From Clostridia bacterium (GTDB lineage: Bacteria; Bacillota; Clostridia; Oscillospirales; CAG-272): a DNA stretch of 64,000 nt. The stretch is from contig JAFYBN010000070.1 in assembly GCA_017540175.1 (NCBI GenBank), forward strand, positions 34,931 through 98,930, in the 5' to 3' direction. The translations under genes were made by a program, and so were the position numbers. This document shows positions 1 through 64,000 of this stretch, in pieces; the first letter of the stretch is position 1; each line of letters begins with the position of its first letter. The notes below the pieces were generated by a model. That model had not been told where the DNA came from and did not search any database. It worked only from the letters and a program-made list of their open reading frames with translations.

Positions 1-3000
1 TCCGGTAGGAGCGGGGAATGAAATCCCGGACCTTCTCCACCCGCAGGGCAGGCCCGTCGAAGCTCGGCGCGAAGGTGAAGCAGTAAACCCCGTAATCCGC
101 CTCGTCCCACGGGAAGTCGACCGCGTTCACGATGTGCGCGTACACGCGGATGACCTCGCCGTCCTGATTTGAGACAAGCTCGGAAATGTCATATTTTGTC
201 GTGCGGTAATCTATCTCGAGCGGGAAGGTGAGCCAGCCGAGCCCGTCCATCGAGGCCAAAGCAGAGTCGGACTCGCCGTAGATTTCGCGCGTCGCGGCAA
301 GGTAGTCGAAGTTCCGGATGCCGAAGACCTCCCCGACCGCGTCCCGGATCTGATCCGCGTGGATCCCCCAGTTCATTCCGTCGAAGGTGGCTTCCGCCTC
401 CCGGAAAGGAAAGGCCTCGTCGTAAAGATCCCATCGGAGCGCGTGGGTCAGATTCCGCGCGTCCTCGAGGGAATAGGCGCTTTCGCCGGCGAGCCATGCG
501 TCGTCCATCACCTCGCGGACGAGGATGTGTACGAGGCTTTCGGCCTCCTCCGTCGTATGAACGTGGACGGTCGTTTTTTCGGCGTCACCCCCCGCGGGCA
601 GCCAGTTCCCGTTTCGGAAGGAGTCGAACCGCCAGCCGTCCGCCGTCTTCACCATGGTGACGGTCACCCGCTCCGCGCTCCCGACCGCCAGAGTTCTCCT
701 GTCAAGATAGAAGGTGATATAACGGTAAACGATCCGCTCGTCGGTCTTCTCGAGAAGCTCGAACCGGTCGCGGGAGGGATCGTGCCCGTTCGTTCCCGCG
801 TCCGCGGCGAGAAAGTACGTCTTTCCCCCGTATTCCATGACTTTTTTGCCGGGTCCGACGAGCGATTCCCAGAACCCGTCTGTGAAGAGGGAGCGTCCAG
901 CCGCGTCGAAGTCCGCCCAGTTTTCATACCGTCCCTGACTGGGATAGTATTCGAGCTCCGCGCCGCGTTCGGGATCGTACACCGTGACGGGCGGGTAGGC
1001 GTAAGCGCTCGGGACGGGCATCCCGTCCCCCCTCGGCGCGAACGTATCGATATAGGACGCGTCCGGTCCGTATACCGCCGGGAAGAAGAGCTTCGCGCGG
1101 GCATAGAGCTCGCGCTGCTCGGCGTCGAAGAAATCCGGATACACGATCGCATCCCTCGCTTCGTCGCCGACCGGCGGCTCAGGCACGTTTTCGCCCTCGG
1201 TCTCCCCGCACTTTTCAAAGAAGATCCGCGGCAGCTCCCGGGTATACAGCCCGGTCGGCTTATAAAACCTCATCCGGTATTCGCCGAAATCGATCCGCTC
1301 GCCCGCGTAGATCCCTGCGGACTCGCCGACACCGTCCGGAACATCCGGAACATAGGTCACCAGCCGGAAGCGGACGGTCACGGAGACGCCGTCCCAATCG
1401 GTCTGCGCGTCCTCCATCGTGAAATATCCGTGGCTGAGACCCGTCGGTTCGATCCGGTAGCGGTCCCCCGCCTCGTCGTATCGGAACAGGTCGGACGCGA
1501 GGTCGCCGGGCTCATCCGGCAGGACGCCGAACATCTCTTCAGCGACGCGATAGGCGTTCGCGCGGGAGATCCCCTCCCCGTCCTGCCATTCTGCCCGGAG
1601 GGCGGAGAGGATTTCCGGGAACGGGTGTGCTTCGGCATCGCGCTCCGTCATCCCGAGGCGCATGAGAAAGCCCTGAACCTCCGTCAGCCCAAAGGCGATA
1701 TCCCCGTCCGGCCACCGGCGGGAGGACATGCTGTCGATCAGATGATGTGCGATGGTTTCCGCTTCCTCCGGCGTCCAGAGCTCCTTCGCGCGGAGGGTGC
1801 TGTCCCGGAGCTCGCGGGGCAGGAAGTCCGAGAGATACTCACTCAGGTTCATGCTCCCGAAGACCTCCTCCGGATAGCTGCTCGGATAGGTCTTTTTCTG
1901 TTCTTCAAACCACTCGCTTCCGGTCAGCCGTTTTTCGGGAGCGAAGACAAAGTGTCCGTCCCCCTCGTACCGGAGCGTGCCGCTTTCCGTGTACGGAGCG
2001 TCCTCCCGTCCCCGGAAGCGCAGATATTCGTCAATGCTCTGCAGATTCAGAAAATCGGCGTTCGTGCGCAGATAACCTGTGGTTTCCTCCCCTGCCCACA
2101 GCCTGAGCTGATATCCCGCGCCTGCTTCCGCGGTGTCATAGCAGTATGCGCCGTCCTCCGTCAAAAAGTACCAGACGACGTCCGCGCCCTGCCCGGAGGG
2201 AGCCCAGACGGTGAAGAACGCGAAATCATCGCCGCGGGAAAGCACGAACCGGTATGGGCCGAAATAGAGGGGGCGGTCCAGCTCGTACCGTTCGCCCCGC
2301 CAGCGGAAGGAAGTCAGGATAAAGGAATCATAGTCCTCTCCGCTCCGCCGACCTTCGTTCTCCGCGTAAAGGCACAGATCGCCGAGGTCGGAAACGGAGA
2401 CCGCTATGGCGTCCGGGACGGGAGATGCTTCGGGATCGTAGCGGAAATCCCCGTTTTCGTCGTAAGAGGAAGGGTACAAAGCGGTCAGAGCTTCGCCGTA
2501 TGCGAGCCGATCCGCGGTGAATTCGTATGCGGCAGCATCTCCGTACAGCGCGGCGGCGCCGTCGGAGGGCGTCATTTTTCGGATCGCGTCCGCCGGATCC
2601 CCGTCGAGGTCTCCCCGGAACCATGCTGCCCCCGTCATGGGCAGCTCCCTGCCGATCCACTCTTCAAACCCCGGAGCCGTCGAGGAAACGAGCGTCACGC
2701 CGACGGTCTCGCGGTATTCCGTACCGTAGGCATGCCCGGCGTCATAGCGCACCCGGAACACGGCTTCGTAAGTCTTTGCTTCCTCCGTAGCCGTACCGAA
2801 CTGTGCGTAAAGAAGTCCGTCCTCCCCGATCCGATACGTCCCGCGCCAGTCGCGGGCATCCCCTCCGAAGGAGGCGGTCCAGCGGAAGGATTCCTCCGCA
2901 TAGGGGGAGAGGATCAGCGCGGTTTGACAGAGTACGCCTCCCTCCCGGTACCAGCCGTTCCATCTCCCGCTGAGCTCAAAGGAGAGCCCTGCCGCGCGGA

Positions 3001-4480
3001 GGGTATCCGTCTGCCAGCCGCCGGTCGAAGTAAGAACGCTCTCCTTCTCCGAGCCGACGGAAAGCGGCGTCCAGTCCCCGTCCGGCAGGGGCGCGAGGGA
3101 GCGCGCGGCCGCAGGATCGGGGGAAGCTTCCCCGTTTTCCGTCTCTTCCTTTTGTGGCTGGGACGCCGCATCGGGGGATGCATCCCTGTTTTCTGCCTCT
3201 TCCTCTTCCGGAGGAGAGGCCGCGTCGGTTTTCAAAGGGTTCGTCGCACAGGAAATCACGGCTGCCGCCGCGAGGGTCCCGGCGAGGACCGAAATCCAGA
3301 GCTTCGGCTTTTTCCAGCCGAGGATATGGCGGATGCGCGTCTCCACGTCCCCTTCGCCGAAGGCGGGTGTGAAGGGTACGGGAAAACGGCGGTCCGACGC
3401 GAAGGACAAAAGGGACATGCTGTATGCTTTCGCGATCCCGCGGCTGCCGGAAAGCACGGCTTCGTCGCACCGCATCTCCATGTCCCGGGACATGAGATGA
3501 AACGCCAGCCAGACCAGCGGATTGAACCAGTGCACGGCGAGGATCGCGAACGCCGCCGCCTTGACGAGATCGTCCCGATACCGGATGTGATAGCGCTCGT
3601 GGTCCAGCACATAGAGGAGGCAGTCCTCCTCCAGCCCGAAGGGGACGTAGATCCGGGGACGGATCAGCCCGAAGAGGAAGGGCGAGCGCATCTTGTCGGA
3701 CTGCCAGACATTGTCTTCGAGCCAAACGGCGGAAGCGAGCATCCGGCGCAGCACCAAAGCCCCGGCGATCCCGTAGAGCAAAAAGAGCGAAGCTCCGGCG
3801 ATCCAGACGACGGTCAGCGCGCGCAGCCAACGCAGGGTTTTTGCGGATCCGGATGCGCGACCGGCCCCCTCCCGTTCCGTATCGGCAGGTTCGGAGATCA
3901 GATCAGGCTCTGCTGCCGCGGAAGGATCGGCGGGCGAAGGCGCCTCCGTTTGTTCCGATGCCGAGGCGGACGGGATCGGCGTCTCTGAAACGAGGTCCGA
4001 AGGGTTCTCCGGCAGGGAGGACGCCGGAAGCTCCGCCGCGTCGGGGGCGGTCTGTTCCGTCGCGGCGGATTGCGGTCCGAGAGCGGATGGGATCGTGCCG
4101 TACGGTCCCGCGATTTCGGCGGGGGCGGCAGGAGACTGCTCGGCGGAGGGCGAAGAGATCGGCGCGTCGGCGTTCCCCTGGGACAGCCCGAACGCCTCCG
4201 GGAGCTTTTCGGGCAGCTCCTGACCTTCCGGTTCCCGCGCCGACAAAACCTCCGCGATCCTGCCGGGCTCCGCCGCGGTTTCGAGAACGGGCAGGCGGAA
4301 CAGGGACAGGGCGAAGGGCACGCTCACGGGACAGCATAGCCGGAAGGCCACCGCCAGCCAGAGAATGTAGGATATTTTCTTCGGCGCGCGCCGCAGGCAC
4401 AGACGGAGCAGAAGGACCGCGAAAATCACCACCGTCGCCGTGACGCTCATGCCGAGGACGACGAGAAAAACGCGATCCAT
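1..4480 (-). CDS. BlaR1/MecR1-like M56 zinc metallopeptidase sensor, 3' end off window
   Basis: Membrane sensor-protease of the M56 family, partner of the BlaI repressor encoded just before it. The frame stays open to base 1, so at least 1,493 residues are present and the C-terminus is missing. Visible in order: two N-terminal hydrophobic segments (about 4-26, 36-60); an Ala/Pro/Glu/Ser-rich linker (about 65-195); a third segment near 215-237; the zinc motif HERYH at 294-298; a segment ending in HWFNPLVW (about 303-328); MRCDEAVL at 336-343; and a last segment near 395-412. About 1,080 further residues, presumably extracellular, follow. They are rich in Asp, Glu, Tyr and Trp and I see no penicillin-binding motif. 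M56 sensors are known to trigger cleavage of their cognate repressor when ligand binds; the ligand here is unknown. The ATG at 4480 lies one base after the blaI stop, with GGAGG upstream. I checked the frame at four sites and found no break. Confidence 0.9.
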   Translation of the reverse strand, partial: MDRVFLVVLGMSVTATVVIFAVLLLRLCLRRAPKKISYILWLAVAFRLCCPVSVPFALSLFRLPVLETAAEPGRIAEVLSAREPEGQELPEKLPEAFGLSQGNADAPISSPSAEQSPAAPAEIAGPYGTIPSALGPQSAATEQTAPDAAELPASSLPENPSDLVSETPIPSASASEQTEAPSPADPSAAAEPDLISEPADTEREGAGRASGSAKTLRWLRALTVVWIAGASLFLLYGIAGALVLRRMLASAVWLEDNVWQSDKMRSPFLFGLIRPRIYVPFGLEEDCLLYVLDHERYHIRYRDDLVKAAAFAILAVHWFNPLVWLAFHLMSRDMEMRCDEAVLSGSRGIAKAYSMSLLSFASDRRFPVPFTPAFGEGDVETRIRHILGWKKPKLWISVLAGTLAAAAVISCATNPLKTDAASPPEEEEAENRDASPDAASQPQKEETENGEASPDPAAARSLAPLPDGDWTPLSVGSEKESVLTSTGGWQTDTLRAAGLSFELSGRWNGWYREGGVLCQTALILSPYAEESFRWTASFGGDARDWRGTYRIGEDGLLYAQFGTATEEAKTYEAVFRVRYDAGHAYGTEYRETVGVTLVSSTAPGFEEWIGRELPMTGAAWFRGDLDGDPADAIRKMTPSDGAAALYGDAAAYEFTADRLAYGEALTALYPSSYDENGDFRYDPEASPVPDAIAVSVSDLGDLCLYAENEGRRSGEDYDSFILTSFRWRGERYELDRPLYFGPYRFVLSRGDDFAFFTVWAPSGQGADVVWYFLTEDGAYCYDTAEAGAGYQLRLWAGEETTGYLRTNADFLNLQSIDEYLRFRGREDAPYTESGTLRYEGDGHFVFAPEKRLTGSEWFEEQKKTYPSSYPEEVFGSMNLSEYLSDFLPRELRDSTLRAKELWTPEEAETIAHHLIDSMSSRRWPDGDIAFGLTEVQGFLMRLGMTERDAEAHPFPEILSALRAEWQDGEGISRANAYRVAEEMFGVLPDEPGDLASDLFRYDEAGDRYRIEPTGLSHGYFTMEDAQTDWDGVSVTVRFRLVTYVPDVPDGVGESAGIYAGERIDFGEYRMRFYKPTGLYTRELPRIFFEKCGETEGENVPEPPVGDEARDAIVYPDFFDAEQRELYARAKLFFPAVYGPDASYIDTFAPRGDGMPVPSAYAYPPVTVYDPERGAELEYYPSQGRYENWADFDAAGRSLFTDGFWESLVGPGKKVMEYGGKTYFLAADAGTNGHDPSRDRFELLEKTDERIVYRYITFYLDRRTLAVGSAERVTVTMVKTADGWRFDSFRNGNWLPAGGDAEKTTVHVHTTEEAESLVHILVREVMDDAWLAGESAYSLEDARNLTHALRWDLYDEAFPFREAEATFDGMNWGIHADQIRDAVGEVFGIRNFDYLAATREIYGESDSALASMDGLGWLTFPLEIDYRTTKYDISELVSNQDGEVIRVYAHIVNAVDFPWDEADYGVYCFTFAPSFDGPALRVEKVRDFIPRSYR

Positions 4481-4481
4481 T

Positions 4482-4844
4482 TTAGTCCTCCCTGTGTTCG
4501 TCGATCAGCTTTTTGAGCCGCTCGGTCTCCTCCCGGGAGAGCTTTTTCGAGCCGAGAAAGGAGACGAGAAAATTCGGCAGCGAGCCCGCGAAGGTGTTCT
4601 CCACCACGCGCTCCGATTCCGCCGTCCACACCTCCTCCCGGGTGACGAGCGAGGTCACCACGGCGCGGTTGTTCTTGGCAAATCCCTTTTCGCACATCTT
4701 TTTGAGCATCGTGAACGCCGTGGATTTCTTCCATTTCAGCTTTTCTGCGCAAAGCTCCGCGAGCTTCATCGAGGAAACGGGTTCGTTGTCCCATACCAGC
4801 GACATGAACCGGAATTCACTCTCGAACAGTCTTTTGTCATCCAT
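4482..4844 (-). CDS. BlaI/MecI/CopY-family transcriptional repressor
   Basis: A 120-residue winged-helix repressor of the Penicillinase_R family, the usual length. It starts MDDKRLFESEFRFMSLVW. A helix-turn-helix follows at about 20-65 (MKLAELCAEKLKWKKSTAFT), and the C-terminal half is acidic, as in BlaI, where it makes the dimer and carries the site lost on M56 signalling. It is the first gene of a two-gene operon, with one base between its TAA and the ATG of the M56 gene. A near-consensus promoter lies upstream. By analogy it represses its own operon until the M56 protein is activated. No beta-lactamase or PBP gene is adjacent in the visible part, so the regulated response is unknown. Confidence 0.93.
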   Translation of the reverse strand: MDDKRLFESEFRFMSLVWDNEPVSSMKLAELCAEKLKWKKSTAFTMLKKMCEKGFAKNNRAVVTSLVTREEVWTAESERVVENTFAGSLPNFLVSFLGSKKLSREETERLKKLIDEHRED

Positions 4845-4867
4845 CTTCGTTCTCCCAGTATTTGGTT

Positions 4868-4885
4868 GGTCGGTTCAGATCGACC
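4868..4885. promoter_or_regulatory. Possible operator dyad in the blaI leader
   Basis: GGTCG (4868-4872) and CGACC (4881-4885) form an imperfectly centred inverted repeat just downstream of the -10 box, a plausible place for autorepression by BlaI. It does not match the classical TACA/TGTA operator, so this is inference from position only. Confidence 0.3.
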
Positions 4886-4894
4886 TTTTTCTTC

Positions 4895-4923
4895 AGTATA
4901 GCACGCAAAAGCGCGGCTGTCAA
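4895..4923 (-). promoter_or_regulatory. Promoter of the blaI/M56 operon
   Basis: On the complement, -35 TTGACA (4918-4923) and -10 TATACT (4895-4900) are exactly 17 bases apart, and blaI starts about 50 bases downstream. Confidence 0.85.
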
Positions 4924-5036
4924 GAGGGTAATTTGATTTTTTTTGAGATGTCCGGCTGCCGCACGGAGGCGGACCCTTGGGGCGCTCCGCGTGATCGCCG
5001 CGCACGCGCATCTGTGGCAAAAAACTCACCGGCGGC

Positions 5037-5076
5037 AAAAAAACGGGATACCGGGCGTCTGTGCGCCGTTATCCCG
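5037..5076 (-). terminator. Rho-independent terminator of the XRE/membrane-protein operon
   Basis: CGGGATA (5044-5050) pairs with TATCCCG (5070-5076), and GGCG pairs with CGCC inside. On the minus strand the stem is followed by a run of seven T (5037-5043). It lies about 150 bases after the stop at 5229. In the rest of the 4930-5228 gap I see no gene. Confidence 0.6.
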
Positions 5077-5228
5077 AAATGATTCTCGATTCCGTCCCGC
5101 GCCGGATCGGCATCTTTGGGCAGCCTTCCGATCCTCCCTCCGGGTGTTCCACGCTCAAGCCCGCGCCCCCGTTCGTGCGCATCCGTCCCGCGCGTCGCGT
5201 CCGCCGGGCTTCCGGGGAGGAGCGAGGC

Positions 5229-6524
5229 TCACGGGGATTTCCGCACCGCAAGCACCCTGCACCCGAACGGCTTCAGCGCGAGATGCGAAAGACCGCTCCC
5301 GTCTTCGGCAAAATCCCATTCGTAGCCGAGTGAGCGCATTTCATACAGCCTGGCGAGATCGGCGTCCCGTCCCCCGCCGTCCGCCCGGCTGTCAGCCCGG
5401 CTGACAGCCCGGCAGACTGCCCGGCTGACTGCCCGGCCGTCCGATGTGCTTTCCGATGTGCCGAATTGGATCTCACACCCGTTCAGCGATTCGAGCAGGG
5501 CAGTGAATTCCGCGGCGAAACGGAGCTGCTCCGTGAGCTCGTCCGAAAGCTCCGCCTCCCGCAGCTCGTCGAGGCTCACGTACAGACGCCTGCACTCCTC
5601 GGCGAGCGCGCGGTCGACGCCGTCCATCAGCGCGCGGTTCAGCTCCGGCGTGAGGTCGTACCGCCCCTTGTCCGGTATGACGAGGGGTTCTCCTTCGCGG
5701 AAAACCTCCCCGTGCAGCGCGACGATGCCCGCCTCGTGCGGGTATCCCGCGCTGTCGAGATTCACGGCGAGCGTGACGCTTTGGATGCGGAAAAGATCGT
5801 CCGGCAGACGCGCGAACGCCTCCTCCGTCCGCTTCACCGCGTCGGCATGCTCCGAAAACGTTCTTTTCAGCGACCGCATGGCCTCGGAGCGCGGGGCGGA
5901 GGCTTCGAGTTCCTTCATCAGCGTTTTTGCCGCTTCATGCCGCGCCTTGAGGTCGGAGAGGGTATGGCGGAACGAGCGGCGGGAAAGCGCCGAAGGATAA
6001 TTCTCCGCGAACCGCGTCAGGGCGTCCCTCAGTCCCCGGTTTTCGCTCAGCTCCCGGAACAGCTCCGCGCGGTACCGGATCACGGCCGGGTCGTCCGTGT
6101 AGAACCGAACGCCGTCCGTTTTCAAAAGCTTCCCGAGCGTCGCGTCGTATGCCGGGATGTAATCTTCCGGCAACGGCGATCGCCGCGTGCCCTCGGGGAA
6201 GAGAAGACAGGCTGGCAGCCCCCGCGCGTTCTTCCTCTCCGCAAGCTCAAATCCGCTCTGCAGCAGCGTCGGCTTTGATTTGATATAGTACGGCGTCGTT
6301 TTGGATTTGTACCTTCTGTCCCACAGGAGCCGCGTCAGATAAAAGGGGATCAGCGTGCAGGTGACGGCGAGAAACGCGCACAGAAGGACCCACTTGACAA
6401 GGACAAGCGCGCCTTCAAGATCCCGTGTTTTGACGACCGCCCATCCCAGAATGACCGCGGTGACGGTGAGGACAAACGGGTAAAAGTCCTCCCGTTTTTC
6501 GGGTTTCCGTTTCCGTTTCATCAT
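5229..6524 (-). CDS. Membrane protein of unknown function, 431 aa
   Basis: I do not recognise a family. A basic N-terminus (MMKRKRKPEKRED) is followed by two hydrophobic segments at about 16-35 and 42-65. The rest is a long soluble, Arg/Glu/Ala-rich region, mostly helical by composition, so the protein is probably anchored with its C-terminal part in the cytoplasm. Near the C-terminus are five four-residue units of the type RAVS/RADS, encoded by 12-base tandem repeats (5383-5442), which probably vary in length between strains. Start choice: GGAGGAG precedes the paired ATGs at 6524/6521, whereas an ATG at 6536 would place that ribosome site inside the gene. It begins about 20 bases after the XRE gene stop, so the two are probably cotranscribed and the membrane protein may be the target or partner of that regulator. 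Confidence 0.7.
   Translation of the reverse strand: MMKRKRKPEKREDFYPFVLTVTAVILGWAVVKTRDLEGALVLVKWVLLCAFLAVTCTLIPFYLTRLLWDRRYKSKTTPYYIKSKPTLLQSGFELAERKNARGLPACLLFPEGTRRSPLPEDYIPAYDATLGKLLKTDGVRFYTDDPAVIRYRAELFRELSENRGLRDALTRFAENYPSALSRRSFRHTLSDLKARHEAAKTLMKELEASAPRSEAMRSLKRTFSEHADAVKRTEEAFARLPDDLFRIQSVTLAVNLDSAGYPHEAGIVALHGEVFREGEPLVIPDKGRYDLTPELNRALMDGVDRALAEECRRLYVSLDELREAELSDELTEQLRFAAEFTALLESLNGCEIQFGTSESTSDGRAVSRAVCRAVSRADSRADGGGRDADLARLYEMRSLGYEWDFAEDGSGLSHLALKPFGCRVLAVRKSP
5383..5442. repeat. 12-base tandem repeat, five units, inside a gene
   Basis: Five consecutive units of the form GCCCGGCTGTCA with one to three changes each. They encode repeats of four residues on the minus strand and keep the frame. 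Confidence 0.85.
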
Positions 6525-6546
6525 CGACTCCTCCATCCGTTCCCGT

Positions 6547-7677
6547 TCATTTGTCCGATGCCTGTTCGCTCTCCGCCGCTGCTTGAAGTTCCGCGAGAAG
6601 GGTCTTGAAGTCCTCCCGGCCGCGGAGGGGCGCGTAAACGGAAGCTGTTTTCAGAAACTCTGCCCTTTCCTTTCGCCAGTTTCTTCCTGCGAGCCCTTTA
6701 GCCTCTTCACGGTCAATCAGATCCCCCGCGCCTTCGCCCCAGCGATCGAGAACGGGCACGGTGTACGGCAGGTATCTCTCCTGGTCTTCCTCCGCCGCGC
6801 AGATAACCCGATTCCACTGTTCGTCGTATTCGATCTGATCCCGGAGCTTTTCAACGGCGCGTCCGTATTCTCCCGCTTTGACGAGAAGACGCGCCTGATT
6901 TCCCGCGCTCTCCGAGAGTCCCCGCGCGTATCCGACGTAGTTGCCGTCATTGAGTATCGCCTTGACGACCGCCTCCGACGCCTCATAGGACGGGAGATGA
7001 TGCTCGCGGTCTCCGCGCATGTTCAGATAATTGCGAAGCCAGTTCAGCGTTTTGTAGATAAGAAACTGCTGTTCGTTCTGCCACTCCTCGCCGTCGAGAC
7101 ATTCGAGCAGATGCATGTCCCTGAACGAACCGGACTGCTCCGCAAAGATCTTTGCTTCTTCCCGTTTGCCGTCGTTCATGCGCATGTGGAAGAGCTGGGA
7201 TGCCGCGTAGCTTCTCCATGTTTCGTTCTTCCCGTCGGCAAGGAGCGCGAGGAACCGTTTTTCAGCGTCAGCTTTCCGGGTGCGCTCCTCGTCGTTCCCG
7301 CCCGTCATGCCGCCGAACGTCCAGTATTCTGTCTCAGCGATCCGGTATGAAATTTGTTCGTTCCGCGGGTATTTCTGCATGGCGAGGGCGACGATCTCCT
7401 CAAAGCGTTCAAGGTCTTCGCGGGAAAGGCGCCTCAGCTCTTCGCCGAGCTCTTTCGCGCCTTCGTCGTCTTCTGTCAGGTCGATCCCAAGCAGCTCATC
7501 CGCCGAACATCCGAGTACCTTGCACAACGGCGCGATGAGGCTCAAGTCCGGCGTCGAGATGTCGCATTCCCATTTACTCACGGCCTGTGGGCTGACTCCG
7601 AGATAATCCGCCAGACGGTCCTGCGTCAGGTCGGCTTTCTTGCGCAAATCTTTAATTTTCTGTCCGATATGTTCCAT
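6547..7677 (-). CDS. XRE-family regulator with C-terminal helical-repeat domain (copy 1)
   Basis: A 376-residue protein. Residues 5-60 form a Cro/CI helix-turn-helix (LTQDRLADYLGVSPQAVSKW is the recognition part), followed by an acidic link and about 300 residues of helical, TPR-like composition. This architecture is common in clostridial regulators whose C-terminal domain senses a ligand or peptide. It is closely related to the frameshifted gene at 9074-10190: the first 60 residues are almost identical, and the two share the same upstream promoter segment. ATG at 7677. A promoter with -35 TTGCGC and -10 TATACT lies at 7738-7766, next to a palindrome at 7788-7804. The membrane-protein gene follows directly, so the unit may be a local regulator/effector pair. 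The regulated function is unknown. Confidence 0.85.
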   Translation of the reverse strand: MEHIGQKIKDLRKKADLTQDRLADYLGVSPQAVSKWECDISTPDLSLIAPLCKVLGCSADELLGIDLTEDDEGAKELGEELRRLSREDLERFEEIVALAMQKYPRNEQISYRIAETEYWTFGGMTGGNDEERTRKADAEKRFLALLADGKNETWRSYAASQLFHMRMNDGKREEAKIFAEQSGSFRDMHLLECLDGEEWQNEQQFLIYKTLNWLRNYLNMRGDREHHLPSYEASEAVVKAILNDGNYVGYARGLSESAGNQARLLVKAGEYGRAVEKLRDQIEYDEQWNRVICAAEEDQERYLPYTVPVLDRWGEGAGDLIDREEAKGLAGRNWRKERAEFLKTASVYAPLRGREDFKTLLAELQAAAESEQASDK

Positions 7678-7737
7678 TTTCGTCTCTCCTGTGTGAATTT
7701 CAGAAAAGAAAGCGGGCCCGGCCTTCGTTCCGCATAC

Positions 7738-7766
7738 AGTATAGCAGATTCAAACGCCGGGCGCAA
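7738..7766 (-). promoter_or_regulatory. Promoter of XRE copy 1
   Basis: On the complement, -35 TTGCGC (7761-7766), 17-base spacer, -10 TATACT (7738-7743). The same arrangement with the same bases occurs before XRE copy 3. Confidence 0.75.
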
Positions 7767-7787
7767 TGGATTTGTATTCGAGGTCCC

Positions 7788-7804
7788 CACAACCGTAGGT
7801 TGTG
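7788..7804. promoter_or_regulatory. Palindrome upstream of XRE copy 1, candidate operator
   Basis: CACAACC (7788-7794), GTA, GGTTGTG (7798-7804): a perfect 7-base inverted repeat about 22 bases upstream of the -35 box. The same palindrome with GCA in the centre precedes XRE copy 3 (10301-10317). No T-run follows, so it looks more like a protein-binding site than a terminator. Confidence 0.5.
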
Positions 7805-7806
7805 AG

Positions 7807-8940
7807 TCAGCCGGGGGTTGTGTCGGCCCGGGACTGCATACAGCGCTCTTTCTTCCGGATCTCCGTTTCCGCGTGTACCTCGTCAAGAAGGGTGAGGATC
7901 GGGATCATCCGGGGATCGTCCCGGACGCCGTCGAATTCGGGCATCCGCCGGATGGCGCGCGCATAGCTGCCGGAATACGACCCGCGCTCCGTTTTGTCCG
8001 GGAACGACGCCGAGCGGGCGTCAAACAGCGGGGACGTACAGCGCACCTCCGACCCGTCCCCCGGCAGACGGTCGTTCAGAACGGCAAGGCGGGCGCATTC
8101 TCCGAGAGCCTCGAAGGCCTTGTCCTCCCGCCCGGCTTTCAGTTCGAGATGCGCGATCCTCCACCAGACTCGTGAGACAGTCGCGAAAGAGATATAGCAG
8201 TCACCGTCATCATAGAGCAAATCGAACAAAGCGGGAATCTTCCGCAGAAGCGTGATCCTCTCCTCCCCCTGATACCGCATCCCTTCCGTTATGCTGTTGA
8301 TGGTATCGGCGATGCTCATCACGCAAAGTTCCATGAGCTTCTGGCTCCATTCTACGTTTTCTTCCCCGTCGGTGAGGCGCGTCATGAGGTCGCAGTGCTC
8401 TACGAGGGGGAGGCGCAGTTTCTTTGCCCGTTCGACGGCTTCTTCCTTCTTCCCCATTTGTCCGAGGGTCATGCAGATCTGCTTTTCCGTCACGCCGCTC
8501 AGATTCCAAGGAGGTTCCAGAGAAGCCGCGCGTTCGTACAGCCGGATCGCCTCCCCGAGGTCTTCGGGCGACCCGCTGTGCCTCATTTCCGACGCCAGCC
8601 GGTTCAGGGCTTCCCAGTCGTCCGGAAACAGGGAAACAGCCTCGCGCAGCAGCGGGATCGCTTCCGCATGACAGTTGTTCACGGACAGGACCTCCGCCTT
8701 TTCCATGAGCGCGTCCCGCCTTTCCCGGCTTCTCAGCTCGTTCATCCCGATCAAATCGTCGAGGGAGACGCCGAAAAAGGACGCGGCGGCGATGAGCAGG
8801 GGAAGATCGGGTATTCCGGTTCCGCATTCCCATTTGGAGACGGCTTGTCCGGAGACGCCGAGGATGTTTCCCAGCTCTTCCTGCGTCAGATTCCGCCCGC
8901 GCCGCAGCCGTTTCAGATTGTCGGCAATGCTCAAGTTCAT
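7807..8940 (-). CDS. XRE-family regulator with C-terminal helical-repeat domain (copy 2)
   Basis: A 377-residue regulator. An N-terminal helix-turn-helix (about 8-60, including LTQEELGNILGVSGQAVSKW) is followed by a helical repeat region with TPR-like stretches (AIPLLREAVSLFPDDWEALN near 110-130). It resembles its neighbours in layout but is clearly more diverged than copies 1 and 3 are from each other. The start is placed at ATG 8940, which has GGAGG seven bases upstream. The frame opens further up to 9006, but that extension would contain the -10 and run into the -35 of a consensus-like promoter (8983-9011). The gene ends inside the duplicated promoter segment of copy 1. The target genes are unknown; autoregulation is likely. 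Confidence 0.85.
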   Translation of the reverse strand: MNLSIADNLKRLRRGRNLTQEELGNILGVSGQAVSKWECGTGIPDLPLLIAAASFFGVSLDDLIGMNELRSRERRDALMEKAEVLSVNNCHAEAIPLLREAVSLFPDDWEALNRLASEMRHSGSPEDLGEAIRLYERAASLEPPWNLSGVTEKQICMTLGQMGKKEEAVERAKKLRLPLVEHCDLMTRLTDGEENVEWSQKLMELCVMSIADTINSITEGMRYQGEERITLLRKIPALFDLLYDDGDCYISFATVSRVWWRIAHLELKAGREDKAFEALGECARLAVLNDRLPGDGSEVRCTSPLFDARSASFPDKTERGSYSGSYARAIRRMPEFDGVRDDPRMIPILTLLDEVHAETEIRKKERCMQSRADTTPG

Positions 8941-8982
8941 AGGATTTCCTCCCGTATTCGTGAACCGGTCGGTTCTGCCTTG

Positions 8983-9011
8983 ATTATATCCGATTCCTGC
9001 CTTCATTGCAA
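8983..9011 (-). promoter_or_regulatory. Promoter of XRE copy 2
   Basis: On the complement, -35 TTGCAA (9006-9011), 17-base spacer, -10 TATAAT (8983-8988). It sets the start of the gene at 8940 rather than 9006. Confidence 0.8.
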
Positions 9012-9073
9012 TGGAGGCTGTTTTGAGAATGCCTCAACGGAACGTGGGGAGGATCGGACCGACGTCTCCTCTC

Positions 9074-10190
9074 TCAGCTTGGCGGATCCCGCTTTTCATC
9101 CTCCCGTCGATCCCATGCGATGACGAGCTCGTACGGGGTTCCTTCCTTTTGCCCGAGCTGTGCGCAGAGGTCCTTGAAATCCGCCCTTTCGCGGAGGGGA
9201 TTGAAGCGGGCGTTGTACAGATTGTTTGCGGCGAGCTCCCGCATGCTCATACTGCTGTAAAGGATCGGGCGGGAGCAGGTCAGAAGATCGAAGAGCGGGC
9301 AGGTGTACGGGAGCGGCTCTCCCTCCTGACGCAGAACCTCGTAATCCCCGACAAGCCTGCCGTATTCCCTGAGCTTGTCCATCGCTTCATCGTACCGCCC
9401 CGCGTCGGTCAGGAACCACGCCTGCTTTTCCAGCGAATCCCACAGCGGGGGGAGCAGAGCCAGATAATTTCCGTCCGGTATCGCGTCCCGGATGACTTTT
9501 TCCGTGAGCTCTGCCGCCGGGAGGGAATTATTAACCATTCCGAGGGCCGTGACGAGCCCGAGAAGCTTCCCCTGCGTATATCTCTGCCAGTGAAGCCGCC
9601 GCTCTTCTCCGGTCAGACAGACCAGAAGCAGGAAATCGGCGTCCGGGCTCTGTTTCGCAAAAGGTACGGCTTCTTCATGCCGGTTCTGATTCACAAGAAA
9701 ATGGACGAAATAACTGATGACGGTCCGCCGCATCCCTTCGTCCCGCACTTCATCGAGGATGAAACGGTAGCGGCGTTCGGCGGCGTCGAAGCGCTCCTCC
9801 TTTTTCCGGCGGCCGGCACTCTCGCGCAAGTCTTGACTCCGCCGCCGCAAGACGGAGCTGCAGGGTCATATTGCGGGGAAACTCTTCGACGGCCCGGAGG
9901 CATTTTTCGTAATGGGCCCGGCATTCGAGACGGACGTTTTCCGAGAGATCCGTTTCCCTCAGAAGCTGCGCCTCCCGCTCGTTCTCCTCCCTGCCGATCC
10001 CGAGCAGCTCGTCCGACGAACACCCAAGTACCCGGCACAGCGGCGCGATCAGCGACAGATCCAGCGACGCCGAACCGACCTCCCATTTCGAGACGGCCTG
10101 CGGGCTCACGCCGATGTATTCCGCCAGCCGGTCCTGCGTCATGTCGGCTTTTTTGCGCAGGTCTTTGATCCTTTGTCCGATGTGTTCCAT
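9074..10190 (-). pseudogene. XRE-family regulator, copy 3, interrupted by a frameshift
   Basis: The first part (10190 down to about 9830) encodes a helix-turn-helix nearly identical to copy 1 (MEHIGQRIKDLRKKADMTQD). The rest of the family domain continues in another frame (about 9835 down to 9074), where DLRESAGRRKKEERFDAAER lines up with the matching part of copy 1. The interval is 1,117 bases, one more than a multiple of three. Dropping one base at the shift gives about 371 residues against 376 in copy 1. The shift lies just after three GCG codons (about 9830-9845). Either the gene is broken, leaving a DNA-binding stub of 146 residues, or the assembly has a one-base error. The promoter and operator segment upstream is intact. 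Confidence 0.8.
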
Positions 10191-10250
10191 ATCCGTTTCT
10201 CCTGTTCGAATTCCCGAAAAGAAAGCAAGCCCGGCTTTCGTTCTGCCTAT

Positions 10251-10279
10251 AGTATAGCAGATTCAAAAGTCGGGCGCAA
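10251..10279 (-). promoter_or_regulatory. Promoter of XRE copy 3
   Basis: On the complement, -35 TTGCGC (10274-10279), 17-base spacer, -10 TATACT (10251-10256), as in copy 1. Confidence 0.75.
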
Positions 10280-10346
10280 TGGATTTGTATTCGAGGTCCC
10301 CACAACCGCAGGTTGTGAGTCAGCCTGAGGTTGCGTCAGCCGTCCC
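10251..10346. repeat. Duplicated promoter/operator segment, copy 2
   Basis: Near-identical to 7738-7832, including the palindrome CACAACC/GGTTGTG at 10301-10317. The duplication covers the regulator gene plus its control region. Confidence 0.85.
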
Positions 10347-10378
10347 CGGTCCCGTCCGTGAAGGACAAGCGGAGGATG

Positions 10379-11404
10379 TCAGATCAGCGTATCGAGCCAG
10401 AGCGCGTTTGAATTCGCCCGTCTGCCGCAGTCGTCGAAGACGTCTACGCGGACGTAGCCGTCGTGCGCGCGGTCGAAGCGGAACTCGGCTTCCTCGACGT
10501 ATTCGCCGAAGCGGGCGTTTTTCGCCGCGGCATGGCGCGAGCCCGTGATAAAGGCGATGCGGTGCGCCGGCGAGGTCTTCACGTACAGGGTATCGCCCTC
10601 GAACCCGAGCGCCTTGATCGCCGGTCCGGTCGAGGCGTAGAACGAACCCGCCTCGAGCGCCGCGGTGACCGCGCGGTATTCGAGCTTATCCGCGCGGATC
10701 ACGACCCATCCTCCGCACGCGTCGCTCGCGGGTGAGCCGAGGGGCGCGCCGTTGTGGTTGTCGTCCGCGGCGATGCAGAAAATGCGCTTGCCCTGCCTCA
10801 GCAGATCGTCGTACACACGGGAATTGTAATCGTCCCAGCCGCCGAGCACGCAGCCCGTGTTGTAGATCTCCATCGCGTGCATGCCCTCGTAGCCGGAATA
10901 GTCCGAATAATCCTCCATCGACCACGCCGGGTGGTTGTAGGTCACGAAGAAGCCCGCCTCCCTGCCGCGGCGCATCATGTCCGAGATCCCCTCGTGGGAG
11001 AAGACGCGGACGTAGTCGTCCCGGTCGAATTTGAGGGAAGGGATGTAATCCTTCGCGTGTCCCCAGATGTAGCGGTCCTTGTGATAGCAAACCTGCGTGA
11101 GGTTGTCCGGCTCCTTCGCGATAAAGCACATGTGGCAGGTCTTCGGGGAGCCGAAGGGACGGTCGAAGCCGCTCTCGTTCACCTCGAGCTCATAGCCGTT
11201 CAGCGTGAGGAATTTCCCCTCCTCGTTCAGCTCCGGATGGGGAACGAGCACGTCGTGGTCCGTGTAGGCGATGACGGAATAGCCGTGCTTCATGTAATAC
11301 GCCTTGACTTCTTCGGGGCTGAGACGCCCGTCCGATACCGTGGTGTGGCAGTGCAGATTGGCCTTGTAAGCGCCGCCCTCTTCGGGCAGGATCCATTTGA
11401 TCAT
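10379..11404 (-). CDS. PHP-domain phosphoesterase-like protein
   Basis: A 341-residue protein of the PHP (polymerase and histidinol phosphatase) superfamily, a metal-dependent phosphoesterase fold. Visible metal-binding motifs are HCHTTVSDG near 18-26, AYTDHDV near 46-52 and further His and Asp residues around 93, 134 and 155-160 (TYNHPAW). A C-terminal part near 250-340 is beta-rich. PHP proteins of this length with a trailing beta domain are common in clostridia and usually lack a tested substrate, so I give none. ATG at 11404 with GGAGA eight bases upstream. It follows the nucleoside phosphorylase gene by 83 bases that hold a hairpin repeat. A nucleotide-related role is possible but not shown. 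Confidence 0.8.
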   Translation of the reverse strand: MIKWILPEEGGAYKANLHCHTTVSDGRLSPEEVKAYYMKHGYSVIAYTDHDVLVPHPELNEEGKFLTLNGYELEVNESGFDRPFGSPKTCHMCFIAKEPDNLTQVCYHKDRYIWGHAKDYIPSLKFDRDDYVRVFSHEGISDMMRRGREAGFFVTYNHPAWSMEDYSDYSGYEGMHAMEIYNTGCVLGGWDDYNSRVYDDLLRQGKRIFCIAADDNHNGAPLGSPASDACGGWVVIRADKLEYRAVTAALEAGSFYASTGPAIKALGFEGDTLYVKTSPAHRIAFITGSRHAAAKNARFGEYVEEAEFRFDRAHDGYVRVDVFDDCGRRANSNALWLDTLI

Positions 11405-11423
11405 GATGCTGTCTCCTTTTTTT

Positions 11424-11485
11424 AAAGCTTTTTGCCGGCGATGCGAAGCATCGCGAGCTTTTATCTCGAAAAAGCCGCGTTCCCC
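11424..11485. repeat. Dispersed hairpin repeat, family A, copy 1
   Basis: AAAGCTTTTTGCCG, then the hairpin GCGATGC/GCATCGC (11438-11444 with 11448-11454), then the constant end AAAGCCGCGTTCCCC. It begins three bases beyond the stop codon of the phosphorylase gene on the minus strand. Related copies: 20953-21066, 47065-47112 and, reversed, 59067-59177. Confidence 0.8.
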
Positions 11486-11487
11486 TT

Positions 11488-12789
11488 TTACCGCACCGAG
11501 CCCGCGATGAGCTTCGGCAGGATCGGTTTTTCATCCGAAATGCCGAGGGAGCCGAGGAAAACCGCCTCTGCGTCGGCGAGCTTCTTTTCGTCCGAGGTGT
11601 AGAACTCGGCGATGGGCTGATCCTTTTCGAGCTTCCCGCCCGGCGTGCAGGTGAGCACGATGCCCGCCGTGAGATCGGGCTGATCCCCGAGCTTCATGCG
11701 CCCCGCGCCGAGCAGGCACGCCGCCGTGCCGACCGCTTCGGTGTCCATCCGCGCGAGCCAGCCGGACGCCGGGGAGACGATCACCTTTTTCACCCCCGCT
11801 CTTTCGAAGCGGTTTTCTTCGATATAGGAGACGTCGCCGCCCTGCGCCGCGATCCATTCGAGGAACTTTTTGTATCCCGCGCCGCTCACGAGTGTGTCCT
11901 CCGCTTTTTTCGCCGCCCCGTCCCCGTCCATGCCGAGGGAGAGGGAGAGCAGGGAAGCCGTCAGCCTGAGTATGACCTCGCGCACGCCCCAGCCCGCGGG
12001 GTCCTCGCCGCGCAGGATCTTCACCGCCTCTTCCACCTCGAGGGTGTTGCCGATCTGCGGCGCGAGCGGGAATTCCATGGAGGTGACGAGCGCCGCCATC
12101 TTCCGCCCGTTCGCGCGTCCGATGTCGACCATCGCCTCAGCGAGCGCGCGGGCGTCTTCCTCCGTTTTCATGAACGCGCCGCTGCCGTATTTCACGTCGA
12201 GCACGATGGACTCGGCTCCCGCGGCGAGCTTTTTCGACATGATGCTCGAGGCGATGAGGGGCAGGGAATCCACGGTCCCCGTGACGTCGCGCAGGGCGTA
12301 GAGCTTTTTGTCCGCGGGGGCGAGGTTCGCCGTCTGCCCGACGAGGACCATGCCGATCCTCTTCGCCTGGGAGAGGAATTCCTCTTCGCTGAGCGCGGTG
12401 CGGAAGCCGGGGATCGATTCGAGCTTGTCCACCGTGCCGCCCGTGTGTCCGAGCCCGCGCCCGGACATCTTCGCCATCGTCAGCCCGCAGGACGCCGCGA
12501 GGGGCGCGACGACGAGGGAGGTGAGGTCGCCCACGCCGCCCGTGCTGTGCTTGTCGACGGTGTGGGGCAGGGAGGAGAGGTCGACCGTGGAGCCGGAGCG
12601 CATCATGCGGTCGGTGAGGACGGCGCGCTCCCGCCCGCTCATGCCCCGGAAGCGGATCGCCATGCACAGCGCCGCTGCCTGATAATCGGGGATTTCGCCC
12701 TTCGTATAGCCTTCGACGAAATAGGCGATTTCCCCGTCCGAGAGTTCGACGCCGTTTTTCTTTTTTTCGATGAGCTCGATCATGCGCAT
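11488..12789 (-). CDS. Pyrimidine-nucleoside (thymidine) phosphorylase
   Basis: A 433-residue enzyme that splits thymidine, uridine or deoxyuridine with phosphate into the free base and (deoxy)ribose-1-phosphate in pyrimidine salvage. Visible family hallmarks: the glycosyltransferase-3 helical N-terminus (MIELIEKKKNGVELSDGEI), the phosphate-binding motif KHSTGGVGD near 80-88, the signature SGRGLGHTGGTVDKLE near 109-124, and the C-terminal barrel-sandwich domain. Length and layout fit Pdp/DeoA; I cannot separate the two. The start is ATG 12789, seven bases after GAGGT; a GTG at 12795 and an ATG at 12783 are alternatives. It has its own promoter (12828-12855) and is followed by the PHP gene. 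Confidence 0.93.
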   Translation of the reverse strand: MRMIELIEKKKNGVELSDGEIAYFVEGYTKGEIPDYQAAALCMAIRFRGMSGRERAVLTDRMMRSGSTVDLSSLPHTVDKHSTGGVGDLTSLVVAPLAASCGLTMAKMSGRGLGHTGGTVDKLESIPGFRTALSEEEFLSQAKRIGMVLVGQTANLAPADKKLYALRDVTGTVDSLPLIASSIMSKKLAAGAESIVLDVKYGSGAFMKTEEDARALAEAMVDIGRANGRKMAALVTSMEFPLAPQIGNTLEVEEAVKILRGEDPAGWGVREVILRLTASLLSLSLGMDGDGAAKKAEDTLVSGAGYKKFLEWIAAQGGDVSYIEENRFERAGVKKVIVSPASGWLARMDTEAVGTAACLLGAGRMKLGDQPDLTAGIVLTCTPGGKLEKDQPIAEFYTSDEKKLADAEAVFLGSLGISDEKPILPKLIAGSVR

Positions 12790-12827
12790 GGGCACTACCT
12801 CGTTTCTTTCATTTGTGATCCTGCCCC

Positions 12828-12855
12828 ATTATACCACGGCGGAGGGAGGACGCAA
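12828..12855 (-). promoter_or_regulatory. Promoter of the nucleoside phosphorylase gene
   Basis: On the complement, -35 TTGCGT (12850-12855), 16-base spacer, -10 TATAAT (12828-12833). Confidence 0.7.
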
Positions 12856-12903
12856 GCGTCGGCGTGAAATTTGCGGGAACAAAATCTTCTCCGCGCCGAA
12901 ATG

Positions 12904-12948
12904 AAAACCCCGCCGCGCCCCCCGATCACTCGGGCAGCCGCGGCGGGG
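12904..12948 (-). terminator. Terminator of the ABC exporter operon
   Basis: CCCCGCCGCG (12908-12917) and CGCGGCGGGG (12939-12948) form a 10-base stem with an inner CCCGA/TCGGG pairing. TTTT follows on the minus strand. It lies six bases after the exporter stop codon at 12955. Confidence 0.75.
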
Positions 12949-12954
12949 ATTCTG

Positions 12955-14838
12955 TCACGCCCCGATCTGCTGTTTCTTTTCCTGAATCTTATACAGCTCG
13001 TAATACCTGCCGCCGAGCCGCAAGAGCTCCTCGTGCGTCCCTTCCTCCACGATCTCTCCGCGCGAGATCACGAAGATTTTGTCCGCGGAGCGGATGGTGG
13101 AGAGGCGGTGCGCCACGATGAGCATGGTGCCGATGTTCTTCATCTTTTCGAGGGAATCCTGAATGAGGATCTCCGTCTCCGTGTCGATGTTCGCGGTCGC
13201 CTCGTCGAGGATCATCACGGACGGCTTTTGCAGGATCGTGCGCGCGAAGGAGAGCAGCTGCCGCTGTCCGGCGGAGAAATTGTTTCCTCTCTCCCGCACC
13301 TCCTCGTCAAGTCCGCCCGAGAGCTTGGAGATGAATTTGTCCGCGTTCACATACCGGCACGCCTCCTTCACCTCTTCGTCCGTGATCGAATCTTCCCTGA
13401 GCACGAGATTGGAGCGGATCGTCCCCGCGAAGAGGAAGACGTCCTGAAGCATCTGCCCGAACTGACGCCGGAGGGAGGCGAGCTTGATCTTTCTCACGTC
13501 GATCCCGTCCACAAGGATCTCGCCCTTCTGGATGTCGTAATTGCGGCAGATCAGGGAGAGGATCGTCGTCTTGCCGGAGCCGGTCGCCCCGACGAACGCC
13601 GCGGTCTCCCTCGCGTTGACCTTGAAGCTCACGTCTTTCAGCACCCATTCCTCATCCTCATAGGCGAACCACACATGGCGGAATTCGATGTTCCCCTCCA
13701 CGTGATCGAGCTCTACCGCGTCCGGCGCGTCCGTGATCTCGGGCTCCATGTCGAAGACCGTGAAGATCTTTTCCGCCGACGCCATGGCGGACTGCAGCCA
13801 GTTGAACTGCTCCGCGAGGGACTGGATCGGGTTGAAGAATTTCGAAATGTACATGTAAAACGAGACGAGCACGCCCGCGGTAATGGTTTGTCCGAGGAAG
13901 GAGGTCCCCTTGATGTACCCTCGCCCGCCGAGGTAGAGCAGGCAGAGCACCGAGGCGATGTAGAGCATGTAGACCACCGGGCGGAAAACCGCGAAGGTGA
14001 GGATCTGCGCCTGCTTCGCCCGTCCGAGGGTCCGGTTCTTTTCGTCGAACTGCGCCTTCTTTTCCGCCTCCCGGTTGAAGATCTGAATGATCTTCATGCC
14101 GGACAGGTGCTCGGACAGGTAGGTGTTGATGTCGGTCGTGCCGTCCTTCACGCGCCGGTACGCCTTGCGCGAGAACTTGCGGAAGATCACCGTGAAGAGC
14201 ACGATGAAGGGCACGAAGCACAAAATCATGAGGGTCAGCTCGTAGTTCAGGCAGAGCATGGCGACGAACACGCCCGTGATCACGAAGGTGTTCTTCACGA
14301 GATTCACGAAGATGTTCGTGAACATCATGGAGATCGCGCCCGTGTCGTTCGTCACCCTTGTCACGAGCTTTCCCACCGGAATGGCGGTCAGCTGCGCGTG
14401 GGACAGGCTTTCGATATGCACGAACAGGTCCTCGCGGATCGACGAAAGGATCTTCTGCCCCGTCTTCTGAAGAAGGATCGCCTGCGCGTAGGAGCACAGG
14501 AGGGACACCGCGAGCACCCCGGCGTAAAGCGCGACCCAGGAAAAGAGGATCTTCAGCTCGAATGGGGAGGAGAACATCTCCTCGATGTGCCCGACGACGA
14601 GGGGGGAGACGATGTCGTAGGCGATGGACGCGAGCATGAGCAGTCCCACGAGCAGAAAGCTCTTTCCGTGGGGCCTCGCGTATTTCATGAGCCGGCGGAT
14701 GATCTCGCCGTCCTTCATGTTCCGGTCGAAGCCGATCGCTTCCTTCTGCTTCCGGATCGTGAGATAGGCGGCGGTGAAGACGGCGGAAAACAGCCCGAGG
14801 ATGCCGCCGATGACAAGGAGGAGATAGTATTCTCTCAT
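12955..14838 (-). CDS. ABC exporter half-transporter, catalytically complete subunit
   Basis: A 627-residue fused permease/ATPase of the type I exporter (multidrug/lipid A) family. An N-terminal hydrophobic segment (4-26) is followed by the six-helix ABC membrane domain (about 58-340) and a nucleotide-binding domain with Walker A GATGSGKTT near 415-423, signature FSAGQ near 520 and Walker B VMILDEAT near 545 with the catalytic Glu. Its start overlaps the stop of the upstream half-transporter by four bases (ATGA). The partner has a degenerate ATPase site, so the pair should form a heterodimer in the membrane. The substrate is unknown; drugs, lipids or peptides are typical of the family. Confidence 0.93.
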   Translation of the reverse strand: MREYYLLLVIGGILGLFSAVFTAAYLTIRKQKEAIGFDRNMKDGEIIRRLMKYARPHGKSFLLVGLLMLASIAYDIVSPLVVGHIEEMFSSPFELKILFSWVALYAGVLAVSLLCSYAQAILLQKTGQKILSSIREDLFVHIESLSHAQLTAIPVGKLVTRVTNDTGAISMMFTNIFVNLVKNTFVITGVFVAMLCLNYELTLMILCFVPFIVLFTVIFRKFSRKAYRRVKDGTTDINTYLSEHLSGMKIIQIFNREAEKKAQFDEKNRTLGRAKQAQILTFAVFRPVVYMLYIASVLCLLYLGGRGYIKGTSFLGQTITAGVLVSFYMYISKFFNPIQSLAEQFNWLQSAMASAEKIFTVFDMEPEITDAPDAVELDHVEGNIEFRHVWFAYEDEEWVLKDVSFKVNARETAAFVGATGSGKTTILSLICRNYDIQKGEILVDGIDVRKIKLASLRRQFGQMLQDVFLFAGTIRSNLVLREDSITDEEVKEACRYVNADKFISKLSGGLDEEVRERGNNFSAGQRQLLSFARTILQKPSVMILDEATANIDTETEILIQDSLEKMKNIGTMLIVAHRLSTIRSADKIFVISRGEIVEEGTHEELLRLGGRYYELYKIQEKKQQIGA

Positions 14839-16628
14839 TTTGCCGCCTCCTTGCTTTCGCTCAGGGACTGGAGCTTCTGCAGCTCCACCATGTTCCGGTA
14901 GGCGGGGCAGGTCTCGCAGAGCTCGTTGTGGGTCCCGACGGCGGCGACATGGCCGTCCTCGAGATAGACGACCTTGTCCATGCCCTCCACGGTGGAGACC
15001 CGGTGCGCGATCAGGATCGTGGTCTTGCCCCGGCGGGTCTCGCGGAGGTTTTTGAGGATCGTCTCCTCCGTCCCGGTGTCCACGGCGGACACCGCGTCGT
15101 CTAAGATCAAAATCGGCGCTTCCTTCATCAGGGCGCGGGCGATGGAAATGCGCTGCTTCTGCCCGCCGGAGACGGTCACGCCCCGCTCGCCCAGGACTGT
15201 TTCATACTTTTCCGGAAATTCGTCGATGTTGCCGTGCACGTCCGAAAGGCGCGCCGCCGCTTCGATCCGCTCCGGGGAGAGCTCCCCGTCCGCGGCAAAG
15301 GAGATGTTGTTTCCGATGGTGTCGCTGAACAGGAAATTGTCCTGCGGCACATAGGCGGCGTATTTCCGCACGGTGCGGATCGGGATGCGGTTCACGTCGT
15401 GCCCGTCGAGGAAGAGGGTTCCGTCCGGAATATTGTAGGTCCTGAGGATCAGATCGACGAGGGTCGTCTTGCCCGAGCCGGTCTTGCCGATGACTCCCAC
15501 GTTCTCGCCCGCCTCGATCGAAAGGCTCACGTCGGAGAGGGAATCGTAATCCGCGCCGGGATAGCGGAAGGTGAGGTGCTTCATTTCGATCTTCCCGGTC
15601 AGCGGGGGGACGTCCTCAACGTCGTCCGCGTCTTCGACGTCCACCGGCGTGTCGAGCAGATCCCCGATCCGGTCGAGGGACGCCCGGCCCCGGGACCGCA
15701 GCTCGATGAGCTGGGAGATCGCCATCACGGGCCAGACGATGGAGGTGAAATAGCCGATGAATTCCACGAGCTGCCCGGCGTTGAACACGCCCTCGTGGAC
15801 GAGATATCCGCCGTAGCCGAGGATCACGCAGATGATGGACTCCACAAAGAGCGTGACGAAGATCTGGAACAGGGTCGAGATCTTGGTGTAGGCGACGTTC
15901 GTGTCCTCGTTCTGCCGGTTCAGCTTCCGGAACGCGAGAAGCTCCTTCGACTCCTTCACAAACGCCTTGATGACGGCGATGCCGGAAAAGCTCTCCTGCG
16001 AGAAATCCGAGAGGTCGGAAAAGGCCTCCTGCCTCTTCTGCCATTTCTGCCGCATGGATTTGCCCACGATCGCGCCCATCGCGAAGAGCAGGATCATCGG
16101 CACGAGGGAGAAGAGAGTGAGCAGCCCGTGCATCCGGAGCATTTTGTAAAACGCCATCACGCCGAGCAGAACAGCGTCCGCCAGCATGAGAATGCCGGAG
16201 GCGAAGCATTCGTGCACGGTTTCGAGGTCGTTCGTGAAGAGGGACATGAGATTTCCGACCTTCTCCCGCTCGTAGAACTGCCGGGAGAGGTCCTTGCAGC
16301 GGTCAAACATGCGCCCCCTGAGATCGGTCTCCACGCGGACGGCGGAACCGAAGAAGCAGATCCGCCACAAAAAACGCCCCACCGCCATGAAGACGAGGAT
16401 GAAGAGCATGGGGCGGCAGATCTCGTCGAGCAGGAAATTCATGTCGAAGGCGACGACGGTTCCGTCGGCGAGGACGCCCTCGCCGCTGTTCAGCCCGTTC
16501 ACCACCAGACGGTAGAGCTCGGGCATTTTGAGCATGTTCGTATCCACCGCCACGAGCGCCGCGATGCCGAGCAGCAAAAGCCACCCGTACCGGAGGTAAT
16601 AGCGGTTGATGTGCTTGCCGAAGAGCAA
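14835..16628 (-). CDS. ABC exporter half-transporter, degenerate-site subunit
   Basis: A 597-residue half-transporter with a six-helix membrane domain (about 15-310) and an ATPase domain: Walker A GKTGSGKTT near 378-386, signature VSGGQ near 484, Walker B ILILDDA near 507. An Asp replaces the catalytic Glu after Walker B, as in the non-hydrolysing subunit of heterodimeric exporters such as TM287/288 or BmrCD. This supports pairing with the downstream gene, which has the Glu. The start is TTG at 16628 with GGAAGTG just upstream; no in-frame ATG is near. First gene of a two-gene operon driven by the promoter at 16679-16707. Confidence 0.92.
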   Translation of the reverse strand: MLFGKHINRYYLRYGWLLLLGIAALVAVDTNMLKMPELYRLVVNGLNSGEGVLADGTVVAFDMNFLLDEICRPMLFILVFMAVGRFLWRICFFGSAVRVETDLRGRMFDRCKDLSRQFYEREKVGNLMSLFTNDLETVHECFASGILMLADAVLLGVMAFYKMLRMHGLLTLFSLVPMILLFAMGAIVGKSMRQKWQKRQEAFSDLSDFSQESFSGIAVIKAFVKESKELLAFRKLNRQNEDTNVAYTKISTLFQIFVTLFVESIICVILGYGGYLVHEGVFNAGQLVEFIGYFTSIVWPVMAISQLIELRSRGRASLDRIGDLLDTPVDVEDADDVEDVPPLTGKIEMKHLTFRYPGADYDSLSDVSLSIEAGENVGVIGKTGSGKTTLVDLILRTYNIPDGTLFLDGHDVNRIPIRTVRKYAAYVPQDNFLFSDTIGNNISFAADGELSPERIEAAARLSDVHGNIDEFPEKYETVLGERGVTVSGGQKQRISIARALMKEAPILILDDAVSAVDTGTEETILKNLRETRRGKTTILIAHRVSTVEGMDKVVYLEDGHVAAVGTHNELCETCPAYRNMVELQKLQSLSESKEAAK

Positions 16629-16678
16629 AACATCACTTCCTTGATCGGTTTATCCGGGCCAAAACCCGAAGCTTTCCC

Positions 16679-16707
16679 ATTCTACCATAAAATAGTTAAT
16701 AAATCAA
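16679..16707 (-). promoter_or_regulatory. Promoter of the heterodimeric ABC exporter operon
   Basis: On the complement, -35 TTGATT (16702-16707), 17-base spacer, -10 TAGAAT (16679-16684), in a locally AT-rich stretch. Confidence 0.7.
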
Positions 16708-16739
16708 GGGGAATTGAAATAATTGCAGAAGAATGGGGA

Positions 16740-16764
16740 AAAGAGAAAAGGGGCGCGAAGCCCC
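16740..16764 (-). terminator. Terminator of the nitroreductase gene
   Basis: GGGGC (16750-16754) and GCCCC (16760-16764) around GCGAA. On the minus strand TTTTCTCTTTT follows. Confidence 0.65.
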
Positions 16765-16796
16765 TCATCCAAAAAGCGAGCATAGGAGTTGCGATC

Positions 16797-17462
16797 TCAC
16801 GCCCACTCGAAATTCTCTTTCCCCGCGCCGAGCTCGAAGTGGCATTTCACGATTCCGAGATCGATCCTCAGACACGGGCCGAGCCGCCCCGCCTTCGCGG
16901 ATACCGCCCTTCCGGCAAGCGTGAAGCGGAAATTCTGCTGATTCATGGCGGTGGGTGCGAGAAGCGCGGCTTCCACACCTTTTTTGAACCAGTCCGGCGA
17001 TTCGGGCGTCGCGTCGCTCACGTCCTCGGGCTTTTTGCTTTTACGCTCCGCGCCCTGCGTCTCTCCGTATCCCAGCGCGATGAGAATGACCTCCTTTTCC
17101 CCCTCGTCGAGGACGGCTTTGCTCCTGCCGTGGGTCATCGCCGCCCAGCAGGTGTTCAGCCCGAGCCGCTGCGCCTCGAGAACGAGCTTTTCGCCGAAGA
17201 ACCCGCAGCGTTCGTCGAGGTCGGGAGCATCTCTGCCGACGAGTGCGATATAGTCGCGGCAGTTTCTGAACCGGCCGTATTTCGCCATCGGAGAGGCGAA
17301 GCAGACGGGCTCGTCGTAAATGATCTGCATGTGCAGGGCACCCTCTTCGTTCAGCACTTTCGCGCAGTCATCGAGCTGTTCGCGAACCTCGGCGGGGATC
17401 GGACGCCCGGTGTACCCGCGTACGCTGTGCCGCGCTTTCATGAGTTCGATCACGTTTTCCAT
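16797..17462 (-). CDS. Nitroreductase-family flavoprotein
   Basis: A 221-residue member of the FMN-dependent nitroreductase superfamily (TM_nitroreductase type). The N-terminal MKARHSVRGYTGRPIP holds the Arg-His/Ser-x-Arg flavin phosphate-binding pattern typical of the family. Near 105-115 are RLGLNTCWAA and an Ala/Gly-rich loop, and near 160-190 EAALLAPTAMNQQNFRF, the second flavin-contact segment. It probably reduces a nitro- or quinone-like electrophile or enone with NAD(P)H; the substrate is not predictable. ATG at 17462. It stands alone between its own promoter (17537-17565) and a terminator. Confidence 0.88.
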   Translation of the reverse strand: MENVIELMKARHSVRGYTGRPIPAEVREQLDDCAKVLNEEGALHMQIIYDEPVCFASPMAKYGRFRNCRDYIALVGRDAPDLDERCGFFGEKLVLEAQRLGLNTCWAAMTHGRSKAVLDEGEKEVILIALGYGETQGAERKSKKPEDVSDATPESPDWFKKGVEAALLAPTAMNQQNFRFTLAGRAVSAKAGRLGPCLRIDLGIVKCHFELGAGKENFEWA

Positions 17463-17536
17463 ATCGATCCTTATCTCGCTTCCTTTGTATTCCGGCGGGC
17501 ATCCCGCACCCTCCGCGTTCGATTGATCCTCTTTCT

Positions 17537-17565
17537 ATTGTATCACATTTCGCGGACGCGCGCAA
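17537..17565 (-). promoter_or_regulatory. Promoter of the nitroreductase gene
   Basis: On the complement, -35 TTGCGC (17560-17565), 17-base spacer, -10 TACAAT (17537-17542). Confidence 0.65.
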
Positions 17566-17677
17566 GGGGTCGGTGAAAAACGACCGGCAAAGTTCCGAGA
17601 ATCCGCCCGATTTTTCCCCGAAGTCCCGTGCCGTGCTTTTTCGGGAAAAGCCGCACCCCCCCCCATCTCAAAACCCG

Positions 17678-17706
17678 TTGCATTCGCCGCCGGAATATGA
17701 TACAAT
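17678..17706 (+). promoter_or_regulatory. Promoter of the HD/DUF2200/DUF1905 cluster
   Basis: -35 TTGCAT (17678-17683), 17-base spacer, -10 TACAAT (17701-17706); the first start codon is at 17736. Confidence 0.75.
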
Positions 17707-17735
17707 GGACAGAGAGATGTGAAAGGGGACGAGCC

Positions 17736-18327
17736 ATGCAGAACATCATCGACGCCGCGCTCGGCTATGTCCGCGCCCTCTTTGAGGGAAACGCGGACGG
17801 ACACGATTTCGGCCATACCGTGCGCGTGTACGAAAACGCCATGCGGATCGCGGAGAGCGAGCCGGGGGCGGACCGCCTCACCGTCGCGCTCGCCGCCCTG
17901 CTCCACGACGCCGACGACCCGAAGCTCTTTCAGACCGAGGGCAACGCGAACGCAAGGCGGTTCCTCGCAGAGCAGGGCGTGGAGCCCGATACGGCTGAGC
18001 GCGTGTGCGGGGCGATCAATGCCGTCTCGTTCCGCAAAAACGGGACGAAGACCCCCGCGACGCCCGAGGGTCGGATCGTGCAGGACGCGGACCGGCTCGA
18101 CGCGCTCGGGGCTCTCGGCATCGCGCGGACCTTCGCTTACGGCGGACGGCACGGGAGAGGGCCTGAGGAGTCCGTCCGGCATTTTCACGAAAAGCTGCTT
18201 TTGCTGAAGGACGGGATGAATACCGACGCGGCAAAGGCGCTGGCAGCCCCCCGCCACGCGTTCCTCGAGGCGTTCCTTGCCGAGTGGGAGCGGGAAACGG
18301 CGGGACAGAAAGAAGAGGAGGCGGAAC

Positions 18328-18350
<23 letters not shown>
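17736..18350 (+). CDS. HD-domain phosphohydrolase
   Basis: A 204-residue metal-dependent phosphohydrolase of the HD superfamily. HDFGHTVRVYENA near 23-35 supplies the first His, ALLHDADD near 55-62 is the HD dyad, and VQDADRLDALGALGIAR near 110-126 supplies the last Asp. This pattern is shared with YedJ/YpgQ-type nucleotide or phosphate-ester hydrolases; the substrate is unknown. The start is ATG 17736, seven bases after AAAGGGG and downstream of a promoter at 17678-17706; the frame opens earlier but before that promoter. Its end overlaps the next gene by 23 bases, so translation is probably coupled. Confidence 0.88.
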
Positions 18351-18659
<309 letters not shown>

Positions 18660-18663
<4 letters not shown>

Positions 18664-18971
18664 GTGATAAAGAAAAAGAGAACGAAATAAAGCGTTACGA
18701 ATTCGACGCGGTCCTGTGCGAAACGGAGGGAGGCGGGGCGTACGTCGCCTTTCCGTGGGATCTCAGAAAAGAGTTCGGCAAAGGGCGCGTGAAGGTCCGC
18801 GCGCGGTTTGACGGCATCCCTTACGAGGGCAGCGTCGTCAATATGGGCGTGAAGAATCCGGACGGCTCGGTGTGTTACGTCATCGGCGTGCTGAAGGCGA
18901 TTCGGACAAAGCTCGGCAAGCGGGACGGAGACAGCATCCGCGTCGTGATCGAAGAAAAGCGGGACGGCTGA
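18660..18971 (+). CDS. DUF1905 family protein
   Basis: A 103-residue small beta-rich protein of the DUF1905 family. The pattern is YEFDAVLCETEGGGAYVAFP near 12-31, KGRVKVRARFDGIPYEGSV near 42-60 and a closing GDSIRVVIEEK, as in the small beta-barrel of the family. The function is not known. The ATG overlaps the TGA of the DUF2200 gene (ATGA), indicating translational coupling. The next gene starts 42 bases later with its own GGAGGG site and may be part of the same transcript. Confidence 0.82.
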
Positions 18972-19013
18972 GCCGCGCGGCAAAAAAACCGGATATCCGG
19001 GGAGGGAAAAAAG

Positions 19014-19838
19014 ATGGACGAGGTCAACAGAACGCTGTATATTCCGCTGTACGGAAAATCAAAAGTGAGCGCAGAGGGAATCATCCTGCGTGATCCGACC
19101 GCGGAGAAGATCTGGGCTGCCGAGGGCTTCCCGATCCGCGGCAAATCAAAATCGAGATGGCTCGCCTACAACATGGCGATGCGCGCCCGCGTCTTCGACG
19201 ACTGGACGGACGATATGCTCGAAAAATATCCGGACGCGCTCGTGCTCCACATCGGATGCGGGCTGGACGCGCGGTGCCACAGAGTCAGGCGGCCGTACAG
19301 GCTGTGGATCGACTGCGATTTCCCCGAGGTGATTGCCGCGCGGCAAAAATACTTCGTTCAGACCGAAACTTACCGCATGAAAGCGCTGGACGCCTCCGAC
19401 CCGGAGCAGTTCTGCGCCCTGCCGGACGCCGCCTCGGCGATCGTCGTGCTCGAGGGCTTGTGTATGTACCTGACCCCGGAGAAACTTCGCGCCATGTTCC
19501 GCGCGCTCGCGGAAAAATACGGGACGCTGTGCATCCTCGCGGACGTCTATACGAAATTCGGCGCGCGGGCGTCGAAATACAAAAATCCCGTGAACGACGT
19601 CGGCGTGACGAAGCTCTACTGGATCGACGATATGGAAGGGCTGCTTTCCGGTCTGCCCCTTGCGCTTCTGTCGGAGCGCACCTTCACCCCCGCGCATCTC
19701 GTGGACGAGCTGAGATCGGGGGAGCGGCGGTTTTTCAAGCTGATGTTTACCGGAAAGAAGATCCGCAAAATCTACCGCCTCTTTGAGATTGGCACGCCGT
19801 CTCCCGCCGCACGGGACACGGAGGGGGCTGCAGTATGA
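19014..19838 (+). CDS. SAM-dependent methyltransferase, leucine carboxyl methyltransferase-like
   Basis: A 274-residue class I methyltransferase of the LCM/PPM1-like group (also annotated as polyketide-synthesis O-methyltransferase). The SAM-binding loop is VLHIGCGLDARCHRV near 77-91, followed by the acidic residue motif WIDCDFPEVI near 97-106 and EGLCMYLTPEKL near 146-157. These motifs fit the family; the natural acceptor in clostridia is unknown. ATG at 19014 with GGAGGG eight bases upstream. Its TGA overlaps the ATG of the acylphosphatase gene, so the two are translationally coupled. Confidence 0.85.
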   Translation: MDEVNRTLYIPLYGKSKVSAEGIILRDPTAEKIWAAEGFPIRGKSKSRWLAYNMAMRARVFDDWTDDMLEKYPDALVLHIGCGLDARCHRVRRPYRLWIDCDFPEVIAARQKYFVQTETYRMKALDASDPEQFCALPDAASAIVVLEGLCMYLTPEKLRAMFRALAEKYGTLCILADVYTKFGARASKYKNPVNDVGVTKLYWIDDMEGLLSGLPLALLSERTFTPAHLVDELRSGERRFFKLMFTGKKIRKIYRLFEIGTPSPAARDTEGAAV

Positions 19839-20098
19839 TCCGGAAGCATTTCGTGTTCACGGGGGCGGTGCAGGGCGTGGGATTCCGTTACCGCGCCCGT
19901 CACGCCGCAAATCTGTACGGCTGCACCGGCTGGGTGCGCAACGAAGCCGATGGCAGCGTCACGATGGAGCTTCAGGGGACCGAGGAGCGGATCGAAATGG
20001 TGCTCGAAGCGGTCGGGCGGGGGATGTTCGTTCGGATCGAGGGAATGGAGGTCGAGCGGATGCCGGTCGTCGAAGGGGAAAGAGAGTTCGGAGGCTGA
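19835..20098 (+). CDS. acyP: Acylphosphatase
   Basis: An 87-residue acylphosphatase, the usual length. It hydrolyses the carboxyl-phosphate bond of acyl phosphates such as acetyl phosphate or 1,3-bisphosphoglycerate. The signature GAVQGVGFRYRA carries the phosphate-binding Arg18, and GWVRNEADG carries the catalytic Asn36. Both are present, so the enzyme should be active. The ATG overlaps the end of the methyltransferase gene (ATGA). No clear terminator follows before the convergent lipoprotein gene at 20197. Confidence 0.95.
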   Translation: MIRKHFVFTGAVQGVGFRYRARHAANLYGCTGWVRNEADGSVTMELQGTEERIEMVLEAVGRGMFVRIEGMEVERMPVVEGEREFGG

Positions 20099-20196
20099 GA
20101 TTCTGACCCGCGGCTCCGCATCGCCCCGCCGCCGGAGGGGCACATCCGTCCCAGCCGTCAACCGTCGTCAAAGCTTTGAGAGCGGCGCCGCGCTGT

Positions 20197-20721
20197 TTAT
20201 TTGGCGGCACCGGCGTCTTCATAGATCTGTGAGACGGCGGAAACTGCCTCAAAGAGCAAGGTGATCTTCACGTCTTTTGGGTTGAATTTCCACTCCTCCA
20301 TACGATCTTGATAAAAGTCGGGATAGTCGACGGTAATGCGCCTGACCTTTCCTTCCGCCACGCAGTGTGTGAGGTCGTATATGCTGTTCCAGCTTACATA
20401 CTCGGGCGAACCCTCTGTAAGCCTGCCGGTTACGCTCAAAGAGCCGAACCACTCATCTCCGCTGCTTTCCAAACAAAGATTATCTTCAATTTTGTACAGC
20501 CAGGCGCGGGAGTGCTTAGCCCACCCTTCTACCGAAACCATTTTCCCCGCATACAGTTCATTGAGCACGGTTTTCATCTCTTCCATGCTTTTGACGCCCG
20601 CTTTTTCGCAGTCCTGCACAAGTTTTTGGTAATTGAGAACCACATCGTTTTTCGCGCACGCCGCGAAAAGAAGACAAACCGCCAAGATCAGCGCGGTCAT
20701 CAAAGCGATTCTGCGTACCAT
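20197..20721 (-). CDS. Small lipoprotein of unknown function
   Basis: A 174-residue protein with a lipoprotein signal: basic MVRRI, a hydrophobic stretch and the lipobox LFAAC with Cys at 22. The mature part resembles nothing I can name. It has a coiled-coil-like start (NYQKLVQDCEKAGVKSMEEM) followed by a beta-rich region with GWAKHSRAWLYKIED and SLSVTGRLTEG, somewhat like OB-type tRNA-anti-like lipoproteins of clostridia. That likeness is weak. The promoter at 20825-20853 gives a leader of about 95 bases. It faces the acylphosphatase gene. Confidence 0.75.
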   Translation of the reverse strand: MVRRIALMTALILAVCLLFAACAKNDVVLNYQKLVQDCEKAGVKSMEEMKTVLNELYAGKMVSVEGWAKHSRAWLYKIEDNLCLESSGDEWFGSLSVTGRLTEGSPEYVSWNSIYDLTHCVAEGKVRRITVDYPDFYQDRMEEWKFNPKDVKITLLFEAVSAVSQIYEDAGAAK

Positions 20722-20824
20722 TTTGAATCCTCACTTTCGGTTTGTTTTCAGATTGGATTTCGGACACCGACCGGCTGCGGCGCACGGTTCCCGCGGCCCG
20801 TCGGAGAACGAAACCCCTTAGCTC

Positions 20825-20853
20825 ATTATACCACCGTATGACTCGAATTTCAA
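20825..20853 (-). promoter_or_regulatory. Promoter of the lipoprotein gene
   Basis: On the complement, -35 TTGAAA (20848-20853), 17-base spacer, -10 TATAAT (20825-20830). Confidence 0.8.
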
Positions 20854-20952
20854 GCGGGTCCGTAGGATTCTGTTTGAGCAAATCGAGCGCGATTTTTTTG
20901 TTTCCCTTGGCAAGCTCCGCAATACAGAATTCGAAAATGGTTGAACGGTACC

Positions 20953-21066
20953 CTTCACATTACCCCGAACTGCACTTTAAGCGGTTCGCTGCACCAGCCG
21001 TATGAAAGTTCTTTGCCGGCGATGCGGAGCATCGCGAGCTTTCATTTGAAGGAAAGCCGCGTTCCC
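20953..21066. repeat. Dispersed hairpin repeat, family A, copy 2 (long form)
   Basis: It begins CTTCACATTACCCCGAACTG, has TATGAAAGTTC and the hairpin GCGATGC/GCATCGC (21019-21025 with 21029-21035), and ends AAAGCCGCGTTCCCCC four bases from the stop of the GH20-like gene. The first 59 bases match the reversed copy at 59067-59177 at roughly 85 percent. Confidence 0.85.
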
Positions 21067-21069
21067 CCG

Positions 21070-22518
21070 TTACTGCAATACCTCGTTGAGATTCCAGCCG
21101 GATCTCTCAAAGCTCCCCTCCGCGTCGTACAGTTTCCGGAGCAGGGTCGCGTTGTCCGCGCCGTAGAGCGGCGGATAGCCCGTGTCCTCCCCCCAGACGC
21201 ATCCGGCGGCGAAGGCGGCGTCCCTCAGCCACGCGGGCAGGTGATCCCAGGTCGTGAGGATGATGCCATACGCGCCGAGCTTTTTCGCGTCGGCGGAGAG
21301 GGAGCGGATGTTTTCCCGGTTGTCCCACGGGCAGACCACGGTGTCGAAGCCCTTTTCCATGAGAAGGGCGGTCGTGACGTTGAAGCCGTCCCGGTAATCG
21401 TACTGCCAGTCCGCCATGATAATGCGCCGGTCGAGCAGATCGAGCGCGGCGGCGGTGTTTTTGTTGTCCCCGTTCGCCACGATGGGACCGTCCCCGAAGT
21501 CGGAGCGGCGCAGGAACTGGTCGTGCCACACGATGGGACGGCGGCCCGCGGCGCATACGTCCTCGGCGATGCGGTTGAGGAATTCGGCGAGCAGCTCGTG
21601 CGGGACGCGGCTGCGGCACCGGGGGCAGGTGGCGAAGGAGTACGCCTCGTCGAAGCCGAGGTGGAAGTATCCGCCCTCCCCGCAGAAATCGATGAGCTCC
21701 GCCCGCATCTCTCCGAGCAGCTTGTAGGTGTCGGGATTCGAGAGGCACCACGTCCACCCCTCCGGCTCAAAGAGCAGGGACAGACGGAGATCGCGGTTCA
21801 GGAGCACATGCCGCCCGAACGCGGCCCGCGACTGAGTCGCGTGCCCGAACTGGTTCGACATGGGGATGACCTCCATCCCGTAGCTCTTTGCCAGATCGAC
21901 GAGCGTTTTCAGCTCCGCCTTCGTGAACGCGCGGTCCTTCCAGGCGAGAGCGGGCTCGCACTCGTAGGGGAAGGTCCCCCAGAACTCGAGAATTACGTGG
22001 GTCATTTTCAGAAATCCGGCGAGATGGATCGCTTTTTCAATGTTATAGAGCTTCGTGTCCGGAAAGACGCAGAAATGTACCGCGCGCAACGGGATCGCGG
22101 GGGCGTCGTGCGCCTCCGCGGCGGCGACGGAAAAGCGCTCCGTCCCCTCCCCTAGGTTTTCGGGACAGATCAGCTGTACGAGCGTTTCGATCCCGTGCAT
22201 CAGCGACGCTTCGTCGACCGCCTCGACGGACAGACCGGACCCGTCTGCAAAAAGGGCATACCGGTCGCCCGCGTGCGCGCCCGCGCCGAGCCGCGCCTTC
22301 GAATCGGCGCCGACGGCGAAGCGGAAGCCGTCTTCGCCCGGTATGAGCTCGAGCTCGGAGGCGCCGCAGGAAAAACGCTGCCACAGGGTCTTCACGCGCT
22401 GCGCGCACAGCGGGCTCAGACCGCTCACGCGCGCCGTCACGCGCGCGCCGAAAAAGAAGCGTTCGGATTCGTTTTCAGTGAAGTCTTTCGGAGTCGGGTA
22501 GAGATGGCTCAGATACAT
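21070..22518 (-). CDS. GH20-like beta-N-acetylhexosaminidase
   Basis: A 482-residue protein with the GH20 layout. A small alpha/beta N-terminal domain (about 1-135) is followed by a TIM barrel. The barrel opens with IPLRAVHFCVFPDTKLYNIE and carries the catalytic pair Asp290-Glu291 in FHLGFDEAYS, the acid/base site of substrate-assisted hexosaminidases that remove terminal GlcNAc or GalNAc. A CPRC motif follows near 297. There is no signal peptide from the start chosen (ATG 22518, GGAGGAG six bases upstream), so the enzyme is probably cytoplasmic; the frame extends to 22800 but across the promoter. The exact sugar specificity is unknown, and this subfamily is divergent. Confidence 0.78.
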   Translation of the reverse strand: MYLSHLYPTPKDFTENESERFFFGARVTARVSGLSPLCAQRVKTLWQRFSCGASELELIPGEDGFRFAVGADSKARLGAGAHAGDRYALFADGSGLSVEAVDEASLMHGIETLVQLICPENLGEGTERFSVAAAEAHDAPAIPLRAVHFCVFPDTKLYNIEKAIHLAGFLKMTHVILEFWGTFPYECEPALAWKDRAFTKAELKTLVDLAKSYGMEVIPMSNQFGHATQSRAAFGRHVLLNRDLRLSLLFEPEGWTWCLSNPDTYKLLGEMRAELIDFCGEGGYFHLGFDEAYSFATCPRCRSRVPHELLAEFLNRIAEDVCAAGRRPIVWHDQFLRRSDFGDGPIVANGDNKNTAAALDLLDRRIIMADWQYDYRDGFNVTTALLMEKGFDTVVCPWDNRENIRSLSADAKKLGAYGIILTTWDHLPAWLRDAAFAAGCVWGEDTGYPPLYGADNATLLRKLYDAEGSFERSGWNLNEVLQ

Positions 22519-22683
22519 GGCGTACTCCTCCTGTACTGCGGTTGAGATTTCGGGGACGGCGAAACCGCCGGGATTTGCCTGCCCGCCGGGCGGGGCAGGG
22601 CGGGGAAGTCGCGCGGTGAGCGGCGCGATCCGTCCTTTTTCGGTCGGGGGCCCGCTCTCCCGCGGCGTCTTTAGATCGGATAC

Positions 22684-22712
22684 AGTATAACAGAAGCGGC
22701 TCGGGATGTCAA
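22684..22712 (-). promoter_or_regulatory. Promoter of the GH20-like gene
   Basis: On the complement, -35 TTGACA (22707-22712), 17-base spacer, -10 TATACT (22684-22689). The leader is about 160 bases; I see no recognisable RNA structure in it. Confidence 0.85.
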
Positions 22713-22794
22713 GAGCGGGGCCGCAAGTGCGCCTGCGTACCCGCCCGCGAGTACGCCGCAAGCCTGCCGCAAACCCGTCCGCGCAGAAAAAACT

Positions 22795-22823
22795 TGACAA
22801 GCTCCGTTCTTTGTGTTATGATA
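22795..22823 (+). promoter_or_regulatory. Promoter of the SLH/3D protein gene
   Basis: -35 TTGACA (22795-22800), 17-base spacer, -10 TATGAT (22818-22823). The transcript starts within about 20 bases of the ribosome site AGGAGGT. Confidence 0.85.
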
Positions 22824-22845
22824 AGGCATGCTCAGGAGGTTTCCC

Positions 22846-24294
22846 ATGGAATACACAAGGATCAAGCGATTGGCTTTCCTGCTGCTCGCCGTACTGATTT
22901 TCGCGGGTGCGGTCACCCCGGTCGGCGCGTACGCATATAACCCCTTCACCGACGTCTCCGAATCCGACTGGTATTATTCGGACGTGATGAACGCGGTGGA
23001 AACGGGACTCATCAACGGAACGACCGAAACGACCTTTTGTCCCGACGACAATCTCACCTACGCGCAGGCCGTGAAGCTCGCAGCCTGCCTCAACCAGCTT
23101 TGGTGGAACGGGACGGTCACGCTGACCAACGGCACGCCGTGGTATCAGACCTACGTCGATTACGCCCGGTCGTCCGGCATCCTTTACGTGGACTGTGACT
23201 GGAGCAAGCACATCACGCGCGGGCAGTTCCTTTCGATTTTCGCGAACGCCCTCCCGTCCGACGCGCTCCCCGTCATCAACAATGTGCCCGACGGCTCGAT
23301 CCCGGACGTGAGCTCCTATGATCCGGACGCGGCGGAGATCTACTTCCTCTATCGCGCGGGGATCGTTCAGGGCAGCGACGGCACGCATTCCTGCAATCCC
23401 GACGGGTTTATCCGGCGCTGCGAGGTCGCGGCGATCCTCACCCGCATGGTGTACCCCTACGCCCGGCTGCGCTTCACCACGGACTGGAGCGGCGCGCAGG
23501 ACGAGCCCGAGACCGCATACTTCGTGCCCGAAGAGCCCGCGCCGGAGCCGGAGACGCCAAAATACTGGATCACCGTGGATTTCTATGACCGGGACGATCT
23601 GTACGTTTATACGGAGGCGACGACCCTTGGCATGATCCTGTATCACAACGGGATCGAACTGGAGGACGGCGAGGTTCCGTCCGTGGATCTCTGGAACGAC
23701 TGGCTGGCGTCCGACATGACGATCACCGTGGACAAATATCTCTATGTCGAGGTGAACGAGCGACAGTATGTGCCGCGCACCCGGACGGAGATCGGGGTCG
23801 ACACCATCCCGCGCGGCGAGGTCAACGTGCTTGTGCCCGGCGCGGACGGCGAAAGCGTGATGCACTATGTCGTCGTCTACAAAAACGGCGCCGAAATCGA
23901 CCGGTGGCTGAGCTGGGAAGAAGTGATCACCGAAATGGTGCCGGAGCAGGTCGAGATCGGCGTGGGCGGCTCCATCGTCGGCAAGGACGGCACGGTTTAT
24001 ACCTACTCGTGGCGCAAGACCTGCATGGCCACGTACTATAACCTTTACAACTACACCTATTCCGGCAAATACGTCAGCACGCAGACGGTGGCGACGAACC
24101 TCGACTACATCCCGATCGGCACCCGCATGTACATCCGGAACGACCGCTACGACTTCGGTTACCGCGTGTCGGAGGACACCGGCAATCTCGGTCCGTGGCA
24201 TGTGGATATCTGGATGCCCGACGACGACCCAAACGCTCCCCTCATGAGCGTCGAGGGACTGGTGTACGATATGGAAGTTTATTTTCTTGACTGA
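22846..24294 (+). CDS. Cell-wall protein with SLH repeats, G5-like domain and 3D domain
   Basis: A 482-residue exported protein. The signal peptide covers about 1-29 (LAFLLLAVLIFAGAVTPVGA). Two to three S-layer-homology repeats follow (about 30-215): FTDVSESDWYYSDVMNAVE, then a diverged unit, then SYDPDAAEIYFLYRAGIVQG with FIRRCEVAAILTRM. A Pro/Glu-rich hinge (EEPAPEPETP) and a beta-rich domain come next, then a G5-like stretch near 320-380 (IPRGEVNVLVPGADGE), then a C-terminal 3D domain with IPIGTRMYIRN and the Asp pattern EDTG...HVDIWM. SLH anchors to wall polymers, and G5/3D occur in resuscitation and peptidoglycan-cutting proteins. The usual TAY of 3D is YYN here. The start is ATG 22846 after AGGAGGT. 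Confidence 0.85.
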   Translation: MEYTRIKRLAFLLLAVLIFAGAVTPVGAYAYNPFTDVSESDWYYSDVMNAVETGLINGTTETTFCPDDNLTYAQAVKLAACLNQLWWNGTVTLTNGTPWYQTYVDYARSSGILYVDCDWSKHITRGQFLSIFANALPSDALPVINNVPDGSIPDVSSYDPDAAEIYFLYRAGIVQGSDGTHSCNPDGFIRRCEVAAILTRMVYPYARLRFTTDWSGAQDEPETAYFVPEEPAPEPETPKYWITVDFYDRDDLYVYTEATTLGMILYHNGIELEDGEVPSVDLWNDWLASDMTITVDKYLYVEVNERQYVPRTRTEIGVDTIPRGEVNVLVPGADGESVMHYVVVYKNGAEIDRWLSWEEVITEMVPEQVEIGVGGSIVGKDGTVYTYSWRKTCMATYYNLYNYTYSGKYVSTQTVATNLDYIPIGTRMYIRNDRYDFGYRVSEDTGNLGPWHVDIWMPDDDPNAPLMSVEGLVYDMEVYFLD

Positions 24295-24303
24295 TTGCAA
24301 CAC

Positions 24304-24345
24304 AAAAACAGCGGTATCGCACACGGCGGTACCGTTGTTTGTTGT
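24304..24345 (+). terminator. Terminator after the SLH/3D gene
   Basis: ACAGCGGTA and TACCGTTGT pair (one G-T) around a loop of about 14 bases; TTTGTTG follows. Confidence 0.55.
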
Positions 24346-24364
24346 CAGCGCAGGGGCTTCCGGT

Positions 24365-24847
24365 TCACGGCCGGGGATCCTTCGGGCGCGGCGCATCGGA
24401 GTCCGTTTTCTCTTCCCACTTTGACACAGTCATATCCGCCCCGTCGTTTTCCACGAGGTACAGCTCGTCAAAGCCCTCCTCCCGGCCAGGGAGCTCCAGC
24501 TTTCGGAAAGTTGCCGCGATCCCCTTTTCGGGGATCCTCTCTTTTCCCTGCCTCAGATTGTTTCTTCGGATGCAGTCCCCGAGCCGGGATTGCATGAAAT
24601 AGCCGATCACGCGGTACCCGCGCGCTTTCGCCGGGGCGATGTACCGCGCCCGGTCCGCGCGCGTCGGATTCGTGTTGTCCACGACGAAGCCGACGCCTTC
24701 TTCAAAGCATTTCTCGATGAGCCGTTTTTCGTTGTTCCGGGTTTTTAGCGTGTCGAGGTTGACGCGGACGAGACCCGAAAGATAGCGGGCGCAGAAGGTG
24801 GATTTCCTGCTGCCCTGAATGCCGATCATGATCGCGAGGGTTTTCAT
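24365..24847 (-). CDS. P-loop kinase, polynucleotide-kinase-like
   Basis: A 160-residue AAA/P-loop protein resembling the kinase domain of T4-type polynucleotide kinases. The Walker A region is IGIQGSRKST near 8-17, where Arg replaces the usual Gly before Lys. FVVDNTNPTRADRARY near 54-69 corresponds to the D-x-T-N-P motif of this kinase group, and the lid Arg pair is RRNN near 94-97. It likely phosphorylates a 5'-OH end or a small metabolite; which is not clear. It starts 13 bases after the PepF stop, probably in one transcript. Confidence 0.75.
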   Translation of the reverse strand: MKTLAIMIGIQGSRKSTFCARYLSGLVRVNLDTLKTRNNEKRLIEKCFEEGVGFVVDNTNPTRADRARYIAPAKARGYRVIGYFMQSRLGDCIRRNNLRQGKERIPEKGIAATFRKLELPGREEGFDELYLVENDGADMTVSKWEEKTDSDAPRPKDPRP

Positions 24848-24860
24848 CGCAGACGCCGGG

Positions 24861-26675
24861 TCATTCGACCCGGATCCCGTCGATCTCCTCCGTCAGGCGG
24901 CAGATCTCGTCGATCAGGGAACCGATGTAGTCGATCGTGGCGCACAGCGGCGCGTCGGTGGTGATGTCGAAGCCCGCGAGCTTCACGAGGTCCACGGGCG
25001 GCAGCGTGCCTCCCGCGGAGAGAAATCTCTTCCAGTCGTCCACGGCGGGCGAGCCTTCCTTTTCGATGCGCAGCATCGCCTGCGTCGCGACCGTGAGCCC
25101 CGCGCTGTAGGTGTAGGAGTAAAGCCCCATGTAGTAATGCGGCTGGCGCATCCAGGTCAGCTCCGCGCCTTCCGGGATCTCAACGTCCCCGCCCCAGAAG
25201 AGCTCGAGGTTCTTCCGGAAGAGGTCGCTGAGAACGTCCGCGTTCACGCTCCCGCCCGCGTCGATGATCTTATAAACCTCGCGCTGGTACCACGCCTCGC
25301 GCAGGTGTGTGACGAAATTGTGGTAGTACGTGTTGCTGATGAGGCTCGAGAGCACCCAGCGGCGGAAGCGCTTGTCTTCCTTCGAGTTCACGAGATAATG
25401 CGCGAGCAGCAGCTCGTTCATCGTGGACGGCGCTTCGATCAGGTAGGAGGACGGATCGGTGTCGTAACAGGACTGCGCCCGGTCGCCGTACATGGACTGC
25501 CCGGCGTGCCCGAGCTCGTGCGCGACGGTGAACACGTCCGCCATGCGGTCGTTCCAGTTGAGCAGGATGAACGAGTTGCGCCGGTACAGGCTCGAGCAGA
25601 AGCCGCCGGTGCTCTTGCCGACGTTTTTCGCAAAGTCGATCCAGCGCTCCCGGAACGCGCGGTCCACCATGGCGGCGTAGTCCTCGCCGAGAATGGAGAG
25701 GGCGCCGCGGACGAGCTCGCGCGACTCCGGTATCGTGACCTTCGGGTCGTATTCCGGATCAACCGCGATTTTCAGATCGGCGAAGGTCGGTTTCTCGAGC
25801 CCGTGTTTTTTCGCGAGCAGGCGGGCGTAGCGGCGCATGTGCGGGGCGAGCTTTTCCGTGATCACGTCGATCTGACGGTCGTACATCTCCCGCGTCACCT
25901 TCTGCCCGAACAGGAGGGAATCGAACACGTTCTCAAATCCGCGCAGCTCCGACATGGTCTTTTCCGTCGTCACGCAGGCGTTGTACGCGGCGGCGGTGGT
26001 GTTTTTGTATTTCGCCAGCGTGGAGGAAAACGCGCGGAACGCCGCCCGGCGCACCTCCGTGTCCGCTTCGAGCTCGTAGTCGTCCTCGAAAAGGGAATAG
26101 CCGAGCGGGTATTCTTTCCCGTTCACCGTGAAGGGATCGAAGGAGATGTCCGCGAGCTTCATCGTGTTGTAGACCGTGTAGGGGACGTCGAGCGTCCTGC
26201 CGAGCGCGGTCAGCGTCTTTTCCGTTTCGGGAGAGAGCCTGTGCGCCTTCTCGGCGATCAGGTTCTCGAGGTAGACGCGGCAGCCCTTCGCCATCCCGAC
26301 CGCGGACTTCAGCTCCTCCTCCGGCGCGAGCAGGATCTCGCTGTCGACGAACGCCATTTCGCTTTCCATCCGCGTGATCTCGTCGCCCACCTTTTCCGAG
26401 CGTTCGCGCAGGGCGTTGTCGGTGTAGTCCGCCTCCAGCGCGAGCCCGGCGTAGTTCCAGAGCCTTCCGATCGCCGCGTGGATCGGCTCGGCGTCGTCGA
26501 GACAGTTTACGATCTTTTCCGCGGTGCAGAGCTTGCCCGCGTAGGCCTCGGCGAGCGCCTTCACCGCGTTCTTCGTGCGCTCGAGCTCCTCCCACATCTG
26601 TTTTTCTTCCGCATAAATCAATCCGAGGTCCCAGGTCTCCTCAAGGGGTACGTCCTTCCTTGCACAGAGCTTCAC
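24861..26675 (-). CDS. pepF: Oligoendopeptidase F (M3B family)
   Basis: A 604-residue cytoplasmic zinc metallopeptidase that cleaves oligopeptides of roughly 7-17 residues. It is full length for PepF (about 600). The N-terminal helical lobe (about 1-200) is followed by the catalytic domain with HELGH at 386-390 (zinc ligands His386 and His390, catalytic Glu387) and the third ligand Glu near 414 in LIEAPSTMNELL. The C-terminus is the usual SAGLTVATQ helix. Start: GTG 26675 with GAGG six bases upstream. The frame is open to 26924, but that extension is low-complexity and overlaps the neighbouring gene. The kinase-like gene follows in the same direction. Confidence 0.92.
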   Translation of the reverse strand: MKLCARKDVPLEETWDLGLIYAEEKQMWEELERTKNAVKALAEAYAGKLCTAEKIVNCLDDAEPIHAAIGRLWNYAGLALEADYTDNALRERSEKVGDEITRMESEMAFVDSEILLAPEEELKSAVGMAKGCRVYLENLIAEKAHRLSPETEKTLTALGRTLDVPYTVYNTMKLADISFDPFTVNGKEYPLGYSLFEDDYELEADTEVRRAAFRAFSSTLAKYKNTTAAAYNACVTTEKTMSELRGFENVFDSLLFGQKVTREMYDRQIDVITEKLAPHMRRYARLLAKKHGLEKPTFADLKIAVDPEYDPKVTIPESRELVRGALSILGEDYAAMVDRAFRERWIDFAKNVGKSTGGFCSSLYRRNSFILLNWNDRMADVFTVAHELGHAGQSMYGDRAQSCYDTDPSSYLIEAPSTMNELLLAHYLVNSKEDKRFRRWVLSSLISNTYYHNFVTHLREAWYQREVYKIIDAGGSVNADVLSDLFRKNLELFWGGDVEIPEGAELTWMRQPHYYMGLYSYTYSAGLTVATQAMLRIEKEGSPAVDDWKRFLSAGGTLPPVDLVKLAGFDITTDAPLCATIDYIGSLIDEICRLTEEIDGIRVE

Positions 26676-26690
26676 GTCTGTCCTCTTTCC

Positions 26691-26710
26691 CGCCCGATGG
26701 GGCGTTTTTT
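26691..26710 (+). terminator. Orphan terminator-like hairpin on the plus strand
   Basis: CGCCC, GATG, GGGCG and then TTTTTT, pointing right, 16 bases upstream of the pepF start codon. No plus-strand gene ends here. The rest of 26676-26797 shows nothing I can name. Confidence 0.4.
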
Positions 26711-26797
26711 GTTGTTCCGGCTCCGGTCGGCTCCGCATCGGCGCGAGCCCCCGGGGAATGCAGGTTTTGTCCTTCGGGCTGTGCGGCGCGGCGCGGT

Positions 26798-29260
26798 TTA
26801 TTCCGCGTCCCGTTTCCACCCCTCGAGCAGCAGGACCTCGTCCTCCGGCACGGCTGGATCGGCGGTCGTGTGGATTCCCGTATGCGCGAGCGCGAACATC
26901 AGGTTCGCCGCGTTTTCGGGACACAGCGCGCGCAGGAAATCATGGATTTTTCCGTATGTCTCCGCCCGCAGCAGCACCGCGTTGCCGTCGAACGAACCGG
27001 AGTCTTCCGGCAGTCCGAGCGCTTTCAGGATCGCGGGGACCGAATCCGCCTTCGCGAGCGCGCCGAAGTCGATTTTGCGCGTCTCGGCGACCTTTTGCGC
27101 GTCTTCCGTCTTTCTCGGAAGTCCGAACGGCTTTCCCTCCGGCACGGGGATCGGATCAGAGGGCCCCTCGTCCGGGGCGTACCCGACGAAAAAGGTGTAG
27201 CTTTGCGGCGGGAGCGTGACCGTGAGAATCAGGTTCCCGTTCTCGTCGATCGGGCACTCCGTGCGCTTCCCGGGCAGATCGTGCTCGTACAGCACCATGC
27301 GGATCCCGCTGAGCGGAGCGGGAGCGGCGTCCTCGAGCAGGTTTTCCCGGTTCTTCGGATAGGTCGGCGGCCACGAGCCGAAGCTCGGGATCACCACGTC
27401 GTCGAAGCTGCCCGAGCGCGGCGCGGTGTGCGGCCGCTCAAGTCCGGTCAGCCCCGTATAAAACGCCGGGAGCAGGAAGGTCTTTGTCCGCTCCGTATCC
27501 GTCTGGTTGAAGACCGCGAGAAAGAGCCGGTCGGGCGTGTCGTGGTTTTCCTGTAAGATCACGTCCATGTCCGCGGCAAGGGAGAGATCCTCCGTCGGCC
27601 GCGGCGGGCAGACGTGCACCGTGTTTGAGTTGAGCAGCTTCCGGTGTTTGCGGATCACGCCCGTCCAGTATTTCACCACGGCGCGGCAGAGCTCGCTGTC
27701 GTACGCGCGCCGCCCGCGCACGCAGGGCCATACCCCGGACGCCGCCGCCGTCGCGATCGCCCAGTCGTATTCCGCAAGGTGCTCCGTCAGGGGCTCGAAC
27801 TTCGCCGCGTCCCCGCCGCCGTGATAGATGTCGACCGGCAAAAATCCCCAGCCCATCGACGGGGTCTTGTGATAGGTCCCCATGTAGTTGTAGATCCGGG
27901 TGAGAAGGAGCTGTTCGCGCCGCGGTCTGCTGAACGCGATCTCTTCGTACCCGACGGCGCATTTGTTCGTGCCGGACAAATAGAACCAGTCGGGCGTGTT
28001 GACGTACACCCCGAGCCGGCGGAGGCGGATGTAGATTTCCACCGTCGATTTCAGCCACTGCCGGTACCGGCTGTCGGAAAGCCCCTTGTGCAGATGCTCC
28101 GTCTGCCCCGGCCTGTTCCCCGTGCAGGTGTAGAAGTGGTAGGGACCGTCGATCTCGATGAAATCCGAGCCGGTCTTTTCGAGGAAATTCACGATGCGGT
28201 CCCAGTATCCCTCAGACCATTTCGTCGCGAGACACCGGGAGATCTGACTGTGATCCCCGTTCGTCGCGCAGTCGTGGTTCATCGGGCTGTAGTCGCGGAT
28301 GATGGCGAGCGTGTACCCGCCGATCGCGAGCCCTTTCGCGTGGACGTAATCGTAATCGCTCTTCACCCGCGCGATGTACAGGGGGTCCTCGCTCTCGAGA
28401 TTGATCCCGGAGCCGAAGGACTGAACGATCATGTCGAATCCGGCGTCGGCGAGGATGTCCGCGCTCTCACGGATCACCCCGGAGTCGTCGGAGATGAGAT
28501 GCAGAAACATCGGCGCCTCGCACACCCACGGGGCGACGCGGCGGTACATGTTCTGGATCTCGTTCATCCGGTGGTCGAAGCAGACGCTCTGGCAGAAGAG
28601 TTCGTACACCTGCATCCCGCGGAAGACCCCGCCCGGCTCGATGTCGGCGTCCGGCCCCATGTCAAAGCGCGCGGAGACGACCTCCCCGTCGTGAAAGAGC
28701 GAGGTCTCCGTCGAAAAGCCCGAGCCGTTGCTCCCGGTATAGTCCGATTCGAGATACAGCCGGAGCCGCCCTTCGTCGTTCAGCCGCAGCGCCTCGGTTT
28801 CCGCCGCGTTGACCGTGACGGTTTTTTCGCCGTTGTTTTTCACGTACAGCGATTTGCGCAGAACCGGCATGCCGTCGAAGATCTCGTAAATCACGGTGAA
28901 ATCGAGCGTCCCGCGCGTGTAAATCAGCTCGGCAACCTTTCCCGGAGCGGGATACGGAAAGACGTGCGAGCTGTAGGGCTTCGGCGCGTAGTCGAATTTC
29001 TTTTCGGTCTCGTGCCCGGGGCGGACGCGGATCTCGCAGGGCCCCTCGAGCGCGTAAGGAACGCCGTCGACCGTGACCGCGCCCTCGCGGACCGGTCCCG
29101 CGATCGCTTCCGTTCCGTCTCCGTCTGAGAGGGAAACGGTCACGCCCGCGCCGCGCCCGATCACGCGCCTCAGGTATCGGTTTTCGAGAATCAGCGCGTC
29201 GGAGGTCAGCGCCGCGGAGGCGGGGGAGGGCTCGGAGCTCAATACCCAGAAATCGGTCAT
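26798..29260 (-). CDS. GH36-like (clan GH-D) glycoside hydrolase, putative alpha-galactosidase
   Basis: An 820-residue protein with a GH36-type plan. The N-terminal beta-sandwich domain (about 20-245) contains NRYLRRVIGRG and repeated Tyr/Gly-rich strands. A TIM barrel (about 250-560) includes SDFIEIDGPYHFYTC near 365-380, where the Asp after Ile aligns by context with the clan nucleophile, and the C-terminal part is beta-rich. I am sure of a large carbohydrate-active protein and only moderately sure of the family. The usual KWD motif is replaced by EID, so substrate and even activity are open. No signal peptide. AAAGGAGA precedes ATG 29260. It follows the GH110 gene by 36 bases, so both should act on related alpha-galactosides inside the cell. 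Confidence 0.55.
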   Translation of the reverse strand: MTDFWVLSSEPSPASAALTSDALILENRYLRRVIGRGAGVTVSLSDGDGTEAIAGPVREGAVTVDGVPYALEGPCEIRVRPGHETEKKFDYAPKPYSSHVFPYPAPGKVAELIYTRGTLDFTVIYEIFDGMPVLRKSLYVKNNGEKTVTVNAAETEALRLNDEGRLRLYLESDYTGSNGSGFSTETSLFHDGEVVSARFDMGPDADIEPGGVFRGMQVYELFCQSVCFDHRMNEIQNMYRRVAPWVCEAPMFLHLISDDSGVIRESADILADAGFDMIVQSFGSGINLESEDPLYIARVKSDYDYVHAKGLAIGGYTLAIIRDYSPMNHDCATNGDHSQISRCLATKWSEGYWDRIVNFLEKTGSDFIEIDGPYHFYTCTGNRPGQTEHLHKGLSDSRYRQWLKSTVEIYIRLRRLGVYVNTPDWFYLSGTNKCAVGYEEIAFSRPRREQLLLTRIYNYMGTYHKTPSMGWGFLPVDIYHGGGDAAKFEPLTEHLAEYDWAIATAAASGVWPCVRGRRAYDSELCRAVVKYWTGVIRKHRKLLNSNTVHVCPPRPTEDLSLAADMDVILQENHDTPDRLFLAVFNQTDTERTKTFLLPAFYTGLTGLERPHTAPRSGSFDDVVIPSFGSWPPTYPKNRENLLEDAAPAPLSGIRMVLYEHDLPGKRTECPIDENGNLILTVTLPPQSYTFFVGYAPDEGPSDPIPVPEGKPFGLPRKTEDAQKVAETRKIDFGALAKADSVPAILKALGLPEDSGSFDGNAVLLRAETYGKIHDFLRALCPENAANLMFALAHTGIHTTADPAVPEDEVLLLEGWKRDAE

Positions 29261-29296
29261 TTCTCAGTCTCCTTTTGGTTTTCATAAGCCGCCGGT

Positions 29297-31045
29297 TCAG
29301 CGGCGGAGTTTCTCGACGGTCGAGAGCGCGTGCGTCGCGCCGTCCGCGTCGAGCTTCGGCAGGGTGAACGGACCCGTCCACACGTTGCCGCGCACCGAGG
29401 CGTTCTTGCAGGACCTGAGCCGGATCATCGCCTCCCCGCGGTGCCATTTCTCCGCGCGCGGGCTTTTTGTGATCCGGTTGTTCTCAAAGCGCAGGTTTTC
29501 GCAGGAAAACCCGTAGAGAACGGGCACGTCCGGCGAATCGAAGACGTTGTCGTGAATGCGGACGTTCTTGTGGAACGGTTTCTCCGGATCCGGCTCCGGC
29601 ACGACGGGGCAGACGCTGATCACGCCCTCGCAGAACTGATAGAGCGAGGAGAGGCAGGAGTCGGTGAAAACGTTGCCCGAAATCTCCACGTCGCGGCACT
29701 CGCCGGACTCGAACCACCCGTTCGCGTCCCCCGCGACAAGGATCGCCGCGCCGGAGGACTCGAACCAGTTGTTTCGGATCAATACGGGCTTCGGGGTCGA
29801 GACGAGCACGCCCCGCGCGCGGCAGCTTCCGAAGCGGTTGTTCTCGCACACGAACGCCGCCGTGTGCGTCAGATCGTCGACGGCGAGGCGGGCGGGATCC
29901 TTCGCACGGATCTCTTCGGCGGGGGAGGTGTCAAAGGTCAAAAGAAACGTAAACTCGTCCTCCGGAAGGAAGGATGCCGCCCGCGCCGTCCCGATGTGCG
30001 CCATGGAGCGCCGGTCGATGAAGGCGATCTCGTCCCCCTTTTCCGCCCACCGCTCGAACCCGCGCGCCTGAGGATGCCCGTACCGGCAGCGGAGCGTCTT
30101 CTCGTCCGCCCATTCGACGGCGGGGACGCAGCAGCCGTGGACGTTGATCGGGTCGTCCATGAGACCGAGGAAGGAGCATCCCTCCACCGTGACGGTGCCG
30201 GAGCAGCAGGTGATGTGCATCCCGTCGTCCCGGCCGCACACGACCGTCCTGCCCGCCGTGCGGTTCGGGAGCCAGTTCACCGCACGGAAGGTCAGGTCGG
30301 TGCAGAACTGGCAGAGGCATCCGAGTCCGCAGCTGCCGAAGAGATCGATCCGCTCGAGGGTGAGATCTTTGCACGATTCGGCAAAGATCGCGGCGTGCTC
30401 CCGCGCGTTGTGCCGCAGCACGACGACGTTTCCCACGGCGGTGTCGGGGCGGGAGGCGGCGAACCGGTAAACGTGATCGCCGAGGACTTCGGTGAGCGGA
30501 CCGAGGCCGAACCGGTCGCCCGTCGTTCGGCGGACGGTGAGGGTGTTCGCGTCAAACTGCATGAAGCCGCAGACGGGGGAGAAATCCCCGCCGCCGATGT
30601 CGAACAGCAGCCGCCCTTCTTCCGCCTTGTGCGGAAAGACGGCGGGGTCGATGAAGAGATCGACCGAGGAATCACAAAACGCCGTGACGATCCCTTCCGC
30701 GACCGTGGGCTTTTCCCAGTCGACCGAGAAGTCCGTCAGGGTGATGTTCTCGCATCCGAGCAGCGAGAGAGGCTGCATCCGCCCCGCGCAGAGAAAGCGC
30801 GCCCCGTTTCCCGAAAAGCGGATGTTCTTCATGTTCTCGAGCACGAGCCCGAGACTGCGCTCCGGGATCACGTCGGTGTTCGAGAGAAAGAGCCGCCTTT
30901 TTTCCGTCACGCCGAGCGGATAGTCCCCCGGCTCGAAGACGAATTCGCAGTTCTCGGGATTCTGTTTGAACAGCCGGGTCAGCGCGGACGCGCAGTCCGT
31001 GCCGGGCCGGATGCCGTATTCCGAGAGAACAATGGTTTTCATCAT
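29297..31045 (-). CDS. GH110 alpha-1,3-galactosidase-like beta-helix enzyme
   Basis: A 582-residue right-handed beta-helix protein closely resembling GH110 exo-alpha-galactosidases, which remove alpha-1,3-linked galactose, for example from blood-group-B-type glycans. It starts with the family's IRPGTD lead. Parallel-helix repeats with Asn ladders run through the protein. The hallmark MDDPINVHG is at 296-304, and its Asp pair 297/298 is a good candidate for the catalytic acids. LIRNNWFESSGAAILVAGD near 425-443 is also typical. Length fits (about 600). There is no signal peptide, unlike the Bacteroides enzymes, so the substrate must enter the cell or the enzyme leave by another route. First gene of the operon with the GH36-like gene. 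Confidence 0.82.
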   Translation of the reverse strand: MMKTIVLSEYGIRPGTDCASALTRLFKQNPENCEFVFEPGDYPLGVTEKRRLFLSNTDVIPERSLGLVLENMKNIRFSGNGARFLCAGRMQPLSLLGCENITLTDFSVDWEKPTVAEGIVTAFCDSSVDLFIDPAVFPHKAEEGRLLFDIGGGDFSPVCGFMQFDANTLTVRRTTGDRFGLGPLTEVLGDHVYRFAASRPDTAVGNVVVLRHNAREHAAIFAESCKDLTLERIDLFGSCGLGCLCQFCTDLTFRAVNWLPNRTAGRTVVCGRDDGMHITCCSGTVTVEGCSFLGLMDDPINVHGCCVPAVEWADEKTLRCRYGHPQARGFERWAEKGDEIAFIDRRSMAHIGTARAASFLPEDEFTFLLTFDTSPAEEIRAKDPARLAVDDLTHTAAFVCENNRFGSCRARGVLVSTPKPVLIRNNWFESSGAAILVAGDANGWFESGECRDVEISGNVFTDSCLSSLYQFCEGVISVCPVVPEPDPEKPFHKNVRIHDNVFDSPDVPVLYGFSCENLRFENNRITKSPRAEKWHRGEAMIRLRSCKNASVRGNVWTGPFTLPKLDADGATHALSTVEKLRR

Positions 31046-31130
31046 AACGATTCATGCCGCGGTTTTGACGCGGATCCATCCTTTCGTTGATTTCCTGATC
31101 CTGTTGATGGACGAAGGAGTTCTTGCCCGG

Positions 31131-31306
31131 GTTCCCGCGCGCAAGGCCTGCGCGTCCTGTGTCAGCCCTATTTTACCATATCGCTCCCGCGCGCGCAAGG
31201 GGGAAGGGACGCAAAAGTTTGCGTGACGCGAAGGGAAAGACGCTCCCGCGCACAAGAGCGGTCATTACACGTCCTGCGGTATGGGGAAATCGCTCCCGCG
31301 CGCAAG
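31131..31306. repeat. Four degenerate direct repeats in a divergent promoter region
   Basis: Copies of about CGCTCCCGCGCGCAAG begin near 31131, 31182, 31241 and 31291, spaced 50-59 bases. The second contains the -35 of the minus-strand promoter. Possibly binding sites of a regulator of both flanking units, or decayed promoter copies. Confidence 0.5.
31170..31198 (-). promoter_or_regulatory. Promoter of the GH110/GH36-like operon
   Basis: On the complement, -35 TTGCGC (31193-31198), 17-base spacer, -10 TAAAAT (31170-31175). The -35 lies within one of the short direct repeats of this divergent intergenic region. Confidence 0.65.
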
Positions 31307-31427
31307 AAAAGGGGAAGAAACGCGGCGGATCGGTGCGGAGCGCGCTCAAAACCGGCGCAGCCCCGTCCCTTCCGCAATTCCCGGAATATTGCCTCCGCAT
31401 CGCCTTCCGCAGGATGCTTCCTGCCTC

Positions 31428-31456
31428 TTGCCAAATGCGAAAAAATGAAGTATAAT
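31428..31456 (+). promoter_or_regulatory. Promoter of the 31502 gene
   Basis: -35 TTGCCA (31428-31433), 17-base spacer, -10 TATAAT (31451-31456). Confidence 0.8.
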
Positions 31457-31501
31457 AAAGCATCAACCCCGGCTCCCCGCCCGCGGCAAAGGAGGATTCT
31501 C

Positions 31502-33718
31502 ATGACGAACCATTCCGAACTCACCGCCCTCACCCCGCTTGCCCAGAAGCGCTGGACGGCTCCGCACATGCCGACCGATTGGCAGACCTTCCTTCTGCGC
31601 ATGTTTCAGCGGATCACGCCCGAAAAAATCGCCGGCCTGCTCGGCACGAACGCGGAAAACGTGCTTCGCGCGGCGGAGGAAATGGGTGTGCGGGACGAGC
31701 CCGCCGACCGCGAAACGGAAAAACAGTGGATGGAAAAGGGGTATATCACCCTGATCCGCGACAGCTGGCATCTGCTCGATTTCGATCAGATCTGTTCCCT
31801 GATCGGCCAAAACGAAAAAGAACTCGCCTATACGCTGAAGGAGGACGATTTCCTCTCCGTCAAGCTGGGCGGGTTCAAGCCGGACGTCCCGCCCCTCCGG
31901 TATTCGCCCCTCAGCGAGGAACAGCGCGAAAAGACCGCCCGAATAAAAAAGCATATGTCGGAACTGTACGCCGTACTGAAGCCGGTCACGGCGCCGCCCT
32001 TCGCGTTCAATACGATTTTCGAGCGCTTTTCGGATATCGTTTTGCCCGCGGCGGCTGCGGAGGGAAGCGGAAACGTCCGCCTCGCATATTCTTACTGCGC
32101 CCTCTACGGCGACACCTTCGTCTCCGATTTCGATTACGGCTTTTCAGACGAAATGCTCGCCGCCTATCACAAATTCGGCGTGACCGGCATCTGGTGTCAG
32201 GCGGTCCTCTACCGCATCGCGCCCTATCCGTTCCTCCCCGCGCTTTGTGAAGGCTGGGAAAAGCGGCTCGACGGCCTGAGAAGGCTGACCGAGCGGCTGG
32301 ATCGGCACGGTCTCAAGCTCTGGCTCTACCTCAACGAGCCGCGCGCCCTGCCGACGGAGTACTTCGCGGACGGCGCTCACAACGCGTTCCGGGGACATAC
32401 GCGGGGGAAGCTGACCTCGCTCTGCACGTCGTCCGGACCGGTGAGAGAATATCTCTTCGGCACGGCGGCGTTCCTCGCTGAAAAGGTCCCGCTGCTCGGG
32501 GGCTTCATGACGATCTCCGGCTCGGAAAACCTGACGCACTGCTGTTCCCACACGACGGACCCCGCGGACTGCCCGCGCTGCTCGAAAAAGGATTACGCCG
32601 AGGTGACCGCCGACGCGAACAATCTGCTTTACCGCGGCGCGGCGTCGGTGAATCCCGGTTTCGGCATGATCGCGTGGACCTGGGGCTGGCCGGACGAGCG
32701 CGTCGCCGACGTCGCCGAAAAGCTCGATCCTCACATCATCCTCTCCGAGGTGTCCGAACACGGCAAGAAAAAGGTCCTCGGCGGGGTGACCACCTCGGTG
32801 AACGACTACTCCGTCTCGGTCGTCGGACCGGGGGAGCACGCGCTTTCCACCTGGGAAAAAGCGGCTGAGACGGGGCGGCGGACCTGCGCCAAGACCCAGC
32901 TCAACACAAGCTGGGAATGCTCGTCGGTCCCGATGCTGCCGGTGTTCGGCACGGTCGCGGAGCATTTGTGCGCCCTGCGCCGCGCCGGGGTCGAGAACGT
33001 CATACTCGACTGGACCGTCGGCGGTTATCCCTCCCCGACGTTCGCGCTCGCCGAAATGATCACGGAAGAGGGCATCGACGACCCGGAGACGGCGCTCGAG
33101 CGGTTTTACGCCCGTCTGATCCCGGAAGAATGCCGCGCCGCCGTGCGGGAAGCGGTCGGAGATTTCTGCGCGGCGTTCGATTCCTTCCCGTTCCACATCG
33201 GCGTTCTCTATAAGGGTCCCCAGCAGATGGGGCCGGCGACGCCGCTCAGACTTGAGCCGTCCGGCATGCGCGCCACCATGACGTGCTGGCCCTACGACGA
33301 CACGGAGGCGTGGAGGTCGATCTATCCGCCCGAGGTCTTCGAGACCCTGACGAAGACCATGTCGGAAAAATGGGCGGCTGGGCTCGAAAAGCTCGAAAAG
33401 ATCGATCCGGCATGCGAGAGCGGCGTGATCCTCGACATCCGGGACTGCGCCGAGGCGGCGTACTGCTGCCTGCGCGCGATGTTCGTGCAGACGCGCTTCA
33501 ACCGCCTGCGCGGCGACATCTCCGGAAACCGGGAGGAGCTGATTTCGCTTGCGGAAGAAGAAAAATCGCTCGCTCTGCGCCTCGCCGACGTTCAGGCGCA
33601 CGATCCGTGCGTCGGCTTTGAGTCGACGAATCACTATTTCTACACGCGCTCGTCCCTGCTTGAAGCCGCGCTGAGCTGCGCCGAGGTCATCGACGCGCTG
33701 AGAGAAAGAGAGGGATGA
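31502..33718 (+). CDS. Large hydrolase-like protein of unassigned family, probably a glycoside hydrolase
   Basis: A 738-residue protein I cannot place in a named family. The N-terminal 140 residues are helical (LLRMFQRITPEKIAGLLGTN looks like a small helical domain). From about 175 there is a TIM-barrel-like alternation: GVTGIWCQAVLYRIAPYPF, then HGLKLWLYLNEPRALP, then GGFMTISGSENLTHCCSH with a Cys/His-rich DCPRCSKKD near 355-370, then MIAWTWGWPDE. The last 200 residues are helical. The NEP/SGSE positions are candidate catalytic acids, and the context of GH20-, GH36- and GH110-like genes points to carbohydrate substrates. There is no signal peptide. ATG 31502 has AAAGGAGG upstream and a good promoter at 31428. 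Divergent from the GH110 operon across a shared 456-base region. Confidence 0.6.
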   Translation: MTNHSELTALTPLAQKRWTAPHMPTDWQTFLLRMFQRITPEKIAGLLGTNAENVLRAAEEMGVRDEPADRETEKQWMEKGYITLIRDSWHLLDFDQICSLIGQNEKELAYTLKEDDFLSVKLGGFKPDVPPLRYSPLSEEQREKTARIKKHMSELYAVLKPVTAPPFAFNTIFERFSDIVLPAAAAEGSGNVRLAYSYCALYGDTFVSDFDYGFSDEMLAAYHKFGVTGIWCQAVLYRIAPYPFLPALCEGWEKRLDGLRRLTERLDRHGLKLWLYLNEPRALPTEYFADGAHNAFRGHTRGKLTSLCTSSGPVREYLFGTAAFLAEKVPLLGGFMTISGSENLTHCCSHTTDPADCPRCSKKDYAEVTADANNLLYRGAASVNPGFGMIAWTWGWPDERVADVAEKLDPHIILSEVSEHGKKKVLGGVTTSVNDYSVSVVGPGEHALSTWEKAAETGRRTCAKTQLNTSWECSSVPMLPVFGTVAEHLCALRRAGVENVILDWTVGGYPSPTFALAEMITEEGIDDPETALERFYARLIPEECRAAVREAVGDFCAAFDSFPFHIGVLYKGPQQMGPATPLRLEPSGMRATMTCWPYDDTEAWRSIYPPEVFETLTKTMSEKWAAGLEKLEKIDPACESGVILDIRDCAEAAYCCLRAMFVQTRFNRLRGDISGNREELISLAEEEKSLALRLADVQAHDPCVGFESTNHYFYTRSSLLEAALSCAEVIDALREREG

Positions 33719-33773
33719 GAGCTCCCGGAACTTTTTGCCAACAAAAGCGGATCGCGCGCCGCAGCACAAAACG

Positions 33774-33817
33774 GGGCTGTCGCATTAACTCCAGAAAACG
33801 GAGAAATGCAACAGCCC
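33774..33817 (+). repeat. Terminator-like hairpin, family B, copy 1
   Basis: Interrupted stem GGGCTGT, GCATT, CTCC paired with GGAG, AATGC, ACAGCCC. The same plan recurs at 58998-59043. It lies 55 bases after the stop at 33718 and may end that transcript, though only a weak T stretch follows. Confidence 0.65.
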
Positions 33818-34046
33818 TCTTGCTTTTCAGAGCCGACAGCTGTCCTTTTTCTCCTTTATCAGAGGAGCCGGTTCAGCAAGCTGAACCCAAAAGGACCAAA
33901 AAGAGGAACTCTTTCCGTGTCTTGGGTGTTCCGAGGTCTGCGGACCTCGGGTCAGGGCGCTGCAGCAGTTCGCAGAGCGAACTGCAACACCCACACCACC
34001 TTTTGAAAAAGGTGGACGAAGACTTTTGGGACTATTTGCGACAGCC
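33775..34046. repeat. 272-base multi-hairpin element closed by a 10-base terminal inverted repeat
   Basis: The ends GGCTGTCGCA (33775-33784) and TGCGACAGCC (34037-34046) are exact inverted repeats. Inside are perfect hairpins: GGTTCAGC/GCTGAACC (33870-33887), CCGAGGTC/GACCTCGG (33931-33950), GCAGTTCGC/GCGAACTGC (33965-33985) and CCACCTTTT/AAAAGGTGG (33996-34015). GGGTGTT (33924-33930) pairs with AACACCC (33986-33992) and encloses two of them, a cloverleaf-like branch. It could be a small non-autonomous mobile element or a structured RNA. No gene lies inside. The remainder, 34047-34150, shows nothing I can name beyond a weak GCGGCT/AGCCGC pairing. Confidence 0.7.
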
Positions 34047-34150
34047 TGGTTTTTGTGGCGGCTCATCGTTCCGTCCCATTCTTCAGACGAAACAAAAAGC
34101 CGCAGTTTTTCCGCTTCAAGGTTCCCGGACGCGGCGCGGGAACGAGCCGT

Positions 34151-35644
34151 TCAGTACCGCTCCCAATGAAATCTCCCGGATTCGTCCTTCTGATCGATCA
34201 TCCGGAACACGTCGTAAATCGGCTTCGGCGCGTCAAGCCCCGGACCGTCCTTTTTCCGGCGCCAGAGCCCGAGGTTCAGCCCGAATTCCTGCGCGTTGTC
34301 CGCGTGCGCGTGGAGGATGAAGCTGTCGATCTCGGGGATCTCCATGCAGATGCGGTACGCCCTGCCGTAAGCGCAGGCCTGCAAAATCTCGCTCTCCGGC
34401 GTGAAATGGGAATTGAAGCCCTGCTCCGAAAGGATGATCCGCCGCCGGTTGCCGCGGTACAGATTCTCCTCCCGGTACAAAAAGTCCGTCAGGACGCGCA
34501 GATTCTTGAAGGTGACCCGATAGGTATCGTTCGAGTCCGTCGCGGTTTTGTCGTTCCAGAAGTCCGGGTATCTCAGATCCTCCGGATAGGGATGCGCCGC
34601 GACGTTCCACGGGAATTCTCCCTCCTCACGCGCGTTTTTGCTCAGCTCCTCCAGCACGGGGCGGCTGCCGTAATACTTCGTAGGTTCTGCGGGATTCTGC
34701 GATCCGGTCCAGAAATGGTCGAGGGAGATGTAGACCCGTGCGCTTCTGAAAACCGCGGCGGCGGTCTGCCACGTCAGGCGCATGGCGAGCGTGTACTCCG
34801 CCATGTACTCTTCCACGGTCTTGTGCCCGGCGTTGCCCCAGATCCACCCGGAGTTGACTTCGTTCGAGACGATCATGCCCACCGCGCGGCCGTGCGGCCA
34901 GTTCCCGTCCCCGTCCGGCTTCATGTACCGCTCGGCAAGGAAGGCGATGAACGCCCTGTAATACCGGATCCCCTCGTCCGACGTCATGTTGAACGCGCTG
35001 AGATGCACGTCCGGCTCGTCCTTGAAGGGCAGAAAATCCGGGTGCAGGAGCTGGGTGTAAAGCTCTTTCGACGTCTCCGTCTCCCACCGCTTCGAATCGA
35101 GCAGGATGAGCGTGACGAGAATGCCGTGATCGGAGAGGGTTTTCAGCCTCCGGTCAAACCGCTCGGCGTGCTCCCCGTCGAAGACGTATTCCGCGCCGTC
35201 GTGCTCGAAGAGCAGGGGGCGGGCGCATTCCCCGGCGGGCCGCATGAAATCCCCGATGCAGACGTTCTGCGCCGCGTGCTTCACGCCGAGCTTCACCGCG
35301 TCCTCGATCATCGCGACCTGCAGTCCCTTCTTGCTCTCCGCGGCGGGGTAGGGCTCGCCGCAGAGCGCGGGAAAAGCGAGGTCTTCGACGTATTTCTTCC
35401 CGCCCGCCGCCGTGCCGCCGCAGAGCAGCTCCCAGCGCAGAGCCGCCCCGTCCCGCCCGCCCGCAAAGCGCGGGACTCGGAGCGCGCCGTCTTTGATCTC
35501 CGCGTCATATTCGCCGAGCAGAAGGCGCTCGCGCGACGCCGGGGACCATGCGCGGACCGTCGCCGCGGCGCTCTCGGAAGAGGCGGGGAGGTCGGTGCGG
35601 AGGATGATTTCGTTCTCCGCTGCGGTGATGTTGAGAATTTTCAT
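34151..35644 (-). CDS. DUF5722-like glycosidase-fold protein
   Basis: A 497-residue protein that resembles DUF5722 proteins. A short N-terminal beta region (1-110) is followed by a TIM-barrel-like domain with DHGILVTLILLDSKRW near 170-185, GMIVSNEVNSGWIWGN near 262-277 (the Asn-Glu pair has the look of a glycosidase acid/base), VYISLDHFWTGSQ near 307-319 and IILSEQGFNSH near 405-415 (a second Glu, nucleophile-like). The two Glu at the ends of barrel strands suggest a retaining glycosidase, but this is inference. No signal peptide. ATG 35644 with AAAGGA upstream. No gene partner is close; it lies between two copies of the family C hairpin. Confidence 0.65.
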   Translation of the reverse strand: MKILNITAAENEIILRTDLPASSESAAATVRAWSPASRERLLLGEYDAEIKDGALRVPRFAGGRDGAALRWELLCGGTAAGGKKYVEDLAFPALCGEPYPAAESKKGLQVAMIEDAVKLGVKHAAQNVCIGDFMRPAGECARPLLFEHDGAEYVFDGEHAERFDRRLKTLSDHGILVTLILLDSKRWETETSKELYTQLLHPDFLPFKDEPDVHLSAFNMTSDEGIRYYRAFIAFLAERYMKPDGDGNWPHGRAVGMIVSNEVNSGWIWGNAGHKTVEEYMAEYTLAMRLTWQTAAAVFRSARVYISLDHFWTGSQNPAEPTKYYGSRPVLEELSKNAREEGEFPWNVAAHPYPEDLRYPDFWNDKTATDSNDTYRVTFKNLRVLTDFLYREENLYRGNRRRIILSEQGFNSHFTPESEILQACAYGRAYRICMEIPEIDSFILHAHADNAQEFGLNLGLWRRKKDGPGLDAPKPIYDVFRMIDQKDESGRFHWERY

Positions 35645-35718
35645 GGCGTTCCTTTCTGCCCGTTCCCGGCGGGTGTTGCGGCCTCTGCCGCGTTTCCTCA
35701 AAGATGGGACGCGGTCGG

Positions 35719-35776
35719 CCGGGGCGCTGCCCCGGACCCTGCCGCCTTTTGTAAAAGGCGGGCGAAAACTTTCGGG
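35719..35776. repeat. Family C hairpin pair (second copy)
   Basis: CCGGGGC/GCCCCGG (35719-35735) and CCGCCTTTT/AAAAGGCGG (35742-35761), then GCGAAAACTTTCGGG. It corresponds to 33931-34030. The A-T pair of CCACC/GGTGG is a G-C pair here, a compensated change. The rest of 35645-35808 holds no gene I can see. Confidence 0.65.
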
Positions 35777-35808
35777 CATCGTATAGTCCGCTCAATCGAC
35801 GAAGCCTC

Positions 35809-36477
35809 TTACGGTGTGATCCACAGCGTGAGCGGCGCGGTGTCGATATACTTCCCGAGGTCGTCGACCGCGACGCGGTTTTCCTCGATCACGGTCAGGC
35901 GGACGCAGGCGGTTCCCTTCTTGCCGAGCTTCGGATCCTCCGCGGTGATCGCGAAGGACAGGGAAGGGCTCTTCAGCGCGACGGAATAACGGTCCTCCCA
36001 ATAGGGGAGAAGCTCGTTCACAACGGTGAATTCGGTTTCGGGCGTGACGGCGAGGGAGCGGATCTCGGCGCAGCCGTTGCGGTTCCCGCGCTGGATCAGA
36101 TCAAACGTCCCCGCGACCGCGAACGATACCGCGGCGCCGGAGTCGCGTTCGTGCACGCGCACGAACTCTTCCGCGTCGACGCCGCCGATCTTCGAGAAGG
36201 CTTTCTCTTCCCGCTGGGACCAGTCCTCGAAGGCGCGGTCCCCGATGAGGGACGCCTCGATTTTGTTCATGTACTTCGTGAAGCTGCGCCAGCGGACGCC
36301 GCCCTCGCGGCAGTCCGCGGCGATTTTCGCGATCTCCTCGTCGGAGAGCGCGGAAATCGCGTCGAGCACCTCGTTCCGTTCCAGATAGAACGCGCCGAGG
36401 GTGCGGAAGCGGTCGTAATTCGCACTGATCGTGCGCTTGATGGAGACGATGTCGCGGACGCGGCGTTTGATTGACAT
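35809..36477 (-). CDS. Conserved-looking protein of unknown function, 222 aa
   Basis: I do not recognise this protein. It begins with a basic helix-rich part (MSIKRRVRDIVSIKRTISAN) and a short SDEEIAKIAADCREGG stretch. The central and C-terminal parts are beta-rich with regular hydrophobic alternation (AAVSFAVAGTFDLIQ, FTVVNELLPYWEDRYSVAL), compatible with a small sandwich or lipocalin-like fold. There is no signal peptide or membrane segment, so it should be cytoplasmic. Codon use matches its neighbours. It has a strong promoter (36516-36544) and a GAGG ribosome site, and is divergent from the T-box locus, which makes a functional link possible but unsupported. Confidence 0.65.
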   Translation of the reverse strand: MSIKRRVRDIVSIKRTISANYDRFRTLGAFYLERNEVLDAISALSDEEIAKIAADCREGGVRWRSFTKYMNKIEASLIGDRAFEDWSQREEKAFSKIGGVDAEEFVRVHERDSGAAVSFAVAGTFDLIQRGNRNGCAEIRSLAVTPETEFTVVNELLPYWEDRYSVALKSPSLSFAITAEDPKLGKKGTACVRLTVIEENRVAVDDLGKYIDTAPLTLWITP

Positions 36478-36515
36478 AAGAAGAACCTCGTGTTTTACAA
36501 AGATTTATCAAACTC

Positions 36516-36544
36516 ATTATAGCACGTCCGCGCCGTCTTGTCAA
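36516..36544 (-). promoter_or_regulatory. Consensus promoter of the 222-aa protein gene
   Basis: On the complement, -35 TTGACA (36539-36544), 17-base spacer, -10 TATAAT (36516-36521): a perfect sigma-A promoter. Confidence 0.9.
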
Positions 36545-36714
36545 GCAGAGCAGAGAAATCCCCCGTCCCGGCATTTTTCGGGAGCTCCCCGGCAGTTATC
36601 CCGACGCTTCCCGACGTTCCCCCGGATTTCCCCGCAGAGCAGGGACGCGGAACTTTAGGCAATTCCCACGACACGGCGCGAGGCGAATGATGAATTTTTA
36701 TGCGCAACATCCAC

Positions 36715-36743
36715 TTGACAGAGCGCGGGGTATGTGCTATAAT
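36715..36743 (+). promoter_or_regulatory. Consensus promoter of the T-box transcript
   Basis: -35 TTGACA (36715-36720), 17-base spacer, -10 TATAAT (36738-36743). A very strong promoter, as expected for a gene held back by a leader attenuator. Confidence 0.92.
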
Positions 36744-36749
36744 CACATC

Positions 36750-37024
36750 AATATCGGAAACGCGTTGAAGGGGAACAGGACTTCCGGAATCGTGCAGAGA
36801 GCCGCCGCCGTGAAAACGGACTGGTGCGAGGCGGTCGAGGCAGGGAGTACGGCTCACCCCCGAGCAGCCGTCTGAAATCCTTTCGGAGAGTAAGCGCGGA
36901 CGGGACTTCCCGTTACAGAAGAAGGACATCATGCGTGTCCGAAAAGAGGGCGGTTTTCCGCCGAATCAGAGTGGTACCACGGAGAGAGGTCTTCGTCTCG
37001 TTGTTGTGAGGCGGAGCTTTTTTT
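36750..37024 (+). promoter_or_regulatory. T-box leader (tRNA-sensing riboswitch)
   Basis: The roughly 275-base leader has the canonical parts. Stem I has its base helix ACTTCCG (36780-36786) against CGGA-G-AGT (36884-36891), with GCAGAGAGCC and GGTGCGAGG inside. Hairpins follow (GGACA/TGTCC and GGCGG/CCGCC). The T-box AGAGTGGTACCACGG is at 36968-36982, and the terminator CTTCGTCTC/GAGGCGGAG (36991-37016) is followed by eight T. The T-box base after TGG is T, so it should pair with a tRNA whose discriminator base is A. After TGAA (36873-36876) the next triplet is ATC (36877-36879), my candidate specifier (Ile); this reading is tentative. Uncharged tRNA should favour readthrough into the fused gene at 37052. 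Confidence 0.88.
36991..37024 (+). terminator. T-box regulated terminator
   Basis: Nine-pair stem CTTCGTCTC/GAGGCGGAG with an 8-base loop, then C and a run of T ending at 37024. It competes with the antiterminator formed by the T-box sequence. Confidence 0.85.
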
Positions 37025-37051
37025 ATCCCCCATATAAGATCGGAGGCAATT

Positions 37052-39583
37052 ATGAAAATCTCGTTTTCCACGCTCGGCTGTCCGGATTTTTCCTGGTCGG
37101 ACATTTATTCCATGGCGAAGGACTGCGGTTTCCACGGCATCGAAATGCGCGGACTGGGCGGCAACATCTTTTCGGTGCACGCCGCACCGTTCAAGCCCGA
37201 GAATCTCGCGGCGACCAGAGCGCAGCTGAAGCGGCTCAAGCTCGAGATCTGCTGCCTGTCGTCCGGCTGCGCCCTGCGCTTCACGGAGAAGCGGGACGAG
37301 ACGGTCGCGGAGCTCAAGGAATATATCGCGCTCGCCGAAGCGCTCGGCACGCCGTACATCCGCATCCTCGGCGACCTCACCGCGGAGCCGACGACCGATT
37401 TTGACGACGAGGCGGTCATCGAACCTCTGAGGAAACTCGCGCCGATTGCGGAGGCGGCGGGCGTCACCCTCCTCGTCGAGACGAACGGCGTGTATTCGAA
37501 CACTGCCCGCCTCGCGGACGTTCTCGCGCAGATCGGAAGCGATTCCGTCGCCGCGCTGTGGGATCTCAACCATCCCTACCGCTTCGCGGGCGAATCCCCC
37601 GCGGAGACGATCAAGAACCTCGGCGCGTACGTCAAGCACGTCCACATCAAGGACTCCGTCATGCAGGACGGCAAGGTCGCGTACCGCATCATCGGCGAGG
37701 GCGACCTTCCCATCGACGATTTCATGAGCGCGCTGCGCTCCGTGAACTACGAGGGCTACGTCTCCCTCGAGTGGCTGAAGCAGTACATGCCCGACCTCTC
37801 CGACGCTGGCATCGTCTTCCCGCACTACGCGCACTTCATGCAGAGCTACATCGGCGGCAGCGACCACACGGGCCGGCTGCAGCGGAACAACCGCGGCGAC
37901 GGCTGGTATGTCTGGGAAAAGAACAAGCTCATCGACCTCACCTTCCCGCAGGTGCTCGACCGCATGTGCGAGGAATTCCCGGATCAGTGGGCGTTCCGCT
38001 ACACCACCTGCGATTACAGCCGCACCTATCCCGAATTCCGCGACGACGTGGATACCTTCGCCCGCGCCCTCATCTCCCTCGGCGTGAAGCAGGGCGACCA
38101 TGTGGCGATCTGGGCGACCAACGTCCCCGCGTGGTATCTGACCTTCTGGGCGACCGTCAAGATCGGTGCGGTGCTCGTCACCGTCAACACGGGGTACAAG
38201 ATCCACGAGGCGGAATATCTGCTCCGCCAGTCCGACACCCACACCCTCGTCATGATCGACGGCTACAAGGATTCGGACTATGTCTCGATCATGAAGACGC
38301 TCGTGCCCGAGCTCGAGAGCACCCCCGCGGGCAAGCCCATCCACTCCCGCCGCCTGCCGTTTCTGCGCAACATCATCACCGTGGACTCGAAGCAGCCCGG
38401 CTGCCTGACCTGGGACGAGGCGCTCTCCTATGCCGAGCGCACGCCGGTGGACGCTGTGTACCGCCGCGCCGCCATGATCAACAAGGACGACGTGTGCAAC
38501 ATGCAGTACACGAGCGGCACTACCGGTTTCCCGAAGGGCGTCATGCTCACCCACAGCAACGTCGTGAACAACGGCAAGGCGATCGGCGACTGCATGGATC
38601 TTTCCACCGCGGACCGCATGATGATCCAGGTCCCGATGTTCCACTGCTTCGGAATGGTGCTCGCGATGACCGCATCCATGACCCACGGCACGACCATGAG
38701 CCCGATCCCGGCGTTCTCCCCGCGCGTCAGCCTCGACTGCATCAACCGCGAGAAGATCACGGCGTTCCACGGCGTCCCGACCATGTTCATCGCCATGCTC
38801 GGCCACGCCGACTTCCCGAAGACCGATTTCTCCCACATGCGCACGGGCATCATGGCGGGCTCGCCGTGTCCGATCAAGGTGATGGAAGAGGTCGTGGAGA
38901 AGATGCACATGTCCGAGATCTGCATCACCTACGGTCAGACCGAGGCGTCCCCGGCGACCACGATGTCCAAGACCACGGACAGCATCGAGACCCGCGTGAA
39001 CACCGTCGGCGGCCCGATCTTCGGCGTGGAATGCAAGATCGTCGATCCCGAGACCGGCGAGGACTGCCCCGACAACGTGGACGGCGAATTCTGTGCGCGC
39101 GGCTACAACATCATGAAGGGCTACTACAAGATGCCCGAGGCGACCGCCGCCGTGATCGACAAGGACGGCTGGCTGCACTCCGGCGACCTGCTGCGGCGTC
39201 TCCCGGACGGAAACTACAAGGTCACGGGCCGCATCAAGGACATGATCATCCGCGGCGGCGAGAACATCTACCCGAAGGAGATCGAGGACTTCATCTACAC
39301 CTACCCGAAGGTCGAGGACGTGCAGGTCATCGGCGTGCCTGACAAGGCGTACGGCGAGGAGATCATGGCGTGCGTCATCAAAAAGCCCGGCGAGGACTGC
39401 ACCGCCGAGGAGATCCAGGACTACGTCCGCACGCATATGGCGAAGCATAAGGTGCCGCGGTACGTTGTATTCGTCGATTCCTTCCCGATGAACGCGGCGG
39501 GCAAGATCTTAAAGTACAAAATGCGCGAGGAAGCGAAGAATCTGCCCGAGTTCCGCGAAGCGGCGGGCATCGTGACGGCGTAA
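37052..39583 (+). CDS. Fusion protein: TIM-barrel sugar-phosphate isomerase/epimerase + acyl-CoA synthetase (AMP-binding)
   Basis: An 843-residue fusion. Residues 1-270 are a xylose-isomerase-like/AP-endonuclease-2 TIM barrel (ISFSTLGCPDFSWSDIYSMA; VTLLVETNGVYSNT; LWDLNHPYRF; VKHVHIKD with the usual metal-binding Glu, Asp and His). From about 285 it is a full acyl/aryl-CoA synthetase: P-loop YTSGTTGFPKG near 486-496, the A5-type motif TYGQTEASP near 632-640, GWLHSGDLL near 707-715, the hinge GRIKDMIIRGGENIYPKEIE near 727-746 and the C-terminal Lys in AAGKILK near 820. The ligase should activate a carboxylate with ATP and CoA; the barrel may isomerise a related sugar or hydroxy-acid. GGAGG precedes ATG 37052. 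The gene is governed by a T-box leader, so amino-acid starvation should raise it. The substrate is unknown. Confidence 0.88.
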   Translation: MKISFSTLGCPDFSWSDIYSMAKDCGFHGIEMRGLGGNIFSVHAAPFKPENLAATRAQLKRLKLEICCLSSGCALRFTEKRDETVAELKEYIALAEALGTPYIRILGDLTAEPTTDFDDEAVIEPLRKLAPIAEAAGVTLLVETNGVYSNTARLADVLAQIGSDSVAALWDLNHPYRFAGESPAETIKNLGAYVKHVHIKDSVMQDGKVAYRIIGEGDLPIDDFMSALRSVNYEGYVSLEWLKQYMPDLSDAGIVFPHYAHFMQSYIGGSDHTGRLQRNNRGDGWYVWEKNKLIDLTFPQVLDRMCEEFPDQWAFRYTTCDYSRTYPEFRDDVDTFARALISLGVKQGDHVAIWATNVPAWYLTFWATVKIGAVLVTVNTGYKIHEAEYLLRQSDTHTLVMIDGYKDSDYVSIMKTLVPELESTPAGKPIHSRRLPFLRNIITVDSKQPGCLTWDEALSYAERTPVDAVYRRAAMINKDDVCNMQYTSGTTGFPKGVMLTHSNVVNNGKAIGDCMDLSTADRMMIQVPMFHCFGMVLAMTASMTHGTTMSPIPAFSPRVSLDCINREKITAFHGVPTMFIAMLGHADFPKTDFSHMRTGIMAGSPCPIKVMEEVVEKMHMSEICITYGQTEASPATTMSKTTDSIETRVNTVGGPIFGVECKIVDPETGEDCPDNVDGEFCARGYNIMKGYYKMPEATAAVIDKDGWLHSGDLLRRLPDGNYKVTGRIKDMIIRGGENIYPKEIEDFIYTYPKVEDVQVIGVPDKAYGEEIMACVIKKPGEDCTAEEIQDYVRTHMAKHKVPRYVVFVDSFPMNAAGKILKYKMREEAKNLPEFREAAGIVTA

Positions 39584-39604
39584 GCGCCGAAGCAAAAAGA
39601 CGGA

Positions 39605-39650
39605 AAAACCGTGCGGCTGGTCCGGAATCAGCCGCACGGTTTATTTTCGT
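39605..39650. terminator. Bidirectional terminator between the fused ligase and the ACT protein
   Basis: Perfect 12-base stem ACCGTGCGGCTG (39608-39619)/CAGCCGCACGGT (39629-39640), with AAAAA on the left and TTATTTT on the right, so it can work for both convergent genes. Confidence 0.9.
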
Positions 39651-39664
39651 TTTAAGCGTAAGAC

Positions 39665-40093
39665 TCAGAATTTCAGGTCCGCGTCGGTGAGGAGAACGAA
39701 GCCTTTTTCCGTGAGCAGGGCTTCGGTCTTCACGTTGTCCTCCACGCGGAGGACGACGTAGGCGCTGGACGCGGGAGAAGCGACGAAGGCGTACAGGTAT
39801 TCCACCGAGATATCCGCTTCGGTCAGCACGCGCAAGAGTTCGGTGAGACCGCCCTTTTCGTCGGGGATCTGCACGCTGACCACGTCGGTGACGCTCACGA
39901 TGCGTCCCTCTACGGAAAGCGCCATGGCGGCGGCGCGGGGATCGTTGACGATCAGTCGAAGAATGCCGTAGTTCTGGGTATCGGCGATGGAAAAGGCGCG
40001 GATGTTGATGCCCGCGGTGCTCAGAATTTTTGTGATCTCATAAAGCGATCCGTTCTTGTTTTCGGCAAAAACAGATAATTGCTTGACAGACAT
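39665..40093 (-). CDS. Tandem ACT-domain amino-acid-binding protein
   Basis: A 142-residue protein made of two ACT domains (about 1-70 and 71-142). The first has the typical QLSVFAENKNGSLYEITKIL and INIRAFSIADT, the second GGLTELLRVLTEADISVEYL. ACT pairs bind small ligands, usually amino acids. Stand-alone two-ACT proteins of this type are often encoded next to phenylacetate-CoA-ligase-like genes in anaerobes, and here the neighbour is an acyl-CoA ligase. The T-box on that neighbour also senses an amino acid, so a shared role in amino-acid-derived acyl-CoA metabolism is plausible. ATG 40093 has GGAGG eight bases upstream; promoter at 40138-40166. Convergent with the ligase gene. Confidence 0.88.
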   Translation of the reverse strand: MSVKQLSVFAENKNGSLYEITKILSTAGINIRAFSIADTQNYGILRLIVNDPRAAAMALSVEGRIVSVTDVVSVQIPDEKGGLTELLRVLTEADISVEYLYAFVASPASSAYVVLRVEDNVKTEALLTEKGFVLLTDADLKF

Positions 40094-40137
40094 AATGGTA
40101 TCCTCCGAGAAAGCATATTTGCGGTTTCTGTATATAT

Positions 40138-40166
40138 ATTAAATCACGAAACGGAGGGATTGTCAA
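40138..40166 (-). promoter_or_regulatory. Promoter of the ACT-domain gene
   Basis: On the complement, -35 TTGACA (40161-40166), 17-base spacer, -10 TTTAAT (40138-40143) in an AT-rich run. Confidence 0.75.
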
Positions 40167-40289
40167 GAGGAAACGGAAAAACCGCCGCAAATTCCCGTAT
40201 GTTTTTTCACGCTTTGGAAAACCCGGGAAAAGGGGGCGCGGGAAATGTAAATATCCGATGAAAAAAAAGATAATTCTTTTCCCCCTCCC

Positions 40290-40317
40290 TTGCGCGCGTG
40301 GAAATTTGCGATATAAT
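40290..40317 (+). promoter_or_regulatory. Promoter of the sortase operon
   Basis: -35 TTGCGC (40290-40295), 16-base spacer, -10 TATAAT (40312-40317). Confidence 0.7.
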
Positions 40318-40371
40318 AATCCTGTGATATTGTTCTCTCCCGGCATGGGACCGGGTTTTGCAAGGACTGAC

Positions 40372-41472
40372 ATGGAACTGTTCAAAAAGAAGAAAAACGC
40401 CCCGGCAAAGGAAGACAACGAAGTGTTTGCCGAGGAATATACATTCGACCGTACCATTGAGGATTCCGATTTTACGGGCGGAACGTTCATCAATTCCCTT
40501 GAAGAACTGAGGGAAGAGGATATCGACCTCTCTCCCGCCGCTGAAGGAAAGCGGGAGGGCCCCGGCATTTTCGAGTGGATCCGGCGGGTCCTCTTCTGGC
40601 TCTTTCTCATTGCCTTTCTCGTCAGCTCGTTTCTGCTCGTCCGCAATATGATCCAGAAACGGGAGGGCAGCCGGATCTATTCCCAGCTGCAGGAGGAATT
40701 CTTTTCAACCGGTTTTTCCTTTGACATCAACGACCCGATGGGCGCGGGCGAGGCCGAGATCTCCGGGCTGAGCATGGACGCGGGGCAGAGGACCATCCGC
40801 ACCATGACCGAGCTCCTCGAGGAAGGCGTCTCCGATGAGGAGGAGCCCGCACCCGTCGAAACCGTCAGCTCCGGCTCCGGCAGCTACAACGTCGAGCTGC
40901 AGCGCATGCGCGCGGGCCTGCAGAACCTCTCCCGCATCAATCCCGACATCTACGGCTGGATCACCGTCAGCGGAACGAATATCAACTATCCCCTCGTGCA
41001 GTGCGAGGACAACGATTATTACCTGAACCACGCCTCCAACGGCGAGTTCAACCCCTACGGGTCGATCTTCGCGGATTACCGCCTGAACCGCACGATCACA
41101 CGCAACTACAACACCGTGTTCTACGGGCACAATATTTCGACGGGCGACATGCTCCACGACGTGACGAAATTCTTCAACGAGGATGTTTTCAACAGCACAT
41201 ATATTTATATTTATACGATCGAGGGGATTTTCGTCTACGAGCCGTTTTCCGTTTACGAATCGCGGTACGACTACGAATACTTCAAGGTGGGCTTCCGCAA
41301 CGCGCAGGAATTCATCGACTTCGCCGACGAAGTGCGCGACAAATCCTCCGTAAAGAAGGACGTCGAGTTCACGGCGAACGACCGCGTGCTCACGCTTTCG
41401 ACCTGTACGAACGGCTTCTACACGCAGCGGTACGCGCTGCACGCGAAGCTCATCCAATCCATCGTCGACTGA
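40372..41472 (+). CDS. Class B sortase
   Basis: A 366-residue membrane-anchored transpeptidase that cuts a sorting signal and links surface proteins to the wall. An acidic cytoplasmic N-terminus (about 1-68) is followed by one membrane helix (about 72-92), an acidic/Ser linker, and then the sortase domain from about 175 (PDIYGWITVSGTNINYPLVQ). The catalytic set is complete: His253 in FYGHN, Cys345 in TLSTC and Arg353 in TQRYAL. The TLSTC box and the long insert before it fit class B. The unusually long cytoplasmic tail is extra. ATG 40372 after AAGGA. No LPXTG/NPQTN-type protein is beside it in the window, so the substrate is elsewhere. Confidence 0.92.
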   Translation: MELFKKKKNAPAKEDNEVFAEEYTFDRTIEDSDFTGGTFINSLEELREEDIDLSPAAEGKREGPGIFEWIRRVLFWLFLIAFLVSSFLLVRNMIQKREGSRIYSQLQEEFFSTGFSFDINDPMGAGEAEISGLSMDAGQRTIRTMTELLEEGVSDEEEPAPVETVSSGSGSYNVELQRMRAGLQNLSRINPDIYGWITVSGTNINYPLVQCEDNDYYLNHASNGEFNPYGSIFADYRLNRTITRNYNTVFYGHNISTGDMLHDVTKFFNEDVFNSTYIYIYTIEGIFVYEPFSVYESRYDYEYFKVGFRNAQEFIDFADEVRDKSSVKKDVEFTANDRVLTLSTCTNGFYTQRYALHAKLIQSIVD

Positions 41473-41480
41473 TATGCGAT

Positions 41481-42404
41481 ATGACAGAATTGCTTGACCT
41501 TCTTCGCTGTCCCGCGTGCGGCGGGACGCTCGCCCGCCGCGATGGATCCCTTGTCTGCGAAGCGCGGCACGCCTACGATCTCGCGCGGGCGGGATACGTC
41601 AATCTGCTGCCGCCCGGAAAAATGAAAAACGCCCGCGCCGGCGACGAGGCCGTCATGGTGCGGGCGCGGACCGCTTTTCTCTCGCTCGGTCGTTACGATC
41701 CGATCGACGAAGCGCTCGCCGACGCGCTGTGCCGCCTCCTGCCGGACGGGGAAGCGGTCGTCGTCGACATGGGCGCGGGAGAGGGATGGCATACCTGCCG
41801 CACGGCGGAGCTGCTGTTCGAAAAGCGCGCCGCTCCCGTTCTGGCGCTCGGATTTGACGCGTCGAAATACGCGGCGGAACGCGGATGCGCGCTCGCCCGC
41901 GCCCGGGGACACTTCTCGCGCTGCGCGCTCGGCTCGCCCCGGGAAGGGGACGTGACCGTCGCGTGCCTGCCGGGCAATATCTTTCATCTGCCCGTCGCGG
42001 ACGCCTGCGCGTCGGCGGCGCTGAGCCTGTTCGCTCCGGTCCCGTGGGCGGAGGCGGCGCGCGTGCTCGCCCCCGGCGGCATCCTCGCCGTGGTTTCCGC
42101 AGGACGGGATCACCTCATCGAGCTGAGGCGCGAGCTGTACGACGAGGTCCGCACGACCGAATATCTTCCCGCGCCTCCCGAGGACTCCCCGCTGAAACTG
42201 CTCGAGCGCGTCCCCCTCGCCTTTTCCTTTGCGGCAGAGAGCAGGGAAGAGCTCGAAAATCTTTTCGTTATGACCCCCTTTTATCATAAAACGGGAGAGG
42301 ACGGAAGACGGCGTCTTGCACAGCGCGACGGAATGCGCCTGACGGCGTCCGTGAATCTCTCTCTCTTCGTTCTTCGAGGTGTGACATGCTCTTCGGCGTC
42401 GTGA
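41481..42404 (+). CDS. RlmA-like 23S rRNA (guanine-N1) methyltransferase
   Basis: A 307-residue SAM-dependent methyltransferase with the RlmA layout. The N-terminal zinc ribbon LRCPACGGTL (Cys10, Cys13) continues to VCEARHAYDLARAGYVNLL, the standard family lead. The SAM loop VVDMGAGEGWHT is near 95-106, followed by acidic and substrate motifs such as NIFHLPVADACAS near 172-184. RlmA methylates G745/G748 of 23S rRNA; this homolog could also be a related self-resistance enzyme. The start is ATG 41481, eight bases after the sortase stop. The end overlaps the following glycosyltransferase start by 19 bases, so the three genes form one plus-strand operon. Confidence 0.83.
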   Translation: MTELLDLLRCPACGGTLARRDGSLVCEARHAYDLARAGYVNLLPPGKMKNARAGDEAVMVRARTAFLSLGRYDPIDEALADALCRLLPDGEAVVVDMGAGEGWHTCRTAELLFEKRAAPVLALGFDASKYAAERGCALARARGHFSRCALGSPREGDVTVACLPGNIFHLPVADACASAALSLFAPVPWAEAARVLAPGGILAVVSAGRDHLIELRRELYDEVRTTEYLPAPPEDSPLKLLERVPLAFSFAAESREELENLFVMTPFYHKTGEDGRRRLAQRDGMRLTASVNLSLFVLRGVTCSSAS

Positions 42405-43147
42405 TCCCCATGTACAACGAGAGCGAGGTCATCGAGACATGCGCGCGGGATCTGACCGACGTTCTCGAAGCGCACGGACGGAAAACTCCGGATTTTCGCT
42501 ATGAGATCCTGTTTTCCGACGACGGCTCCACGGACGGCTGCGGCGCGATCGTGAAGGATTTCGCCGAAAAGACCGCGCTGTCCCACGGCTCGATCTCCGT
42601 CCTCAGAGCGGAAGAGAACCGGGGCAAGGGCGCGGCGGTGCGCGCGGGCATGCTCGAGAGCCGCGCGCACGTCGTTTCGTTCACCGACAGCGACCTCGCC
42701 TACGGCGCGGAGATTCTTTTGTCCATGCTCGACGAGCGGGAAAGGACCGGCGTCGATCTGCTCATCGGTTCCCGCGCTCTCGCGAAGGACGGTTACGCGG
42801 GCTATACGGCAGCGCGAAAACTCGCCTCCCGCGTTTATTTAAAGCTCCTGTCCCTCGCCGCCGGGTTCCGCCATACGGATTCCCAATGCGGCGTCAAGCT
42901 CTTCTCAGCTCCCGCGGCACACGAGATTTTCTCCCGCACCCGGACCGACGGCTGGGCGTTCGACCTCGAAGTTCTGCTCCGCGCGGAAAAGCTCGGCTTC
43001 ACGGTCGGCGAATATCCCGTCACGGTGCTGAGGCACCGCGCCTCGAAGGTGCGCCTGCTCCGCGACAGCGTGAAGATGTTCCGCGAGGTGTTCCGCATCC
43101 GCCGCGAGGTGAACGCCGAGGCGGCCGGAAAGCCCCCTCAGCGGTAA
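42386..43147 (+). CDS. Glycosyltransferase family 2, dolichyl-phosphate-sugar-synthase-like
   Basis: A 253-residue GT-A glycosyltransferase with the family 2 start LFGVVIPMYNESEVI, the nucleotide-binding ILFSDDGSTDG near 42-52, RGKGAAVRAGM near 80-90, and the metal-binding DSDLAYG near 103-109. CGVKLF near 170-175 is typical of the dolichyl/undecaprenyl-phosphate glucosyl- or mannosyltransferase group. It probably moves a sugar from a nucleotide donor to a polyprenyl phosphate at the membrane; no membrane helices are visible, so it would act peripherally. It overlaps the methyltransferase gene by 19 bases and ends 10 bases inside the oppositely oriented SleB-type gene. Confidence 0.88.
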   Translation: MLFGVVIPMYNESEVIETCARDLTDVLEAHGRKTPDFRYEILFSDDGSTDGCGAIVKDFAEKTALSHGSISVLRAEENRGKGAAVRAGMLESRAHVVSFTDSDLAYGAEILLSMLDERERTGVDLLIGSRALAKDGYAGYTAARKLASRVYLKLLSLAAGFRHTDSQCGVKLFSAPAAHEIFSRTRTDGWAFDLEVLLRAEKLGFTVGEYPVTVLRHRASKVRLLRDSVKMFREVFRIRREVNAEAAGKPPQR

Positions 43148-44052
43148 AAATCATGGTTTCCGATCGAAAATAAGTACGTGCAGAAATTCGGCACCCAGAA
43201 ATTCGACGCGCGCGCCGCGTTGATGAAGTAGAGCGCGTCGGGAGAAGCGGTCGGATTGTCCAGACAGATAAGCGCGGCGAGCGCGGATTCTTCTCCGGCA
43301 TCGCCGAAGATCGCCCCGTTCGCGGTCGGCGTGAACTGAACGCCGTTTTCGCGGTCGAAGATCACGTCCCGCACCGAAGCGGGGAACTCGTCCGACGCGA
43401 CCCGGTTGAGCACGACCCAGCCGACCGCGAGCTTGCCGAGAAAGCTCTCCCCGCCGCTTTCCGCCTCGATGATCTTCGCAAGCCAATAGACGTCCTCCTG
43501 TGCGCGCTCCACCGGAGGGACCGCGGAAGCGAACCGCTCGAGCACGACCCGGTGCGGTCCCGCTTCATAGACGCAGGTATATCCGAACGCGAGGGCAAGC
43601 TGACGGAGCGGGACATAGAGCACCCCCTCGTCGGCGAAGACCTCCCGCGCGCACCACAGGTACCGCCCGTTCGCCGAGAGGACGCGGCTGTCCGGCGAGG
43701 CGAGAAGAGTCAGATCGGCGGTCGTGACCGTCGCCTCCCTTGTTTCCCCGTTCCACTCCACCGCGGGCTCGTCCGCGAACGACGCGAACTCCCGCAGAGC
43801 GACATAGGCGGTGTCCTCGATCAGCCGCACCTCCCCCGGATATTCCTCCCCGTCCGCCACCACGGAAAGCCCGCCCCTCCCGTCAGCCACCACGGAAAGC
43901 CCGCCCCTCCCGTCAGCCGCGACGGAAAGCCCGCCCCTCCCGTCAGCCGCGACGGAAAGCCCGTCCCTCACCGGCGCCGCGTTTTCGGCGGCCGCGGGGA
44001 CATTCAAAGCGCTCAGAACGAGCGCCAGACACAGGACCCTGATTTTTTTCAC
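43138..44052 (-). CDS. Exported SleB-type cell-wall hydrolase with CuAO-N1-like domain and length-variable repeat
   Basis: A 304-residue secreted protein. The signal peptide covers about 1-24 (KKIRVLCLALVLSALNVPAA). Four near-identical 10-residue units ending in VADG follow, encoded by 30-base repeats, then a copper-amine-oxidase-N-like domain (about 70-180: VRLIEDTAYVALREFASFA; LYVPLRQLALAFGY). The C-terminal Hydrolase_2/SleB domain is from about 190, with LAKIIEAESGGESFLGKLAV (catalytic-type Glu) and VQFTPTANGA. SleB-like lytic enzymes cut peptidoglycan in spores or vegetative wall. The start is GTG 44052, eight bases after GGAGG, because the longer open frame would extend past the -10-like TATAAT at 44090. 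Convergent with the glycosyltransferase gene. Confidence 0.87.
   Translation of the reverse strand: MKKIRVLCLALVLSALNVPAAAENAAPVRDGLSVAADGRGGLSVAADGRGGLSVVADGRGGLSVVADGEEYPGEVRLIEDTAYVALREFASFADEPAVEWNGETREATVTTADLTLLASPDSRVLSANGRYLWCAREVFADEGVLYVPLRQLALAFGYTCVYEAGPHRVVLERFASAVPPVERAQEDVYWLAKIIEAESGGESFLGKLAVGWVVLNRVASDEFPASVRDVIFDRENGVQFTPTANGAIFGDAGEESALAALICLDNPTASPDALYFINAARASNFWVPNFCTYLFSIGNHDFYR
43854..43970. repeat. 30-base tandem repeat, about four units, inside the SleB-type gene
   Basis: Units at 43861-43890, 43891-43920 and 43921-43950 differ by one to three bases; partial units flank them. There are no spacers, so this is not a CRISPR. Confidence 0.9.
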
Positions 44053-44162
44053 GATCAATTCCTCCTTTTTCAGTTTGTCCCGCATGTCAATTATATCACA
44101 GGATCCCGCCGGACAGAACCGGTAATTTCTGGAAATCATTCCGTCACCCTCAGGAGTCTCAC

Positions 44163-45638
44163 ATGAAGCTCAGAATTCTGCTTGCCGCTCTTCTTGCCCT
44201 CCTCCTTGCCGCATCGCTTTGCTCATGCGGCTTCATTGTCCTGAACGATATGTCCGGGCAGGAGACCGAAGAGTCCGCAGAAGAAACGGAAACGGAAAAA
44301 CACGTTCCCGAAATCACGAAATTTACGAAATACAGGACCCGCGAGGACAGCAAAGCGATTTCAGACGCCTATCTGAACGAGCTGCCCGGGCGGGATTACG
44401 AAGGCGCGGTCTTTTTCCTCACGACCGCGGATTCGCATTATATCGCCCCCGACGAGACCGAAAGCGTCGTGTCCCGCCTCGCGATCCAGCGCAACGCGGA
44501 GATCGAGGACCGGTACAACATCACCATCCTGATCGAGGTGGAAAGCCCGGACGAAATCCGGGAAAAGCTCGCCCAGAACATCGCCGCGGATTCCTTCTAT
44601 TCCGATCTCATCATGATCCCCCTCTACCGCACGGGAGAGTTCCAGTACGGGGACCTCCTGCTCAATATGCGGACGGCGCCCTTTTTCGACATCACGCAGC
44701 CGTATTTCAACAGCGAATCCTCCGACATGACCTCCGGCGGTTACCGGACCTACGGGATCGCGGGAGATGCGACCATCGAGCCGACGCGGTTCGCCGCCCT
44801 GTATTTTAACCGCGCCTCCCTGACCGGGGCGGGTGTGGACGTCGAGGCGCTCTATAACCGCACGGCGGCGGGGCAGTGGACCTGGGACGAGCTGCTCGAG
44901 ATCCGTTCCGCTGTCGAAACGGTCGGCAGCGCGGGCGTGACGTTCTCCGCCGCGGACGAACTTGCGGCGCGTTTGCCCGACCTCGTTTTCAAATCGATGG
45001 GGAACCTGTTCGTCACGTCCGAAGCGCGGAAGGTGCCGATGGTGGGCTTTACGCTCCGCAACGGCCAGTCCGTGTTGAACGTGTTAAGTCAGCTCTACAA
45101 CAACCCGACCGTTCAGGTGCGGAGCGAGCAGGACACGGCACAGCTCTTCGCGAGCGGAGAGACGGCGTTCCGCGTCGATTATCTCGAGACCATGCCGACC
45201 CTCACGAATGCCGCGGTCGACTGGGGCGTGCTGCCCCTTCCGAAGGCAGTCGCGGCGCAGGAGAGCTACAAGACCCTCGCGGACAACAACACCCTGATTT
45301 TTTCGATCCCGAAGAACCACACCAACCCCGAGATCCCCGTCATCATCCTGTCCGCTCTGAACGCGGCGTCCAGCGGATATTTCGGGGACGCCTACGTCGA
45401 ATACAATATGATGAACGTCGTCCGCGACAACGGGACGATCAACATGATCGACCTGATCCTGAAGACGGCTTCCTTCGATTTCGCGCTCGCGTTCGGCAAC
45501 GCCTATCCCGAAATCGCGGACGCCACCTTCCGCCTGATCCGGGACTGCGCCGCGACGAACGATCTTTCCGCGTATTATTCCGAGCGCCGCGCGGAGGCGA
45601 ACCGCGTCATGCGGGAAAACTTCGATCTGACATATTGA
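44163..45638 (+). CDS. Extracellular solute-binding lipoprotein
   Basis: A 491-residue lipoprotein with the composition and periodicity of family 1 solute-binding proteins. The signal sequence (1-20) ends in a lipobox-like ASLCSCG with a Cys at 20-22. An acidic linker (ETEESAEETETEK) and the two-lobed binding fold follow, with SRLAIQRNAEIEDRYNITIL near 100-120, RFAALYFNRASL near 200-212 and LFASGETAFRVDYLETMP near 325-342, the typical hinge-to-lobe segments of sugar-binding proteins. No permease or ATPase gene is next to it, so it is an orphan binding protein. CAGGAG precedes ATG 44163. The nucleoside hydrolase gene follows by 41 bases, so nucleoside-linked or sugar uptake is possible but not shown. 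Confidence 0.82.
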   Translation: MKLRILLAALLALLLAASLCSCGFIVLNDMSGQETEESAEETETEKHVPEITKFTKYRTREDSKAISDAYLNELPGRDYEGAVFFLTTADSHYIAPDETESVVSRLAIQRNAEIEDRYNITILIEVESPDEIREKLAQNIAADSFYSDLIMIPLYRTGEFQYGDLLLNMRTAPFFDITQPYFNSESSDMTSGGYRTYGIAGDATIEPTRFAALYFNRASLTGAGVDVEALYNRTAAGQWTWDELLEIRSAVETVGSAGVTFSAADELAARLPDLVFKSMGNLFVTSEARKVPMVGFTLRNGQSVLNVLSQLYNNPTVQVRSEQDTAQLFASGETAFRVDYLETMPTLTNAAVDWGVLPLPKAVAAQESYKTLADNNTLIFSIPKNHTNPEIPVIILSALNAASSGYFGDAYVEYNMMNVVRDNGTINMIDLILKTASFDFALAFGNAYPEIADATFRLIRDCAATNDLSAYYSERRAEANRVMRENFDLTY

Positions 45639-45679
45639 CAGCCCGCTTTCCACTTTCATCCGATCGGAAGGAGTGTGCC

Positions 45680-46576
45680 ATGAACATTCGGGAAGAGCTC
45701 AAAAAGCCCGGCGTCAAGCGAATGATCCTTGACACCGACACCTACAACGAAATCGACGACCAGTTTGCGCTGTCCCTCGCCATGCTCGCGCCGGACAGGA
45801 TCGACCTCGCCTGCGTGACCGCCGCGCCGTTCCACAATTCCAATTCGGAATCGTGGGCGGACGGGATGGAAAAGAGTTATCACGAGATCGGCCGCTGCTC
45901 CTCCCTCGTCGCCCGCGCGCACGGCGCAAAGCAGCCGCCGTATTACCGCGGCTCGTCGGAACGGATGCCCGATCCCGAAACTCCCGTGAAGAGCGAGGCG
46001 GCGGACAAGATCGCCGAATACGCGCTCGCATATGACGGGATCACCTTCGTCACCGCCATCGGCGCGATCACCAACGTGTCGTCCGCCATCCTCCTTCATC
46101 CGGAGATCAGGGAAAAAATCGCCGTGATCTGGCTCGGCGGGCACGCGAAGTGGTTCGACGGCGGGGAATTCAACATGCAGGGCGACAAAAACGCCTCGAA
46201 CGCGCTCTTCGCGTCGGGCGTTCCGGTGCTTCTTTTCCCGTGTCAGGGTGTCGTGAGTCATTTGATCCTCGAGATCCATGAGCTCGAGGCGCATCTGCGC
46301 GGCGACTCCCCCCTCGGGGACTATCTCTGCGACAACGTGGCGGCGTGCAAGCCGAAGAACGCGGTCTCTTGGAGCCGCGTGATCTGGGATATCTCCACCG
46401 TGGCGGGCGTGATCGAGCCGGGGACCTTCTCTTCGTCGCCGTGCCCGCGCCCGTGGGTCATGGATGACAACCGCTACGATTTCACAAAACTGCCCGGCGA
46501 GATCGAACACGTCGACGTCGTCCACCGCGACTGGGTCTTCTCGATCCTGTTTGACAGACTGAGAGTAAAGAAATAA
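45680..46576 (+). CDS. Nucleoside hydrolase (inosine-uridine preferring family)
   Basis: A 298-residue N-ribosyl hydrolase. The calcium/ribose-binding start is LDTDTYNEIDDQFAL (Asp18, Asp20, Asp26, Asp27), the family's Asp cluster. TFVTAIGAITNVSSAIL near 118-134 and IAVIWLGGHAKWFDGGEFNM near 145-164 (with Asn163) are further signatures, and VVHRDW lies near the end. It should split nucleosides into base and ribose in salvage. GAAGGAG precedes ATG 45680. It follows the lipoprotein gene closely and is probably cotranscribed. Confidence 0.88.
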   Translation: MNIREELKKPGVKRMILDTDTYNEIDDQFALSLAMLAPDRIDLACVTAAPFHNSNSESWADGMEKSYHEIGRCSSLVARAHGAKQPPYYRGSSERMPDPETPVKSEAADKIAEYALAYDGITFVTAIGAITNVSSAILLHPEIREKIAVIWLGGHAKWFDGGEFNMQGDKNASNALFASGVPVLLFPCQGVVSHLILEIHELEAHLRGDSPLGDYLCDNVAACKPKNAVSWSRVIWDISTVAGVIEPGTFSSSPCPRPWVMDDNRYDFTKLPGEIEHVDVVHRDWVFSILFDRLRVKK

Positions 46577-46992
46577 CCGGCGCTGCAGCCGGGAAACCGA
46601 AAACCGCCGCGATCGTATTTGTTTCGCTATACCACAGGGACAGACCTTTTCTCGGCAGCGCGGCAGACCTCGAGAATTTCGAACGGATCACATTCAGCAT
46701 CGGTTCGAAGGACGAGGTCGAGATCGCGGAGAACGATCTCGTAAAGATGCGCCAATCCCTCGTGCACATGGATTTTTACGGTCCCTGTCTGACGAAACGG
46801 AAGAACAAGGTCGGCGTAACCCTGCATTTTTACGGGAAGGACGGAACAAAACATACGGTCGTCTTCGAGGGCACAACGAAAGTCCTGTGGTTCGAAGCCG
46901 GCGTCGTAAACATCGACGACCGGGAGTATTTCTGCGATAAGTGGCTGGTAAGGCATTTCGAATTCCTCCTGCGGGATTATCGAAGAAAATAA
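46555..46992 (+). pseudogene. Small open frame lacking a start: 5'-truncated gene of unknown function
   Basis: From 46555 to 46992 one frame reads through a convincing protein (FERITFSIGSKDEVEIAEN, VGVTLHFYGKDGTKHTVVFE, GVVNIDDREYFCDKW), but it has no ATG, GTG or TTG before the ATG at 46747. From there only 81 residues are left. The coding look of the part before 46747 implies a lost 5' end or a shift near the nucleoside hydrolase stop (46574-46576). I do not recognise the family. A strong terminator follows. A minus-strand frame in the same place looks less natural. Confidence 0.5.
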
Positions 46993-47010
46993 CTCCGCAT
47001 CATCAAAAAA

Positions 47011-47060
47011 ACCGTGCAGGTTCGCCCAACATCCGTTAGGAACCTGCACGGTGATTCTTT
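47011..47060. terminator. Strong terminator after the truncated small gene
   Basis: Perfect 13-base stem ACCGTGCAGGTTC (47011-47023)/GAACCTGCACGGT (47040-47052), then a T-rich tract to the right and AAAAAAA to the left, so it can end both the plus-strand gene and the minus-strand ABC operon. Confidence 0.9.
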
Positions 47061-47064
47061 TTTT

Positions 47065-47112
47065 TATGAAAGCTTTTTGCCAGGCTTTTTCCCCGAAAAA
47101 GCCGCGTTCCCC
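47065..47112. repeat. Dispersed hairpin repeat, family A, copy 3 (short)
   Basis: TATGAAAGCTTTTTGCC, then the hairpin GGCTTTTTC/GAAAAAGCC (47083-47103), then GCGTTCCCC. It starts two bases beyond the ABC exporter stop on the minus strand. Confidence 0.75.
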
Positions 47113-47113
47113 T

Positions 47114-49390
47114 TTACGCTCCCGCTTTCGCCTTCAGGATCTTGTCCGCCTTGTCAAGCATCCCGGAGTCCTGCCGCTGCGCCATGACGAGCCTCCAGTA
47201 GAAGCCCTTCTTGTCGAGCAGCTCCTGATGCGTGCCGAATTCCACAAGGTGCCCCTTGTCGAGCACGATCAGACGGTCGGCGTTGCGCAGGGTGGACAGA
47301 CGGTGTGCGATGCAGAAGGCGGTGCGGTCCTTCGCGAGCTTGTTGATCGCGTCCTGAATCAGCTTTTCCGTCTCGGTGTCGAGCGCGGCGGTCGCCTCGT
47401 CGAGGATGAGGATCTTCGGGTTGTGGATCAGCGCGCGGGCGATCGCCACTCTCTGCCGCTCGCCGCCGGAGAGGGAATAGCCCTTCTCGCCGATCATCGT
47501 GTTGTACCCGTCGGGCAGGTTCACGATGAAGTCATGCGCGTTCGCCAGCTTCGCGGCCTCGATGACCTCCTCGTCCGAGGCGTGGGGCTTCGCGTACTTG
47601 ATGTTGTCGCGGATGGAGCCGGAGAAGAGGTGGGTCTCCTGCAGCACCACGCCGATCTGGGAGCGGAGCGCGTTCTGCGAAATGTCCTTGATGTTGACGT
47701 CGTCGATCAGAATCGCGCCGTCCGTCACGTCGTACAGACGCATGAGCAGATTGATGAGGGTCGTCTTGCCGGAGCCGGAATGCCCCACCACGCCGATCAT
47801 CTCGCCCTTCTTCACCTCGAGGTTGATGTTCTCGAGCACGGGGTTGTAGGAATCGTAACCGAAGGTCACGTTCTTGAAGGAGACGTCGCCTTCGATGTCG
47901 ATGTCGATCGGGAGCCCGATGTCCGCCACCTCGGGCTGTTCCTCGAGGATCTCAAGGACCTTGCCGAGCGAGGTGAGGAACGCGGAGATCTGGCGCGGGA
48001 TGCCCGTGATCCAGAGCAGAGGCCCGTAGATGATGTTCGCGTAGGAGTTGAACTGGTGCAGATCGCCGTAGTTCATGGTCCCTTTGAACAACAGGTAGTT
48101 TCCGTAAAAGAGGATGAGATAGGAGCCGATGCGCGTCAGGAAGCCGAGCAGGGGGAAGAACGTGTCGAAGAGCAGCGCGTTCGATTCGGTCTGCGCCGCC
48201 TGACGGTCGGTGCGCTTGTGGAAGGTCTTGATCTCCCTCTCCTCGTTGCCGAACGCCTTGACCACGCGGATGCCGTTCAGGATATCCTGAAGGAACAGAC
48301 GCACATGGTAGCCGAGCACCCACTCCTTGCGGTTGCGGTTCTGCATCGTGGACCAGAATTTCTTCACCATGTACACGACGAGCGGGATCGGCACGAAGAC
48401 GAAGAGGGACATGAGCGGGTTGATGATGAGCAGGAACACGAGCGCGAGGATGAAGGACGCGCCCTGGGTGAAGATGCTCGGAAGCTGCCCGGTCATGAAC
48501 GCCTGGACCCCGTTGACGTCGTTGGTGATGCGCCCCATCAGGTCGCCCGTGGATTTGTGGGAGATCGACGAGATGGACAGGGTAGAAATCTTTTCGTACA
48601 GGAGCGTGCGCATCATCAGGGTGAATTTGTTGCCCGCGACGGCGGAGAGACGGCTCTGAATGACGCCCAGAATGCGCTGTACGAGATCGATGGAAAGAAT
48701 GGCGAGGAAGATCAGCAAAAATGCCCGCGTGTTCTTGTCCTCAAAGAAGGAGCCGATGGGACGGATGTCCTCGTTCGTCAGGTAGTCGTTGACCGCGACG
48801 CGCTGAATGGCGGGCAGAACGAACTGGATGATCAGGGAGACGACGGAGACAAAGAGCGGGAAGAAGAGCATGAGTCTGAGACCCTTGGTCAGTCCCCAGA
48901 GCTTCTTGTAAACCTCTCCCGAGTTGCGGCAGAACGGGCAGATTTTCGTGCCCGGGATGAAGGGGCGTCCGCATTTCGGACAGAAATGCTCCGGCTCGGC
49001 GTTTTCCACCGGCTTGCCGGGCTCCCGTTTGTCGCGGCGTTTTTCGGCAAGGTCCTCGCACGCCTGTACGAGAACGGAGTAGCGGGGCAGGTTCCGCCCG
49101 GAAAGGAACTGGCAGATCAGGGTCGTGTGCCCTTCCACCACGCCGTAAAACGCGCAGTTGCCGTACAGGACCTCGGTGGAGAAGACCGTGCACTTTTCGA
49201 GCTCGTAGCTGGAAAGGAGCTTCCCGTCGAGCAGACAGCAGATGCGCCTGTCCGTGACCGCCGTCCATCCCTTGACGAAACGGTCCTCCCAGACATTGAA
49301 CGGAACGACGTACATGAGACGTTCGTCCGCTTCGGCGACGGCCTCGTACGCGGCGAGGTCCGCCTCCGGCATGTCATACATCAGTTTCAT
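47114..49390 (-). CDS. Zinc-ribbon ABC exporter half-transporter (second gene of pair)
   Basis: A 758-residue fused permease/ATPase. Unlike ordinary exporters it has about 160 extra N-terminal residues: a beta-rich region (about 1-125) with ADLAAYEAVAEADERLMYVV, then a zinc ribbon CPKCGRPF...CPFC near 136-153. The six-helix membrane domain is at about 170-470. The ATPase domain has Walker A GHSGSGKTT near 534, signature LSGGERQ near 640 and Walker B ILILDEAT near 660 with the catalytic Glu. Its homolog two genes upstream has the same plan, with DUF1854 between them. The pair probably forms a heterodimer or two homodimers. The substrate is unknown. The ribosome site is weak (GGGTGA), so coupling to the upstream gene is likely. 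Confidence 0.88.
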   Translation of the reverse strand: MKLMYDMPEADLAAYEAVAEADERLMYVVPFNVWEDRFVKGWTAVTDRRICCLLDGKLLSSYELEKCTVFSTEVLYGNCAFYGVVEGHTTLICQFLSGRNLPRYSVLVQACEDLAEKRRDKREPGKPVENAEPEHFCPKCGRPFIPGTKICPFCRNSGEVYKKLWGLTKGLRLMLFFPLFVSVVSLIIQFVLPAIQRVAVNDYLTNEDIRPIGSFFEDKNTRAFLLIFLAILSIDLVQRILGVIQSRLSAVAGNKFTLMMRTLLYEKISTLSISSISHKSTGDLMGRITNDVNGVQAFMTGQLPSIFTQGASFILALVFLLIINPLMSLFVFVPIPLVVYMVKKFWSTMQNRNRKEWVLGYHVRLFLQDILNGIRVVKAFGNEEREIKTFHKRTDRQAAQTESNALLFDTFFPLLGFLTRIGSYLILFYGNYLLFKGTMNYGDLHQFNSYANIIYGPLLWITGIPRQISAFLTSLGKVLEILEEQPEVADIGLPIDIDIEGDVSFKNVTFGYDSYNPVLENINLEVKKGEMIGVVGHSGSGKTTLINLLMRLYDVTDGAILIDDVNIKDISQNALRSQIGVVLQETHLFSGSIRDNIKYAKPHASDEEVIEAAKLANAHDFIVNLPDGYNTMIGEKGYSLSGGERQRVAIARALIHNPKILILDEATAALDTETEKLIQDAINKLAKDRTAFCIAHRLSTLRNADRLIVLDKGHLVEFGTHQELLDKKGFYWRLVMAQRQDSGMLDKADKILKAKAGA

Positions 49391-49409
49391 GATTCGTCAC
49401 CCGTCTCTG

Positions 49410-50171
49410 TCAGATATAGATTTCGATGGCACGGTAGCTCTGCCGGTCGAGCTTCTTCGGGTCGGGGATGAGGAAGCAGTTGCCGTCCATATCGAAAACA
49501 TAGATGCGGCCGTCCTCCAGCGCGCGGATGTTCGAGAAGGGGTTGTTGAGGACGATCGAGACCTTCCCGGCGGAGGTTTCGGCTTCCCAGTAGTTGTAGC
49601 CGAATTTCTCCTTCGCGGAGGTGATCTTCTTGATCACCGGCGTGAAGTAGCGGATGCTCAGCTCGGCGTTGATGAGGGCGACGGTCGGCTTGTCGAAGAT
49701 GCTGAGACGGCGGATCATGCCGATCTCCGCGCCGCGTCCCTTGAGTCTCGTGTCGGGCTCGCGGACGGACAGGAATTCATCCGGCGCGGTGACGGGGAAG
49801 GAGCGGCGGATGACCACTCGCTCGAAGAACTCCTCCTCGCCTTCTGCGTTGATGATTTTGAGGGAGATGAGTCCGCCCTCGGACGGCGTGAACCACGCGT
49901 TTTCCGGCGTGAGATCGATCGAGGGACGGTGCTTGAAGAGGTCCTCTGCATCGGGCTCGCCCTCCTCGGGCGCGTCCTCTGCGCCGGCTTCCTTCGCGTC
50001 CGCCTTTTCTTCGGAGTCCTGCTTCTTTTCTTCCGCCTTGCCCTCGGCGTCCGGTTTCTTATCCGCGGCGGGGGCGGCTTTCGTTTCTTCTTTTTTCTCT
50101 TCGGCCGGTTTCACCTCGGCAGCGGTTTCCTTCGTCTCGGTTTTGACGGCAGTTTTTTCGTCGGTGTTCAT
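49410..50171 (-). CDS. DUF1854 family protein
   Basis: A 253-residue protein. The first 80 residues are Lys/Glu/Ala-rich and low in complexity (KPAEEKKEETKAAPAADKKP). The DUF1854 domain follows (about 85-253), with IDLTPENAWFTPSEGGLISL, PDTRLKGRGAEIGMIRRLSI, RRSFPVTAP and the end IRALEDGRIYVFDMDGNCF. DUF1854 proteins are known from ABC-exporter operons, including those annotated near cyanophycin genes in proteobacteria. The function is unknown; a cytoplasmic accessory of the exporter is the likeliest role. AGGAGG precedes ATG 50171. Gaps of 20 and 19 bases to the flanking ABC genes. Confidence 0.85.
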   Translation of the reverse strand: MNTDEKTAVKTETKETAAEVKPAEEKKEETKAAPAADKKPDAEGKAEEKKQDSEEKADAKEAGAEDAPEEGEPDAEDLFKHRPSIDLTPENAWFTPSEGGLISLKIINAEGEEEFFERVVIRRSFPVTAPDEFLSVREPDTRLKGRGAEIGMIRRLSIFDKPTVALINAELSIRYFTPVIKKITSAKEKFGYNYWEAETSAGKVSIVLNNPFSNIRALEDGRIYVFDMDGNCFLIPDPKKLDRQSYRAIEIYI

Positions 50172-50191
50172 ATGTACCTCCTGAACTCTCG

Positions 50192-52585
50192 TTACATCCC
50201 CGAGAGGACTTTCTTCATGGCTTCGCTTTGGAGCTTATAGAGCTTGTAATACGTGCCGCCGCGGGCAAGCAACTCGTCCGGCGGACCTTCCTCCGCGATC
50301 TCGCCGTTTTCGATGACAAAGAGGTAATTGCAGTCCTTGAGCGTCGAAAGACGGTGCGCGATGGTGATGCAGGTGCGTCCCTCCACGAGCTTCGAGAGCG
50401 CGTCGCTGATGAGGCGCTCCGTTTCGGTGTCCATCGCGGCGGTCGCTTCGTCGAGGATCAGAATGGACGGGGACATGAGCAACGCGCGGGCTATGGAAAC
50501 GCGCTGGCGCTCGCCGCCGGAGAGGGAACGGCTGCCGGAGCCGACCTCGGTCTCATAGCCTTCGGGGAGGCGGACGATGAAGTCGTGCGCGTTCGCCGCC
50601 TTCGCAGCCGCGATGATCTCTTCCATCGTAGCGTCCGGGCGGGCATAGCGGATGTTGTCCGCGATGGTGCCGCGGAAGAGGAAGATCTCCTGGGACACGA
50701 TGGCGATGTTCTTGCGGATGGAGGACATGCGGATCTTCTTCAGATCGACGCCGTCCACGAGGATCTGCCCGGAGATCGGGTCGTACATGCGGGTGATGAG
50801 GTTCGCGATGGTCGATTTGCCGGAGCCGGTATGTCCCACGAGCCCGATGTTGTCCCCCGCGTGGATCTTGATGTTCACGTCCTTCAGGATGGGACGGTTC
50901 GGATTATAATGGAAGGAGACGTTTTTGAACTCGATGTCGCCGTCGAAGGTTTCCTTGTCGATGGGATCGTGATCGTCCATCACCTCGGGAACCATGTCGA
51001 GGATCTCGAACATGCGCTGCGCGGCGTTCATCGTGTCCGTCACGAGGTTGGTGAAGGTGGAGAAGAACTGAAGGGGCCCGAAGATCATGCCGATGTAGCC
51101 GAGGTAGGTGGTGAATTCACCGTAGGTCATGTGCTGACCCATGACCTGAAGTCCGCCGAAACCCCAGATCGCCTGCGAGGACAGACCGATGAGCAGGCTG
51201 ACGAGCGGGAAGATCGTCAGAGCGGTGATGTTGACCTTCAGATTGGTCGCGTACAGCCGGTCGGAATACTTGTAGAAGCGGTTGGTCTCCTCCGCCTCCT
51301 TCGCGAACGCCTTGACGACGCGGATGCCGTTCAGGCTGTCGCCGAGCATGGAGTTCATGGAGGAGGACGCGCGGTACTGCTTCGAGAACATGCGCCACAG
51401 CTTCGGAAGCATGACGCGGAAGATCACCACGATCACCGGCACCGGTATGAAGACGATGAGGGTCATCTTCGGGTTGAGCCAGAAGAGGAAGAACGTCAGA
51501 CCGATGAAGTTCAGCGCGTTGATGATGAACGGGGGCAGACCGTCGATGTAGAACGAGCGGATGCGCTCCGCGTCATAGTTCACGCGGTTGATGAGACGCC
51601 CAGTCGTGTTCTTGTTGAAGTAGGACAGGGAGAGATTCAGCATGGAGTCGAAGACCCTTTGCTTCATCTCCTTCATCATGCGGGTGGAGAGGGTCGCGTT
51701 CGTGCGGTTCTGGATGATGTTGATGAGCAGGGACAAAAGGGCGAGCGCGACAACGACGGAAAGCACGATGAAGAGCTTCGTCACCGTGTGCCACTGTCCC
51801 GACGACTCGATGACGCGGTCATAGAGGATCTTGCCGTTGATGATCGGGGTCACGAGTGAGAGGGCGGACGACGCGAGCATGCACACCACCACGAGCGCGA
51901 CGTGCTTCTTGTACGGCTTCAAAAACTCGAGAAGGCGGGAAAGGGTCGCGTTTTTGTTCTGGCAGTGGGGACAGACCTTGCGGAACTGGTTTTCGTACAC
52001 CCTGCCGCATTTCGGGCATTTCGCGTTGAACTGCTCGAAGATCGGGTCGTCTTCGGTGATCTCGTCCCCGCGCAGAAAGCGGTCGACGATCTCGCAGAAC
52101 GCGAACAGGCGCTGACGGGAGGCGTTTGTGCTCTGCGCCTTGATTTCCGTGACCGCACCCTCGTTCCATTCGCCGAGGAGCATGTCCTTTTCCTCCTTGT
52201 CCTCGATCCCTTCGAGATCGGGGCGGCGCGTCTCATGCTTCAGGACGAGCAGGCGGGTGGAGGAAAGGCAGGTATCGACCGTCAGATCGGAGTTGTAGTC
52301 GAGGGAAAAGCTGTCGAAATAGGAGACCTTTTCGGCATAGACGGTTTTCCCGAGTTCGTCGGGGTCGCTGCGGCGTTTGCGCGTTTTCGCGGGAATGGAG
52401 TCCGGATCCGAGAGGAGGCGGTGGATCAGGCGCGTGTCTTTCTCGTAGATCAGCCATGATTCGCCGAAGTTCCCGTCGAAGTCCAAATCCATCCGCACGG
52501 CGACGGAAAGCGCGTCGGGGTCCAGTCCCTTTTCCCGGACCGCGGCTTCTGCCGCCGAAGATAATCTGTCAAGCGGAAGCATCAT
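50192..52585 (-). CDS. Zinc-ribbon ABC exporter half-transporter (first gene of pair)
   Basis: A 797-residue fused permease/ATPase with an N-terminal extension of about 220 residues: a beta-rich domain resembling that of its partner, then the zinc ribbon CPKCGRVY...CPHC near 189-207. The membrane domain spans about 225-530. The ATPase domain has Walker A GHTGSGKST near 583, LSGGERQ near 688 and Walker B ILILDEAT near 709 with its Glu. Both ABC proteins have a complete Walker B Glu, unlike the exporter pair at 12955-16628. The start is placed at ATG 52585, eight bases after AAAGGG; the frame opens to 52633. First gene of the ABC-DUF1854-ABC operon; its promoter is not clear. Confidence 0.88.
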   Translation of the reverse strand: MMLPLDRLSSAAEAAVREKGLDPDALSVAVRMDLDFDGNFGESWLIYEKDTRLIHRLLSDPDSIPAKTRKRRSDPDELGKTVYAEKVSYFDSFSLDYNSDLTVDTCLSSTRLLVLKHETRRPDLEGIEDKEEKDMLLGEWNEGAVTEIKAQSTNASRQRLFAFCEIVDRFLRGDEITEDDPIFEQFNAKCPKCGRVYENQFRKVCPHCQNKNATLSRLLEFLKPYKKHVALVVVCMLASSALSLVTPIINGKILYDRVIESSGQWHTVTKLFIVLSVVVALALLSLLINIIQNRTNATLSTRMMKEMKQRVFDSMLNLSLSYFNKNTTGRLINRVNYDAERIRSFYIDGLPPFIINALNFIGLTFFLFWLNPKMTLIVFIPVPVIVVIFRVMLPKLWRMFSKQYRASSSMNSMLGDSLNGIRVVKAFAKEAEETNRFYKYSDRLYATNLKVNITALTIFPLVSLLIGLSSQAIWGFGGLQVMGQHMTYGEFTTYLGYIGMIFGPLQFFSTFTNLVTDTMNAAQRMFEILDMVPEVMDDHDPIDKETFDGDIEFKNVSFHYNPNRPILKDVNIKIHAGDNIGLVGHTGSGKSTIANLITRMYDPISGQILVDGVDLKKIRMSSIRKNIAIVSQEIFLFRGTIADNIRYARPDATMEEIIAAAKAANAHDFIVRLPEGYETEVGSGSRSLSGGERQRVSIARALLMSPSILILDEATAAMDTETERLISDALSKLVEGRTCITIAHRLSTLKDCNYLFVIENGEIAEEGPPDELLARGGTYYKLYKLQSEAMKKVLSGM

Positions 52586-52651
52586 CTTCATATCCCTTTC
52601 TTGGGCTGAGCGGCGCGGAACAAAAAACTTCAAACAAATTTACGGTTTTCC

Positions 52652-52680
52652 TGTTCACACGGCGGCTCTTTTGTGCTATA
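52652..52680 (+). promoter_or_regulatory. Promoter with structured leader for the 52845 gene
   Basis: -35 TTCACA (52652-52657), 17-base spacer, -10 TATAAT (52675-52680). About 165 bases of leader follow. It holds a hairpin CGGAGA..CGGAT/ATCCG..TCTCCG near 52706-52738 and a second -10-like TATAAT just before the ribosome site. Confidence 0.6.
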
Positions 52681-52844
52681 ATCAGATATGGGTCAATCTC
52701 TTGTTTCGGAGACCGCGGATAAAGCGACATCCGTCTCCGCAGTCTACTAATAATAGCCTACCCGATCCTATTTTTCAAGGGTTTTCGGAAAAAAATTGAA
52801 TTTCGGCAGGTACCACAAAATTTCCATATAATCATGAGGTTGAA

Positions 52845-53192
52845 ATGCGAAAAAAAACGAAGGGATGGACGAAGAGCAAAAACGTCAATTCCAAACGCTA
52901 TAAGAACGATCTCGCGAATTACCTGAACGAGCGGTCGATCAAATGCGTCACTGAGCGGATCGACGGCATCGAAGAGGTCATCGGCCGAAGCGGCGTGATC
53001 GTCAAGCGGGACGACGAGCTCGTGATTTACTGCGGCGAGGAAACCGTCATGCGCACGAAGATCGACGATCTCTACGCGTGGGAGCTTTTGTCCCTCGAGG
53101 GCGTGGTCATCACGGCGCACGACCTCGAGCACGGCGGGGAGGAGCGCACCGTCATCGCGTTTTATACCTACTGGCGTCAGGTCGAAAGCTGA
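52845..53192 (+). CDS. Small conserved-looking protein of unknown function
   Basis: A 115-residue protein: a Lys-rich start (MRKKTKGWTKSKNVNSKRYK), then an alpha/beta part (NYLNERSIKCVTERIDGIEE) and a beta-rich end (GVIVKRDDELVIYCGEETVM, LEGVVITAHDLEHGG). The beta-strand series loosely recalls YabP/YqfC sporulation proteins, but I am not confident. No signal or membrane segment. It overlaps the start of the RluA gene by one base (TGATG), so the two are translationally coupled. It may be a helper of the pseudouridine synthase or an unrelated passenger. Confidence 0.65.
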   Translation: MRKKTKGWTKSKNVNSKRYKNDLANYLNERSIKCVTERIDGIEEVIGRSGVIVKRDDELVIYCGEETVMRTKIDDLYAWELLSLEGVVITAHDLEHGGEERTVIAFYTYWRQVES

Positions 53193-54136
53193 TGGAGCTT
53201 CTGACCGACAAAAACCGCGCCGGCAGAACGGTGCGGGAGGTGCTTCAGAAGGAGCTCGGCTTCTCCTCGAATCTCATCAAACGGCTGAAATTCTCGGAAA
53301 ACGGCATCCTCGTCAACGGAGAATGGGTGACGGTCCGGTACGAGCTGAGAGAGGGCGACGTCCTCTCCCTCGCCGTGGAGGACCGCGAGCGGGACGTCAG
53401 TCCCTACCTGATCCCGGTCGACCTGCCCCTGCCGATCCTTTATGAGGACGAGTGGATCACGGCGGTGAACAAGCCCCCGGACATGCCCGCCCATCCTTCG
53501 CAGGGGCACCGGCTCGACACCGCGGCAAACGCCCTCGCCCATCATTTCCGCGACCGCGTTTACGTCTTCCGTCCCGTGAACCGCCTTGACCGCGATACGA
53601 GCGGCTGCATGCTGACCTCGAACACCAAGGACGCGTCCTATAAAATGTACACGGCGATGACGGAGGGACGCATTCATAAGGAATACCTCGCCGTCCTCGA
53701 CGGGGTGCCGGAAAAACGGGAAGGGACCCTTCTTTCCTTGATGCGCCGCAAACCGAACAGCGTGATCGAGCGGGAGGAGTGCTCCCCGGACTGCCCGGAC
53801 GGCAAGCGGGCGGAAACGCGGTACCGCGTCCTCGCCGACAACGGGCGGGAATCGGTCGTCGCCGCCCGGCCCGTGACCGGACGCACCCACCAGATCCGCG
53901 TCCAGTTCGCGGGGATCGGCTGCCCCGTCACGGGGGATACTCTCTACGGAAAGTCTTCGCCGCTGATCGCGCGTCACGCCCTGCATTCCCTGAGAACATC
54001 GTTTCCCCATCCGATGACCGGGGAGACCTTGACGGTCGAAGCGCCCCTGCCAGCGGACATGACCGCGCTGCTCGAAGCGCTCGGCCTGCCCGGCGCGGAG
54101 CTGCTGCTTCAACCTGAGGGGGACGAGCTGCGATAA
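53192..54136 (+). CDS. RluA-family pseudouridine synthase
   Basis: A 314-residue enzyme that isomerises uridine to pseudouridine in rRNA or tRNA. An S4-like N-terminal RNA-binding region (about 10-60: VREVLQKELGFSSNLIKRLK, GILVNGEWVT) is followed by the catalytic domain with NRLDRDTSG, catalytic Asp133, and the later family motifs EYLAVLDG near 166 and GRTHQIRVQF near 232-241. Size and motifs fit RluD/RluA-type enzymes of Firmicutes; the exact target uridine is not readable. The start overlaps the preceding stop by one base. The DUF3810 gene follows by 18 bases. Confidence 0.93.
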   Translation: MELLTDKNRAGRTVREVLQKELGFSSNLIKRLKFSENGILVNGEWVTVRYELREGDVLSLAVEDRERDVSPYLIPVDLPLPILYEDEWITAVNKPPDMPAHPSQGHRLDTAANALAHHFRDRVYVFRPVNRLDRDTSGCMLTSNTKDASYKMYTAMTEGRIHKEYLAVLDGVPEKREGTLLSLMRRKPNSVIEREECSPDCPDGKRAETRYRVLADNGRESVVAARPVTGRTHQIRVQFAGIGCPVTGDTLYGKSSPLIARHALHSLRTSFPHPMTGETLTVEAPLPADMTALLEALGLPGAELLLQPEGDELR

Positions 54137-54154
54137 GCAAGGGAGGGAAAAAAC

Positions 54155-55258
54155 ATGGTTCGAATCATCCGGCGCCTTAGACGCGCGGTTCCGACGTTCT
54201 CGCTCTTCTTTTTTCTCATCGGGCTTCTTGCGCTGTGCGTCCACATCGCCGCGTCGCGTTCGACCGCTTTTGCGGATTCCTTCAACGGATCGGTTTCCGC
54301 CGCGCTGCGCGTGTTCCTCGCGCATCTGACGGCGTGGATCCCGTTTTCTCTCGCGGAGTTTCTTCTGCTCGGCTCGCCCGTGCTCATCGTCGTCGTCTGC
54401 GTGACTGTCACGCGCCGGGCGGGGCGGGGAAGACGGTATTTCGGACGGGTCCTCTTCGGGCTTTTGTCCGTTGCCGTGTTTCTTTACGCCATGTTCGTCT
54501 TCGTCTTCGGCGCGGGCTACCGGACGACGCCGCTGGACAAAAGACTCGGCATCGACCGCGAAAAGGTCCGGCTCGAGGAGCTCGAGGATACGGCGCGCAT
54601 CGTCGTCGGAAAGCTGAACGAGATTTCCCGCGGGATCGTGATCATGCGGGACGACGGCTCGGTGAGGCCTTATTCCCATGCTGAAACCGTGGAGAAATGC
54701 CTCGCGTCCTATGAAAAGCTCTCCGACCGCTGGCCCTTCCTCACCCGGCTGGACGCGCCCGTAAAGGAAATCATCCTGTCGGATTATATGACCTATACCC
54801 ATATCTCCGGCATCTACACCTTCTTCACCGGCGAGGCGAACCTCAATACCAATTACCCGTATTTCGTCACCGCCTACACCACGGCGCACGAAATGGCGCA
54901 CCAGCGCGGCGTCGCGCGGGAGGACGAGGCGAACTTCATGGCGTTCCTCGTCTGCGCCGAATCGGACGATCCCTTCCTGCAGTACGCCGGCTATCTCAAT
55001 TTGTACGAATATCTGTACGGCGCGTTGACCCGGTCGCAGAACCGCGCGGACATCCACGCGTCCCTCGACGCGCGTGTCCGGTACGATCTCTACTGCTACA
55101 GCGTTTTCTTCGACCGTTACCGCGAAAACACCGCCGCGGCAGTATCCTCCGCCGTGAACGACGCCTATCTCGTTCTGCAGGGAACACAGGGGGAGAAAAG
55201 CTACGGTCTCGTCGTCGATCTCGCCGTGGCGTACTACCGCGGCGCGCGGGATAACTGA
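54155..55258 (+). CDS. DUF3810 membrane metalloprotein with HExxH motif
   Basis: A 367-residue membrane protein of the DUF3810 family. There are three hydrophobic segments (about 13-34, 60-84, 92-116), then a soluble, probably extracellular domain with TYTHISGIYTFFTGEANLN near 209-227 and the zinc-peptidase motif HEMAH at 245-249 followed by QRGVAREDEANF, whose Glu is a candidate third ligand. The family function is not established, but a membrane-bound metallopeptidase is the natural reading. GGGAGG lies 12 bases before ATG 54155. The rest of the gap to 55463 holds no gene that I can see. Confidence 0.87.
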   Translation: MVRIIRRLRRAVPTFSLFFFLIGLLALCVHIAASRSTAFADSFNGSVSAALRVFLAHLTAWIPFSLAEFLLLGSPVLIVVVCVTVTRRAGRGRRYFGRVLFGLLSVAVFLYAMFVFVFGAGYRTTPLDKRLGIDREKVRLEELEDTARIVVGKLNEISRGIVIMRDDGSVRPYSHAETVEKCLASYEKLSDRWPFLTRLDAPVKEIILSDYMTYTHISGIYTFFTGEANLNTNYPYFVTAYTTAHEMAHQRGVAREDEANFMAFLVCAESDDPFLQYAGYLNLYEYLYGALTRSQNRADIHASLDARVRYDLYCYSVFFDRYRENTAAAVSSAVNDAYLVLQGTQGEKSYGLVVDLAVAYYRGARDN

Positions 55259-55462
55259 TCCTCATCCGCCGTCCGACCGGCAGGAATCCCGCGAATACGG
55301 ATTCCCGTCAAACGCGAAAACATCGTCAAAAATCTTTCACGGCGTCCGGCTCCGCTTCCCGAAACGGCTCCGGTGCCGCGCCCCCTTATTCATCCGGAAA
55401 TCCCGCGTCGGATTTCTGCCGAAACCTCCGATTCCCGATTCTGACTCAAGGAAAGGTCTGCC

Positions 55463-56503
55463 ATGCGTCACGGCGTAATTCTGAAAACTTTGGCGGTGCT
55501 CGCGCTCGCCGTCCTGCTCGGGCTGGGGACGTTTGCCGATTCCGCGCTGCCCTCGCTCTTCTGGAACGACGAGGGCTGGTACAAGGACGGCATCGCGCCC
55601 CTCATCGTGCGGGAGGGGAAGCACTATGTCCCCGCCGATCTGTTCTCGATGCTCGAGAGCATCTCCGTCACCGCCCCGCAGCAGGACAACCTGCTTCTCA
55701 CGAACACCGCGACGGGGGCGTACGTCTCCATCCTGTTCAGCGAAGGGACGGCGGCGGTCAACGGAGAGATCACGGACAAGATCGGCGTATTCCGCGACGG
55801 GACGGTCTATTATCTTGAAGCGGAAGCCGTCGCCGAGGCGCTGAGCGTCCGCATGGAGATCGTGACTGCCGACGGTTCGCAGATGCTGAGGCTCACCGAC
55901 GGGAGGGAACAGCTTTCCATGAACGAGCTGATCGCGCAGTACACCGAGCAGAACGGCGGCGGCGTCTCCCTGTCTCCGGACTGGCTTGACGCCAACCACC
56001 GCGTAAAGGGCAAGCGCCTCAGGATCCTGTGCGTCAGCCCGGAACCTGATTCCGAGATTTCCGTCATGCGGCGGCTGTATGATTTCGGAATCGAATGCAC
56101 CGTGTTCCTGAGGTACGACGCCTCCGAGCCGGACGTGCTGTTCGCGTCCGCGTGCGGGGCATATGGCGTCATGCCGGCCGAGGAAGGCTTGCCGATTGAG
56201 AAAGTCGACGCTCAGTTTTCCCCGCTTACTCACAGACGGGCGACCCTCGCGCTTTCCGCGGGGGACGACGCGGAGGACGACAAGCTGCGGGCGGCGGGCT
56301 ATCTTCCCGTGAAGCCGGATTTCGTCGTAACGGGTCAAACGGACCCCGCGGTCTTTATCGAAGAAGCCGCTTACGCCATGCGGGAAGCCTCCGAGCTCAC
56401 GGTCCTCCTCACGGACACGCCCGACGGCTGGGACGCCGCGCAGCTGCTCCGCGATCTGGTGTGGGAGAGCGACGGCTGGGTCGCCGTGAATCTCGGGCGC
56501 TGA
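55463..56503 (+). CDS. Exported protein with CuAO-N1-like domain and deacetylase-like C-terminus
   Basis: A 346-residue exported protein. The signal peptide covers about 1-26 (LKTLAVLALAVLLGLGTFAD). A copper-amine-oxidase-N-like region follows (about 35-150), with APLIVREGKHYVPADLFSML, YVSILFSEGTAAVNGE and VYYLEAEAVAEALSV. The C-terminal part (about 180-346) alternates strands and helices (RLYDFGIECTVFLRYDASE; SELTVLLTDTPDGWDAAQLL) and recalls the NodB deacetylase barrel, but I see no His-x-x-x-His metal motif, so it is probably inactive as a deacetylase. It most likely sits in the cell wall. AAGGAAAGG precedes ATG 55463. Confidence 0.65.
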   Translation: MRHGVILKTLAVLALAVLLGLGTFADSALPSLFWNDEGWYKDGIAPLIVREGKHYVPADLFSMLESISVTAPQQDNLLLTNTATGAYVSILFSEGTAAVNGEITDKIGVFRDGTVYYLEAEAVAEALSVRMEIVTADGSQMLRLTDGREQLSMNELIAQYTEQNGGGVSLSPDWLDANHRVKGKRLRILCVSPEPDSEISVMRRLYDFGIECTVFLRYDASEPDVLFASACGAYGVMPAEEGLPIEKVDAQFSPLTHRRATLALSAGDDAEDDKLRAAGYLPVKPDFVVTGQTDPAVFIEEAAYAMREASELTVLLTDTPDGWDAAQLLRDLVWESDGWVAVNLGR

Positions 56504-56566
56504 GACGTGCGCGCGGAAACAGTACGGAATCAATCACAAAAAAATCACCCATACAGGAGGACGACC

Positions 56567-56965
56567 ATGAACGAAGTCTATGATTTTCTGAAAGCCGCCG
56601 GAACCTATTTTCTCGCGACGACGGAGAACGGAGAGCCCCGCGTGCGTCCGTTCGGCACGATCGACATCTGGGACGGAAAGCTCACGATCCAGACCGGACT
56701 GAAAAAAGACGTCGCGAAGCAGATGCTCGCGAATCCCCGCGTTGAGATCAGCGCGTTTGTCCCCGCCGAAGGGAAATGGATCCGCCTCTCTGCGGACGCG
56801 TCCCTCGTCGACGATATCCGCGCCGCGGAGCACATGCTCGACGCGTATCCTTCTCTGAAGGCTATGTATGCCCCAGGCGACGGGAACACGGCGATTTTCG
56901 CGCTCACAAACGGTACGGCGGCGATCTGTTCCTTCACGGCAGCGCCCGTCGTCTATCCGATCTGA
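56567..56965 (+). CDS. Pyridoxamine-5'-phosphate-oxidase-family flavin-binding protein
   Basis: A 132-residue split-barrel flavoprotein, PNPOx-like. The N-terminal helix is MNEVYDFLKAAGTYFLATTE, then PRVRPFGTIDIWDGKLTIQT, then KKDVAKQMLANPRVEISAF and a closing strand pair. Small proteins of this type bind FMN or F420-like cofactors and reduce unknown substrates or store flavin; the reaction cannot be inferred. Length is typical (about 130). GGAGG lies seven bases before ATG 56567. It is followed 75 bases later by the GH127 gene in the same direction. Confidence 0.9.
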   Translation: MNEVYDFLKAAGTYFLATTENGEPRVRPFGTIDIWDGKLTIQTGLKKDVAKQMLANPRVEISAFVPAEGKWIRLSADASLVDDIRAAEHMLDAYPSLKAMYAPGDGNTAIFALTNGTAAICSFTAAPVVYPI

Positions 56966-57039
56966 CCGTTCAAAGACTCATCCGGCGGGCGGCGCGGCTT
57001 CTCTGCCCGCTGCGCCGGATCGACATTTAAGGAGTTCAT

Positions 57040-58980
57040 ATGCGTCTTGCTTCCAACGAGTTTCTTCCCCTCGGCTCCGTAAAGATCAAGGACGGATTCT
57101 GGAGCCGCTATCAGGACATCGCAAAAAACAAGATCATTCCCTATCAGTGGCGGGCGATCAACGACCAGATCCCGGGTGTTGAGCCGAGCCGCGCCATCGC
57201 CAATTTCCGCGTCGCCGCGGGGCTCGAAGAGGGCGGATTCGGCGGCATGGTATTCCAGGACAGCGACGTCGCGAAATGGCTCGAAGCGGTCGCCTACCGC
57301 CTGAGCATCGACCCGGACGAGGAACTGGAAAAGACCGCGGACGCCGTCATCGACCTGATCGGACAGGCGCAGGAGGAGGACGGCTATCTCGATACCTATT
57401 TTCAAATCGAAGAGCCGGACAAAAAGTTTACCAATCTCAACGAATGCCACGAGCTCTACTGCGCGGGGCACATGACCGAGGCGGCGGTCGCGTATTACGA
57501 GGCGACCGGAAAGGACAAGCTGCTTTCGATCATGCGCCGCTTCGTCGACCTGATCGACCGAAAGATCGGACCGGAGGAGGGCAAGCTTCACGGCTATCCG
57601 GGGCATCCGGAGCTCGAGCTCGCACTGTGCCGCCTGTACCGGGCGACGGGGGAAAAGCGGTACCTCGATCTGTGCGCCTACATGATCAACGCCCGCGGCA
57701 CGAAACCGTATTTCTTCGAGGAAGAGCTCGAAAAGCGGGATCACCGCGCGTTCTGGGGCGGGGGCAGGCAGGAGCACGTCGATCTGAAGTACAACCAGAG
57801 CCACCTGCCCATCCGCGAGCAGAAGGAAGCCGTCGGGCACGCGGTCCGCGCCGGGTATCTCTATACGGGCGTCGCGGACCTCGCGGCGGAGACCGGGGAC
57901 GCGGAGCTCATGCAGGCGGCGGAGACCCTGTGGAACAACGTTGTGAACCGGCAGATGTACGTCACGGGCGCCGTCGGCTCCCAGGTCTGGGGAGAGGCGT
58001 TCAGCTTCGATTACCACCTCCCGAACGATTCGGTTTACGGGGAGACCTGCGCGGCGATTTCCATGGTCTTCTTCGCGCGCCAGATGCTGCGCTCGCATCC
58101 CGACCGCCGCTATTCGGACGTGCTCGAGCGGCTGATCTACAACGGCACGATCAGCGGCATGGCGCTTGACGGCGAGCATTTCTTCTATACGAATCCCCTT
58201 GCCGTATGGGAGACGGCGACACGGCACGCCGGCGTGACGCGGCATATCCGCTCGAAGCGCCCGGGCTGGTTCGGGTGCGCGTGCTGCCCGCCGAACCTCG
58301 CGCGGATGATCACCTCCCTCGGCGGCTATATCTATTCCGCGTCGGCGGATACCCTGTATGTCCATCTCTATATCGGCTCCGAGGCGAGCTTCGAGCTTGA
58401 CGGCAAAACCGTCGCGATCTCCCAGAGCGGGAACTACCCGTGGGACGGGGAGCTGACCTTCAAGCCGGGAGCGGGCCGCTATACGCTCGCTTTGCGCATT
58501 CCGGGCTGGGCGCGAAGCTATGTGCTCCGGATCAACGGAAGGGAAGTCCATCCCGCGCTCGAGAAGGGCTACGCCATGCTCCCGGGGACGTGGGAGGACG
58601 GCGATACCGTGACGCTCACGCTGCCCATGCCGGTCGAGTTCACGGAGGCGAATCCGCTTCTGCGCGCGGACGACGGCAGGGTCGCGCTGACGCGCGGTCC
58701 GGTGGTCTATTGCTTTGAGTCCGCGGACAACGGAGACGCGCTGGACGCTCTGCGCGTGGTGAGGCCTTCCGATTTTGAACCCGAAACCGATCCCTCGCTC
58801 TTCCCCGGCATGACCGCGCTGACCGGTACGGCGAAGAGACGTACGGACTGGACCGGGGACGAACTCTACCGTCTCTCGGACGGCGACGACGAAAAAACCG
58901 TCCCCGTCCGCGCGATCCCGTATGCCTTCTGGGGCAACCGGGACGATACGCGGGAGATGGCGGTTTGGGTGAGAAAATAG
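57040..58980 (+). CDS. GH127 beta-L-arabinofuranosidase family enzyme
   Basis: A 646-residue protein matching the GH127 (HypBA1-type) plan: an alpha/alpha barrel (about 1-430) and two beta-sandwich domains. The zinc/thiolate site is complete. Glu335 and Cys337 in YGETCAA, and Cys413, Cys415 and Cys416 in GCACCPPN, keep the spacing of the HypBA1 set, whose nucleophile is the middle Cys. Such enzymes remove beta-L-arabinofuranose from plant glycoproteins or oligosaccharides. No signal peptide, so it should be intracellular, acting on imported oligosaccharides. AAGGAG precedes ATG 57040. A hairpin terminator (58998-59043) follows. Confidence 0.9.
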   Translation: MRLASNEFLPLGSVKIKDGFWSRYQDIAKNKIIPYQWRAINDQIPGVEPSRAIANFRVAAGLEEGGFGGMVFQDSDVAKWLEAVAYRLSIDPDEELEKTADAVIDLIGQAQEEDGYLDTYFQIEEPDKKFTNLNECHELYCAGHMTEAAVAYYEATGKDKLLSIMRRFVDLIDRKIGPEEGKLHGYPGHPELELALCRLYRATGEKRYLDLCAYMINARGTKPYFFEEELEKRDHRAFWGGGRQEHVDLKYNQSHLPIREQKEAVGHAVRAGYLYTGVADLAAETGDAELMQAAETLWNNVVNRQMYVTGAVGSQVWGEAFSFDYHLPNDSVYGETCAAISMVFFARQMLRSHPDRRYSDVLERLIYNGTISGMALDGEHFFYTNPLAVWETATRHAGVTRHIRSKRPGWFGCACCPPNLARMITSLGGYIYSASADTLYVHLYIGSEASFELDGKTVAISQSGNYPWDGELTFKPGAGRYTLALRIPGWARSYVLRINGREVHPALEKGYAMLPGTWEDGDTVTLTLPMPVEFTEANPLLRADDGRVALTRGPVVYCFESADNGDALDALRVVRPSDFEPETDPSLFPGMTALTGTAKRRTDWTGDELYRLSDGDDEKTVPVRAIPYAFWGNRDDTREMAVWVRK

Positions 58981-58997
58981 AACGGATACAAAAAAGA

Positions 58998-59046
58998 GGG
59001 GGCTGCGCATTCGCTCCGAGAACGGAGGAATGCCGCAGCCCCCTTT
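58998..59046 (+). terminator. Terminator of the GH127 gene (hairpin family B, copy 2)
   Basis: Interrupted stem GGGGGCTG, GCATTC, CTCCG paired with CGGAG, GAATGC, CAGCCCCC (58998-59043), then TTTAT. Same plan as 33774-33817. Confidence 0.85.
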
Positions 59047-59066
59047 ATCATGCATTTCAACCGAAC

Positions 59067-59177
59067 GGGGGAACGCGGCTTCTTGAAATGAAGCCCCGCG
59101 CAGTAAACTGCGCAGCAAGAACTTTCATACGACTTGTGCAGAGAACCGTTCAAAGTGCAGATCGGGGTAACGTGAAG
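59067..59177. repeat. Dispersed hairpin repeat, family A, copy 4 (long form, reversed)
   Basis: GGGGGAACGCGGCTTC, then the hairpin GCGCAGT/ACTGCGC (59098-59113), then GAACTTTCATACGAC to GGGGTAACGTGAAG, the reverse complement of the copy at 20953-21066 but with a different hairpin sequence. In 59178-59240 I see nothing further. Confidence 0.85.
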
Positions 59178-59240
59178 TGCACCGATGAACCATTTACGAA
59201 ATCTTCATGTTGACATTGTCGTTTTAGCGTGAGACGGGTA

Positions 59241-61889
59241 CTACTGAATCACCAGCAGATTGCGTTCCGGGAAGAAGCGGACGGTGACGGAAGAGGAGCT
59301 GAAGTAGTCGATGATTTCCACGACCGTCATTTTTTCCGATTCGTGCTCCTTGATCCACTCGTATTCCGTGCGGTAAATGTCGCGGCTGTACCGGAACGGG
59401 GTCTTGAACATCGAAAGCGGGATGAGGGTGTTTTCGTTCAGGGTGACTTCGATATCCTTCACCGTTCCGCAGATCACGACGGCGTTTTTGAGATAGTCGA
59501 AATCGATCTCAAAGGCGGGAAGGATCGCGTTCGGCGCGCCCGGGGTCAGCTCGGCGTGGTAGAGGGTGATCACCTCCCCGCCGTCCGGGTACCGGCCCTG
59601 CGCGACGGAGCGGTGGATCGTGCCGAGGGGAAGGGAATCCATCGGGATGCCGTTCTGATAAAGGACGAGCGTCTTGTCCTGCCCCGTGCCGAAGCGGATC
59701 GGGAGATCGAAGCCTTCGCCGAGGGTGAGATATCCGTGCGCCGGGATCGTCATGCCGTCGAGGATCTGCTCGCGCTTCGTGACGATCTTCCAGCCGTCAA
59801 GCCGGATGTCCTCGTCCGTCCGGTTGTACAGCTCGATGAAGGGTGTGGTCGTCCCGCGCACGGCGGCCTCGTTGATCACCACCGGAGAGCTTGTGTCGGA
59901 CTCCTTCGGCGGCTCGGCGGGCTTGAAGCCGATCGTCAAGGCGGCGCTGTCCCCCGTGAGAATGATCGATTCCGAATCGGCGGACCAGATCCCGCCCTCC
60001 ACCGTCACATCCGCGTCGGCGGAAAGCTCGAGCGGGATCACGAGCGAACGGGGATACTGCCGCACCTCGCCGTCCTCCGCGGCGAACCAGCCGAGCTCCG
60101 CCTCACCCTCTCCCGTGATCGAGACCGAGAGGGAAGAGAGACTCTTTCCGCATTCACGCTCGGTGTCGGTGAGGACATTGGTCACGCGCCTCGAAGCATA
60201 GGAGGAGAGGCCGAAAAGATTGGTCTGCCATGTGTTTATCGACCCGCCCGCGATGCCGAGCGCCTTGGTCGTGTATTTCATTTCCGCGCTCATAGCGAGG
60301 GAGATATCCGAAATGACGGACTGGACCCGCGCGGGCTTGAAAACCGCGGTCGCCAGGGTGCAGAAATACATGTAGACGCGGTTCGCGAAGGTCTGGTTCT
60401 TCATGAGATTGTTGAAGACCCCGCGGATGAGAAGGGCGCTTTGCCCTTCGATGGTGTGGTAGGGATCCTTTCCCACGCTGTGGCCGTTGCCGAAGGAGAG
60501 GTCGAGGTCCTTCAAGAGAAACCGCCAGCGCCCGTCGTACACGCCCTGAGCGTTCGAAACATAGCCGTCGGCCTTGCGCCGGAACGCGCGGAGATTGTTG
60601 TCCGGCCAGTCGGAGTTGCCGCAGTAGAGCTCGATGCACATGTATTCGATGAAGCTGCGCAGATCAAGCACTTTCTCCGCCTGTGCGTACTCCGCGGCGG
60701 ACGCGGCGTTCAGATTTGAGAGCTTGTGCAGCGTCTTGAGAAAATCGGTCAGCTCGTCATCGGTGCCGGTGTCGACGGTCCACATGCTCCCGCCATAATT
60801 CTCGTAGGAGCCGGAGAGGATGGTCAGCTCCTCCTCCGGAATGCCGAGATGCGCTTCGAAATAGTCCGCGTCGTAGTCCTCGAGCAGCATGAGCACGCCG
60901 CGGTATTCGCCGTTGATGAACTGCGTCACCGGGCGCATCGCGGGCAGGTACTGGCTCGTGCCCTCGCAGAGCTTGAGCTGAACGGGCGTCGCGATGACGT
61001 TGTTGCCCTCGTTGTTCGAGCCGCCGCGGATCAGGATGGTGTTCGCGAAGCTCAGTGTCCGTCCGGTATGCGGATCGCGGTAGCCGGGAAAGAGATCGAT
61101 CGCGAACGTCCCCATGTCGGGGGTGTAGATCCGGCGGCTGAACAGCTTCAGGGATTTCTGCCGGTTCGCCCGCGTCCAGCCCCCGTTCACGCGCATCCCG
61201 CCGTTTTCGCTGAAATCGTACGCGCCCAGCCCTGACTCGGAAAACTCGATGGAGACAGCGCGCTCCCATTCGATGCCGCTGTTGTAGAAGTTCGCGTTCG
61301 TGTTGCCGAGCACCCAGCCCTTCGGGTTGCCGTATCTCAGCGCGTCCCTGCGCGCCTTGCCCTCGACGAGGATGCCCGTCTCATCGCTGTAAAGCCCTTC
61401 CGGTTCCGAGACAAGCGAAAAGACCGGGGTGGAAAAACGTCCCTCCGGCGCGGAAAAATAAGTAAAGGTCTGGCACGGCGCGACCTGCTCGCTCCCGTCG
61501 AACAGCGCGGCGCGCACGATGGCGCATTCGCTCACCCCGTCCCCCGTGTTCTTGTACGAGAGCCGGATGGCGCGGTCCGCCGAGGAGGAGAGCGCGCCGG
61601 GCACCACGCAGGTCGAGGTGGTATAGCGGATGACGTACCCCGAGTCGGTCGTGAGGACCACGCTTTCCGGGCGGTCGTCTTCGTTGTAAATGCCCGCCGC
61701 GGCCGACGCCGTGATCGACGGGACGTACACCTCGTCCGCCTTGCCCGACACGATGACGCGGCCCTCGTCCGGGTCGATCAGCGCAGCGGGGAGTTCTGTT
61801 TCTTCCCCGCTCCCGGCCGAAGGGGAACAGGACGGGAAGAGGGAGAGGAGTGTCAGGAGAGCAATGAGCAGCGCGATTTTTCTTTTCAT
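59241..61889 (-). CDS. CotH-kinase-like lipoprotein with lamin-tail domain
   Basis: An 882-residue lipoprotein. The signal peptide ends in LFPSC (Cys about 21). An acidic region and Ig-like beta regions (about 30-210) precede the CotH-like domain (about 215-560) with INGEYRGVLMLLEDYDADYF near 330-350, IEYMCIELYCGNSDWPDNN near 415-435 and KDLDLSFGN near 468-476. These correspond to the ATP-binding Glu and metal-binding Asp sites of the atypical protein kinase CotH, which in spores phosphorylates coat proteins. A lamin-tail-like domain lies near 680-780 (PVVINEAAVRGTTTPFIELY). The start is placed at ATG 61889; a TTG at 61910 is possible. An exported CotH kinase with LTD is common in clostridia; its substrate is unknown. 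It follows the UROD-like gene by 25 bases. Confidence 0.85.
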   Translation of the reverse strand: MKRKIALLIALLTLLSLFPSCSPSAGSGEETELPAALIDPDEGRVIVSGKADEVYVPSITASAAAGIYNEDDRPESVVLTTDSGYVIRYTTSTCVVPGALSSSADRAIRLSYKNTGDGVSECAIVRAALFDGSEQVAPCQTFTYFSAPEGRFSTPVFSLVSEPEGLYSDETGILVEGKARRDALRYGNPKGWVLGNTNANFYNSGIEWERAVSIEFSESGLGAYDFSENGGMRVNGGWTRANRQKSLKLFSRRIYTPDMGTFAIDLFPGYRDPHTGRTLSFANTILIRGGSNNEGNNVIATPVQLKLCEGTSQYLPAMRPVTQFINGEYRGVLMLLEDYDADYFEAHLGIPEEELTILSGSYENYGGSMWTVDTGTDDELTDFLKTLHKLSNLNAASAAEYAQAEKVLDLRSFIEYMCIELYCGNSDWPDNNLRAFRRKADGYVSNAQGVYDGRWRFLLKDLDLSFGNGHSVGKDPYHTIEGQSALLIRGVFNNLMKNQTFANRVYMYFCTLATAVFKPARVQSVISDISLAMSAEMKYTTKALGIAGGSINTWQTNLFGLSSYASRRVTNVLTDTERECGKSLSSLSVSITGEGEAELGWFAAEDGEVRQYPRSLVIPLELSADADVTVEGGIWSADSESIILTGDSAALTIGFKPAEPPKESDTSSPVVINEAAVRGTTTPFIELYNRTDEDIRLDGWKIVTKREQILDGMTIPAHGYLTLGEGFDLPIRFGTGQDKTLVLYQNGIPMDSLPLGTIHRSVAQGRYPDGGEVITLYHAELTPGAPNAILPAFEIDFDYLKNAVVICGTVKDIEVTLNENTLIPLSMFKTPFRYSRDIYRTEYEWIKEHESEKMTVVEIIDYFSSSSVTVRFFPERNLLVIQ

Positions 61890-61914
61890 AAGCGGTTGAT
61901 CTTTCTTCAAGCGG

Positions 61915-62976
61915 TCAGTTATAGGAGCCGACGCGCTTGACTTCTTCGATGATGGCGCGGAAGTTTTCGAGGCTGACGGTGTTCGGCACGGAGTGATCGG
62001 AGGAGAAGATATAGCCGCCGTTTTCCTTCAGGATCGGGAGAACGCGGTCAATCTCTTCGACGATCTCGTCCCGCTTATCCCAGAGGACCGCGTTGACGCC
62101 GCCGTGGAGCAGGAGCCGGTCGCCGTATTTTTTCTTCAGAAAGACAGGGTCCATCCCCGCCTTGACTTCCAGAGGATTGAGCCCGTCCAGCCCGATGTCG
62201 ACAAGATCGTCGATGCGGGTCATGATGTTGCCGCAGGAGTGCAGCCGCGCGACGATGCCCCGCTCGTGCGCCCAGTCGACCGCGCGCTTGTGATAGGGCT
62301 TGAGCATTTCGCGGTAGAGCTCGTTCGAGAAAAAGGTCGTTCCCTTGTAGCCCATGTCGTCCGGCCAGGTGATCGCGTCGAAGCGGTAGCCCCTGTCCCA
62401 GATCTCGCCGAAGAGACGGATGCAGGAGGAGAGATAGGTGTCGAACATGTCCATGACCATGTCGGGCTCCTCCATCATGGCGATGAGGAGGTTTTCCGTG
62501 CCCATCATCCACGAGTGCGTCACGTCGAAGCCGAACCAGAAATTCGCCTCGATCCAGAGCCCGTCCGCGCGCCATTTCGCAAAGTTGCGCTCGAGATGCG
62601 CCCACGGGATCCGATCCTCGCCGATCTGCATCCGCGCCTTCGCCTCCGCCCAGGTCTCGGGTGTGGTGACGTGATAGTCGATGAATTCCGGCGTGGAGTC
62701 GAGCTCCTTGAAATTCTTGAGCGTCACGCCCCACGGGGAGGTCACGATCTGATACCGTTCGGTATCTTCGATCACCTTCTGCTCATACCGCGGGGTGATG
62801 TCCACCCCGATGCCCGCGACCTTGTCGACGCCGAAATACTCCTGCCAGTCCGCGCCCTCCGACATCCCCTCGCTCACCCATCGGCGCAGGGTCCCCGCCC
62901 ACGGGGAATCGATGATCGGCACGCGGTCAGCCTCGCGGTGCTCGTACATGCGTTTGAAGCGTTCGTAGATCGTCAT
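61915..62976 (-). CDS. Uroporphyrinogen decarboxylase-family protein
   Basis: A 353-residue TIM-barrel protein of the URO-D/methyltransferase superfamily. RFKRMYEHREADRVPIID is the usual lead. WIEANFWFGFDVTHSWMMG lies near 160-178, and ARLHSCGNIMTRIDDLVDIG near 248-267 includes the HSCGN motif that in MtaA/CmuA-type members contributes to zinc binding. GLNPLEVKAGMDPVFLKKKY is near 270-290. This branch is not heme-pathway UroD. Such stand-alone copies usually lack a known substrate and may act on methylated compounds or corrinoid proteins. ATG 62976 with AAAGGA upstream. It sits between two CotH-type genes in one direction. Confidence 0.85.
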   Translation of the reverse strand: MTIYERFKRMYEHREADRVPIIDSPWAGTLRRWVSEGMSEGADWQEYFGVDKVAGIGVDITPRYEQKVIEDTERYQIVTSPWGVTLKNFKELDSTPEFIDYHVTTPETWAEAKARMQIGEDRIPWAHLERNFAKWRADGLWIEANFWFGFDVTHSWMMGTENLLIAMMEEPDMVMDMFDTYLSSCIRLFGEIWDRGYRFDAITWPDDMGYKGTTFFSNELYREMLKPYHKRAVDWAHERGIVARLHSCGNIMTRIDDLVDIGLDGLNPLEVKAGMDPVFLKKKYGDRLLLHGGVNAVLWDKRDEIVEEIDRVLPILKENGGYIFSSDHSVPNTVSLENFRAIIEEVKRVGSYN

Positions 62977-63081
62977 AAGCCGTGCCGTCCTTTCCGCTGC
63001 CGTGATTTCTGTTTTTGACCGGGTCCGCGTCATCCGCGCCGCCCGGTCCCGTCCGGGATTTTGCCCGGCTTGTGACGGAGA

Positions 63082-64000
63082 TCAGCCCCACATCCTCTTG
63101 ATATCCTTCAGATAGGGGGAGGAATAATCGATGGTCAGATCGAGGTTCTTCGGCGTTCCGTTCAGATACCATTCGGAATTGAGCCACTTGATCCGCATCC
63201 GGACCCACGCCTTGAGGTATGCCACCTCGTCCTCGTGGTTGGTCGTCGAGAGATTTCCGCGCAGACCCGTATAGGTCAGAGCGGAGCGGAAGAGCTTGTG
63301 ATCCTTCTGCTCCGAGGCGTCGGTCATCTCGTCCATCTCGTCGATCACATCGAGGAACTTCTGAATGACGCCGTCGTCCACGAGCTGTGTCCAGCGCTTG
63401 TGAAGCGCGTCCCGGAAGCCCTCGTCCTCCATCAGGATGCCGTACCACGGCGAGCCCGCGACGTGATACCCCTCAGGCCAGAGGCAGCTCGCGACGTTCT
63501 GGTTGCCGTAGCAGGTGTCGTAGTCCCAGCAGGGACCCATGTAGATCTTGCCGTCCTTCGCGTAGCAGTAGCAGCTCGTCGTGAAGCCGGAGTCGTAGTT
63601 CTTCGCAAGCTCGTTCACGATGTACCAGTCCACAAAGGAGTCCACGTCGATGTAGCGGGAATACACGTCGATTCCCTTCGTCAGAGAGACGTCCGCTTTC
63701 ATCATAAGCTGCTTGTAGGTCTTGTAGAGCCCTTCCTTATCTGTTTTTGAAAGCGTCTCGTCGTCGAGAGGCTCCTTGAAGATGATGTGGCACCCGCTCG
63801 GGCAGACGATGCAGTTTGAGCAGTCGCCGTGCCTGTACTGCGCCTCGCATTCGAAGAGCGCGTCCGCGTCCACGCGCGAGCTCGAGAGGGCGATCTTTTC
63901 GGACAGCACGTAGAGCCCGTTGTATTTGCCGTTGATGTACACGTCGCAGAAGCGCGTTTCGCAGGCGTAGTCCATTCCGAGCAGTTCGCTCGCGAAATTC
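63082..64000 (-). CDS. CotH-kinase-like protein, 5' end off window
   Basis: At least 306 residues, with the start beyond the right edge. CotH hallmarks are clear: FCDVYINGKYNGLYVLSEKI near the visible start (Glu of the ATP site), VNELAKNYDSGFTTSCYCYAKDGK and MGPCWDYDTCYGN (Asp metal site). A C-terminal helical tail follows (DGVIQKFLDVIDEMDEMTDA) with a Trp-rich end. An N-terminal domain is probably missing. It precedes the UROD-like gene by 105 bases and may be the first gene of the three-gene unit. Confidence 0.83.
   Translation of the reverse strand, partial: NFASELLGMDYACETRFCDVYINGKYNGLYVLSEKIALSSSRVDADALFECEAQYRHGDCSNCIVCPSGCHIIFKEPLDDETLSKTDKEGLYKTYKQLMMKADVSLTKGIDVYSRYIDVDSFVDWYIVNELAKNYDSGFTTSCYCYAKDGKIYMGPCWDYDTCYGNQNVASCLWPEGYHVAGSPWYGILMEDEGFRDALHKRWTQLVDDGVIQKFLDVIDEMDEMTDASEQKDHKLFRSALTYTGLRGNLSTTNHEDEVAYLKAWVRMRIKWLNSEWYLNGTPKNLDLTIDYSSPYLKDIKRMWG

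Follow-up and report, generated by a model that had tools for sequence, protein, structure and literature searches.

We describe a T-box leader, predicted to respond to leucine shortage, in front of a gene that joins a TIM-barrel domain to an AMP-forming acyl-CoA ligase in a member of the Clostridia. It is probable, in our judgment, that this arrangement provides tRNA-gated activation of isovalerate for leucine synthesis by reductive carboxylation, and that sister ligases likewise serve isoleucine and valine. In the proposed mechanism, uncharged tRNA-Leu would bind the leader through the specifier, CUC, and through the UGGU bulge and stabilize the antiterminator, and transcription would then read through into the fusion gene. 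The ligase would convert isovalerate to isovaleryl-CoA at the expense of ATP. From this, a ferredoxin oxidoreductase of the 2-oxoisovalerate type (VOR), running reductively and fixing CO2, would produce 4-methyl-2-oxopentanoate, and a branched-chain aminotransferase (BCAT) would form leucine. Sister ligases under Ile and Val T-boxes would play the same role for 2-methylbutyrate and isobutyrate.

The window, i.e., the whole stretch of DNA analyzed, is 64,000 nucleotides long and comes from a Clostridia bacterium (CAG-272, Oscillospirales; assembly GCA_017540175.1, contig JAFYBN010000070.1, positions 34,931-98,930, forward strand), whose genome is of the gut-type Clostridia. The fusion gene is preceded by a sigma-70-type promoter at 36715..36743 (+ strand, TTGACA-17-TATAAT, the second hexamer preceded by TG), which matches the consensus in 12 of 12 hexamer positions, and by a T-box leader at 36756..37003 (+), which cmscan aligned to the complete RF00230 model (1-219) with 77.6 bits and an E value of 3.4e-17. 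The original prediction of a complete leader with its own consensus promoter was therefore borne out. Since the fold of the whole leader was uninformative (z -0.74), the antiterminator and terminator segments were folded separately. The antiterminator (36969..36999, +) folds as stem, bulge and stem, with the 7-nt bulge UGGUACC at 36972-36978; this segment alone does not exceed its shuffles in stability (z 0.39), and its shape is that of the textbook. An intrinsic terminator stem (36991..37016, +; segment fold z -3.3) claims part of the antiterminator's 3' strand: the two folds have 36991-36999 in common and are alternatives, so that formation of the antiterminator, with its UGGNACC bulge, precludes the terminator, as is characteristic of T-boxes. 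A ribosome-binding site, GGAGG, can be read at 37042..37046 (+), and the gene itself occupies 37052..39583 (+) as a single ORF. It is followed by a terminator hairpin (39606..39642, +), a 16-pair stem with a T-rich tail, and the transcription unit looks monocistronic.

An Rfam scan of the whole window at gathering thresholds returned no match because the T-box score lies under the curated 93 bits. However, this cut-off cannot exclude genuine T-boxes here: other leaders of the same genome, in front of genes that we recognized by eye as presumably ileS, pheS and thrS, score lower still (41.1, 43.8 and 34.1 bits), and eight of the nine T-box matches of the genome, these three and the Trp leaders included, are below the RF00230 gathering score. 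The AGUA/GAA S-turn is absent beside the specifier of the window leader, where AGGA and ACG are aligned. The S-turn is a frequent, not a universal, feature of T-boxes, and the assignment was kept on the remaining features, namely the stem I specifier, stem II, the UGGNACC antiterminator and the competing terminator, all of which the window leader shares with known RF00230 leaders. Judged by its sequence, it is a real T-box, with a predicted response to tRNA. It differs from known T-box leaders both in these stem I letters and in its target, a gene in which an acyl-CoA ligase is joined to a TIM barrel.

The covariance alignment places the specifier triplet, CUC (leucine), at 36853..36855 (+). 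The original prediction had proposed an isoleucyl-tRNA, from an ATC after TGAA; these letters, at 36873-36879, sit in stem II, and the isoleucine specifier was rejected, so that the Rfam run upheld the leader, at a score below gathering, and not the specifier claimed for it. The same Rfam column in other leaders of this genome holds GUC (valS), AUC (ileS), UUC (pheS) and UGG (two Trp leaders); five of the six control leaders thus show their own amino acid there, and the sixth, thrS, has CCG, one base off ACC. The TGGT of the T-box fits a tRNA with discriminator base A, as first noted, and tRNA-Leu likewise has discriminator A.

Fusion genes of other genomes gave a similar picture. A strict T-box core was found in 67 of 119 fusion leaders, with 0, 0 and 1 in the controls, and was absent within 650 nt in 41 of 108 non-cluster leaders, a few of which reach a contig end (67 have it); these 41 weigh against the proposed scheme. 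The fusion gene also occurs in the cultured Anaerobacterium chartisolvens (locus L070), with no strict core seen upstream. A loose core was present in 74 of 119 leaders, but also in 16/119 and 17/119 control stretches and in 77/119 reverse complements, the last because the pattern is nearly palindromic; only the strict count was relied on. Automated reads gave a Leu specifier in 58 of 67 fusion leaders (CTC 53, CTG 5), compared with none in 119 reverse complements, 119 in-gene stretches and 119 shuffles. Leaders of cupin-ligase genes (n=45; see below) read ATC in 16 cases, GTA in 19 and GTC in one, and those of LeuA-like genes read CTC in seven of seven. Another triplet was read in nine of the 67 fusion leaders and nine of the 45 cupin-ligase leaders; by eye, a Leu candidate was seen in seven of the former (exceptions, L107 and L116) and a Val or Ile candidate in all nine of the latter. 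When the leaders of loci L164, L168, L169 and L174 were aligned with Rfam, ten of ten were as expected (three Leu, four Ile, three Val). The window leader therefore appears, from these comparisons, to sense leucine shortage.

The original description of one 843-residue gene joining an isomerase-like TIM barrel to an acyl-CoA synthetase was confirmed by three Pfam domains: a xylose-isomerase-like TIM barrel (PF01261, residues 22-242, 37115..37777, +; E 8e-33, score 114.6 against a cut-off of 31.1), an AMP-binding domain (PF00501, residues 303-692, 37958..39127, +; E 2.4e-93) and an AMP-binding C-terminal domain (PF13193, residues 743-818, 39278..39505, +; E 1.2e-18). This fusion is widespread in Clostridia. 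The ligase half fits the ANL superfamily in its two domains, phosphate-binding loop and C-terminal lysine region, and residues 486-496 (YTSGTTGFPKG) and 814-819 (NAAGKI) are each conserved in at least 97% of 117 proteins. Its nearest family is PRK12583 (NF009233), at 679.6 bits, below the curated 832 required for membership. Isovalerate is the most likely substrate, which would make the protein an isovalerate-CoA ligase. In the TIM half, E143, D171, H198 and E240, which we take to be residues of the metal-ligand type, are kept in 115, 110, 111 and 111 of the 117 proteins. PDB searches gave weak matches alone (Art22, 4.8e-6; MJ1311; AsbF); no function was assigned, and identification of the barrel by sequence was dropped. 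The barrel may share the substrate of the ligase or sense a ligand; it has no part in the isovalerate scheme as stated, which counts against that scheme.

A convergent gene beside the fusion (39665..40093, - strand) encodes a pair of ACT domains (PF19571, E 7.6e-26), as had been noticed, and is a neighbor outside the system. The comparison of relatives did not bear out the proposed linkage between the ACT gene and the fusion. Of 110 fusion loci, four had an ACT match, in one case a weak one at a distance of 4 kb; many of the 110 contain just 1.5 kb behind the fusion gene. As a conserved pathway partner, the ACT gene was rejected.

The genome contains two further T-box-controlled acyl-CoA ligases, with specifiers AUC (Ile) and GUA (Val), both HTH-cupin-ligase proteins. 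Their best NCBI family is MbcS (NF047394), the 2-methylbutyryl/isobutyryl-CoA synthetase known from Staphylococcus aureus, at 455.3 and 435.3 bits; as the curated score is 850, they may be said to work like MbcS and not to be MbcS. According to PMC10026030, 2-methylbutyrate and isobutyrate are substrates of MbcS, and isovalerate is a poor one. The sister ligases would share these substrates with the S. aureus enzyme and add the HTH and cupin domains; MbcS serves lipids in S. aureus, and for the Leu ligase of the window the closest family is PRK12583, not MbcS.

In the window's own genome, ilvC, ilvD, leuB and leuC gave no match over cut-off; LeuA and citramalate synthase, both over cut-off, are kept without the known downstream enzymes, a point against the scheme. 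We compared 147 genomes, of which 102 were positive by a ligase-region match at E 1e-60; these include contig-edge fragments (G011 has the TIM end only) and ligase-only matches. G075 and G142, in which just the TIM part was matched, went into the negative group, and negatives are perhaps overcounted because the search scored no more than six first-look candidates in each genome. VorB was present in 85/102 positive and 11/45 negative genomes (p 9e-12), ilvC in 28/102 and 31/45 (p 3.5e-6), and leuB in 23/102 and 37/45 (p 1.5e-11), p values that are optimistic given the kinship of the genomes; a further split by family and order was also made. Each of the three contrasts holds within the family (own genus excluded) and in the rest of the order. 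The fusion was negatively associated with leuC as well across the 147 genomes, and when only the 73 full-length single-ORF fusions (a hand count) were considered, ilvC was found in 17/73 versus 42/74 genomes (p 4.7e-5). VorB over cut-off is missing in 17 of the 102 positive genomes; these, and the 28 that keep ilvC, speak against the scheme.

An initial neighbor survey, which relied on crude ORF calling and missed the fusion itself in seven of the 80 loci covered, made the fusion look mostly monocistronic and brought out no partner. Partners emerged solely where the genes are clustered, in more distant relatives; in this chosen set of related genomes, ligases, vorB/vorA/vorC, ilvE and the fusion are combined. 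Such clusters also contain a LeuA homologue that lacks the catalytic motifs, retains the leucine-binding domain and is possibly a feedback subunit. The clustering of VOR with T-box ligases, a difference from known VOR, suggests use in the carboxylating direction. The window's own genome holds an acid-activating ligase, VOR and a BCAT-type aminotransferase together, although scattered; its VorB scores 548.5 bits (NF005507 cut-off, 399), similar to that of the L164 cluster (539.9), and none of the nine T-boxes found in this genome precedes VOR. The three T-box ligases for Leu, Ile and Val, the clusters with VOR and BCAT, and the lack of ilvC, ilvD, leuB and leuC matches support the general idea of the original prediction, a starvation-responsive CoA-ligation pathway for branched-chain acids; its isoleucine sensing and its conserved ACT partner did not survive.

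The three ligases might instead supply branched acyl-CoA primers for membrane fatty acids, a shortage of branched-chain amino acids (BCAA) being then a shortage of primers. The affinity of the sister ligases to MbcS, which serves S. aureus lipid synthesis (PMC10026030), favors this; however, a separate Leu, Ile or Val sensor for each ligase suits the supply of amino acids better than it does a common demand for lipids, and the clustering of VOR and aminotransferase with the ligases and the association with missing ilvC, leuB and leuC also argue against it, leaving it unlikely.

Equally improbable is a joint action of TIM barrel, LeuA-like protein and ligase on 2-oxoisovalerate, in place of LeuCD and LeuB. 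In 11 of the 16 clusters fetched, the fusion is immediately preceded by a LeuA-like gene; the mostly kept metal-site residues of the barrel and the absence of leuB and leuC over cut-off from the window's own genome would also fit. However, none of the 11 LeuA-like proteins that were aligned has the motifs TLRDGEQ, HxHND or GERxGN, which the LeuA of this genome shows, and condensation is therefore unlikely. Among the 110 loci L010-L119, which cover the window's genus as well, no start of a LeuA-like gene turned up in the 1.5 to 5 kb upstream, contig ends permitting.

Fermentation of BCAA, with VOR oxidizing 2-oxo acids and the ligases acting on the resulting acids, has little to recommend it: VOR and BCAT are reversible and are used fermentatively elsewhere, but T-boxes turn genes on under amino acid shortage, the opposite of what catabolism needs, and AMP-forming ligases spend ATP. 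Hardly credible, and rejected, is the idea that a leader left over from a leucyl-tRNA synthetase gene happens to stand in front of an unrelated gene. Synthetases are often T-box-controlled (PMC2494555), and the specifier does differ from the one first proposed, but across many genomes the Leu specifier is kept before the same non-synthetase gene or before the partner in its operon.

Isovalerate activation for leucine synthesis, the preferred reading, may be part of something larger. We see about an even chance that a tRNA-gated branched-acid salvage regulon replaces pyruvate-derived BCAA synthesis in many gut and rumen Clostridia. It would consist of three T-boxes, one per amino acid, with one dedicated ligase each, and of the modules HTH-cupin (Val, Ile) and TIM barrel, in some lineages with a dead LeuA (Leu); the latter, through its leucine-binding domain, would halt isovalerate activation when leucine is plentiful. 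The same regulon would supply the genes behind the isoacid requirement classically described for fiber-degrading rumen bacteria.

Allison, Bryant and Doetsch in 1962 and Allison in 1966 are said to have described carboxylation of isovalerate to leucine in ruminococci. The proposed pathway has the same substrates, products and rumen or gut anaerobe hosts, and goes beyond it in candidate genes, T-box control and domain fusions. According to PMC7356843, rumen anaerobes convert isovalerate to Leu, 2-methylbutyrate to Ile and isobutyrate to Val, and knowledge of the incorporation of branched acids into BCAA dates from the 1960s and early 1970s. The route is therefore known biochemistry, and what is added here are candidate genes for BCAA synthesis from branched acids. 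Neither "CoA" nor "oxidoreductase" occurs in the main text, as available, of the T-box survey PMC2494555, and published naming of these genes, their T-box control or their fusions was not found in searches of open-licence PMC papers, an absence of little weight. Since the specifier names the amino acid served, the ligase substrates are directly testable. Genomes deemed BCAA auxotrophs for lack of ilvC may be prototrophic when branched acids are available, a possibility that bears on models of gut and rumen cross-feeding and on isoacid feed additives.

The gene at 37052-39583 (+) encodes an 843-residue protein in which a xylose-isomerase-like TIM barrel (residues 22-242) is joined to a complete AMP-forming acyl-CoA ligase (residues 303-692 and 743-818). 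Its nearest NCBI family is PRK12583; with a score of 679.6 bits the protein falls below the family cut-off of 832, and is thus close to this subfamily and not inside it. We analyzed 147 genomes from the same genus, family and order, and found a fusion match at 1e-60 in 104, two of which have the TIM part alone. Full-length single-frame fusions, counted by hand from the table of these genomes, number 73, and G124, G069, G119, G041, G062 and G137 carry the ligase and then the TIM barrel as adjacent separate genes. A scan of named genomes listed 80 fusion loci of more than 590; among those listed are Anaerobacterium chartisolvens and Candidatus Formimonas warabiya, and sample titles include goat, sheep, water buffalo, chicken, horse and soil. 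Across 117 distinct proteins the ligase part is strongly conserved and the TIM barrel less so, with barrel residues E143, D171, H198 and E240 kept in 115, 110, 111 and 111 of them, respectively.

A sigma-70-type promoter with a perfect match (36715-36743) precedes a T-box leader at 36756-37003 (RF00230, 77.6 bits, E = 3.4e-17). An Rfam scan of the whole window at gathering thresholds reported no match, the T-box being missed because the RF00230 cut-off is 93. This cut-off is uninformative for the window's genome. Nine T-box matches were found in the assembly; the single one over the cut-off (105.3) lies ahead of a valS-containing region, and leaders ahead of genes that we take, by eye from their translations, to be ileS, pheS and thrS score 41.1, 43.8 and 34.1. 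The genome is GC-rich, and since eight of its nine matches fall below the cut-off, surveys at gathering thresholds will undercount its T-boxes. In segment folds, the antiterminator forms a stem, a 7-base bulge (UGGUACC) and a stem, with ordinary stability (z = 0.39); the terminator has z = -3.3, and its 5' strand is shared with the 3' strand of the antiterminator. In the covariance alignment of this leader, the letters beside the specifier differ from those of the usual S-turn. A divergent 222-residue gene (35809-36544, -), without a Pfam or NCBIfam match, has its own 12/12 promoter at 36544-36516.

The specifier of the window T-box is leucine. In the covariance alignment the specifier column reads CUC (36853-36855); the ATC of TGAAATC (36873-36879), from which the original prediction derived a possible isoleucine specifier, is placed in stem II. 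The same column reads GUC at valS, AUC at ileS, UUC at pheS and UGG ahead of two tryptophan genes of this genome, and CCG, one base off ACC, in a sixth control, the weak thrS leader. The discriminator base of tRNA-Leu is A, with which UGGU pairs.

Upstream of fusions, 119 distinct leaders were collected, 11 of them from clusters in which a LeuA-like gene comes first. Among the other 108, a strict T-box core was present within 650 nt in 67 and absent within that distance in 41, a few of which are explained by a contig end. Automated pairing-based reading yielded a specifier in 67 leaders, CTC in 53, CTG in 5 and another triplet in 9; by eye, 7 of these 9 have a leucine candidate, the remaining two being loci L107 and L116. 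The automated reading gave no leucine in 119 reverse complements, 119 intragenic stretches or 119 shuffles. CTC and CTG are synonymous, and variation between them points to selection acting at the level of the amino acid. Ahead of the LeuA-like genes the core occurs in 8 of 11 leaders, and all 7 that were read gave CTC. Unlike the leader, the ACT-domain neighbor of the fusion is not conserved, an ACT relative being nearby in 4 of 110 loci.

The window's genome contains two more T-box genes, both encoding HTH, cupin and acyl-CoA ligase domains. One (L002/L120) has the isoleucine specifier AUC by both Rfam column and pairing; the other (L009/L121), whose leader is weak (31.5 bits), has the valine specifier GUA by pairing. 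Of 50 distinct cupin-ligase leaders 45 were read, giving GTA (19), ATC (16), GTC (1) and other triplets (9), all nine of the latter being GTA or ATC by eye. Below 64% identity to the valine gene, 12 of 13 reads are ATC; above it, reads are mostly GTA, the exceptions being L169 and L173, Ile-type paralogues at 65% identity that read ATC, and L161, an apparent misread. In 10 leaders aligned by Rfam, drawn from four clusters, the specifier is leucine in 3, isoleucine in 4 and valine in 3, each leader lying ahead of the expected gene. Cupin-ligase matches at 1e-100 occur in 112 of the 147 genomes, often two per genome and partly to the ligase half alone. The best family for the two own-genome proteins is the Staphylococcus aureus methylbutyryl-CoA synthetase MbcS (455.3 and 435.3 bits, cut-off 850). 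MbcS prefers 2-methylbutyrate and isobutyrate and is poor on isovalerate (PMC10026030). The two preferred acids correspond in carbon skeleton to isoleucine and valine. These preferences agree with the Ile and Val specifiers and with a Leu ligase from another subfamily.

Sixteen regions from relatives were fetched as a chosen set, search tables having suggested linkage. In varying subsets, they contain a cupin ligase (Ile), a cupin ligase (Val), a CbiA/ParA-type P-loop ATPase, vorB, vorA and vorC of 2-oxoisovalerate:ferredoxin oxidoreductase (VOR), a branched-chain aminotransferase, and a LeuA-like gene with the fusion immediately 3' of it. In one region, L164, hmmscan scored VorB at 539.9 bits (cut-off 399), the aminotransferase (TIGR01123) at 409.9 (cut-off 250) and the LeuA-like protein, with HMGL-like and LeuA_dimer domains, at 278.9, below 532. 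The fusion directly follows the LeuA-like gene in 11 of the 16 regions (in L162-L172); the other five stop short of the fusion. A search of L010-L119, among them loci from the window's genus, turned up no such LeuA-like gene start. When aligned with the own-genome LeuA, all 11 LeuA-like proteins lack its catalytic motifs TLRDGEQ, HxHND and GERxGN, and retain the C-terminal part corresponding to the leucine-binding dimer domain. We infer that the LeuA-like protein may be a non-catalytic, leucine-sensing partner.

In the window's genome, which is 93.5% complete, ilvC and ilvD gave no match, leuB a match of only 35 bits, and the leuC-type model a match under the cut-off (374.8 versus 385.7 bits) in a 734-residue frame taken for aconitase. 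The genome has VOR (548.5 bits) and a 356-residue branched-chain-type aminotransferase. With p values that are optimistic for related genomes, VorB is commoner in genomes positive for the ligase region (E 1e-60) than in negative ones (85 of 102 versus 11 of 45, p = 9e-12), and ilvC (28 of 102 versus 31 of 45, p = 3.5e-6), leuC (23 of 102 versus 33 of 45, p = 9e-9) and leuB (23 of 102 versus 37 of 45, p = 1.5e-11) are rarer in the positive genomes. The VorB, ilvC and leuB contrasts hold separately in the family without the window's genus and in the rest of the order (weakest p = 0.009), and VorB is over the cut-off in 64 of 71 positive genomes that lack ilvC as well as ilvD.

The simplest account, which covers the ligase half and not the TIM barrel, is salvage of isovalerate to leucine. 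Uncharged tRNA-Leu would switch the ligase on, the ligase would activate its presumed substrate, isovalerate, and VOR, working in the presumed carboxylating direction, would reductively carboxylate the activated product, which amination would then convert to leucine. The sister ligases, with putative substrates of their own, would serve the same route for isoleucine and valine. Such reductive-carboxylation chemistry is established for rumen bacteria (PMC7356843) and methanogens (PMC10658910). The strongest rival, that the ligases supply lipid primers, leaves unexplained both the presence of one ligase per amino acid and the linkage to VOR and the aminotransferase. Both the T-box and this pathway belong to known kinds; as far as the literature searched shows, the T-box target genes, the amino-acid-specific ligase trio, the fusions and the LeuA-derived partner are new, and the new genes of the T-box/ligase set are thus candidate genes for the isoacid route.

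Several additional genes were observed. On contig 42 of the window's genome (L127:8789-11949), an intact LeuA (655.1 bits, cut-off 532) adjoins a citramalate synthase (553.7, cut-off 450), and this pair sits in a genome without ilvC, ilvD, leuB or leuC over the cut-off. In the clusters of relatives, the small P-loop ATPase (L164:8359-9030 and equivalents elsewhere) lies between the cupin ligases and VOR, and a gene joining ACT domains to a metallo-beta-lactamase-fold domain is directly 3' of a cupin ligase (L170:9677-11110). Some clusters have an inserted nitrilase-type carbon-nitrogen hydrolase (scanned at L175:7862-8647; by appearance also L174:1810-2613 and L177:145-933), and some have an amidohydrolase (PF04909) directly 3' of the fusion (scanned at L164:16903-17709; by appearance also L169:13868-14668 and L170:6091-6891).
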